The notes under the pieces: model-generated
Told to the model about the DNA's origin: nothing
Database searches by the model: none
Seen by the model: only the letters and a program-made list of their open reading frames with translations
Made by a program: the position numbers and the translations under genes
Source: an uncultured Saprospiraceae bacterium
GTDB taxonomy: Bacteria; Bacteroidota; Bacteroidia; Chitinophagales; Saprospiraceae
Direction: 5' to 3'
DNA: 36,294 nucleotides
Assembly: GCA_937921595.1 (NCBI GenBank)
Contig: CAKZTD010000295.1
Span: forward strand, 1 to 36,294
Shown here: in pieces, positions 1 through 36,294 of the stretch
Layout of the letters: every line of letters begins with the position of its first letter
How positions within the stretch are numbered: position 1 is the first letter of the stretch

Positions 1-1605
1 GTGCTAAAAGCGAAAAATCATCAAGAGATTGGTCGAAGTTGTCCTTATAAAACAATGGCAGATGCAGATGCTTTCATAAATCCACCTGTCATCCTTGCAG
101 CAGCAGCCATTCCAAAACCAAAACGAAAAGACGATGACTACCTCGCTTGCAAAATGTATAATGGACATGAGCGAAAAAAGGATAATTCTGACTTTTCTAC
201 TTTTGAACATGAAGGAGAATATTTCTTTGCAATGCTTGACGATGATGGAAAAGTACAATTGCGTTCAGAAAGATACCAATCAGCAAAGGCTCGAGATAAT
301 GGAATCCAATCTGTTATAAAAAATAGAGCACTCGAAAAACGTTGGAGTGTAGATGAGAAAATGGGCTATTACTTCTCTGTTCTTAAAGCAGGAAATAATC
401 AAGAGATTGGAAGGAGTTGTCCTCAAAAAGATAAACCAGCGTTAGGTATGTGGTGGCTAGGTGCTGCTCCTGCAATTGCTTTAGCAGCAGCAGCAATTCC
501 ACCGAAAGCGGAACCAATTATTGAGGCTCCCAAAGATAAAGAAGATGACTATCTGGCTTGTAAAGAATATGAAAACCGCTTCATGAATGACAAGCAAAAT
601 CGAGTTGCACTTTTCAAGCATGAGAATGGGCAATTCTATTTTACACTTTATCATAAAGACGGTGGAGTTAGGTTACGATCTGAAGGATTTAGAACAGCCA
701 AAGAAAGAGACCAAGAATTAAGAGGTGTTTTAAAGTTTAAGGATAATAAAAAAATGTATTCTCGAATTGAACGATCGGGTCATTATATGGATGTACTCAA
801 AGACAGATCAGGTAGAGAAGTAGGACGTTCTTGTTTGAAAAAGATTGCACCTGCTGTTGTTGCGAAAGCTCCAGTAGCTAAAAAGGTAATTGCAACTGCT
901 GCTGTGGCCGCAGCTGCAACTGCTGCATCTGCTGCCTCAACTAAAAAACCTATAACCGCAGCTGCTGCCACTACAGCAAGCACTACTTCTGGTGGTGGTT
1001 TTAAATGGTGGTGGTTATTACCTTTGTTGCTAATTCCGCTATTGTTTTTCATGTGGAAAGGTTGTAATAAAGCGGAAGTCATTGTGCCACCGCCGCCACC
1101 GCCAAAGGTAGTTGTAACACCTCCAGTAGATCCTGCACCAGCTGCTGTTGTTGCACCTCCAGTTGCTGCGGCTCCACCATGTGATTGTTCAGCACAAACA
1201 AATCCAGTATTTGATTTGCCATCAGGGGCTGCTCCAAAATCATTGACTGTATTAGGTCGGGCTCCAGAATTTGGCAACAGTCATTCTTATTCTCCAAAAG
1301 AATTTTATCAAAAACTTAGGAGAGCATATGCTCGAAGCGAGACGGATAAAGTATTCTTAGATGGAGTATTTAAAGCTATGGGATATTCTGGGTTCAGTGA
1401 TGCTAATGCAGATATGTTTTCGGAGACTACTATTGAGTCAGGAATTACAGCTAACATAGGAACAGGAAGTAAACACAAAACGGTTTATCGTAAGTTGGAT
1501 TTAAGTGGTAGAGATTTGAAAGCTTTCAAAATAAAAGCTAAGAATCAATGTGATTTGCACTTTATGAAAACTTGTGGAAACCATATGTTCTATTGTCCTA
1601 AATAA
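1..1605 (+). CDS. Membrane-anchored protein with tandem DUF1508/YegP-like repeats (5' partial)
   Basis: The reading frame is open from base 1, so the true start is probably outside the window; the GTG at base 1 need not be the start. Two complete units of about 95 residues (roughly 46-140 and 182-278) share the pattern DDYLACK, then an aromatic-rich FYF strand, a D-G-x-V-x-LRSE turn, an AK-x-RD helix and a closing E-[IV]-GRSC. Residues 1-14 are the tail of another unit, so the array continues to the left. The LRSE part resembles DUF1508 (YegP) units. Ala/Pro-rich linkers separate units. One membrane segment lies at about 336-352, followed by a proline tract (363-392), a C-D-C pair and an unrecognised C-terminal domain (400-534) with three further cysteines near the end. 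Function unknown; the architecture suggests an envelope anchor between two compartments. Downstream comes a strong terminator. Confidence 0.8.
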   Translation: MLKAKNHQEIGRSCPYKTMADADAFINPPVILAAAAIPKPKRKDDDYLACKMYNGHERKKDNSDFSTFEHEGEYFFAMLDDDGKVQLRSERYQSAKARDNGIQSVIKNRALEKRWSVDEKMGYYFSVLKAGNNQEIGRSCPQKDKPALGMWWLGAAPAIALAAAAIPPKAEPIIEAPKDKEDDYLACKEYENRFMNDKQNRVALFKHENGQFYFTLYHKDGGVRLRSEGFRTAKERDQELRGVLKFKDNKKMYSRIERSGHYMDVLKDRSGREVGRSCLKKIAPAVVAKAPVAKKVIATAAVAAAATAASAASTKKPITAAAATTASTTSGGGFKWWWLLPLLLIPLLFFMWKGCNKAEVIVPPPPPPKVVVTPPVDPAPAAVVAPPVAAAPPCDCSAQTNPVFDLPSGAAPKSLTVLGRAPEFGNSHSYSPKEFYQKLRRAYARSETDKVFLDGVFKAMGYSGFSDANADMFSETTIESGITANIGTGSKHKTVYRKLDLSGRDLKAFKIKAKNQCDLHFMKTCGNHMFYCPK

Positions 1606-1625
1606 TAGGTTAATAATTAGATATT

Positions 1626-1661
1626 TAGCAAGTGGGCAATTCGTTCACTTGCTATTTTTTT
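1626..1661 (+). terminator. Intrinsic terminator after the DUF1508-repeat gene
   Basis: Nine-base arms TAGCAAGTG (1626-1634) and CACTTGCTA (1646-1654) enclose an 11-nt loop and are followed by seven T residues. It lies between convergent genes; the T-run is on the plus strand, so it mainly serves the upstream plus-strand gene. Confidence 0.8.
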
Positions 1662-1675
1662 ATCCAAATTTAAAC

Positions 1676-2359
1676 CTAGTCTTTACCAACTTTTAAAACA
1701 AAGCCTTTTCCATGGATATTTTCAATGGTGATCGATTTATCTTTTGATAAATACTTTCGCAAATGTGAAATAAAAACATCCATACTTTTACGGCTGAATT
1801 CATCTACATTTCCCCATATTTCACGTAGTGCTTTTTTTCTTGGCAGGAGCTGATTTTTATGTTCACAAAGCATTTGCAACAATGCTGCTTCGCGACTCGT
1901 GAGTTTTGTAGATTGGTCTTTGAAGGTTAATTTTTGTAATGAAAAAGAGAAAAGATATTCTCCAATTTCATATTCCGAAGTTTCCGTTTTGGCCGTCTTG
2001 TGGTTACCAACTAATACTTTTATTTTGGCTAATAGTAATTCTTCATCAACAGGTTTTGTGATATAATCAAAAGCTCCTGCTTTATAACCTTTCAATTTAT
2101 CAATTTTCAAAGATTTGGCTGAAAGGAAAATAAAAGGCAGGCTGGCCTGTTTTCTACTAATGTTTTCTGCAACTTCAAAGCCATCGATATCTGGAAGCAT
2201 GATATCCAATATGGCAAGATCGAAGTTTTGTTTCTCAATAGCGGCAAGTGCTTCCTTCCCCGATTTTTTCCAATGAATCTCATATCCATGCATCATCAGA
2301 TACTCAGAAAGAATGTATCCAAAACTTTGATCGTCTTCTAGCAGTAATATTTTATGCAT
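1676..2359 (-). CDS. OmpR-family response regulator
   Basis: DNA-binding response regulator of a two-component system, 227 residues. The receiver domain (1-120) shows the acidic pair D9/D10, the phosphoacceptor D52 in LDIMLPDIDG, the conserved S80 and K102 in the TKP motif. The C-terminal part (about 125-225) is a winged-helix domain with the usual TSREAALL and ISHLRKYL blocks. Its ATG overlaps the stop codon of the kinase upstream in a TAATG arrangement, so the two are probably translationally coupled. The partner is the kinase at 2359-3723. Similar to RprY/CpxR-type regulators of Bacteroidota; the regulon is not visible, but TTAAG direct repeats upstream of the kinase are a candidate target. 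Confidence 0.93.
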   Translation of the reverse strand: MHKILLLEDDQSFGYILSEYLMMHGYEIHWKKSGKEALAAIEKQNFDLAILDIMLPDIDGFEVAENISRKQASLPFIFLSAKSLKIDKLKGYKAGAFDYITKPVDEELLLAKIKVLVGNHKTAKTETSEYEIGEYLFSFSLQKLTFKDQSTKLTSREAALLQMLCEHKNQLLPRKKALREIWGNVDEFSRKSMDVFISHLRKYLSKDKSITIENIHGKGFVLKVGKD

Positions 2360-3723
2360 TAGCTTTTTGATATCGGAATACTGATAATAAATTCGGTGCC
2401 TTCTTGCTTTTTTGTATTTAGTCCTATCGTCCCATCATGAGCGTCAATGATATTCTTTACATAGCTCAATCCTATTCCAAACCCTTTCGCTTTATATTCA
2501 TTGTCTTTTTGTCCACGATAAAAACGACTAAAAACATTCGCCTGGTGCTCTTCATTAATTCCAGGGCCATTATCTTGAATCTTTACTTGAACTGTATTTT
2601 TGTTTCTACTTGCAGTAATATTAATCTTCACTCCTTCTTGTGAATATTTCAAACTATTTTCTACCAGATTACAAAAACTATTTAGTAAATGATAATGATC
2701 ACCTTTGACAAAGGTATTTCCTAATTGACAATCAATCACCAAATCCCCTGACTTGTCATCAAGCATCGGTTTTAATTTTTCCGGAATTTCATGAATCAAA
2801 GCACAAAAGTCTACAGATTCTTTTTCCAATCTGATTTCTTTATTATCTAAAAGAGAAAGCTCAAGCAATTTGTCAATTTGGTATTCCAGAGCTTTACTTT
2901 CTTTCTCAATAAGGTTGTGGTAAACTTCTTTTTTTGCAATATCCGTATTCTTTCGTAGGACCTTTGAAGCCAAATGAATAGAACTTAAAGGTGTTTTAAA
3001 TTCATGAGTCATACTATTAAAAAAGTCATCTTTAACTTTGGTCAATTGCTTATGTTTCGAAAGAGATTTTACTAAAAAAGAAAAAAGGAGTAAAAGTAAC
3101 AACAATAAAATGAGGTTAATTGCAAAAAGATAAATTAATGACTTAATAGCAATAGAAAGTGTATTCGGTTGATAAAGTGACAACCAAAGAATCTCGCCTT
3201 TTGAAGCATTTAGCTTTTTAATTGGACTATAATATTGAAAAGTGGAAAGGACCCTAATACTATCCGAGTAGCTTTCATCATTGTCCATTTTAGCAAATAC
3301 CTCTTTTGAAACGGTACTAAAAGAAAGAATACAACTTATACATGCACGTATATCGGATTCTAGAAATTGTTTCTGGAGTTCCTCTTTATTTGTCCTAAAT
3401 ACTCCACCCACTGAATCCTGAAAAACAGCGAAGTACGTTTTATTTTGAATGCCTTTTGATTGTAAATATTCATCAACCTTTTTAGTCATCACCTCAATTG
3501 GAAGGAGCGACAAATCACCTAAATCTCCATGAAAAGTATTATGATCTATTGCGTTTAATTCCAAAGCAACATCTGCCACTACTTCTTTCAATTCGTGAAT
3601 AATTTCTTTTTCTTGAAATCTAACCGCTTTTACGAGCCAAACAAATTGCAGACTGACAAGAATTAGAAAGATTAAAAAAGCAAGAATGCTTAGTTTGTTA
3701 TAATAGGTTATTGACTTTTTCAC
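2359..3723 (-). CDS. Membrane sensor histidine kinase
   Basis: Sensor kinase of 454 residues, partner of the adjacent response regulator. It has a membrane segment at about 12-33, an extracytoplasmic sensor region 34-192, a second very leucine-rich membrane segment 194-218, the HisKA box with phosphoacceptor H240 (SMTHEFKTPLSS), and a HATPase domain with N box (NLVENSLKYS), G1 (DNGPG) and G2 (GFGIGLSY). No HAMP domain is obvious. The sensor part carries a CISC motif (C128, C131), a possible redox or metal site. The start is GTG: TAA stands two codons upstream in frame and the next methionine (79) would delete the first membrane segment. Resembles RprX-type kinases of Bacteroides. Confidence 0.92.
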   Translation of the reverse strand: MKKSITYYNKLSILAFLIFLILVSLQFVWLVKAVRFQEKEIIHELKEVVADVALELNAIDHNTFHGDLGDLSLLPIEVMTKKVDEYLQSKGIQNKTYFAVFQDSVGGVFRTNKEELQKQFLESDIRACISCILSFSTVSKEVFAKMDNDESYSDSIRVLSTFQYYSPIKKLNASKGEILWLSLYQPNTLSIAIKSLIYLFAINLILLLLLLLLFSFLVKSLSKHKQLTKVKDDFFNSMTHEFKTPLSSIHLASKVLRKNTDIAKKEVYHNLIEKESKALEYQIDKLLELSLLDNKEIRLEKESVDFCALIHEIPEKLKPMLDDKSGDLVIDCQLGNTFVKGDHYHLLNSFCNLVENSLKYSQEGVKINITASRNKNTVQVKIQDNGPGINEEHQANVFSRFYRGQKDNEYKAKGFGIGLSYVKNIIDAHDGTIGLNTKKQEGTEFIISIPISKS

Positions 3724-3742
3724 CCTTTAAATCTACAATGTT

Positions 3743-3797
3743 TTAAGTAGAAATTAATATGCTTAAGTTTTCATTAAGCATTTTAGTATTCTCTTAA
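3743..3797. promoter_or_regulatory. Candidate OmpR-type operator (TTAAG direct repeats)
   Basis: In the region between the divergent kinase and DUF6624 genes, TTAAG occurs at 3743, 3763 and 3774, with a similar CTTAA at 3793. The 3763 and 3774 copies are 11 bp apart, about one helical turn, the spacing typical of dimeric OmpR-family regulators. Autoregulation by the adjacent response regulator is an inference. Confidence 0.35.
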
Positions 3798-3841
3798 TTG
3801 TTTTTCGCTTTTAGATGGGAAAAAAGCGAGAAAGAGGCGAC

Positions 3842-3849
3842 TATATTTG
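3842..3849 (+). promoter_or_regulatory. Bacteroidota -7 promoter box (TATATTTG)
   Basis: A perfect TAnnTTTG box 36 bp before the start codon of the DUF6624-like gene. No TTTG-type -33 element is found at the usual distance, which would fit a promoter that depends on an activator such as the divergent response regulator. Confidence 0.55.
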
Positions 3850-3885
3850 CATTGACATCTTACTCATAATCTAAATTTTATACCA

Positions 3886-4602
3886 ATGAAAATTTTAAAA
3901 CTCATCAGTTGCTTATTCTTTTCACTTTCCTTTCTTTCTTTATCGGCCCAGGAAATTAAATTAAAGAAGGAAACCACCGAAAATGAACTCGCATATATTC
4001 AGGGCGTTTTTGAAAACATCAGTATCTCAGATCAGAAATATCGAAGCTATTTGACGTATGAAACAATGGATGATAAAATCATTGCTAAAATCGATTCCCT
4101 ATTAAATCATGTCGGGATCAAAGAAGGGATGAACTATGCAAAGTCGCTTGACTTGTCACTATCTAAGGGAACGAAAGATTCTCTTATTCAACTTCAGAAC
4201 CAAATTGATTTACAAAACCATATGATTCTCCGAGGGATTTGGGAAACCTACGGTTTTATCCCTAAAAATATTATTAAAGAAAAGAGCTATGTGCAAACTC
4301 TTCTGCTATTACATCCTCCTGGCGAATGGGACGTTAGAGATTTTCAGAAAAATTATTCAGGCTTTTTACTTGAAGAGGTCAAACTCGGTCGGATGCCTGC
4401 AAAATCTTATGCCTCGTTTTATGACAATATGCTTTGCAAAATTTTAGATGAACCACAATTGTATGGAACAAACCAGCAGTTTGATTCTAAAAGCGGAAAA
4501 ATTCTACCTCCTATTATTACGTCGCTTTCTACAGCGAACGAAGCGAGGGAAGCTATTGGAATGCCTGTTTTGAAAGAAGGGGAATATAGAATTGCTAAAT
4601 AA
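3886..4602 (+). CDS. Secreted DUF6624-like protein
   Basis: A 238-residue protein with a signal peptide (about 1-21, cleavage after LSLSA). The mature part shows features I associate with DUF6624: a D49-Q50-x-x-R53 motif, a long middle region ending in a hydrophobic segment with H143 (LLLLHPPG), a short helix with a Met/Leu-rich motif, then YGTNQ (193-197) and a terminal REAIGMP block. The function of this family is unknown. It is divergent from the sensor kinase operon and may be under its control. The family assignment is from memory of the motif pattern and could be wrong; the coding call itself is secure. Confidence 0.8.
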   Translation: MKILKLISCLFFSLSFLSLSAQEIKLKKETTENELAYIQGVFENISISDQKYRSYLTYETMDDKIIAKIDSLLNHVGIKEGMNYAKSLDLSLSKGTKDSLIQLQNQIDLQNHMILRGIWETYGFIPKNIIKEKSYVQTLLLLHPPGEWDVRDFQKNYSGFLLEEVKLGRMPAKSYASFYDNMLCKILDEPQLYGTNQQFDSKSGKILPPIITSLSTANEAREAIGMPVLKEGEYRIAK

Positions 4603-4617
4603 AATTTATTAAATTCT

Positions 4618-4715
4618 GATTTAAGAACAAGGGTTAACGATTTTTGATTAACGATAAATATTATGGCAATGACCACACATCAAAATCGTTATTCGTTAAT
4701 CCTTGCTCTTGAATC
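4618..4715. terminator. Long inverted repeat between convergent genes, dispersed family copy A
   Basis: Arms of 23 nt at 4618-4640 and 4693-4715 match except at three positions, all transitions that mostly allow G-U pairs. It sits between the 3' ends of the DUF6624-like gene and the DAHP synthase gene, so it can end transcription from both sides. Bases 4619-4652 recur at 20556-20589 with one mismatch. Confidence 0.6.
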
Positions 4716-4721
4716 AAAAAA

Positions 4722-5795
4722 CTAACTATGCTCCTTATTCATCACTGTCTCTTGATGATTAATCGACTCCTGGTGAATTGCTTTTAGCATCTTTCCAATA
4801 AACTCTTCACTCAAGCCTCTCACCTTCCCTTTCGCTGCAGCAGCTTCCAGAATTTCTGTCCACCGAGCTGGTTGCAGGATAGAAATATTATTTCGCTTTT
4901 TATACTCCCCAATACTATCTGCAACCTGCATCCGCTTCCCTAAAAGATCCAATACCTCATTATCAATCAAATCTATTTGACTTCGCAGATCTTCTATATT
5001 ATGCAAAAAATCTTCATTACTGGAAATGGTTTCTCTAAGCACTAAACTATCCATCAACTCTTTAAAAACCGCAGGTGTAATTTGTTGCTTCGCATCACTC
5101 CAAGCATTGTCCGGATCAGGATGCGTTTCAGTCATCACACCATGAAAATTTAAATCCATAGCTTTTTGAGCAACCGGTTGAAGAATATCTCGACGGCCAC
5201 AGATGTGGCTATTGTCACAAATAATAGTTAGATCAGGAAATTGCTGCATCAACTCAATCGGTAATTGCCACCTTGGAGTATTCCGATAAGTTTTATCATC
5301 GAACGAGGAAAAACCTCTATGGATGACTCCGATTTTTGTAATCCCTGCTTTGTAGATTCTTTCGATGGCTCCGATCCATAATTTCAAATCCGGATTAATC
5401 GGATTTTTAATCAAAACCGGAATATCTGTTCCTTCCAATGCATCTGCGATATCTTGAACAGCAAACGGGCTTACAGTTGTTCTTGCACCGATCCAAACCA
5501 CATCGATTCCGTACTTCATCGTTTCATAAACATGTCCAGCATTCGCAACTTCTGTCGTTACTTTTAGACCAACTTCTTCTTTTACTTTTTTCAGCCATTT
5601 CAAACCTACCGTTCCAACTCCTTCAAAAGAATTTGGGCGAGTTCGAGGTTTCCAAATCCCTGCTCTAAACAAATCAATATCTTGCTTTGCTAATGCTCTG
5701 GCAGTTTGCAGTACCTGATCTTCTGACTCAGCGCTACAAGGTCCGGCTACAATGAGTGGCCGTTCTTTCTTTTCAAAAATTGGTTGAAATTTCAT
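4722..5795 (-). CDS. Bifunctional DAHP synthase / chorismate mutase
   Basis: Last gene of the aromatic operon, 357 residues. The N-terminal domain (about 1-255) is a type I-beta (KDO8P-like) 3-deoxy-7-phosphoheptulonate synthase, condensing PEP and erythrose 4-phosphate: AGPCSAES at 17-24, KPRTRP at 49-54, GVIHRG at 156-161, the CDNSH block at 193-197 and TETHP at 222-226. The C-terminal domain (about 262-345) is an AroQ-type chorismate mutase with R271, R288 and K299 in the expected helical positions, turning chorismate into prephenate for pheA and tyrA upstream. Fusion of first and branch-point enzymes is common in Bacteroidota and usually allows the mutase to act as a regulatory domain. 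An intercistronic hairpin lies about 20 nt before the start. Confidence 0.95.
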   Translation of the reverse strand: MKFQPIFEKKERPLIVAGPCSAESEDQVLQTARALAKQDIDLFRAGIWKPRTRPNSFEGVGTVGLKWLKKVKEEVGLKVTTEVANAGHVYETMKYGIDVVWIGARTTVSPFAVQDIADALEGTDIPVLIKNPINPDLKLWIGAIERIYKAGITKIGVIHRGFSSFDDKTYRNTPRWQLPIELMQQFPDLTIICDNSHICGRRDILQPVAQKAMDLNFHGVMTETHPDPDNAWSDAKQQITPAVFKELMDSLVLRETISSNEDFLHNIEDLRSQIDLIDNEVLDLLGKRMQVADSIGEYKKRNNISILQPARWTEILEAAAAKGKVRGLSEEFIGKMLKAIHQESINHQETVMNKEHS

Positions 5796-5815
5796 ATTTA
5801 TATATTTTAGTAAAT

Positions 5816-5849
5816 CGGTTTTCGGATATTCGATGAATGCCGAAAACCG
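5816..5849 (-). promoter_or_regulatory. Intercistronic hairpin between tyrA and DAHP synthase gene
   Basis: Perfect 10-bp arms CGGTTTTCGG and CCGAAAACCG with a 14-nt loop that itself contains ATTC/GAAT. No T-run follows, so it is not a standard terminator. In a gap of 74 nt within the operon it could be an RNA processing or stabilising element, or affect translation of the next gene. Confidence 0.5.
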
Positions 5850-5869
5850 AGTGTAGAATACCGTTTTTA

Positions 5870-6709
5870 TTAATCAATTATTTTACTAATGGTATTTGCT
5901 TTTCGAATCAATTTTGCAAATCCGTCAAAATCTTTTTTTATTAATAAACTTCTAAATTTCGCTAAAGTATTGATGTGTTCATCTAGAACATCCATAACGT
6001 TGTCTCTGTTCTGTTCGAAAATTGGAACCCACATTTCAGGTGAACTTTTTGCTAATCGAACTGTCGATCCAAAACCACCACTTGCCAATTCAAAAATCCT
6101 ATTTTCATCTTTTTCTTTTTCTAACACCGTTAAAGCCAAAGCGAATGAACTAATGTGCGAAATATGCGAAACATAAGCAGTATGAATATCATGAGATTTT
6201 GCATCAAGGTAAACAATGCTCATTTTCATGGATTCATATAATGCTTTAACCTTCTCAATGGCTTTCTCATTGCTATCTTCTACATCACAGATCACGGTAC
6301 AGCGATTGTCAAAAAGATTTGGAATCGCTGCTTCAGGGCCACTGTATTCTGTCCCTGCCATTGGGTGTGTTGCTACAAAGTTCCCTCGTTTGGGATGCGA
6401 TTTAATATGTTCTAGAAGTTTAGTTTTCGTAGATCCAACATCTAACACAATTTGATTTTCTACCAGATCTAATACTTTTGGTAATAGAATTTTCAAAGTA
6501 TCAACCGGAGTAGAAAGAATGACAATATCTGCTTTAGCAATACCTTCTTCTAAACTCAAATCCTCATCAATTAATCTTCGTCTTATTGCTTTATCTAGAT
6601 TTTCAGGATTCTTATCTACGCCAATAATATGTTTTGCAAATCCATTTTCCTTTAATGTAATGGCCATCGAACCTCCAATTAATCCGACACCTATAATTGT
6701 TATTACCAT
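5870..6709 (-). CDS. tyrA: Prephenate dehydrogenase
   Basis: Oxidative decarboxylation of prephenate to 4-hydroxyphenylpyruvate in tyrosine synthesis, 279 residues, about the normal size for the monofunctional enzyme without an ACT domain. The N-terminus has the dinucleotide fold GVGLIGGS (7-14) and an acidic residue at the end of the second strand (VDKN). Further family blocks are ILSTPVD, LDVGSTK, THPMAGTE and the helical region SHISHISSFALA. Third gene in the minus-strand order pheA, aminotransferase, tyrA, DAHP synthase. NAD versus NADP use, and prephenate versus arogenate preference, cannot be told from sequence alone. Confidence 0.93.
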   Translation of the reverse strand: MVITIIGVGLIGGSMAITLKENGFAKHIIGVDKNPENLDKAIRRRLIDEDLSLEEGIAKADIVILSTPVDTLKILLPKVLDLVENQIVLDVGSTKTKLLEHIKSHPKRGNFVATHPMAGTEYSGPEAAIPNLFDNRCTVICDVEDSNEKAIEKVKALYESMKMSIVYLDAKSHDIHTAYVSHISHISSFALALTVLEKEKDENRIFELASGGFGSTVRLAKSSPEMWVPIFEQNRDNVMDVLDEHINTLAKFRSLLIKKDFDGFAKLIRKANTISKIID

Positions 6710-6806
6710 TTTGTTATTCTAATTAAAAATTCCTTTATCAAAAATATCATGATATATTTTAATTTCAACCAAGGAGATCAAATGAAAACCCAATTTTGAA
6801 TTTGAT

Positions 6807-7970
6807 TTATTTAATCAAAACCTTCTTTATCCTCACTAAAGCATTCTCAAAAACTTCCACTTCCGCACAAAGCGAAATCCGAATGTACGGATCTCCTTGA
6901 GATCCAAAAATCCCACCTGGTGTTAAAAAAACATTCGCATCATTAAGCATCCGATCTGAAAGTTCATAAGCATCTTTATAAGTTTCTGGAACCCTTCCCC
7001 AAACAAACATCCCGCCTGCATCTTCCTGACAAGTACATTCCAACAGATTCATAATGTCCATTACTTTTTTCCTTCTCCTTTTATAAATTTTATTGATATC
7101 TGCATACCAATTTTCATCTAAAGATAAGGCTTGTACTGCTGCTAACTGTGCCGGCAAAAACATCCCTGAATCCATGTTGGATTTAAATTTCAAAATCTCT
7201 TTTAATAAGTCAGCGTTTCCCGCCATCATTCCGATTCTCCAACCGGCCATGTTATGAGATTTACTCAGAGAATTCAATTCAATGGCAACTTCTTTTGCAC
7301 CTTCAATTGACAATATGCTTCTCGGTGAATTCAAAACAAAACTATATGGATTATCGTTGACAATTAGGATGTTATTTTTTTTCCCAAATGCTATTACTTT
7401 TTTATAAAAATCAAAAGTAGCTGGAGCTCCAGTTGGCATATGAGGATAATTGGTCCACATAATTTTCACTCTCGAAAGGTCTTGCTTTTCTAATACTTCC
7501 AAATTTGGAAGCCAATTATTTTCTTCTGAAAGCAAATATTCTACGGGCTTTGCTCCTGCCAACAAAGCAGTTGCTCGGTAAGCTGGATATCCAGGATTTG
7601 GAATTAAAACTTCATCTCCTTCTTGCAAAAAAGTCATGCTTATGTGCATGATTCCTTCCTTTGATCCAATCAAGGGAAGTATCTCTTTTGCTGCATCTAA
7701 ATCAACTGCAAAATGTTTTTTATACCACGCTGAAAACGCGGTTCTTAACTGAGGAGCACCGACATAAGACTGGTATTTATGATGACCGTCTTTTTGACTT
7801 TCTAAAATTAATCTATTGATTACTTCCTTTGCTGGTGAAAGGTCAGGGCTTCCTATTCCTAGGTTCAAAATATCTTTCCCTTGCGCTCGCATGGCAGCAA
7901 TTTCTTTCAACTTCTTTGAAAAGTAATACTCCTTTATTTGCTTAATTCTATCTGCAGTTTCAATCTTCAT
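6807..7970 (-). CDS. Class I/II PLP aminotransferase of the aromatic operon
   Basis: Fold-type I aminotransferase, 387 residues. The Schiff-base lysine is K237 in SLSKSHNMAGWRIG, the substrate/PLP loop is NYPHMPTG (174-181), the PLP-pyridine aspartate D206 lies in VNDNPY, and the tyrosine block PGYPAY is at 126-131. It overlaps the end of pheA by 11 bp and lies between pheA and tyrA, so transamination of phenylpyruvate and 4-hydroxyphenylpyruvate (or prephenate) is the likely job. By sequence alone it is also close to aspartate and LL-diaminopimelate aminotransferases, so automatic annotation may name it so. Confidence 0.92.
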   Translation of the reverse strand: MKIETADRIKQIKEYYFSKKLKEIAAMRAQGKDILNLGIGSPDLSPAKEVINRLILESQKDGHHKYQSYVGAPQLRTAFSAWYKKHFAVDLDAAKEILPLIGSKEGIMHISMTFLQEGDEVLIPNPGYPAYRATALLAGAKPVEYLLSEENNWLPNLEVLEKQDLSRVKIMWTNYPHMPTGAPATFDFYKKVIAFGKKNNILIVNDNPYSFVLNSPRSILSIEGAKEVAIELNSLSKSHNMAGWRIGMMAGNADLLKEILKFKSNMDSGMFLPAQLAAVQALSLDENWYADINKIYKRRRKKVMDIMNLLECTCQEDAGGMFVWGRVPETYKDAYELSDRMLNDANVFLTPGGIFGSQGDPYIRISLCAEVEVFENALVRIKKVLIK

Positions 7971-8787
7971 AATGTATTCCTTTTTTGTAACGACCTAAAA
8001 CCAAAAAATCTTCTGTCTTATTTTTTAACACAGAAATAGTCGAACCAAATACAGCAGGATCAGCTAGAACAAAATCTACATAGAACATATAATTCCATCG
8101 ATTTCCAATAATAGGAAAAGATTGTATTTTGGTTAGATTAGCACCATGATCAGCGAGTATTTTTAAGAGATCATGAAGGCTTCCAATTTGGTGAGGTAAA
8201 GCAAAGCAGATAGAAACTTTTTCAAAAGTTGATTCATCTAGCTTTGCATCTTTTTTTTCTAAAGACAAAAATCGAGTATAATTTTGTTTATTCGTTTCGA
8301 TACTACGAGAAAGAATTTCTAGCTCATATAAATTAGCAGCCATTTCACTCGCGATAGCTCCTACCCTTTTTTGTTTTGATTGAAAAATTTTCTTAGCACT
8401 TAATGCGGTATCTTCAGCTTCAACCAATCGGATATGAGGGTATTTTTTAAAAAATGTTCTGCATTGAGCTATAGCCATAGGATGAGAAAATACTTCGTCT
8501 ATTTCATCTATTGATTGCCCTGGCATTGCCATTAGATTGTGTTTAATTCGGAGATAAATCTCACCAGTAACATCTAGGGTAGATTCTCGAATTAAAGGGA
8601 AATTTTGAACGAGTGTTCCTGCAATTGAATTTTCTATTGCCATCATTCCTCCATCATATTTTTTGCTTTGTATGATGAGATCATTAAAGGTAATGGCCGG
8701 TACGATGTCAATCGGATCTTTGTGATAATTCCGGGCAGCTATTTCGTGGAATGCTCCTCTTACGCCTTGTATTGCTATCTTTTTCAT
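7960..8787 (-). CDS. pheA: Prephenate dehydratase
   Basis: Monofunctional prephenate dehydratase, 275 residues, giving phenylpyruvate. The catalytic domain (1-180) has GVRGAFHE (8-15), the substrate loop AIENSIAGT (50-58), SHPMAIAQC, and the TRF motif at 171-173. The C-terminal ACT domain (about 192-270) normally gives feedback inhibition by phenylalanine; the usual ESRP block reads KIQSFPI here. First structural gene of the aromatic operon. The stretch upstream (8855-9180) contains an aromatic leader peptide and attenuator, so expression is probably tied to charged tRNA-Phe/Tyr as well. Confidence 0.95.
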   Translation of the reverse strand: MKKIAIQGVRGAFHEIAARNYHKDPIDIVPAITFNDLIIQSKKYDGGMMAIENSIAGTLVQNFPLIRESTLDVTGEIYLRIKHNLMAMPGQSIDEIDEVFSHPMAIAQCRTFFKKYPHIRLVEAEDTALSAKKIFQSKQKRVGAIASEMAANLYELEILSRSIETNKQNYTRFLSLEKKDAKLDESTFEKVSICFALPHQIGSLHDLLKILADHGANLTKIQSFPIIGNRWNYMFYVDFVLADPAVFGSTISVLKNKTEDFLVLGRYKKGIHYED

Positions 8788-8796
8788 GTCGTTGTT

Positions 8797-8842
8797 CTTG
8801 CGCCCCTTCGGGGCTGGTGCTTGCGCTCTTTCAGAGCTGCTT
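8797..8842. repeat. Two tandem 23-nt palindromic units with covarying stems
   Basis: Unit 1 (8797-8819) and unit 2 (8820-8842) both begin CTTGCGC and contain a hairpin with a TTC loop: GCCCC/GGGGC at 8802-8814 and GCTCT/AGAGC at 8825-8837. The stems differ by paired changes, so the fold is conserved. They lie between the attenuator terminator and the pheA start. They look like a dispersed palindromic repeat, but only this pair is seen here. Confidence 0.6.
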
Positions 8843-8854
8843 AGGTTTGGGTAT

Positions 8855-8882
8855 AAAAAAAGCTCCGGTGTTATCGGAGCTT
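8855..8882 (-). terminator. Attenuator terminator upstream of pheA
   Basis: On the minus strand, 8-bp arms AAGCTCCG (8882-8875) and CGGAGCTT (8867-8860) with a 7-nt loop are followed by T residues to 8855. This textbook intrinsic terminator lies 68 bp before the pheA start, inside the leader transcript, with no complete gene between the promoter and it except the leader peptide. Confidence 0.85.
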
Positions 8883-8920
8883 AAACTATTTGTCAGTGTG
8901 AATGACATTGCAATAGCAAA

Positions 8921-9036
8921 GGCTCCTTTTGGTAGTCCAAAAAAGTAATAAAAATAATATTTAAAATTTGTCGCTAACATTTGTTAGTCCTTGATTAGGT
9001 AAACTAAAAAGGAGCCTCACAATGGAAGCTCCTTTT
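8921..9036 (-). promoter_or_regulatory. Mutually exclusive stems of the phe/tyr attenuator
   Basis: Segments in minus-strand order: A 9036-9026 (AAAAGGAGCTT), B 9016-9006 (GGCTCCTTTTT), C 8930-8921 (AAAAGGAGCC), then the terminator arm D 8882-8875. A pairs with B over 9 bp, B with C over a perfect 10 bp, and A with D over 7 bp (GGAGCTT with AAGCTCC). D pairs with its own partner to make the terminator. These overlapping pairings are what an antitermination switch requires. A:B followed by T5 might itself stop transcription. Confidence 0.7.
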
Positions 9037-9067
9037 ATATATTTTTTAAATAATAACTTTAGCCTCT

Positions 9068-9130
9068 TTATACTTGGGTATAAAAATAAAAGCTAAAATA
9101 GAAAGTGTTATTATTATTAATTTGGTTCAT
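9068..9130 (-). CDS. Phe/Tyr leader peptide (attenuator, 20 codons)
   Basis: A 20-codon ORF, ATG at 9130-9128 and TAA at 9070-9068. Residues 10-17 read FYFSFYFY, that is four Phe and three Tyr codons in eight. The start lies about 20 nt after a good promoter box (9157-9150) and the ORF is followed by alternative hairpins and a terminator before pheA. Codons TTT-AGC-TTT can also pair (8 bp with two G-U) with bases 9064-9057 just past the stop, so a ribosome paused on the aromatic codons would disturb the first stem. It matches in design the E. coli pheL and pheST leaders. The peptide itself need have no function. Confidence 0.8.
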   Translation of the reverse strand: MNQINNNNTFYFSFYFYTQV

Positions 9131-9149
9131 TTTACAAAAACTTATATTA

Positions 9150-9180
9150 CAAACGTAAGGTGTTTTATTATTAGACGCAA
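9150..9180 (-). promoter_or_regulatory. Promoter of the aromatic amino-acid operon
   Basis: On the minus strand a TTG (-33 like) at 9180-9178 is followed 20 bp later by TACGTTTG (9157-9150), a perfect TAnnTTTG box. Transcription would begin about 9145, leaving about 15 nt before the leader peptide start. Confidence 0.65.
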
Positions 9181-9232
9181 GGATTTCTTGTCTTTTTTAT
9201 AAAATAAAAATTTACGCTATCCTATAGCATTT

Positions 9233-9297
9233 AAGTTTACTAAACTTTATTTGTTCAAAACTACAAAATTTTGACCTTCATAAAATTTAGTAAACTT
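9233..9297. repeat. 12-bp inverted repeat downstream of the M16 operon
   Basis: AAGTTTACTAAA at 9233-9244 and its exact complement at 9286-9297 enclose 41 nt. It lies just after the stop of the M16 lipoprotein gene and before the aromatic operon promoter, so it may end the protease transcript, although no clear T-run follows. Confidence 0.45.
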
Positions 9298-9307
9298 GTG
9301 CTTGATC

Positions 9308-11482
9308 TTACTCTGTTTTAAAAATAGAAAGATCGATTCCTTTATTTACTTTCACAGACTCTACTTTCATTTCTAAAGGCACTGGAGCCATTCCTGTCAA
9401 AGTATTTAAATGCGGAAACATAATCCCATCTACTTCTTTATAATCACTAAGATCAGTCGTAACTGTTGCTCCTTGTTGGGTAGCAACTTCTCTTATTTTC
9501 AAACTAGTCTCTACCGCAAAGTAATTGGTCGTTTTCTCTCCAGAAGGAGATTCTATATCCAAAACATATGCATTCACTCCATCAATAGTTTCAGCGCCAG
9601 ATAGTTTTAGTTTATATCCGTTTTCTGCATATTTTCTTTCAGGAAATAAAACTGCTAACTCTTTCATAGAAGCAACTACTGCACGGTCAGCAGGTAAGGT
9701 TTGTCCTTGTTGTTGAACCAAAACATCTCCTTTATTAAAAACTTGTTTAGACATAACTCCCATACCTTCCATTGTTGCTACATTCGAAAACATACCCTCC
9801 ATAATATTAATATCGACTGTCAATGATGCTCCCATCATCGAAGTTGACATTTTATAACTCAGATCTTTAACCATATTCAATTGAGCTTCTCCACCAATCG
9901 CAGCAATATAATCTGTTATCACAGTTTGAGCTGTTGTTCCTTCTGGAATTTTAAACGTTTCTTTTAAGCTTTCACCGTAAGTGTTGTAGTAATTTACTTC
10001 AGCAATCTTTCCTAGTTTTTCAGCTACTTCGCCTTTATTTCCAACAACTACAATGTGCGCATTATCTGGCTTGATGTATTTATTAGCCATGGCCATTACA
10101 TCAGCAGAAGTTACTTTACTCAATTTCTCTAGGTAAGTCGCATAATAATCTTGAGGTAAATTATATCGAATCGTATTCAATGCAAATCTTGCTACCGTTT
10201 GAGGATTTTCTAAAGATCTTGCAAAACTACCAGACAGATAATTTTTCACTAAGGTCAATTCTTTAGCTGGAACTGGCTCCGTTTTCAGACGATTCAATTC
10301 ATACATGATTTCGATGATTGAACTATCTGTCACTTCATTTCTTACTCCCGCATTTGTACTGAAAGATCCAACTTCTTTATCAGATCTCAAGCTTGATCGA
10401 ATTCCGTAAGTATATCCTTTTCCTTCTCTAAGATTACCATTCAAACGGCTTCGAAAAAAACCACCGAGTAAGGTATTCATAACAGAAGCTTTGATCGCAT
10501 CGCTAGAACCAGGTTTGAAATCTACTGGATAGGTAACGTTAATGATTGACTGAACGGCACCCGCTTTATTTACAAAATCAATAGTAGATTTAGCAGGAGC
10601 TTTTGGCATATCAAATTCAGCCTTAGGAACACTTGCTCTTTTCCAATCTCCAAAATATTTATTGACCATTGTCTTCGCTTCTACAGGTGTGATATCTCCC
10701 ACTACAATTAGGTAAGCTACATTTGGTCGAAAGTAATTATTGTAATGTTCTTTCACTTTGTCGATTGTAATATTTCCAACCGTTTCTTCTGTTTCTACTT
10801 CACCGTATGGGTGATCTTTTCCATAACGTACAACCTGAGCTACATTTCCAGCAATCGCATTGGGATCATCTTTCGAACTTGCTAAACCTGAAAGTGTTTG
10901 CTTTTTCACTTTTTCAAACTCATCAACTGGAAAGCTTGGATTTAATAAAACGTCAGACATGATTTTTAAAAGATTGTCAGAATGCTTCGTCAAAGAAGCT
11001 CCGAACATACCAGTCATCCTTGTACTTAAAGAAGCTCCCATAAAATCAATCTCTTCATCAATCTGAGCTTTCGTACGAGTAGCCGTCCCTCGGCTCATTA
11101 ATTGACCAGCCATACTAGCTGCACCAGAAAATTCTTTTTCTAAAATAGGATCTATCTCCAATGAAAGAGAAAAACTTACTCTTGGTAATTTATGGTTTTC
11201 AACAACAATTACTTTCAAACCATTTGCTACTTCAAATTGTTCGTAAGTTCCTAGTTCTATTTTTGGAGCAGGGCCTGGAGTTGGTGATTGGCTACGAAAA
11301 TCTCCTGCGACATCTTCAACTACGTCAACTATTTCATCAACGACTTCATCAGCAACTTCATCAGCAACTTCTTCCGTTTTATTTTTTACGTCTTCTGTCT
11401 TTTTTACCATGTCTCCAGTTTTTGGAGTACACTGACTAAAGAAAACTAAAGCTAAAAGGCTAAATAAAAATATATTCTTCAT
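9308..11482 (-). CDS. M16 family lipoprotein, non-catalytic subunit, with C-terminal LolA-like domain
   Basis: A 724-residue lipoprotein: signal peptide with lipobox FSQC (C18), then an acidic Val/Glu/Asp repeat (about 36-58) and a Pro-rich linker. Residues 78-500 make two M16 (insulinase-type) domains. The zinc motif HxxEH is absent: the aligned stretch GAASMAGQLMSRGT has S, G and Q in the three catalytic places, so this half is probably inactive. The C-terminal 200 residues (about 520-724) look like an outer-membrane lipoprotein-sorting (LolA/LolB-like) beta fold, ending in a DGIMFPH block; this part is assigned only by pattern. It follows the active M16 gene by 54 nt; the two likely form a heterodimeric periplasmic protease at the outer membrane. 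Confidence 0.88.
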   Translation of the reverse strand: MKNIFLFSLLALVFFSQCTPKTGDMVKKTEDVKNKTEEVADEVADEVVDEIVDVVEDVAGDFRSQSPTPGPAPKIELGTYEQFEVANGLKVIVVENHKLPRVSFSLSLEIDPILEKEFSGAASMAGQLMSRGTATRTKAQIDEEIDFMGASLSTRMTGMFGASLTKHSDNLLKIMSDVLLNPSFPVDEFEKVKKQTLSGLASSKDDPNAIAGNVAQVVRYGKDHPYGEVETEETVGNITIDKVKEHYNNYFRPNVAYLIVVGDITPVEAKTMVNKYFGDWKRASVPKAEFDMPKAPAKSTIDFVNKAGAVQSIINVTYPVDFKPGSSDAIKASVMNTLLGGFFRSRLNGNLREGKGYTYGIRSSLRSDKEVGSFSTNAGVRNEVTDSSIIEIMYELNRLKTEPVPAKELTLVKNYLSGSFARSLENPQTVARFALNTIRYNLPQDYYATYLEKLSKVTSADVMAMANKYIKPDNAHIVVVGNKGEVAEKLGKIAEVNYYNTYGESLKETFKIPEGTTAQTVITDYIAAIGGEAQLNMVKDLSYKMSTSMMGASLTVDINIMEGMFSNVATMEGMGVMSKQVFNKGDVLVQQQGQTLPADRAVVASMKELAVLFPERKYAENGYKLKLSGAETIDGVNAYVLDIESPSGEKTTNYFAVETSLKIREVATQQGATVTTDLSDYKEVDGIMFPHLNTLTGMAPVPLEMKVESVKVNKGIDLSIFKTE

Positions 11483-11536
11483 CTTATGAATTGAGTTATT
11501 TTGTTTTTAAAATTTAGTTCTGGTTTATAAGTTTTT

Positions 11537-12862
11537 CTACAACTTATCTCCTTTTGGAAGATAGTGCAAAGTAACACGATTGCTTGTACTGAAATATTTT
11601 TTTGCAACTCTTTGGATATCTTCTTTGGTGACTTTCAAATATTTATCAATCTCTGTATTGATCAAGTTAGCATCTCCAAAAAACAAGTGGTAATTTGCTA
11701 ATGCAGCTGCACGATCTTGTACTCCAGCATTGCCAAGAATAAAATCATTCTCTACTTTATTTCTTAGTTTTTGAAATTCTCTATCACCAATCAATTCATT
11801 TTGTACTTTTGCAACTTCTGCATCCATTGCAGCTTCGAGTGCCATTACATCGGTTCCCATATTCGCAATACCAAAAGCAATTGAAATACTAGGATCTTCT
11901 AATGACAATGGAAAGTTTCCAACGAATAATGCTTTTTGTTGTTCATCCACTAATGACTTAGAAAGCCTTGAACTTGGCCCATCTGCCAATAAAGTAGACA
12001 ACATACTCACTGCATAAAAATCAGGAGTTCCTTGAGCAGGAATTCTATAAGATTGAATAACTGCCGGCAATTGAATATTATCATAAATCGTATCCCTTAC
12101 TTCTCCAGCCAATGGCGGTTCTACAATACTTGGACGGAATACTGGTTTTTTAGATCTTGGAATATCTTTAAAATAAAGATCGATCATCTTTTTAGTTTCT
12201 TCAATATTCAAATCTCCTGCAATTGACAATACCGCATTATTTGGAACGTAAAAATCTTCGTAAAACTGTTTGTAATCTTTCTCCTCCGCAGCATTTAAAT
12301 CATCCATAGATCCAATCGGAGACCAAGCATAAGGATGCTCAGTAAAAGAATGAGATAAAGCTTCTAAAAGAACAGTTCCATAGGGTTGGTTATCATATCG
12401 TTGTCTTTTTTCTTCTTTCACCACTTCTCTCTGAGTTTCTACTCCTTTGATATCTACTTTGGCGTGAAGCATTCTTTCTGATTCAATCCAAAGACCTAAG
12501 TTGATTTGGTTGGAAGGAAGAATTTCAAAATAAACTGTTCGATCTTGAGTCGTAAATGCATTCAAAGCACCTCCAGCATTTTGAATCAAAACATCTACTT
12601 GGCCTCGATCAATATTTTCGGAGCCTTCAAATAATAGATGTTCGAAAAAGTGAGCAAATCCTGTCCGATTCGTTTTTTCATTTTTAGAACCAACATGATA
12701 AGAAACGGTCACGGCAACAATTGGGGTAGATTTATCTTGTTGGAGGATTACATGTAATCCGTTATCCAAGGTATATTCTACGAATTCGATTTTGTTCATC
12801 TGGGCAAAAAGTCCAGTAAAACCGATAGAAAGAAAAAGAAATACGTTTAAAATACGCTTCAT
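11537..12862 (-). CDS. M16 zinc protease, catalytic subunit
   Basis: Secreted metalloprotease of the pitrilysin/insulinase family, 441 residues, with a signal peptide ending near LFAQ (20-21). The inverted zinc motif HFFEH is at 71-75 (H71, E74, H75), with the third ligand expected at E151 in VVKEEKRQ. Residues 30-230 form the catalytic half and 230-435 the second half-domain with YRIP (substrate loop, about 275). First gene of a two-gene operon with the non-catalytic M16 lipoprotein; such active/inactive pairs work as dimers that enclose peptides. A consensus promoter lies 47 bp upstream. Confidence 0.93.
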   Translation of the reverse strand: MKRILNVFLFLSIGFTGLFAQMNKIEFVEYTLDNGLHVILQQDKSTPIVAVTVSYHVGSKNEKTNRTGFAHFFEHLLFEGSENIDRGQVDVLIQNAGGALNAFTTQDRTVYFEILPSNQINLGLWIESERMLHAKVDIKGVETQREVVKEEKRQRYDNQPYGTVLLEALSHSFTEHPYAWSPIGSMDDLNAAEEKDYKQFYEDFYVPNNAVLSIAGDLNIEETKKMIDLYFKDIPRSKKPVFRPSIVEPPLAGEVRDTIYDNIQLPAVIQSYRIPAQGTPDFYAVSMLSTLLADGPSSRLSKSLVDEQQKALFVGNFPLSLEDPSISIAFGIANMGTDVMALEAAMDAEVAKVQNELIGDREFQKLRNKVENDFILGNAGVQDRAAALANYHLFFGDANLINTEIDKYLKVTKEDIQRVAKKYFSTSNRVTLHYLPKGDKL

Positions 12863-12908
12863 TATGTATTATTTAATGTTTTAAAATTATAGCATAGAAA
12901 TTAAAGTC

Positions 12909-12937
12909 CAAAGATAACAAAGGGTGCTCAGAACAAA
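12909..12937 (-). promoter_or_regulatory. Promoter of the M16 protease operon
   Basis: Minus-strand TTTG (12937-12934), 17-bp spacer and TATCTTTG (12916-12909) match both elements of the Bacteroidota housekeeping promoter. It lies about 47 bp before the start codon at 12862. Confidence 0.7.
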
Positions 12938-13082
12938 GGTGTTTTTCGAGGAATTGTAGCTACTAGAGGACAGATGTTGAGTTTTGTAGGCCGATTGAAA
13001 AATGAATGTGACAGCTTAGCAAGCTTTTTTCATTGATCAATTCCTATCATATTCCTCTATAAAATTGTTGACTTGAACTTAC

Positions 13083-15062
13083 TTAGGAAAAGACCTGAAA
13101 AGCCACCAAGGACGCCACATAGGCCAATATCATCATTCCGACAAACTGAATAATCGGCCATTTCCAACCTCCAGTCTCTCTTTTGACAATCGCTAGCGTA
13201 CTCATACATTGCATCGCAAATGCATAAAAAAGCAAGAGGGAAATACAAGTCGCAAGATTATAACGGCTAGCATTGGTTTCTGGATTCTTTTCATTTTTCA
13301 GGCGTTGGATTACGCTGGATTCCTCATCGGTTCCGATACTATAAATAGTGGAGATGGTCCCAACAAAAACTTCCCTTGCAGCGAAGGAGGAAATTAAGGC
13401 AATTCCGATTTTCCAATCATAGCCTAAAGGCTTTATTACTGGTTCTATGAATTTCCCCATATATCCGGCATAAGAGTATTCTAAGCGGATACTCGCTTCA
13501 TCCACGGTTTGTGCTTGACTTAATTCTGTATTAATTTGCTCTTGTAGAAAAGCTTCTGATTTTGGACTATTGGTAGAAAGTACCCAAAGGATCAATGAAA
13601 ATATAAGGATGATTTTTCCAGCACCAAAGACAAAAGATTTGGTTTTATTGAGCGTTTCTAAAAATACGTTTTTCCAATGCGGCAATCGGTACCTCGGCAT
13701 TTCCATAATCCAGATCCCTTCATGGCTATCTTTTTTGAATTGAGTAATTAACCATGCAGCAAATAATGCGGTAAAGGTTCCCAGCAGATACATGAACAAC
13801 AAAGCCAAACCTTTTACATTAAAAATCCAAAAGAAAGAATCTTCAGGAAATATTAAAGCTATAAGTATGGTATAAACTGGAAGTCTTGCACTACAAGTCA
13901 TAAATGGAGTCACCAGTATGGCCGCAAGTCTTTCTCTTTCACTCTTGATCCGTTTGACCGCCATAATCGCAGGAATGGCACAAGCAACTCCCGACATCAA
14001 TGGCATGACAGAGCTTCCACTGAGGCCAAATTTCTTTAACCATTTATCGGAGAGATATGCAATTCTTGATAGATATCCCGTACTTTCCAATATTCCCATT
14101 AAGATAAAAAGGATGGCAATTTGAGGAATAAAAATAATAATTCCTCCGATCCCCGGAATCAAACCATTTCCTAATAAATCAGCTAACCAATTTGGTTTAA
14201 CCGTTTCAGATGCCCAAGTGGAAAGACTCCCCATGGCCTGATCTATCATGTCCATCGGATAGGCCGAGAAGGTAAAAAGTGCTTGAAAAACTAAGAATAA
14301 AGTAGCGATAAAAATAAGGCTTCCGTAGAAAGGGTGTAGAAGAATCGAATCTAATCTATCCGTAATCAGGTCTTCTTTTTTAGTAGAAGTCCTTGTAATG
14401 ATGTCGTTAAGAAAATTCCCAAGCTTATGGTTTCGACTTTCTAAATCGCCTTGGATTTCAGGCTCCGTTTCAATCACATCGGTGTTGATGTGTTTCTTTA
14501 CATTTTCGATAAAAGTATTGACAATGACATCATCTTGAAATTCTTCGTATTGTGTTCGAATAAAGGCATTTGGTGCTCGAAAACGATCTTCTTCAATGAT
14601 GGATTTTAATTCATCAAAGCCTTCTCCCGTTCTGGAATTTAACAAGACAATTGGGCAGGAGATTTTATTCTGAAGCTTTCGAATATCAATTTGAATCCCT
14701 TGGTTTTTTAGTTCATCCCTGAAATTGATGGCCATCGTGACTGGCACCTGCATATCAGCTAACTGACTAAACAACAGCATATTATGTTGTAATTTCAAGC
14801 CATCAGCGACAAAAACAACTCGATCTTTTTCAGGATTTATTTCTAAAATTTGGCGAATACTGACTCGTTCGTCTAAGCCATCTGACCATAACGAACTTAG
14901 CCCTGGGAGGTCAATTATTAAATTGCCTTTGAACTTTCCCTCTTTTTTCTCAACCGTGACCCCATCATAGTTTCCAGTCTTTTGCCGGATACCTGTTAAC
15001 AAATTAAACAAGCTACTTTTTCCTACGTTTGGGTTTCCTACCAGAAGTATCCTACTCACCAT
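13083..15062 (-). CDS. feoB: Ferrous iron transport protein B
   Basis: Iron(II) transporter of the inner membrane, 659 residues. The N-terminal G domain has the P-loop GNPNVGKS (9-16), the switch region around TGNYDGVTVEKKEG, DLPG as G3 and NFRD as G4. A spacer domain follows, and from about residue 250 the membrane part with the two Gate domains, including SGVACAIPAI and the MTCSARLPVY block with conserved Cys, and the ELP-like AREVFVGT near the end. It overlaps feoA by 11 bp (ATGGTGAGTAG), so the pair is translationally coupled. FeoC was not seen. Confidence 0.96.
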   Translation of the reverse strand: MVSRILLVGNPNVGKSSLFNLLTGIRQKTGNYDGVTVEKKEGKFKGNLIIDLPGLSSLWSDGLDERVSIRQILEINPEKDRVVFVADGLKLQHNMLLFSQLADMQVPVTMAINFRDELKNQGIQIDIRKLQNKISCPIVLLNSRTGEGFDELKSIIEEDRFRAPNAFIRTQYEEFQDDVIVNTFIENVKKHINTDVIETEPEIQGDLESRNHKLGNFLNDIITRTSTKKEDLITDRLDSILLHPFYGSLIFIATLFLVFQALFTFSAYPMDMIDQAMGSLSTWASETVKPNWLADLLGNGLIPGIGGIIIFIPQIAILFILMGILESTGYLSRIAYLSDKWLKKFGLSGSSVMPLMSGVACAIPAIMAVKRIKSERERLAAILVTPFMTCSARLPVYTILIALIFPEDSFFWIFNVKGLALLFMYLLGTFTALFAAWLITQFKKDSHEGIWIMEMPRYRLPHWKNVFLETLNKTKSFVFGAGKIILIFSLILWVLSTNSPKSEAFLQEQINTELSQAQTVDEASIRLEYSYAGYMGKFIEPVIKPLGYDWKIGIALISSFAAREVFVGTISTIYSIGTDEESSVIQRLKNEKNPETNASRYNLATCISLLLFYAFAMQCMSTLAIVKRETGGWKWPIIQFVGMMILAYVASLVAFQVFS

Positions 15063-15279
15063 TATTTTTTAAAACTTTGATAGGTTTTGCATCTTCTTTA
15101 CGGAGTGCAATACGTTTTCCATTCATTTCAATCATCATGATTTCTTGCCATTTATCATTTCTGATGACTGTTAATTTTGAACCTTTAAATATACCATAGG
15201 ACATCAATTGCAAGTACTGCTTAGTCGTATCCATTACGATCACTTCCTCCCCTTTTTCAATGTCAACAAGCATGTCCAT
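15052..15279 (-). CDS. feoA: Ferrous iron transport protein A
   Basis: A 75-residue cytoplasmic SH3-like protein that assists FeoB. It shows the FeoA pattern: an N-terminal acidic turn (EKGEEVIV), LMSYGIFKGSKLTVIRND as the glycine-containing core and a final strand with RIALRKEDAKPI. The start may be at 15279 or at the second methionine two codons on. First gene of feoAB, with a -7 promoter box and an inverted repeat in the short leader upstream. Confidence 0.9.
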   Translation of the reverse strand: MDMLVDIEKGEEVIVMDTTKQYLQLMSYGIFKGSKLTVIRNDKWQEIMMIEMNGKRIALRKEDAKPIKVLKNNGE

Positions 15280-15291
15280 TTTTCTTATTTG

Positions 15292-15306
15292 TATTTAATC
15301 TAAATA
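15292..15306. promoter_or_regulatory. Candidate iron-regulator operator before feoAB
   Basis: A perfect inverted repeat TATTTA-ATC-TAAATA lies just downstream of the -7 box, near the expected transcription start, where a Fur- or DtxR-type repressor would block transcription. The protein that binds is unknown; the assignment rests on position and on the function of the genes. Confidence 0.4.
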
Positions 15307-15315
15307 AACTAATCG

Positions 15316-15346
15316 CAAATATAAAATTAATTCCGGTTCCCTCGAA
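15316..15346 (-). promoter_or_regulatory. Promoter of feoAB
   Basis: TATATTTG (15323-15316, minus strand) is a perfect -7 box, with TTCG (15346-15343) 19 bp further upstream as a weak -33 element. Transcription would begin near 15309 and reach feoA after about 30 nt. Confidence 0.6.
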
Positions 15347-15386
15347 TTTATAGGGAGTGATTTTTAACAATGCCTTGCAGAGAAAC

Positions 15387-15419
15387 AAAAAAGCCATCGC
15401 TACAAGAGCAATGGCTTTT
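15387..15419 (-). terminator. Intrinsic terminator after the YkuK-like gene
   Basis: On the minus strand AAAAGCCATTGC and GCGATGGCTTTT form a 12-bp stem with one wobble and a 7-nt loop, followed by six T residues. It separates the YkuK-like gene from feoAB. Confidence 0.85.
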
Positions 15420-15488
15420 AAATTTTATAAAGAAACAATCAAACAAAACAAAGGTTGTCCTTCATTTCATTCTTTTGTATTTATTAAC

Positions 15489-15959
15489 TTATACAACTTT
15501 ATCTGCACAACTAGAGCTGGCAAATGCATGTGGCTTTGCTTTGAACACAAATCCCATCCCTAAGATATATCCCATCGCCTCTTTCAGAGCTGTATTCGAT
15601 TGGAAATGAGGATCGGTATTGATATCAGCATGAACCTCTAACTCTACATTATACTTATCCAAAAGATCACACAGTGCATAGGCGACTTCTACAGATTTGG
15701 CGACCTCAGAAATCATACGCTCTTTTAGCCCCATCTTTTGGGTAGTTTTGTAATTGTGAATAAACATAAATCCACCTTTCTTCTCTCTCAAGAATACAAT
15801 CACTGAGGCAAACTCTGTAACTGCTCCTCTTACTTGAGAATCCGTACCGATACAAACTTTTAGTTTATATCCTTTTTGTGTTTCTTGGATAATGGTCTTT
15901 TCAACTGCATCCTTAATAGGAGCATTGATCTTGTCACCATTTAAACGTCTCCACTTCAT
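15489..15959 (-). CDS. YkuK/DUF458-like RNase H fold protein
   Basis: A 156-residue protein matching the YkuK family (DUF458), a ribonuclease H-like fold of unknown substrate. Visible family blocks are CIGTDSQVRG (about 36-45, the first acidic residue), a strand with TEFASVIVFL, the helix KERMISEVAKSVEVA, and EVHADINTDPHFQSN with D and H residues (near 107-122), then GYILGMGFVFKAKPHAFASS at the end. In Bacillus the family is linked to sporulating cells only by name and remains uncharacterised. It has its own terminator and no operon partner. Confident of the family, not of the activity. Confidence 0.82.
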   Translation of the reverse strand: MKWRRLNGDKINAPIKDAVEKTIIQETQKGYKLKVCIGTDSQVRGAVTEFASVIVFLREKKGGFMFIHNYKTTQKMGLKERMISEVAKSVEVAYALCDLLDKYNVELEVHADINTDPHFQSNTALKEAMGYILGMGFVFKAKPHAFASSSCADKVV

Positions 15960-16313
15960 GTCATTAAGTTTTGTTTGTTCTCGAAAATAAGAAATATTAT
16001 TCGGGAATTAGAATTACACGAAAAATTTCATATAAGAATATCGTTAATTTAACAATCCACCAGCGAAAATAAGTTCCATCATTTGCTAAAAAATCCTTGA
16101 TTTCATTGAGCTTACTTGCAAAAGAAGGCATCCTAGAAGTCACAAATACCTCCAAAAATGGAGCTAAACAAAGCTCTTTCGGAGTCAAATTTGAATAGTC
16201 ATATCATTATAAAAGGAATTAGAAAGTTCCTTCCCTCCTTATTATAACTGTTTCAATATTTTCATTCTCAGTATCTTAGAAATGAGATCCAAACATATTA
16301 AAAACATAACTCA
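15960..16313. other. Divergent intergenic region, no gene supported
   Basis: 354 bp between the YkuK-like gene and the hybrid kinase. A 63-codon minus-strand frame with a TTG start is present (15997-16188) but not convincing. Short hairpins are seen at 16213-16232 (AAGGAA/TTCCTT) and as TCTCA/TGAGA about 16266-16287. No promoter box of the TAnnTTTG type was found for either gene. Confidence 0.5.
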
Positions 16314-17726
16314 TTGGAAGATTTAAGTCACTCCACAAAAGATAAGACCACGAAATACATTAATTGGATTTCGTTAGGTAGTTTAATCACCCTTTCTGCT
16401 TGTTTTATCATCACTTCTTATTTTGAAGTAAAAGCATTACAGCCAGAGCATGCAAGCAATTTATTGCTGCGAAATATCATATGTTCAGGAATTTTCATTC
16501 TTACCTATGCTTTCGCCTTAAGGCATTTTTTAAGCAAAGTCGTTGGTCTAGTTAGAGAAAAAGAGAATGCAGAGCATCAAGCTGCAGTCAAAGCTCAATT
16601 CTTGTCTACTATGAGTCACGAAATTCGAACACCGATGAATGCAGTGGTTGGATTATCAAATATTTTACTTTCTGAAGATCCGAGAACAGATCAGATAGAG
16701 AACTTAGATACTTTGAAATTTTCAGCGGATCTATTACTCTCTTTGATCAACGACATCTTAGATTATAGTAAAATCGAAGCGGGGAAAATTAGTATTGAGA
16801 AGATTGATTTTGACTTAAATCGAGTGATCACCAATATTAAAAATGCACTGACTCCAAAATCCAAAGAAAAGAACATTGGTTTAAATTTAAACATTGATCC
16901 TTCTATTCCTAAAAACGTTATTGGTGATCCTGTTAGACTTAGCCAGATCTTAACGAATTTGATTGGTAATGCAATTAAATTTACCGACAAAGGAGCTGTT
17001 GACATAGACTTGAAAATGCTGAAAAATACGGAAGACATTTCTACGATTAGATTTGCTATAAAAGATACTGGAATTGGAATTCCTAAAGATAAATTTGATC
17101 AGATTTTTAAAAGCTTTTCACAAGCAGAAGCAAATACCACTCGAAAGTTTGGTGGCACTGGTTTAGGTCTTTCTATTACAAAAAGATTATTAGAACTACA
17201 GAATAGTGAAATACAATTAGAAAGTGAAGTAGATAAAGGCTCAACCTTCTTTTTTGACTTAATGTTTGAGACTGCGGAGCAAAAAGAAACCATTTCTAAA
17301 ACAACAAAAGAAAAAGAAATTGCTTTTAAAAGTTTTGCAAAAGAATCTATCCTTTTAGTAGAAGATAACAAGATCAACATCATGGTTGCCAAGAAGTTTT
17401 TGAACAAATGGAACCTTAACATTGATGTAGCAGAGAATGGACAAATTGCTTTAGATAAAATTCAAGCAAATGAATATAGTATGGTCCTCATGGATTTAAA
17501 CATGCCTGTGATGGATGGGTATACTGCTACTGCTGAGATACGAAAATTATCGGCTCCAAAATATCAGAATCTTCCGATCATTGCACTTTCCGCATCTGCT
17601 ATCGCAGACTTCAGATATAAAGCTTTTGAAGCAGGAATGAATGCTTTTGTCACCAAGCCTTTTGTGCCAGAAGAGCTTTACGGAGTGATCGAAGAGTATT
17701 TATTGAAATCAGAGCTTAGCGTTTGA
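16314..17726 (+). CDS. Hybrid sensor histidine kinase with receiver domain
   Basis: Membrane hybrid kinase, 470 residues. Two membrane segments at about 15-36 and 50-75 are separated by only a short loop, so there is no large extracellular sensor. Then come a linker helix, HisKA with phosphoacceptor H102 (STMSHEIRTPMNAVVG), HATPase with N box (NLIGNAIKFT), G1 (DTGIGIP) and G2 (GGTGLGLS), and a receiver domain (about 343-465) with E350/D351, phosphoacceptor D394 (MDLNMPVMDG) and TKPF. There is no HPt domain, so the final acceptor is elsewhere. The start must be TTG at 16314: a TAA is five codons upstream and no ATG precedes the first membrane segment. Not paired with a regulator gene here. Confidence 0.9.
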   Translation: MEDLSHSTKDKTTKYINWISLGSLITLSACFIITSYFEVKALQPEHASNLLLRNIICSGIFILTYAFALRHFLSKVVGLVREKENAEHQAAVKAQFLSTMSHEIRTPMNAVVGLSNILLSEDPRTDQIENLDTLKFSADLLLSLINDILDYSKIEAGKISIEKIDFDLNRVITNIKNALTPKSKEKNIGLNLNIDPSIPKNVIGDPVRLSQILTNLIGNAIKFTDKGAVDIDLKMLKNTEDISTIRFAIKDTGIGIPKDKFDQIFKSFSQAEANTTRKFGGTGLGLSITKRLLELQNSEIQLESEVDKGSTFFFDLMFETAEQKETISKTTKEKEIAFKSFAKESILLVEDNKINIMVAKKFLNKWNLNIDVAENGQIALDKIQANEYSMVLMDLNMPVMDGYTATAEIRKLSAPKYQNLPIIALSASAIADFRYKAFEAGMNAFVTKPFVPEELYGVIEEYLLKSELSV

Positions 17727-17735
17727 TAAGTAACA

Positions 17736-17781
17736 TTGTTGATTAGTCATTGTTTGTTTTATACCAATGACTAATCAACAA
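17736..17781. terminator. Bidirectional terminator, perfect 17-bp stem
   Basis: TTGTTGATTAGTCATTG (17736-17752) and its exact complement (17765-17781) with a 12-nt loop lie between the convergent hybrid kinase and small secreted protein genes. T-rich sequence follows on the plus strand. Confidence 0.75.
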
Positions 17782-17789
17782 TTACAGGT

Positions 17790-18167
17790 TTATTTTTTCT
17801 TTTTCTTCAAGACTTCCTTTTCAGAAATCACCACATTATCAGCAACAATTTTAAAAGTATGGAGTCCATCAGGTCCATGTAAATAATTATATTGAAATCT
17901 ATTTTTTCCAGCTTTCACTTTTTTATATTTCTCTTTAATTAACACCTCCCCTTTCTCATCAGTAACTGTCCAAATCACCTTCTTTGCATCCTTCGGTAAA
18001 TTGTATTGAACAAAAAACATCCCTTCTCCAGGATCACCTAAAACTTTTAATTCATTTTTTTCATTAGTCTCGTTTTTTGCAGTTTCTTGAGCATATAAAC
18101 TACTGAAACTACCTGCTAACAAAAGGCATAGGACTAGAATTACATTTTTTAAAATTCTTGTGTTCAT
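17790..18167 (-). CDS. Small secreted beta-rich protein, unknown function
   Basis: 125 residues with a clear signal peptide (1-26, ending SLYAQ). The mature protein has a charged Asn/Glu linker, then a predicted beta sandwich: GEGMFFVQYNLP, KVIWTVTDEKGEVL, RFQYNYLHGPDGLHTFKIVADN. The pattern recalls the Ig-like folds of T9SS C-terminal domains and FlgD-like domains, but it lacks the usual terminal motif; it ends in a lysine run. No family recognised. A TAGGTTTG box (18245-18238) upstream on the minus strand may be its promoter. Divergent from the DUF255 lipoprotein. Confidence 0.75.
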   Translation of the reverse strand: MNTRILKNVILVLCLLLAGSFSSLYAQETAKNETNEKNELKVLGDPGEGMFFVQYNLPKDAKKVIWTVTDEKGEVLIKEKYKKVKAGKNRFQYNYLHGPDGLHTFKIVADNVVISEKEVLKKKKK

Positions 18168-18371
18168 CTTGTTTTATTTTATTAAAAAATAATGGAATAG
18201 TGTGAAATTAGAATCAGATTTATACTTGTATTTTCTACAAACCTAAATTCATTTTCGAACTCAATATAAAATTTTGTTTTTAAATGATTAGTCTACATTT
18301 CATACTTTAGTCAGATAGCTTCAAAAAATCAAGCAAGCCTTTAGAATTATCCATATCTTGCGAATTATTTT

Positions 18372-20501
18372 ATGATCAAAAACCTTTTCATGCTTCAATA
18401 TAGAATACTTCTACTTTTTATAGCCCTTTTTACTTTTGCCTGTAGTTCACAAAATGGAAAAATCCAAAGTGCTAAATATTCTAATCACTTAGCCAACGAA
18501 AGTAGTCCATATCTACTTCAACACGCTAATAACCCTGTAGATTGGTATCCCTGGGGCAACGAGGCTTTAGATAAAGCTAAAGATGATAATAAAATGATTA
18601 TCATTTCTGTTGGTTATTCTGCTTGTCACTGGTGTCATGTCATGGAACATGAATCATTTGAAGATTCTACTGTTGCAAAACTGATGAATGATAATTTTGT
18701 GAGTATCAAAGTAGATCGTGAAGAGCGTCCTGATATTGATGATGTATACATGACTGCTTGTCATTTAGCTACTGGAAAAGGCTGTGGATGGCCACTCAAT
18801 GCTATTGCGCTTCCTGATGGTCGTCCTGTTTGGGCGGGAACCTATTTTCCAAAGAAAAAATGGCAAGAGGTTTTGGATTATTTTATAAAACTGAGAAAAG
18901 AGGAGCCAGAAAAATTGGAAGAATATGCCAAACAACTTACTGGTGAGATACAATCTTCTGAGCAGATCATTATTAATAGTGGTGAACAAGATTTCAAAAA
19001 GGAGACGCTGGATCAAATCACCGTTAATTTTTTAAAAAATATCGATCTAAAAGAAGGTGGTAGAAAAGGGAGCCCTAAATTTCCAATGCCTAATAATTAT
19101 CAATTTTTATTAAGTCAATATTATAAAAACAATGATGCTGAATCATTGGATGCAGTTTTGACTACTTTGAAAAAAATGGCTGATGGTGGAATATATGATC
19201 ACCTCGGTGGTGGTTTTGCCAGATATTCTACGGATGACAAATGGAAGGTGCCTCATTTTGAAAAAATGCTTTACGATAATGGCCAATTGGTTAGTCTTTA
19301 TGCTCAAGCTTATAAAGCCGTGAAAGATCCTTTGTATAAAAAAGTAGTGGAGGAAACTTTAGCATTTATAAAAAGAGAACAGACCGATAAATCAGGAGGT
19401 TTTTACTCTTCATTAGATGCGGATAGCGAAGGAGAAGAAGGGAAGTTTTATGTTTGGACAAACGAAGAAATCGATGCTGTTTTTCTTGATCCTTCGACCA
19501 ATAAAATATTTAAAGACTATTATTCTATTCTTCCTCGTGGAAACTGGGAACACAAGAAAAATATTCTCCATCGTAAAAGGGATATTGATAAAATAGCAAA
19601 AGATAATAAAGTAACCATCGAGGAAATTAACACCATCATTAATACTGCAAAATTGCAATTAATGAAGGTTCGTGATCAACGGGTTCGTCCTGGTTTGGAT
19701 GATAAAATTTTGACCAGTTGGAATTCATTAATGCTGATGGGATATATCGATGCTTATAAAGCTTTGGGTGACGAGAGTTATCTTAAAACGGCTCAAAAAA
19801 ATGCTGATTTTTTAGTTAAGAACCAACTTCAAAAGGACTTTCGTTTGAATCGAAATTATAAAGATGGAAAGTCTTCGATTAACGCATTCTTAGATGATTA
19901 TGCTTTGACGATACAAGCTTTTGTGGCGATGTATGAAGTGACTTTTGATGAAGCATGGTTGGATAAAGCGGATGGCTTAGCAAAGTACACCATTGCTCAT
20001 TTCTTTGATGAAAAATCTGGAATGTTTAACTACACTTCGGATATTGATCCGCCATTGATTGCTCGAAAAAAGGAACTTGCGGATAATGTAATTCCTGGCT
20101 CTAATTCTTCCATCGCAAAGTCGCTTTTTATTCTGGGCACTTACACCTACAAGCCAGCTTACATTGAGAAAGCAACTCAGATGATGCAAAATATGGCAGA
20201 AGCCATTACTACAGCAGAACAACCTAATTTTTATTCCAATTGGTGTTCTCTTTATCAGTACATGGTCGATGCTCCTTATGAAGTAGCTATTGTTGGTGAT
20301 AATTATGAAAGCCTTAGAAATGATTTGATGAAAAATTATCTTCCAGATGCTTTATTTCTTGGAGGTAAAACGGAAGGTTCTCTTGAATTACTAGAAGGTA
20401 AATTACAGGAGGGTGAAACGATGATTTATGTTTGTCAGAATAAGGTGTGTAAGTTTCCTGTTCAGGAAGTGGAAAAGGCCTTGAAGTTGATGAAAGATTA
20501 A
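18372..20501 (+). CDS. DUF255 thioredoxin-domain lipoprotein (YyaL/SPATA20 family)
   Basis: 709 residues. Signal peptide with lipobox TFAC (C24). The N-terminal thioredoxin-like DUF255 domain (about 37-200) shows [12 protein letters not shown] (51-62) and the CxxC motif C85-H-W-C88. The rest (about 240-700) is an (alpha/alpha)6 barrel like N-acyl-glucosamine epimerases/glycosidases, with [37 protein letters not shown] and DDKILTSWN blocks. The family is widely conserved, from bacteria to human SPATA20, but its reaction is not established. Most bacterial members are cytoplasmic, so the lipoprotein signal is a point of interest. The start could also be the ATG at 18390, which keeps the signal. 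Confidence 0.93.
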
Positions 20502-20524
20502 ACAAAAATCTCAATTAATAATTT

Positions 20525-20589
20525 GCTAATCCTTGTTCTTAAATCAAAAAAATGCATTTAAGAACAAGGGTTAACTATTTTTGATTAAC
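20525..20589. terminator. Long inverted repeat between convergent genes, dispersed family copy B
   Basis: Arms of 20 nt at 20525-20544 and 20556-20575 with two mismatches and an 11-nt loop. It lies between the 3' ends of the DUF255 lipoprotein gene and the ftsE-like gene. The block 20556-20589 repeats 4619-4652 with one change in 34 nt. Confidence 0.65.
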
Positions 20590-20598
20590 TGGAAAATC

Positions 20599-21285
20599 TT
20601 ACACCACAAAATTCTCCTCATCCATCACCCTCCCCTTATTACAGCGAATAATCCTAGCTGGAAAATTTTCAATAATTCGATAATCATGAGTAGCAAAAAG
20701 AACAGTCGCATCATGCTCTGTGGCAAGCTCTCGAAGTAATTTCATAATTTCATCAGCCGTATCTGGATCAAGATTTCCTGTAGGCTCATCTGCGATGATC
20801 AGCTCAGGTCGATTCAACAATGCTCGAGCGATAACAACTCTTTGTTGTTCGCCCCCAGAAAGTTCATGAGGCATACTCTCCTTTTTATCTAATAAACCAA
20901 CCTTCGATAGAATGCTTGCAATGCGGGTTTCTACATTTTTTCGGTCTTTCCAACCAGTCGCTTTTAAAACAAAAAGAAGATTGTGGTAAACAGAACGATC
21001 AGAAAGCAAATTAAAATCCTGGAAAATGATTCCTAGCTTTCTTCGCAGTTTGGGAATACTTCTACGATTCAATTTTGTTAAATCAAAATCCGCAACATTC
21101 CCTCTTCCCTGTTGAAGCGGAAGGTCTGCATATAAGGTTTTTAATAAACTACTTTTTCCACTTCCTGTTTTACCAATTAAGTAAGCAAATTCTCCTTTTG
21201 TCAAAGTAAAATTTACATCCCGAAGAATAGATTGCTTCCCCTGAAAAATCTCAGCCTGCTTTAGATCAACGATTATATCTGCCAA
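20599..21285 (-). CDS. ftsE: FtsE-like ABC transporter ATP-binding protein
   Basis: ABC ATPase of 228 residues of the FtsE type, the partner of FtsX in controlling peptidoglycan hydrolases at division. Walker A is GKTGSGKSS (38-46), Q-loop FQDFNLL at 88-94, signature LSGGEQQR (142-149), Walker [13 protein letters not shown] (162-173) and the switch histidine ATHD (198-201). Alternatives are LolD or MacB-type ATPases, but the [10 protein letters not shown] stretch and the size fit FtsE; ftsX is not nearby. The start is TTG: no ATG exists between the in-frame TGA upstream and M138. A -7 box (TACTTTTG) lies about 70 bp upstream. Confidence 0.88.
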
Positions 21286-21356
21286 TTCTCTTGTTTTTTT
21301 TCAAAAATAGGTTTTTCCAAGGAATTTTAAGCATTAATTTCCTGAGAGAATCCTTG

Positions 21357-21364
21357 CAAAAGTA
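21357..21364 (-). promoter_or_regulatory. -7 promoter box of the ftsE-like gene
   Basis: TACTTTTG on the minus strand (21364-21357) fits TAnnTTTG. It is followed by GCA as often seen in these promoters. No good -33 element was found. Confidence 0.4.
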
Positions 21365-21576
21365 CCCTAAACCTCAATTGTGGCTCATATCAGCCGAAAT
21401 GATTGTAATTCTTTTGTAAAAGGGAACACATTTTAACGATCACAATTAATTTTGCTGTAATTTTGTTATAATAGTAGTTTAGTTTCTACTATTCTTTAAA
21501 CTATCAAAAGAAGCTGTTGTTATTCTAAAATAGACTTTAGAAATTCTTATTTCATCATTTGACTAAATAATAAGCT

Positions 21577-21978
21577 ATGCAAAAGATTCATATTATCGGA
21601 CTAGTCATGATCGCACTGGCCATTGGAGCACTAATCTCTATGATGTCAGATGTCGTTGAATATTCAAATTTCCAACAAGCCATTGATGCTGGATCTCGAG
21701 TAAAGGTGGTCGGAGTATTGTCGAAAGACAAACCAATGGAATACAATCCTCAAAAAGATGCTAACCACTTTTCGTTTTTTATAAAAGACGATCAAGGGAT
21801 GGAAAAGAAAGTCATCTTGAACAAAAGCAAGCCTCAGGATTTTGAAATGTCAGAGCAAATTGTGGTGACAGGTACGATGAAAAATGACAATTTTGTTGCG
21901 GATGAGATTTTACTCAAGTGTCCTTCGAAATATAAGGATGAAGAAATTCAATTGAAGAAAGAAGAGCAGAAAATATAA
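21577..21978 (+). CDS. ccmE: Cytochrome c maturation protein CcmE, CxxxY variant
   Basis: Haem chaperone of the system I cytochrome c maturation pathway, 133 residues, anchored by an N-terminal membrane helix (about 5-24), with an OB-fold in the periplasm (about 38-112). The usual haem-binding His is replaced: the C-terminal motif is C115-P-S-K-Y119, a CxxxY form instead of HxxxY. Such CcmE variants are known from Desulfovibrio and archaea, where they go with a reduced Ccm set. It is followed by ccmF, which supports the assignment. Confidence 0.85.
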   Translation: MQKIHIIGLVMIALAIGALISMMSDVVEYSNFQQAIDAGSRVKVVGVLSKDKPMEYNPQKDANHFSFFIKDDQGMEKKVILNKSKPQDFEMSEQIVVTGTMKNDNFVADEILLKCPSKYKDEEIQLKKEEQKI

Positions 21979-21981
21979 TAC

Positions 21982-22011
21982 TAACCATATTGCGATATAA
22001 CTATATGGTTA
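21982..22011 (+). repeat. 9-bp hairpin between ccmE and ccmF
   Basis: TAACCATAT (21982-21990) and ATATGGTTA (22003-22011) are exact complements with a 12-nt loop. No T-run follows. It lies in the 68-nt gap between ccmE and ccmF and may affect stability or relative expression. Confidence 0.4.
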
Positions 22012-22046
22012 TGTCTTTATGAGATAGACTTAAACCCTAGCGAAGA

Positions 22047-24842
22047 ATGGAATACATTGGCGAACATCTTTTACCTGGTAAGATCGGACACTTCCTTATA
22101 ATATTTAGTTTTGTTTGTAGCATCCTTGCATCACTTGCCTATTTTTTTAGTACTCAAAGGCGAGCTTTACCAGAAGCAAAAGGTTGGAGAAATATAGGTA
22201 GAACTGCTTTTGGTCTACACGGAATTAGTGTTTTTGGAATTATAGGAATCATCTTTTATGTAATGACGATGCGGTATTATGAATATCACTATGTCTACGC
22301 ACATGTCAATGATGATTTAGCCTATAAATATCTTGCTTCTGCCTTTTGGGAAGGACAAGAGGGAAGCTTTTTACTTTGGATGTTTTGGCATGTTGTATTA
22401 GGAGGGATATTGATCTGGAAAGCCAAAGAATGGGAATCTCCAGTGCTAGCTGTTGTAGCAGCATCTCAGGTTCTGATTGGAAGTATGTTATTAGGATTAC
22501 ACTTTGGAAGTGGAGAATGGGAATTTAAAATTGGAAGTAATCCATTGTTGTTATTAAGAGATGTCATGCAAGCACCTGTCTTTGCAAATGCTGATTATTT
22601 GAGTTTAATCAAAGGTACAGGGCTTAATCCTCTTCTACAAAATTATTGGATGACCATCCACCCACCTACTTTATTTCTTGGATTTGCATCAACAGTTGTA
22701 CCTTTTGCCTATGCGGTCGCAGGTTACTGGACCAAGCAATATAAAGCTTGGTTAAAGCCAGTGATGCCTTGGGCATTATTTTCAGGAGCAATATTAGGAA
22801 CCGGAATTTTGATGGGCGGTGCTTGGGCCTATGAGGCTTTGAGTTTTGGAGGTTATTGGGCCTGGGATCCAGTAGAGAATATGTCATTAGTTCCTTGGAT
22901 TTTATTAATTGGAGGAATTCATACAAATTTGATTGCTAGAAATACTGGTTATTCGATCAAAAGTACCTACCTCTTTTATTCACTTTGCTTTGTCTTTATT
23001 TTATATTCTACCTTCCTGACAAGAAGTGGAATTTTAGGTGAAACATCGGTTCACGCCTTTACAGAGATGGGCTTAGAAAATCAATTGCTCTTATTGATTC
23101 TCTTCTTTTTAGGAATCACTTTATATCAATTTATAAAGAACTACTCCAAAGTTCCAGCTCCAGAGAAAGAAGAAGCAACACCAAGTAAAGAGTTCTGGAT
23201 GTTTATCGGATCATTGGTTTTATTCTTTTCGGCCATTCTGATTACCGTTTCTACTTCTTTACCTGTTTACAATAAAATAGTAGAGCTTTTCAATCCTGAA
23301 CACATTGCAGTAACGATCCAAGACCCAGTTGAACATCACAATAAATTTCAACTATGGATAGCGGTACTGATTGGTGTATTATCAGGATGTGCCCAGTTAC
23401 TGAGATTCAAAGAAAGGAATTGGAAGTCTTATATGAGCAAGTATTTAAAACACATAGGAGGCGTTATTTTGGTTGCTGGTGTATTGACTTTTTTGACCAA
23501 TTACTGGTTGACTATCGTAGCCTGGCAACATCAGCTTTTGCTTTTTGCTGGCTTGTTCGGCGTATTGGCTAATCTCGATTACCTGATTAATTTTATAAAA
23601 TTTAATTTAAAAATAGCAGGTTCATCTTTCGCTCACATCGGATTCGGTTTTATGATTTTGGGAGCTATTGCATCAGGCCTAAACAAACAACACATCTCTT
23701 CTAATCGATTTGCTCAAAAGGGTTTATTGGATGAAAAACTATTGGATACCAATGTTTTGATTTTTAAAGATATGCCGATGTATATGAGTGGTTATCGTGT
23801 GACTTATACGAATGACACCATGATTGGAAATGAGCGTATTTTCAATATCGATTATGAAAAACTGGATAAAGATGGAAATGTACTGAACTCCTTTTCTGTA
23901 AAACCCGTAGCGCTTTATAATAACAAATTGACTAAAGTAGCAGCTTATAATCCTTCGACAAAACATTTTTTACATAAAGATATTTTTACGCATATTGCAA
24001 ACCTTCCAGAGGTGGAAGCCGACATTGAAGCAAGACATGCCAGAGAGGATAGTTTAAAATTTATTAGTTATAGCTCTATGCTTGGCGATACCATTTTCAT
24101 GGATAAATTCTTTGCCATCATTGAAGACATCAATCGTGATCCAAAGCATGAGGAATATGAACGTGAAGCGGATGATATAGCGATTGGATTAAAAATGGTT
24201 GTAAAAAGACCAGGTTTTGAGCAAGGATGGAATGCAGAACCTATGTTGCTTTTAAGAAAAAATATGGTCTACAGCTACCCTACTCAGATCAATGATCTTG
24301 GTGTTCGGGTCAAACTTCCAGAAGAAATATTTGCTAGAGTTTTTGATATGAATCAAAAATTAAAATTCACAGATTTCACTTTAAAAGAAGGTGAAGAGAT
24401 TAATTTTAATGGTTCAAAAATAGTATTTAAAGGCTTCAATACGGAACCTAATAATCCAGAATACACCAAACAAGAAGGTGACATTGCCGTTGGTGCAAAG
24501 CTAAATATCCAAGATCCAGATGGAAAACCCTGGTATACAGAACCAATCTATTTGATCCGTGGTAATCAACCTTATAACCTGAAGGATCAAGTTGAAGAAA
24601 TAGGATTGCATTTCATTTTTCAGGAAATTGATCCAAATAATCAGACGGTTAAAATTGGAGTCGCTCAAGCGGAACAATCCGAACGAGCAATCCCTGTTGA
24701 GATGACAGAAGACGCATTAAGATCAGATTATCTTGTTTTAGAAACCATCGTATTCCCTGGTATAAACTTCTTCTGGATGGGAACCATCATGATGATGCTT
24801 GGATTGGCTGCGAGTATGATTAATCGTAGAAGACAAGCTTAA
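22047..24842 (+). CDS. ccmF: Cytochrome c haem lyase subunit CcmF
   Basis: Integral membrane protein of 931 residues that passes haem from CcmE to apocytochrome c. Many membrane helices occupy about 10-550. The haem-handling tryptophan-rich WWD region reads WAYEALSFGGYWAWDPVENM (260-279), and the conserved block NPLLQNYWMTIHPPTLFLG (194-212) contains the family histidine H205. The part after about 560 is a large periplasmic domain, longer than in proteobacterial CcmF (about 650 residues in total), ending with a last membrane helix and a basic tail (902-931). It follows ccmE by 68 bp and is followed after 3 nt by the DUF2520 gene. CcmABCDGH were not seen here. Confidence 0.94.
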   Translation: MEYIGEHLLPGKIGHFLIIFSFVCSILASLAYFFSTQRRALPEAKGWRNIGRTAFGLHGISVFGIIGIIFYVMTMRYYEYHYVYAHVNDDLAYKYLASAFWEGQEGSFLLWMFWHVVLGGILIWKAKEWESPVLAVVAASQVLIGSMLLGLHFGSGEWEFKIGSNPLLLLRDVMQAPVFANADYLSLIKGTGLNPLLQNYWMTIHPPTLFLGFASTVVPFAYAVAGYWTKQYKAWLKPVMPWALFSGAILGTGILMGGAWAYEALSFGGYWAWDPVENMSLVPWILLIGGIHTNLIARNTGYSIKSTYLFYSLCFVFILYSTFLTRSGILGETSVHAFTEMGLENQLLLLILFFLGITLYQFIKNYSKVPAPEKEEATPSKEFWMFIGSLVLFFSAILITVSTSLPVYNKIVELFNPEHIAVTIQDPVEHHNKFQLWIAVLIGVLSGCAQLLRFKERNWKSYMSKYLKHIGGVILVAGVLTFLTNYWLTIVAWQHQLLLFAGLFGVLANLDYLINFIKFNLKIAGSSFAHIGFGFMILGAIASGLNKQHISSNRFAQKGLLDEKLLDTNVLIFKDMPMYMSGYRVTYTNDTMIGNERIFNIDYEKLDKDGNVLNSFSVKPVALYNNKLTKVAAYNPSTKHFLHKDIFTHIANLPEVEADIEARHAREDSLKFISYSSMLGDTIFMDKFFAIIEDINRDPKHEEYEREADDIAIGLKMVVKRPGFEQGWNAEPMLLLRKNMVYSYPTQINDLGVRVKLPEEIFARVFDMNQKLKFTDFTLKEGEEINFNGSKIVFKGFNTEPNNPEYTKQEGDIAVGAKLNIQDPDGKPWYTEPIYLIRGNQPYNLKDQVEEIGLHFIFQEIDPNNQTVKIGVAQAEQSERAIPVEMTEDALRSDYLVLETIVFPGINFFWMGTIMMMLGLAASMINRRRQA

Positions 24843-24845
24843 TTT

Positions 24846-25625
24846 ATGGCTGTTTCAAAAAAGAAAATTGTTCTAATTGGTGCTGGTAATGTTGGCCATC
24901 ATTTGGGACATCGTTTTTTTGAAAAAGGAATGTCCATCACTCAGGTTTTTAGTCGTAAAATCACCAAGGCAAGAAAACTTGCAAAAGCAATCAATGCGGA
25001 GGCGATAAATGATCTAAGCCTTCTCCAGCAAAATGCTGACCTCTATATTATTGCCGTTCATGATGATGCCATTGCGTCTGTTGCGGCACAAGTTGCGTCC
25101 ATTTTAAAAGACAAATTGGTTGTCCATACTTCAGGTTCGGCACCTTCTACTCTACTCAAACCATTTTTCAAAAATTACGGTTGTTTTTACCCACTCCAAA
25201 CTTTTTCTATCAATAAAAAAGTAGACTTCGATCAGCTGCCACTTTGCATCTATAGTCCTCAAAAACGGAATAGAACAAAGCTTCATCACTATGCGTCAAG
25301 TATCTGTCCCAATATTTTTGAGATCAATGACCATCAAAAAAGTGTATTACATGTAGCCGCTGTTTTTACAAATAATTTTTCAAATCATCTTTTCCATATT
25401 GCCAAAAAAATAACGGAGACAGAAGGCATCAGTTTTGATATTCTAAAACCTTTAATGCTTGAGACTGTTTTAAAAATTCAGCATAATCATCCAAAAGATA
25501 TGCAGACGGGCCCAGCTATCCGAGGAGATCAAAAGACCATTGAACGCCATCTAAAGCTCATTGAAAATAACCCGGATTGGGTGCAATTGTATAAACTACT
25601 ATCCGAAGGAATTCAAAAGATATAA
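24846..25625 (+). CDS. DUF2520 Rossmann-like NAD(P)-binding protein
   Basis: 259 residues. The N-terminal Rossmann fold has GAGNVGHHLG (12-21) and FSRK at the end of the second strand, as in ketopantoate/F420-type reductases. The C-terminal half is the DUF2520 helical domain with YPLQTFS (about 116-122), HVAAVFTNNFSNHL and GPAIRGD, the last two being hallmark motifs. The substrate of the family is unknown. It starts 3 nt after ccmF stops, so the two share a message, but a direct role in cytochrome c maturation is not implied. Confidence 0.88.
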   Translation: MAVSKKKIVLIGAGNVGHHLGHRFFEKGMSITQVFSRKITKARKLAKAINAEAINDLSLLQQNADLYIIAVHDDAIASVAAQVASILKDKLVVHTSGSAPSTLLKPFFKNYGCFYPLQTFSINKKVDFDQLPLCIYSPQKRNRTKLHHYASSICPNIFEINDHQKSVLHVAAVFTNNFSNHLFHIAKKITETEGISFDILKPLMLETVLKIQHNHPKDMQTGPAIRGDQKTIERHLKLIENNPDWVQLYKLLSEGIQKI

Positions 25626-25734
25626 TAGTCCTCTTTTTAAAAGTGCGCTACATCTGAATATTAAAATGCCTTTCTTCTATTTCAAAAATAATTTCAATTT
25701 CTTATGACATTAGAAATAATTTGTATACTTTGCA

Positions 25735-26262
25735 GTCGTTAATTATAGAGATACAAAAAAGGTTTAGCGTTTCCGCTAAGCCATTCCCTACCGTTTTTGA
25801 GATACCTTCAAACGCTTATATTAAAAGACTGACAATCGTAATGATTTCTGTCTATTTTGGTATTTATTATCGCGCCACACACTATAAGAACATCCATTAA
25901 AAAACTAAAAAGCGAGATAAATATTTTAATAGATAATAATTTTCTGCTCTCGAATCTGAGATTGAAAGAGAGGCTATTACATAGTACTATGTAAAGAGAT
26001 TTTGCAGATGGTCAGCTTTTACCGAGTTTATTTGATGTCCGAATACTCTTCGTTCATGATTACTATTGCGAGAAGGTATTGCAAAAACGAACCTAACCCT
26101 TTTCACTCATTTCTAAGTGTTGCTTTTAGAATGATTATATAAATCCATACTAACATTAAAGCACTTAGTTCATTTTGAAAATCGGCAATATTCTGATCGC
26201 ACCCAAAAATAGATTTTATTAAAACGGGGTTTTATCTCATTGTAAACTTTCCCTGTTTTTTA
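25735..26262 (+). ncRNA. Candidate non-coding RNA of about 0.53 kb
   Basis: A promoter-like sequence with TATACTTTGCAG (25724-25735), a form common before stable RNA and ribosomal genes of Bacteroidota, is followed by no ORF. Downstream are the hairpin GGTTTAGCG/CGCTAAGCC (25761-25782, TTTC loop), CTCTC/GAGAG around 25956-25975 enclosing AATC/GATT, the palindrome at 25977-25994, TTCGTT/AACGAA near 26048-26090 enclosing TTGC/GCAA, and a terminator at 26221-26262. I checked by eye for tmRNA, RNase P RNA and SRP RNA signatures and found none. An untranslated relic is also possible. Confidence 0.35.
26221..26262 (+). terminator. Terminator-like hairpin in the gene-free region
   Basis: AAAACGGGG (26221-26229) pairs with CCCTGTTTT (26251-26259) over 9 bp with one G-U pair and is followed by more T residues. 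No ORF precedes it, so it implies a transcript that does not code for protein. Confidence 0.6.
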
Positions 26263-26374
26263 TTCTAAATCGAAGAGTAGATACCAGCAAATCTTGCAAC
26301 CTATTTGTTTGAAGAATGATTTTTTTGTTTGTTGGTATCGTCGCTTATTTTAAAGCATTAAAACATTAAAGCGC

Positions 26375-26408
26375 AAAAATCCTTCTGGTGAAAGCTGGAG
26401 GGATTTTT
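26375..26408. terminator. Second terminator-like hairpin, bidirectional
   Basis: AAAAATCCTTC (26375-26385) and GAGGGATTTTT (26398-26408) form an 11-bp stem with one wobble pair and a 12-nt loop. T-runs lie at the 3' side of the stem on both strands. Confidence 0.5.
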
Positions 26409-26509
26409 CTTTGGTTACAACAAAAATATTGCCCCCACTTTTAAATTTATTTTGTATAATTAATAATGTCCGGTTACTTAAATAATAAATATCTTTACAA
26501 AAAAAGAAA

Positions 26510-26791
26510 ATGAGAATCATAGGCAACATAGAACATCCTGTATTAAAAATAACGGTCTTTAAAATGGACATGAGAATAACCGTCAAATTTGAAGATGCCA
26601 ATTTCGAACAAGGTTTTAAGTTTAGAATGTCAGATCAACTCGCTCATTTTGAAGATGTGAAAAGACTGGTTGATGAAAAGTTCATTACTGATGTTATAGA
26701 AAGCCTTAAAGCTCAGCAACATACAAAGATAAGTGCAATGGATCGATTTATCCAATTGAATCCTGACGATGAATTTGATGTAATTGTTTGA
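26510..26791 (+). CDS. Small conserved-looking protein, unknown function
   Basis: 93 residues, no signal peptide and no membrane segment. It begins with a strand-rich stretch (MRIIGNIEHPVLKITVFKMD, MRITVKFEDANFEQGFKF) followed by two helices (HFEDVKRLVDEKFITDVIES, HTKISAMDRFIQL) and an acidic end. Composition and codon use look like a real gene, and an A-rich stretch typical of Bacteroidota translation starts precedes the ATG. I do not recognise a family. It stands alone: a long non-coding region lies upstream and a convergent gene downstream. Confidence 0.7.
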   Translation: MRIIGNIEHPVLKITVFKMDMRITVKFEDANFEQGFKFRMSDQLAHFEDVKRLVDEKFITDVIESLKAQQHTKISAMDRFIQLNPDDEFDVIV

Positions 26792-26850
26792 GACAAGGAA
26801 ACAAGTGAATAGAAGAACAGAGGAACAAATAGGTAATAGTCCAAAGTTCA

Positions 26851-26880
26851 TTGCTCACTTATTAACTTGCTCACTTATTA
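26851..26880. repeat. Tandem 16-bp duplication in a convergent junction
   Basis: TTGCTCACTTATTA occurs at 26851-26864 and again at 26867-26880, that is a 16-bp period with 14 identical bases. It is similar to one arm of the inverted repeat at 31532-31552 (TTGCTAACTTATT). It lies just before the 3' end of the DUF481 gene. Confidence 0.6.
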
Positions 26881-26888
26881 TTTCCTTT

Positions 26889-27653
26889 CTAAAAATCCCA
26901 TCGAATACCATTTCTAAAACTATAAATTGTGTTCACCACTCCTTCGGGTACTCTTGAATCATAAGTGATATTGAAAGTGGTCGTAAACTTCAATTTTTTA
27001 GTAAGATTAATGGCTAATGCTGTTTGAGAAGACAAACGCAAATCATTAAAATCAGAAAGCACAGGCTGAAAATAAGAAGTACTTCGCAAGGTCGCGTTTT
27101 GAAAAGGTCTGATTGCAAATGAAAAATAAGAACTCAATCGATGATCCCTAAATTCTATTTCTGGATTTGTTTCTTCATTGTACTCATACATGTAAGTCAG
27201 TCCAAGGTGAGCATTATGATTTTCTTTATTTAAAAGTGTAAATCGCAACCCTGATCCGAGTAGCCACCGTAGTTTTAAGCTGAGTTTTTCGTTATACTGG
27301 AACTGAGTAAAAGCTTCATAAGAGATCACTTTATTGATGCTATAATTATATCGAAAATGTAGAAATCCATCGTTGATAAAATCTTCTTTTCCGACCTGAA
27401 CAAAATTAAAATTAGTCAAAGTCAAAAACCAATGCCTTCCTTTTACATACTCCAGATTTGTGCCTCCATTTAAATTGACAATTGAATTTCCATTCTCAAC
27501 TAAATTAAATGCAAGATTCAAGCGACCATACCATTCTGAAGAATCGACATGTGCAACACGTTTTGCTTCAATATTAACAATCTGTGCATTGGTTTGAAAA
27601 GATAGGATGACAAGCACTAGGATGGCTCCTAGTTTGAGGTAAGAATTTTTCAT
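26889..27653 (-). CDS. DUF481 outer-membrane barrel protein
   Basis: 254 residues, signal peptide 1-23 (ending SFQTNA-Q). The mature part is a series of amphipathic beta strands with alternating aromatic residues, for instance WYGRLNLAFNLVEN, RHWFLTLTNFNFVQVGK, DGFLHFRYNYSIN and HNAHLGLTYMYEY, and ends with the aromatic terminal residue expected of an outer-membrane barrel (RWDF). The pattern fits DUF481. Function unknown. It follows the larger barrel gene by 87 bp on the same strand, so the two may be co-transcribed. Confidence 0.82.
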   Translation of the reverse strand: MKNSYLKLGAILVLVILSFQTNAQIVNIEAKRVAHVDSSEWYGRLNLAFNLVENGNSIVNLNGGTNLEYVKGRHWFLTLTNFNFVQVGKEDFINDGFLHFRYNYSINKVISYEAFTQFQYNEKLSLKLRWLLGSGLRFTLLNKENHNAHLGLTYMYEYNEETNPEIEFRDHRLSSYFSFAIRPFQNATLRSTSYFQPVLSDFNDLRLSSQTALAINLTKKLKFTTTFNITYDSRVPEGVVNTIYSFRNGIRWDF

Positions 27654-27740
27654 TTGGTTTTTCAGAATTTTAAAATGCGAGTTAGCAGAATAAAAAGTAA
27701 CCAGTACCTTATGACTTTATTTACTTTTCACTTTTATAAC

Positions 27741-28793
27741 TTAAAAATAATATTGCAATACAAAAGAAAAGCCACGTTGATTATTTCCCTTTTGTATCTT
27801 ACTAAGTTCGTCATTATAATTTAAATATTGTAAAAATGAATACACAATATCAAAACTAACTTCCTCAGTAATAAAATTACTAAGCCCTAATCCTGCTCCA
27901 TAATTAAAAGAATGATCTTTTTTATAGTCATTATTTCCTCCTCTGTCCAATCCCAATTGATAGCCCCCTTTTGCTTCTACAAATATTTTTTTCTTTCTTC
28001 CAAGATTTAAATAATAACGAGAAAAAGGAATCAAGCCAATTCTAAATTTATCGTAACGGCTAGTAGCTTCGTAAACAAATTCTCCTCCAAGAGCCAGATT
28101 CTTTTTTATAAAAACTCCTAAAACAGGTCTCAAGGTTTGTATGTTTCCAAATCGATTTTGATCTCTATCTTGAATCACGAACTTGCCACCAAGAAATCGG
28201 ACACCTTTATCCAAACTTAATCGATAATCAATCAAGCGTTCTTTATTAAAATCCCGATATCGAAAAAAGTATTGAAATTTAATATTGAAAGTAAAAAAAT
28301 CTTCCCTTACCAAATTAGGCCTGTTAAACTGATAGACTTTATTAAAGAAATAATAATCTAATTGTGTTTCAATTGCCAAATTATCTGAAAGGAAAAAATC
28401 CACCCCACAAGCAATAATTCCAGAATTATAATTGAATCGTCGATCGCTATTTCCAGTTTTTACAGGAGCAAATTGAATTCGTTCATATCGTCCTTCCAAA
28501 TAAAAAAATCGTCTTGTAGAAAGACTATCCCGAAAGTAATATCTACCAAATAATTTATTCCCTACGAAAGTAGAAAATTCAGAAAGACTCAAATTAAGTC
28601 CTGCACCAGCCATCCAATGATCTGAAATAAAATAACCGAGTTCTAGATTAAGGTCGATATTTGCTGAAGAATTTACTAATTCAGAATTATTCACCGTTGC
28701 ACCTCCTCCCCTGACTAACCAATCACCTTTTTGAATTTGGCCCATAGAAAGACAAGTCATCAAAGAAAATAAAAAGACAAATATTAATCTCAT
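27741..28793 (-). CDS. Outer-membrane beta-barrel protein
   Basis: 350 residues with signal peptide 1-18 (LMTCLSMGQ). Repeated strand pattern with aromatic girdles (LELGYFISDHWMAGAGLNLS, LFGRYYFRD, RRFFYLEGRYERIQF, KIFVEAKGGYQLGL) and the C-terminal strand FSFVLQYYF ending in F, the barrel assembly signal. The start resembles the OmpW/porin-like autotransporter-type barrels (PF13505-like) of Bacteroidota. Substrate unknown; neighbours are a DUF481 barrel downstream and uridine kinase upstream. Confidence 0.8.
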   Translation of the reverse strand: MRLIFVFLFSLMTCLSMGQIQKGDWLVRGGGATVNNSELVNSSANIDLNLELGYFISDHWMAGAGLNLSLSEFSTFVGNKLFGRYYFRDSLSTRRFFYLEGRYERIQFAPVKTGNSDRRFNYNSGIIACGVDFFLSDNLAIETQLDYYFFNKVYQFNRPNLVREDFFTFNIKFQYFFRYRDFNKERLIDYRLSLDKGVRFLGGKFVIQDRDQNRFGNIQTLRPVLGVFIKKNLALGGEFVYEATSRYDKFRIGLIPFSRYYLNLGRKKKIFVEAKGGYQLGLDRGGNNDYKKDHSFNYGAGLGLSNFITEEVSFDIVYSFLQYLNYNDELSKIQKGNNQRGFSFVLQYYF

Positions 28794-28942
28794 AGGCTTC
28801 TTATAATGAATACTTTGTCAAAAAAAATGATAGGAAAATAGCGCTCTAAAATATGATACTGTGGTGATATAGTTATTTGATTATGTGAACCAGACAAAAC
28901 TACATCATTACATAAACATTTGAACTCACTCCTCACCTCTGG

Positions 28943-29563
28943 CTACTTCACCTTGTCTCTTAAAAAGCCAAGAACAACATCAAGGCCATTTTCAAAATTT
29001 CGATTATTATTAATAACGAGATCTGCCTCTTCTTGGTATGGCTTAATATATTTTTCAAAGGTAGGAAGTACATGTTTTTCATACCGATATAAAACATCTT
29101 CAATTGGATAATTTCTTTCTTCTTGATCCCGCTTAATTCGTCGGATCACTTTTAGATTCTCTTTCGCGTGGAGAAATATTTTCAGGTCAAGAAGCCTTTT
29201 TATTTTTTTAAAATGAAATACAAAAATCCCCTCGACTATGATAATCTTAGCAGGTTTGAAAATTAGTTTCTTACCCTCAGCATTTTCATTATTGAAGGTA
29301 TATTCCTCCTTAGTGAAGGATTCACCGGCAATCAATTTCTGGATATCTTTCCTAAATTCTTTTTTGTTAATAGATTTTGGAAGGTCAAAATTTTTCACTC
29401 CGTTACTATCCGTGTACTGTTTGTCACGGGGCAGGTAATAATCATCTTGAGAAACGATACAAAGCTCGTCATCATTAAACTCTTCTCTGATTCTTTTTAT
29501 AAAGGTCGTTTTTCCAGACCCACTTCCGCCAGTTATTCCGATTAAGTATGGTTTGTTTTTCAT
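28943..29563 (-). CDS. udk: Uridine kinase family protein
   Basis: P-loop nucleoside kinase of about 206 residues. Walker A GITGGSGSGKTTF stands at the N-terminus; SQDDYYLP is the substrate-binding motif of uridine kinases, followed by the FDLP block, the IIVEGIFVFHF strand and the RRIKRDQEERN lid region. The expected reaction is uridine (or cytidine) to UMP (CMP) with ATP or GTP. I take the ATG at 29563 as start; a TTG four codons earlier is less likely. The neighbouring NupC-type transporter, divergent from it, and dihydroorotase suggest pyrimidine uptake and salvage. Confidence 0.9.
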   Translation of the reverse strand: MKNKPYLIGITGGSGSGKTTFIKRIREEFNDDELCIVSQDDYYLPRDKQYTDSNGVKNFDLPKSINKKEFRKDIQKLIAGESFTKEEYTFNNENAEGKKLIFKPAKIIIVEGIFVFHFKKIKRLLDLKIFLHAKENLKVIRRIKRDQEERNYPIEDVLYRYEKHVLPTFEKYIKPYQEEADLVINNNRNFENGLDVVLGFLRDKVK

Positions 29564-29623
29564 GAAGTTATTCAAGAATGTATTCTGAAATTAGTTGTAA
29601 GTGCTTGATTTTTAGAACAAAGC

Positions 29624-29676
29624 TTATTTTCTTTTACGTAGCTCTAGCTACGTAAAAAAAAATAACTGAAGTTATT
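29624..29676. repeat. 20-bp inverted repeat with 2-nt spacer, overlapping a second palindrome
   Basis: Arms 29624-29643 and 29646-29665 match at 19 of 20 positions, with core TACGTAGCT/AGCTACGTA and only CT between them. A second palindrome AATAACT-GA-AGTTATT (29661-29676) overlaps the end. It lies in the 347-bp intergenic region between the divergent udk and nupC genes. The remaining part of that region holds the nupC promoter and nothing else recognised. Confidence 0.6.
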
Positions 29677-29855
29677 AAGATTCAATGACTTGCAAATAAT
29701 TCATCAATTCATTTTTGAACAACTTCAACATTTAAAGGGCAAATTTAAGAATAATAAGAACCTGTTCAAATTTTATTTTCGATAGTGATCCATTGAAATT
29801 GAAAGTTCTGAATAGATTCATAAATAACCTGCTTATAAATAATTCAGCCTGTTTC

Positions 29856-29886
29856 TTTGCAATAGCAAAGGGTTTCTTTACTTTTG
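29856..29886 (+). promoter_or_regulatory. Promoter of the nucleoside transporter gene
   Basis: TTTG (29856-29859), 19-bp spacer and TACTTTTG (29879-29886) match both elements of the Bacteroidota consensus. Transcription would begin near 29893, which is after the upstream TTG codon (29884) and before ATG 29911, so it decides the start in favour of the ATG. Confidence 0.75.
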
Positions 29887-29910
29887 ATTCTATCAAAACA
29901 AACAAAAACT

Positions 29911-31485
29911 ATGGATTTTGTATTAGGCTTACTGAGAGGGACTATTGGGATCGTCGTCTTATTAGGTATTTGCTATTTACTGAGTGCAAACCGAAAAGAG
30001 ATAAATTGGCCTTTGGTCTTAAAAGGCTTAGGAATTCAAATTGTATTAGCGGTCTCTATTTTATATGTTCCCTTTATTCAAAAAATCTTTGAGGTTGTAG
30101 CAAAATTCTTTGTCGTAGTCCTTGAATTTACAACCGCAGGAGCAGAATTTCTCTTTGGAAGTCTAGTCTCGGATATCGGAAGTTTTGGTTATATTTTTGT
30201 CTTTCAAGTATTACCAACCATTGTCTTTTTTGCTGCTCTTTCTTCCCTTCTCTACTATCTGGGGGTTTTACAAAAAATCATCTATGGTTTTGCTTGGGTC
30301 ATGAGAAAAATTATGGGACTCTCCGGATCGGAAAGTCTTGCTGCTGCAGCCAATGTTTTTATAGGTCAAACAGAAGCACCTTTAATCGTTAAACCATATT
30401 TGGAAAAGATGACTCGTTCAGAATTACTGTGCTTGATGACTGGAGGTATGGCCACGATTGCTGGAGGAGTTTTCGCAGCGTATGTAGGATATCTGGGGAA
30501 TTCATTTGCCACTATACCTGATATGGCCGCAGAAGCGATTCAAGGATCAACAGTTTTGGCAGCAGAAGTAAAAGCGTATTTAGCTAAATTTATTTTCGAA
30601 ACATCACTTGCTGATCCAGAGATAGTCGATCTTACTATGGCTGCTGCCAATACTCAAGCCAGCGAATTAATAGCAGCTGGCAATTTAGCTGAAAATGAAA
30701 TAGCTATGGCTGCAAGCGAAGCTACGCTCAAAGCTTCTCAAAATTTATTCGCACAACACCTTTTGATGGCTTCTATAATATCAGCTCCTGCTGCAATTAT
30801 TTCTGCCAAGATATTATACCCACAAGTTGATGAAGATAAGGTAGTTCAGGATTTTGTATTACCAAAAGATGCAAACGGATCGAATATATTGGAGGCTATT
30901 TCTATTGGAACAACTGACGGTCTTAAATTAGCCGTCAACGTTGGGGCCATGCTTTTGGTTTTCACAGCTCTTGTTTCTATGGTCAACTTCGTTCTTTCGG
31001 ACATCATAGGATACTATACGCCACTAAATGGATGGGTACAAAGTTTTGCAGGATACCTTAGCGAACATGGTTTTCAAATGCAGGAAGCAACGATAAAAGG
31101 ATTAAATCTAGAATTTATCCTTGGTTTAATTTTCGCTCCTGTTTCTTGGTTATTGGGTGTTCCATCTGAAGATATATTTTTGGTCGGTCAACTCCTTGGA
31201 CAAAAGACAGTCATTAATGAATTTTTCGCTTACGCTGAATTGTCAAAAATCACTAAGGTTTTAAATATTAAATCCCTAATCATAGTAACTTATGCACTAT
31301 GCGGATTTTCAAACTTTGCATCGATAGGAATTCAAATCGGAGGAATTGGAGCAATTGCTCCGGGCCAAAGAAAAACCCTAGCAGAATTTGGAATCAAAGC
31401 TTTAATCGGTGGTACCGTTGCTTGCTTTATAACTGCTGCGATTGCTGGAATGCTGGTTAATGCGGATTCTTTTATTCTAAATTAA
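29911..31485 (+). CDS. nupC: NupC-type concentrative nucleoside transporter
   Basis: Inner-membrane nucleoside importer of the CNT family, 524 residues from the ATG at 29911. Family blocks: GQTEAPL (about 152-158), LMTGGMATIAGGVFAAYVGYLG (shown in part: TGGMATIAGG) and AQHLLMASIISAPAA, then CGFSNFASIGIQIGGIGA near the end (CGFSNFASIG). Between AAYVGYLG and AQHLLMAS stand about 80 extra residues (195-276), Ala/Glu-rich and helical, absent from E. coli NupC (about 400 residues). CNT importers usually use a sodium or proton gradient. A uridine kinase is encoded in the opposite direction upstream, and dihydroorotase is convergent downstream. Confidence 0.92.
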   Translation: MDFVLGLLRGTIGIVVLLGICYLLSANRKEINWPLVLKGLGIQIVLAVSILYVPFIQKIFEVVAKFFVVVLEFTTAGAEFLFGSLVSDIGSFGYIFVFQVLPTIVFFAALSSLLYYLGVLQKIIYGFAWVMRKIMGLSGSESLAAAANVFIGQTEAPLIVKPYLEKMTRSELLCLMTGGMATIAGGVFAAYVGYLGNSFATIPDMAAEAIQGSTVLAAEVKAYLAKFIFETSLADPEIVDLTMAAANTQASELIAAGNLAENEIAMAASEATLKASQNLFAQHLLMASIISAPAAIISAKILYPQVDEDKVVQDFVLPKDANGSNILEAISIGTTDGLKLAVNVGAMLLVFTALVSMVNFVLSDIIGYYTPLNGWVQSFAGYLSEHGFQMQEATIKGLNLEFILGLIFAPVSWLLGVPSEDIFLVGQLLGQKTVINEFFAYAELSKITKVLNIKSLIIVTYALCGFSNFASIGIQIGGIGAIAPGQRKTLAEFGIKALIGGTVACFITAAIAGMLVNADSFILN

Positions 31486-31487
31486 GC

Positions 31488-31552
31488 TAACAAGGGAATA
31501 AGTTAGCACCTTAGCAAAACGCGAAAGTATTTGCTAACTTATTCCCTTGTTA
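31488..31552. terminator. Bidirectional terminator, perfect 21-bp stem
   Basis: Bases 31488-31508 and 31532-31552 are exact complements with a 23-nt loop. It fills the convergent junction of nupC and the dihydroorotase gene. The arm contains AACAAGGG, also found in the inverted repeats at 4618 and 20525. Confidence 0.75.
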
Positions 31553-31558
31553 ACTTTC

Positions 31559-32893
31559 TCACACCAAAAACTTCAACCGTTCCCCTTTTTTATTTTCATT
31601 GAATTCACCATCATGATAAGCCAAATGCCCACTTACGATGGTACTCATTATTTTACCTTTAAAGGTATGGCCTTCAAAAGGGGACCAATTGCATTTATAG
31701 TAAACATTATTTTTAGTCACTTTCCATTCTTTCTCCAAATCAAAGATTACTAAATCTGCCCAGTTTCCTTCTTCCACATAACCTCTTCTTCGAACATTAA
31801 AACACTCTGCTGGTGCATGACACATCTTTTCTACAATTCGTTCAAGACTGATCATTCCCTTGTGATAAAACTCCAGCATTACATTTAAAGAATGCTGAAT
31901 CAAAGGAACACCTCCTGGAGCTGAGGTATATTTATTTTGCTTTTCTGACCAGGTATGAGGTGCATGATCAGTTGCAATAATATCTAGCCGGTCATCTAGT
32001 AAAGCAGGAAATAATGCAGATTGATGTTCTTTACCTTTTACAGCAGGATTACATTTTATTTGTGAACCTAATCTGGCATAATCATCAGCATTAAAATATA
32101 GGTGATGTACACAAACTTCAGATGTAATTCTTTTCTCTTTTAAAGGAATATCGTTTCTAAAAAGATCTAATTCCTTTGCCGTTGAAATATGAAGAATATG
32201 AAGCCTAGTATTGTGCTTTTTGGCTAACTCAACCGCAAAGGAAGAAGATTTGTAACATCCTTCAACAGAACGAATTTCAGGATGACATTCAACTGGAATA
32301 TCTTCTCCATACTTTTCTTGATAAGCTGCCAAATTCCTTCGAATCGTCGATTCATCTTCACAATGAGTCGCGATCAACATCGGCACTTTTGAAAAAAGAT
32401 CCTCTAAAGTCACTGGATTATCGACCAGCATATTCCCCGTACTTGATCCCATAAATGCTTTGATTCCACAAACATTCTCTGGATCTGTTTTCAAAACCTC
32501 CTCGATATTGTCATTACTCGCTCCCATAAAAAAGGAGTAATTGGCTAAAGATTTTTGCTTCGCAATATCATACTTGTCTTGTAAAAGTTCCTGAGTAACA
32601 GCAGGAGGCTTGGTATTCGGCATCTCCATAAAAGAGGTTACTCCACCTGCCACTGCAGCTTTAGGCTCAGTATAGAGGTCAGACTTATGAGTCAAACCAG
32701 GTTCTCTAAAGTGAACTTGATCATCGATAATACCAGGCATCACATATTTTCCTTCAGCATTTATTTCGATATCTGAAAAAGTATCAATAATTTTGTCAAT
32801 ACGGTCTATAAAACCATCAATAATTAGAAGGTCTCCTTCCGTAATCTTCCCTTTATTGATTATTTTAGCATTTTTGATTAATATTCGCTTCAT
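31559..32893 (-). CDS. pyrC: Dihydroorotase
   Basis: Amidohydrolase of pyrimidine synthesis, 444 residues, converting carbamoyl-aspartate and dihydroorotate. Family motifs: the start of the barrel IDDQVHFREPG (56-66), EMPNT, the candidate carbamylated-lysine block GIKAFMGSSTG, the metal histidines in ATHCED and LHILHIST, and the catalytic aspartate in ATDHAPH. The first His of the HxH metal motif reads Gln (Q59-V-H61), a form I recall from other Bacteroidota dihydroorotases. Related allantoinase or hydantoinase is less likely given the neighbouring uridine kinase and nucleoside transporter. Confidence 0.92.
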   Translation of the reverse strand: MKRILIKNAKIINKGKITEGDLLIIDGFIDRIDKIIDTFSDIEINAEGKYVMPGIIDDQVHFREPGLTHKSDLYTEPKAAVAGGVTSFMEMPNTKPPAVTQELLQDKYDIAKQKSLANYSFFMGASNDNIEEVLKTDPENVCGIKAFMGSSTGNMLVDNPVTLEDLFSKVPMLIATHCEDESTIRRNLAAYQEKYGEDIPVECHPEIRSVEGCYKSSSFAVELAKKHNTRLHILHISTAKELDLFRNDIPLKEKRITSEVCVHHLYFNADDYARLGSQIKCNPAVKGKEHQSALFPALLDDRLDIIATDHAPHTWSEKQNKYTSAPGGVPLIQHSLNVMLEFYHKGMISLERIVEKMCHAPAECFNVRRRGYVEEGNWADLVIFDLEKEWKVTKNNVYYKCNWSPFEGHTFKGKIMSTIVSGHLAYHDGEFNENKKGERLKFLV

Positions 32894-33068
32894 TTTTTCT
32901 ATTTTGAAACGTGAAATTATAAAAAAATGGGCTTTTATAAGAATAAAATTTCAAGCTGGAAATCACATGCAGAAGATTAATATTTGAAATGCCAATATTT
33001 TTATGTAATTTGCCGTTCATTAATCCTCCCATTTTATTCTTTCCCCCTAAAGGTTTTACAACCTTATT

Positions 33069-33085
33069 ATTATCCATTGGATAAT
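33069..33085. promoter_or_regulatory. 17-bp palindrome in the pyrC-T9SS intergenic region
   Basis: ATTATCCA-T-TGGATAAT is a perfect inverted repeat in the divergent 335-bp region between pyrC and the T9SS-cargo gene, which otherwise shows no gene. An operator site is possible; no adjacent regulator gene exists. Confidence 0.35.
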
Positions 33086-33228
33086 TTCCCAAGACCAGTT
33101 TTATACCCAATACCGTATTACAAGACATTTATTTCACATTAGAAATAAATACAATTACTGTGAACTTAGATTTCAAAATACAAGGAAACTCTAACCGAAA
33201 AATATTTGGTGGGAGCTTTCCATTAGTC

Positions 33229-35070
33229 ATGTTGCGATACTTTTTGCTGAGCTTTTTGCTAGCATCTTCAAGTATTTCTTATGCCCAGACCTTATGGCTA
33301 GGTACTGAGAGTTCTGATTGGTTTGAGACTCAAAATTGGTCAAATGGTATTCCCATGTCTGGAAATAATGCAGCTATTCCCACCTCTCCTTCTGGTGATT
33401 TTCTTCCTACTATTAATCAAGAAATTACAATAGATTTTACGATTGAAAACGCTAATATCCTTACCTTCTTTGGAGATGTCATTAATAATAGCACCATAAT
33501 AAATTATGAAGATGGTTCGATCCTCAATTATGGAGAATTAACGAATCAATTAGTTATTGACAATGATGGTGAGTTGTATAGCGCCGGAAATATTGTTAAT
33601 AATGGAGAATTCGATAATTCTGGTACTTTACAGTTTGATTTTGGAGATGAATTCATCAATACAACTGATGGTCGCTTTTATAATTATGGTCCAGTAAAAT
33701 TAATTGATACCCACTTTTCCAATATGGGCGTTCTTTACATTAATGGTGGTGAGTTTGAAACTTCAGGGGAATTTGAAAACTTTGGAATCATTCAAAATAA
33801 TGGAATTTTAAAAAATCTAGAATGTGGTATTTTCAAAAATATTGGAGATATTAATAATACTTTTATCATTGAAAACCATAACCTCTTTTACAATGAAGGT
33901 AACTTAAGTGGAAACCCGGTAGCAGACTTTTTGTCCTTACAAAATACCCCAGGTATTACCAGTGCAAACCATCAATGTATAGATAAAGATGGTTGGACGC
34001 ATTTTTCAGAAACAGCAGATAGTAAAATCTTACTTTCCATATTTACAGACACTGCGGATATCGGAAATGTTTTTGATCAATCTCTTATTATACAAGTGAA
34101 TAACGATAACCGATTAGGTAGTGGTGAAGCCAATAATCTTAGTGATGCGCTTTATCCAAATTGCGATGATTGGTATACCCTGAATCGATCATGGGTGATA
34201 AAATCTTCTATATCTAATAATTCTTCTTTTAAGGTAAGGTTCTATTATGACCCAATAGATTTTAATGATATTAAAAATACTTTTCCTTTAACTCAAAACA
34301 TTCAGGAACTTGTATTTTATAAATTAAATGGAACTGAAAATGCCTACGATCCAAACATACTTAGCTCAGAGACAAACCTATTTGATCTAGCGAATCTAAG
34401 TAGTTCTGCTTCCTGGAGTCAAAATGAAGTAACCTTTAGTGAATTTGCTGAAATCGAAACACTTGAATTAAACGGAGCTTATAGTGCCGGTGTGAAATCT
34501 TGGTTAGGTGGAACTATTCCTTTTCAGTTATCATTCAAAGCCGTTCCTAATGCTCAAACAGAAAAGGTGACTATTGAATGGAGTACTTCTTTAGAAAATG
34601 AAAGCCTGGAATATGTTCTCCAAAAATCAGATGACGGCATCAGTTTTATTGATTTCAAAACAATAGCTGCCAACAATACCAATAATCTTTCTGTTTATGA
34701 GCAAATTGATGAGCAACCTAATTTGCAAATGCCTACTTTTTATCGATTGAAATTGTTACGAACTGATGGTAGCATCCGCTATTCTATCATCAAAGAAGTC
34801 AATTTTGATTCTGGCGAAATCAGCATTTTTCCAAATCCTTCAGTTGATGAATTATATATTCGTTTATCAGGTATTGAAGAAGGAGAAATAACCGTCAACA
34901 TCTATGACATCAATGGCAAAATGCACTCTTCCTGCATTTTAGAAGTGATTGATGGTATAACGATCGAAAACCTTTATGGTAAAATGGAAATTGGTGCTGG
35001 TGTCTATTCTCTTCAAGTCTTAGGAATTGATAAAAATGAAACCTATCGATTCATAAAAGTCTTGCGGTAA
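33229..35070 (+). CDS. Secreted protein with type IX secretion C-terminal sorting domain
   Basis: 613 residues from the ATG at 33229, which puts the signal peptide (MLRYFLLSFLLASSSISYAQ) directly at the N-terminus. A GTG 69 bp earlier (33160) would add 23 residues before it. The N-terminal half is Asn/Gly-rich with short repeated patterns (NNGEFDNSG, NFGIIQNNGILKN) like a beta-solenoid adhesin; the middle holds a beta domain starting at FKAVPNAQTEKVTIEWST (fibronectin-like). The last 85 residues match the T9SS type A sorting domain: IFPNPSVDELYI, then VNIYDINGK, GVYSLQVLG and a basic end. Expected to be exported, cleaved and fixed to the surface. Ligand unknown. Confidence 0.88.
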   Translation: MLRYFLLSFLLASSSISYAQTLWLGTESSDWFETQNWSNGIPMSGNNAAIPTSPSGDFLPTINQEITIDFTIENANILTFFGDVINNSTIINYEDGSILNYGELTNQLVIDNDGELYSAGNIVNNGEFDNSGTLQFDFGDEFINTTDGRFYNYGPVKLIDTHFSNMGVLYINGGEFETSGEFENFGIIQNNGILKNLECGIFKNIGDINNTFIIENHNLFYNEGNLSGNPVADFLSLQNTPGITSANHQCIDKDGWTHFSETADSKILLSIFTDTADIGNVFDQSLIIQVNNDNRLGSGEANNLSDALYPNCDDWYTLNRSWVIKSSISNNSSFKVRFYYDPIDFNDIKNTFPLTQNIQELVFYKLNGTENAYDPNILSSETNLFDLANLSSSASWSQNEVTFSEFAEIETLELNGAYSAGVKSWLGGTIPFQLSFKAVPNAQTEKVTIEWSTSLENESLEYVLQKSDDGISFIDFKTIAANNTNNLSVYEQIDEQPNLQMPTFYRLKLLRTDGSIRYSIIKEVNFDSGEISIFPNPSVDELYIRLSGIEEGEITVNIYDINGKMHSSCILEVIDGITIENLYGKMEIGAGVYSLQVLGIDKNETYRFIKVLR

Positions 35071-35074
35071 TTTA

Positions 35075-35082
35075 TACTTTTG
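35075..35082 (+). promoter_or_regulatory. -7 promoter box before the YheT-like gene
   Basis: TACTTTTG fits TAnnTTTG and lies 17 bp before the start codon, so the hydrolase gene may have its own promoter although it lies only 28 bp after the T9SS gene. No -33 element at the normal distance. Confidence 0.4.
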
Positions 35083-35098
35083 TAAAAAAGAATATAAA

Positions 35099-36061
35099 AT
35101 GCCATTGATTTCTAAATCCTCCTATCCAGGAGCTCCTTTCTATCAATTTAATCCTCATTTACAAACCATTCTACCGGCCTTGATCCGTAAAATCAAAGGA
35201 GTAGATTATGAACGTGAACGATTGACGCTTTCTGATGGTGATTTTGTTGACCTAGATTGGATTGATCATGATTCAAAACAACTAGTCATTCTTACGCATG
35301 GCTTGGAAGGTAATTCGGAGCGACATTATATCAGAGGCATGGCCAAGAAATTTTCTGACCAGAAATGGGATGTCTTAGCCTGGAATTGTCGCAGTTGCAG
35401 CGGTGAAATGAACCATGCTATGCGATTATATAATCATGGGGAAATCGGAGATATCGAGGAAGTCATAGCACATGCCTTGAAAACAAAAAACTATGAAGAG
35501 ATTATTTTAATTGGCTTTAGTATGGGGGGAAATATCAATATGAAATATCTTGGGGTTAATGCTAAAAACATTCCTGATGTTATCACCAAGTCGATCGCCT
35601 TTTCTGCTCCATGTGATTTGGCAACTAGTGTGAGTTTACTAGATCAACCTCAATCCAAATTTTATAAAAAACGCTTTTTAAAAATGTTAAAAGGCAAGAT
35701 GGAATATAAGGCAAATAAATTCCCAGGAAAGATCGATTTCCAAAACTTTTCAAAAGTAGAACAATGGTCTGATTTCGATAATTATTTTACTGCTCCTCTC
35801 AATGGTTATAAAAATGCGGATGACTTCTATCATAGTGGATCAGCCCTAAATTTCATGGAAGGTATTCAAATTCCTACCCTACTCGTCAATGCTTTAAATG
35901 ACCCAATTCTTACTCCAGAATGCTCCCCAATTGATCTTTGTAAAAATCATAAATACATTTTTCTAGAAACACCGAAAGATGGTGGTCATGTAGGATTTAT
36001 GAGCTCGGGGATGTCCGGAGCTTGGTCAGAAAAACGAGCTTGGGAATTTGTGAAGAATTAG
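35099..36061 (+). CDS. YheT-like alpha/beta hydrolase
   Basis: 320 residues with the alpha/beta hydrolase fold of the YheT/ABHD1-3 group. Oxyanion region THGLEGNS (66-73), nucleophile S141 in GFSMGG (139-144), acid D268 in NALNDP and histidine H297 in GGHVGFM. The NPHLQTILPAL stretch near the N-terminus (18-28) is a hallmark of the family. The natural substrate in bacteria is not established; esters of lipids are likely. No signal peptide. Confidence 0.9.
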   Translation: MPLISKSSYPGAPFYQFNPHLQTILPALIRKIKGVDYERERLTLSDGDFVDLDWIDHDSKQLVILTHGLEGNSERHYIRGMAKKFSDQKWDVLAWNCRSCSGEMNHAMRLYNHGEIGDIEEVIAHALKTKNYEEIILIGFSMGGNINMKYLGVNAKNIPDVITKSIAFSAPCDLATSVSLLDQPQSKFYKKRFLKMLKGKMEYKANKFPGKIDFQNFSKVEQWSDFDNYFTAPLNGYKNADDFYHSGSALNFMEGIQIPTLLVNALNDPILTPECSPIDLCKNHKYIFLETPKDGGHVGFMSSGMSGAWSEKRAWEFVKN

Positions 36062-36073
36062 TTTGAATTATTA

Positions 36074-36132
36074 AAAAGGAGCCTTAGTAATTAGTCTTGC
36101 CATAAAGAATATTGAATCTCCTTTTACCTGTA
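36074..36132 (+). terminator. Possible terminator after the YheT-like gene
   Basis: AAAAGGAG (from about 36075) can pair with CTCCTTTT (about 36118-36125) over 8 bp across a long 35-nt loop, followed by A. A weak hairpin; the arm sequence AAAAAGGAGCCT is also found in the attenuator at 9006-9017. Confidence 0.3.
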
Positions 36133-36220
36133 ACAGACCTTTACAAAGCTCCTAATTTAAAATTTTGCCTTTGTCCTGATTCCTTTTCATTATTACAATA
36201 TTTTCCTGTAATTTCCCAGC

Positions 36221-36294
36221 ATGAAAATCATCCACACCGCAGACTGGCATCTGGGGCAAAAATTCTTATACAATGATCGGGAATCTGAGCATCG
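36221..36294 (+). CDS. sbcD: Exonuclease SbcD, 5' end only
   Basis: The ATG at 36221 opens a frame that runs to the end of the window: MKIIHTADWHLGQKFLYNDR and a few more residues. The motif TADWHLG is the first metal-binding block of the Mre11/SbcD phosphoesterases (D and H ligands), and the spacing from the start is as in SbcD. The protein would form the SbcCD nuclease with SbcC, expected downstream outside the window. Confidence 0.85.
   Translation, partial: MKIIHTADWHLGQKFLYNDRESEH

Follow-up and report, generated by a model that had tools for sequence, protein, structure and literature searches.

Amino-acid attenuators are textbook single switches, and genes for nutrient biosynthesis are described as normally being under a single attenuator (available text of PMC3641672). 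In the Salmonella mgtCBR leader, by the same excerpt, two short open reading frames (ORFs) share one leader and both act on transcription into the operon (PMC3641672), and engineered pT181-type attenuators placed in series are cited as improving dynamic range (excerpt of PMC3753616). RNA-seq of Flavobacterium psychrophilum revealed a structured, Rfam-negative 5' element upstream of pheA that also occurs in other Flavobacteriaceae genera, and the same study gives strong clues for leader-peptide attenuation ahead of amino-acid operons, so that, on the available text, the single form in Bacteroidota is not wholly new (PMC9723704). The pheA locus described here lies in a 36,294-nucleotide stretch of DNA from an uncultured Saprospiraceae bacterium (the window) and appears to double such a switch. 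We read it as two complete classical ribosome-mediated transcription attenuators in series behind one promoter, a reading to which we assign a probability of about 0.83.

Results

Two leader/terminator units in front of the pheA operon

The minus strand of the window carries two leader/terminator units upstream of the pheA operon, in the order promoter, leader 1, terminator 1, leader 2, terminator 2, and pheA (Table 1); a gene with M16 peptidase domains borders them on the other side. All four genes of the operon serve Phe/Tyr synthesis or its first step, and their order is kept in 9 of 11 two-unit loci phylum-wide. The gene upstream of the leader (9308-11482, minus strand) matches M16 peptidase families, and the gene adjoining it (11537-12862, minus strand) is M16 peptidase-like by eye only.

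Table 1. Parts of the pheA locus in the window, in order of transcription
Feature	Position	Strand	Basis
Promoter motif: TTG (9180-9178), 20 nt, TACGTTTG (9157-9150)	9150..9180	-	
Leader peptide 1, MNQINNNNTFYFSFYFYTQV, 20 codons, run FYFSFYFY	9130-9068	-	ORF list, shuffles, relatives
Segment 1 of unit 1, TTAGCTTTT, within the aromatic run, able to pair with segment 2	9088..9096	-	
Stop-codon hairpin 1, TTATAC CCAA GTATAA, spanning the last Tyr codon region and the stop codon	9068..9083	-	Covariation in relatives
Segment 2 of unit 1, GAGGCT, antiterminator 5' strand, one base past the leader stop	9066-9061	-	
Terminator 1: segment 3 (9035-9025), segment 4 (9018-9008), T-rich tail	9035-9004	-	
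Leader peptide 2, MLATNFKYYFYYFFGLPKGAFAIAMSF..., run YYFYYFF (8959-8939)	8980-8831	-	
Segment 2 of unit 2, GGAGC, antiterminator 5' strand	8922..8926	-	
Terminator 2: segment 3 (8882-8875), segment 4 (8867-8860), T tract	8882-8855	-	
pheA, prephenate dehydratase with ACT domain	7960..8787	-	
Class I/II aminotransferase	6807..7970	-	
tyrA, prephenate dehydrogenase	5870..6709	-	363.6 bits versus NCBIfam cut-off of 295
DAHP synthase fused to chorismate mutase	4722..5795	-	

An initial annotation of this DNA had named a TAnnTTTG promoter, the 20-codon leader with the run FYFSFYFY, and a terminator before pheA, and each of these is present, the U tract of the terminator ending about 68 nt from pheA. 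We take TTG/TAnnTTTG to be the Bacteroidota promoter type; transcription would then be expected to start near 9143. The ATG of leader 1 lies 19 nt beyond the TACGTTTG element. The first proposal, that the operon of pheA, the aminotransferase gene, tyrA, and the DAHP synthase/chorismate mutase gene is as a whole under leader-peptide transcription attenuation by both Phe and Tyr, is supported, and both codons occur in the run. What we revise is the architecture. The FYFSFYFY leader and the pheA-proximal terminator had been joined into one attenuator, and each belongs to a different switch; terminator 1, the second aromatic leader, and the antiterminator strand of unit 1 had been overlooked. The pairing A:B, taken before as a mere alternative folding, is a terminator-like hairpin (AAAGGAGCTTC...GAGGCTCCTTTTT, -15.1 kcal/mol) followed by its own Ts; a consensus terminator scan of the window reported just 8882-8860 and not this hairpin. 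The geometry that had seemed unusual, with segment A starting 32 nt after the leader stop, disappears as well, for that distance ran to segment 3 of unit 1, and segment 2 begins one base past the stop.

Both leader ORFs, whose translation is predicted, have 7 of 8 aromatic residues and counterparts in relatives. Of 5000 dinucleotide shuffles of the 520-nt intergenic stretch, 2 produced a single ORF in which 7 or more of 8 residues were aromatic and none produced two such ORFs; the real sequence has two. A scan of both strands of the entire window for an aromatic leader followed by a terminator returned units 1 and 2 and one weak third candidate (168-4, minus strand, 5 of 8 aromatic, -8.0 kcal/mol). 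A search of the window's own genome with one aromatic codon pattern, which leaders of other shapes would escape, gave 23 matches versus 39 for the backwards control, and around those 23 matches leader units were present at the pheA locus only.

One and two units across the Bacteroidota

Two sets of pheA loci were compared. The family/order set holds 150 loci, the window's own genome included, and is a partial sample, 206 of the 299 family genomes having had a match; the phylum set holds the best 80 of at least 592 public pheA loci and overlaps the first in some genomes (e.g., L021 and L054). Our strict finder called a unit where an ATG-initiated ORF of 8 to 60 codons with at least 5 of 8 aromatic residues was followed by a terminator 15 to 95 nt after the run, and counts were restricted to loci with at least 450 nt upstream, which dropped 6 short loci from each set. 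By these rules, two units precede pheA at 60 of 144 family/order loci, one at 68, and none at 16. Of 432 shuffled sequences (three per locus), 4 had one unit and none had two, and among the 144 reverse complements a single unit turned up once. The 74 phylum loci divide into 11 with two units, 57 with one, and 6 with none (shuffles, one unit in 1 of 222; reverse complement, 0 of 74). Three units were found at no locus of either set (144 and 74 loci). The search that the initial annotation had suggested, for a short Phe- and Tyr-rich ORF upstream of pheA in relatives, thus finds one at most of the family/order loci.

Two-unit loci are spread over 32 of the 70 genera in the family/order set. The named holders of two units are Phaeodactylibacter xiamenensis, Hymenobacter mucosus, four named Chitinophaga species, and Chitinophaga sp. 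CF418. On a PheA tree made by a quick method (103 rows of 110 loci, seven short ones having been dropped), the two-unit state calls for 10 changes, at least 2 of them forced by the starred branches, a count that does not separate gain from loss. Four loci (L038, L062, L064, and L094) have a Bacteroidota-like PheA on contigs labelled Lentisphaerae, Planctomycetaceae, or Sericytochromatia; these are perhaps mis-binned contigs. A terminator-like match at L002 had no leader unit and was set aside.

Like the run in the window, which mixes the two residues, the leaders of relatives are not confined to one of them: Phe and Tyr occur together in every distinct family/order leader (61 first, 61 second, and 69 single leaders), and single leaders outside that set have both in 51 of 53 cases. 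Two sensors ahead of an operon with two products might invite the idea of a division of labor, one leader sensing Phe and the other Tyr. We regard this as very improbable, because the runs of the two leaders have the same make-up (leader 1, F 0.53 and Y 0.30; leader 2, F 0.52 and Y 0.33) and all 61 distinct leaders of each kind hold both residues.

Terminator and antiterminator pairings are locus specific

Defining a strong leader as one with at least 6 of 8 aromatic residues, we found two of them at 70 loci; 68 of these loci have a terminator between the leaders and 68 have one after the second, compared with 14 and 16 of 210 shuffles, respectively. Single leaders have a terminator behind them in 128 of 128 cases (shuffles, 28 of 384). 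In first, second, and single units alike, spacer and segment 3 (antiterminator) and segments 3 and 4 (terminator) paired better when both partners came from one locus than when they were swapped between loci: all 12 tests, which covered loci of the family and loci beyond it, gave 0 of 2000 permutations as good, and with one locus per genus (31 genera) four antiterminator/terminator tests each gave 0 of 5000. Covarying stems, which the initial annotation had suggested looking for, are thus present in relatives, and this locus specificity argues that both units have been kept by compensatory change. Segment 2 of unit 1 starts at a median of 0 nt from the end of the stop codon, between -3 and +9 nt in 59 of 68 loci; the same range holds 33 of 68 second units and 53 of 128 single units.

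The same tests bear on the initial reading of one attenuator, in which segments A, B, C, and D would let leader 1 govern the pheA-proximal terminator, with A:B as the alternative structure. The complementarity of A:B, B:C, and A:D is real in the window, where the B:C and A:B duplexes are stable (-18.7 and -17.8 kcal/mol), but B:C spans two different switches. Over 63 genomes, B:C is not locus specific (own, -7.1 kcal/mol; swapped, -6.9; 366 of 2000 permutations no worse), and A:D is hardly specific (76 of 2000); when each genus is represented by a single genome, B:C shows a weak excess (-7.05 versus -6.52; 193 of 5000). A:B moreover has its own T run behind it, and a second leader with its own antiterminator lies in between. 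We therefore consider a single attenuator highly improbable and retain two in series. Two other cross-unit pairings did exceed swaps, that of unit 1 segment 3 with unit 2 segment 4 (-10.3 versus -8.8 kcal/mol, 0 of 2000) and that of the unit 1 spacer with unit 2 segment 3 (-8.6 versus -8.0, 20 of 2000), which suggests that the units of one genome are alike, as from duplication or shared make-up. We do not read this excess as working cross-pairing, though it may be.

Predicted switching of two stages in series

In each unit, a ribosome would translate a short ORF in which Phe and Tyr codons form a run. When charged tRNA-Phe or tRNA-Tyr is short, the ribosome would stall within the run and leave segment 2 free, which would pair with segment 3, the 5' arm of the terminator, before segment 4 has been made, and the polymerase would continue. 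When both amino acids are plentiful, the ribosome would reach the stop codon and cover segment 2, the 3:4 terminator would form, and transcription would stop. The polymerase would meet both switches in turn before pheA. Because both have to be passed, the leakage of one at plenty is expected to multiply with that of the other, giving a wider and steeper response than a single switch would.

Folding of transcripts cut before segment 4 gave family/order mean antiterminator probabilities of 0.74 (unit 1) and 0.75 (unit 2) with the ribosome over the run, against 0.21 and 0.17 when it sits at the stop codon. Unit 1 of the window went from 0.62 over the run to 0.02 at the stop codon, and its unit 2 reached 0.69 over the run. 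These values point to the classical direction, in which starvation would let transcription through. Shuffled spacers in tandem units already gave a mean antiterminator probability of 0.52, and the window's own antiterminators do not stand above shuffles, 3 and 6 of 20 being as good for units 1 and 2; the units that singly beat all 20 shuffles number 15 of 68 first, 29 of 68 second, and 48 of 128 single units. Once the whole terminator of the window has been made, equilibrium folding favors the terminator whatever the position of the ribosome, and a clear switch appears in full-length equilibrium folds of under half of the units (30 of 68 first, 29 of 68 second, and 31 of 128 single units). The ribosome-blocked folding suggested by the initial annotation hence brings out the switch in the cut transcripts and mostly not in the full-length ones, and the model needs cotranscriptional folding, with kinetics that would let 2:3 form first.

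The promoter motif supports the serial arrangement. We found TANNTTTG no more than 65 nt upstream of the leader in 54 of 59 first leaders, 1 of 61 second leaders, and 45 of 70 single leaders at family/order loci, against 17 of 564 windows further upstream and 21 of 274 reversed controls; outside that set, it precedes 9 of 11 first and 1 of 11 second leaders. A motif before leader 1 and not before leader 2 suggests that the two switches would lie in series on one transcript. These counts also weigh heavily against a separate promoter for each leader, which would yield two alternative transcripts with one attenuator each. Promoter types other than TANNTTTG could still serve leader 2, but the two sigma-70-like minus-strand matches in the window lie at 9194-9167 and 9137-9110 and not between terminator 1 and leader 2, and having come upon nothing in its support, we hold this arrangement to be quite improbable.

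The stages of the preferred serial model may differ in what they do without translation. With no ribosome present, the run codons of unit 1 (segment 1) can pair with segment 2 in a locus-specific manner (own, -6.5 kcal/mol; swapped, -5.0; 0 of 2000), and no such 1:2 signal was found in unit 2, where 1351 of 2000 permutations were as good. This test, which set the run codons against the 12 nt after the stop, covered the 58 first and 44 second units in which the leader stops no more than six codons beyond the run. Single leaders of the family also gave 0 of 2000, and the signal was less clear outside the family (first, 49 of 2000; single, 202 of 2000). Family/order mean antiterminator probabilities without a ribosome were 0.33 for first units, 0.33 for single units, and 0.63 for second units, and unit 2 exceeded unit 1 in 45 of 56 genomes (Wilcoxon P = 5.5e-6, kinship ignored); outside the family (11 loci each), the two hardly differ (0.66 and 0.71). 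The missing 1:2 signal in unit 2 leads us to predict read-through as its default without translation, and the two stages would then have opposite defaults.

Leader 2 overruns its terminator in this genome

The stop codon of leader 2 (8833-8831) lies past terminator 2 in the window, and the leader ends 43 nt ahead of pheA. At the same-genus loci L004, L005, and L006, the leader 2 stop precedes the terminator. Since leader 2 reads through terminator 2, unit 2 is perhaps leaky or decayed in this genome, or the overrun may be an assembly error. It could be, then, that only unit 1 works here and that unit 2 is decaying, its stop having drifted past the terminator so that ribosomes overrun it, as the comparison with the three same-genus loci would suggest. 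We judge this unlikely: the aromatic run, segments 2 to 4, and the T tract are all present, a stalled ribosome would still act as modelled, and the stretch may contain an assembly error. Judged from their sequences, the relatives rather than the window copy carry the support for the doubled design.

A hairpin reaching the stop codon

Leaders in the family often end in TTAYGG-N4-CCRTAA, in which the region of the last Tyr codon pairs with the bases that run to the stop codon. Five or more of the 6 pairs of this hairpin are present in 40 of 57 distinct first ends (swapped mean, 24.2; maximum, 32), in 32 of 58 second ends (18.5; 26), and in 25 of 66 single ends (13.1; 20). Beyond the family, 13 of 81 ends (swapped mean, 6.9; maximum, 13) gave no clear excess. 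Among ends starting with TTA, the third base of the Tyr codon and its partner were T-A in 22 and C-G in 14 of 41 first ends (5 made no pair), T-A in 16 and C-G in 11 of 27 second ends, and T-A in 15 and C-G in 9 of 26 single ends, with one T-G and one C-A. Fisher's test on T/C versus A/G gave 2.6e-10, 7.7e-8, and 3e-5, respectively, for sequences that are related and not independent; with one end per genus, 11 T-A and 9 C-G remained of 23 first ends and 10 and 5 of 15 second ends. Synonymous Tyr codons therefore change jointly with the base near the stop codon. The hairpin is maybe also the reason for the C-terminal GxP of 22 of 61 first and 22 of 61 second leaders. Like the pause hairpin treated in the available text of PMC1183508, it might, we guess, be a pause signal keeping polymerase and ribosome in step. 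The conserved Ser codon AGC in the run of leader 1 was considered as a further RNA element and rejected: of the 30 two-unit loci in the family/order set where AGC stands nine codons before the end, 18 have its reverse complement in the 8 nt after the stop and 12 do not.

The covariation also bears on whether the leader ORFs might be conserved small proteins acting in trans. Aromatic runs are conserved phylum-wide, which speaks for such proteins, but peptide length and sequence vary outside the run, the ORFs are tied to terminators, and Tyr codons that change synonymously with the base beside the stop point to selection on the RNA. We give trans-acting proteins almost no credence and keep to leader peptides that act through their own translation.

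Leaders before hisG, trpE, and pheS

All four genomes of the window's genus with a HisG match, its own included, have two His leaders before hisG, each followed by a terminator. In the window's own genome (L265, contig G000:C112), these leaders are MILIQLHQNSHHYNTSIT, with only 3 His in 8, and MNFNQNFHLHHHAFVERCKW; the other two-unit hisG loci are L257, L258, and L259 of the same genus and L395 of another. The hisG sample comprised 99 loci, taken from order relatives and from some of the family genomes in which HisG had a match (176 of 299). Of its 97 loci of at least 600 nt, 5 have two units, 80 have one, and 12 have none, and shuffles (one each) gave one unit in 1 of 97. Before trpE, a Trp-rich leader with a terminator behind it was present at 13 of 15 loci scanned, each time single, and at L268 to L280 these leaders are short, mostly with three or more consecutive Trp codons. 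No leader unit was found at the 26 pheS loci scanned out of 30 retrieved: aromatic ORFs at L297 and L315 were rejected for having no terminator within 95 nt, and the 383 nt upstream at L317 gave nothing.

Discussion

Together with the hisG loci, the pheA loci lead us to propose, tentatively and at somewhat less than even odds, that serial leader-peptide attenuation is a recurrent design, which would have arisen more than once before pheA and separately before hisG, with stages of opposite default, the first terminating when untranslated and the second reading through unless its leader is finished. If the defaults are opposite, the pair of stages would tell true amino-acid plenty apart from a mere lack of ribosomes and would respond steeply and multiplicatively. 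Because this switch occurs naturally in one and in two copies ahead of the same genes, the effect of serial attenuation on range and sensitivity can be tested directly, and so can the question of why some leaders (Phe/Tyr, His) are doubled when the trp leaders scanned are single.

Our results extend predicted leader-peptide control of pheA across the Bacteroidota and describe an RNA element that Rfam 15 fails to recognize in the loci scanned. Neither the window nor any of five further loci contained an Rfam 15 family at its gathering score, and the best score of Phe_leader (RF01859), 26.7 bits over unit 2, is below its cut-off of 55. Among the open-access papers searched, a scope outside which most subscription papers lie, none came to light that describes attenuators in series for the same amino acids. 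A 2010 comparative study by Lopatovskaya and colleagues reportedly may cover single leaders in Bacteroidota.

Among known systems, enterobacterial pheL/pheA resembles this locus in its Phe-rich leader, alternative antiterminator, intrinsic terminator, and control of pheA, and differs from it in that here the runs mix Phe and Tyr, two units lie in series, a hairpin reaches the stop codon, and the promoter is of another type. Unit 1, with segments pairing 1:2, 2:3, and 3:4, is like the trp and his leader attenuators, whereas unit 2 is without the 1:2 signal. The Salmonella mgtCBR leader also has its ORFs in a pair, but these sense different signals, ATP and proline, its stem-loops are unlike intrinsic terminators, and its operon is not one of amino-acid synthesis (available text of PMC3641672). 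The engineered pT181 attenuators likewise act two in series but are synthetic and controlled by antisense RNA (excerpt of PMC3753616). The pheA element of F. psychrophilum shares with ours the phylum, the gene, and the lack of an Rfam match; neither a Phe/Tyr peptide nor two units are described in the available text of that account, and the element is probably the single-unit form that we found in other Flavobacteriaceae (PMC9723704).
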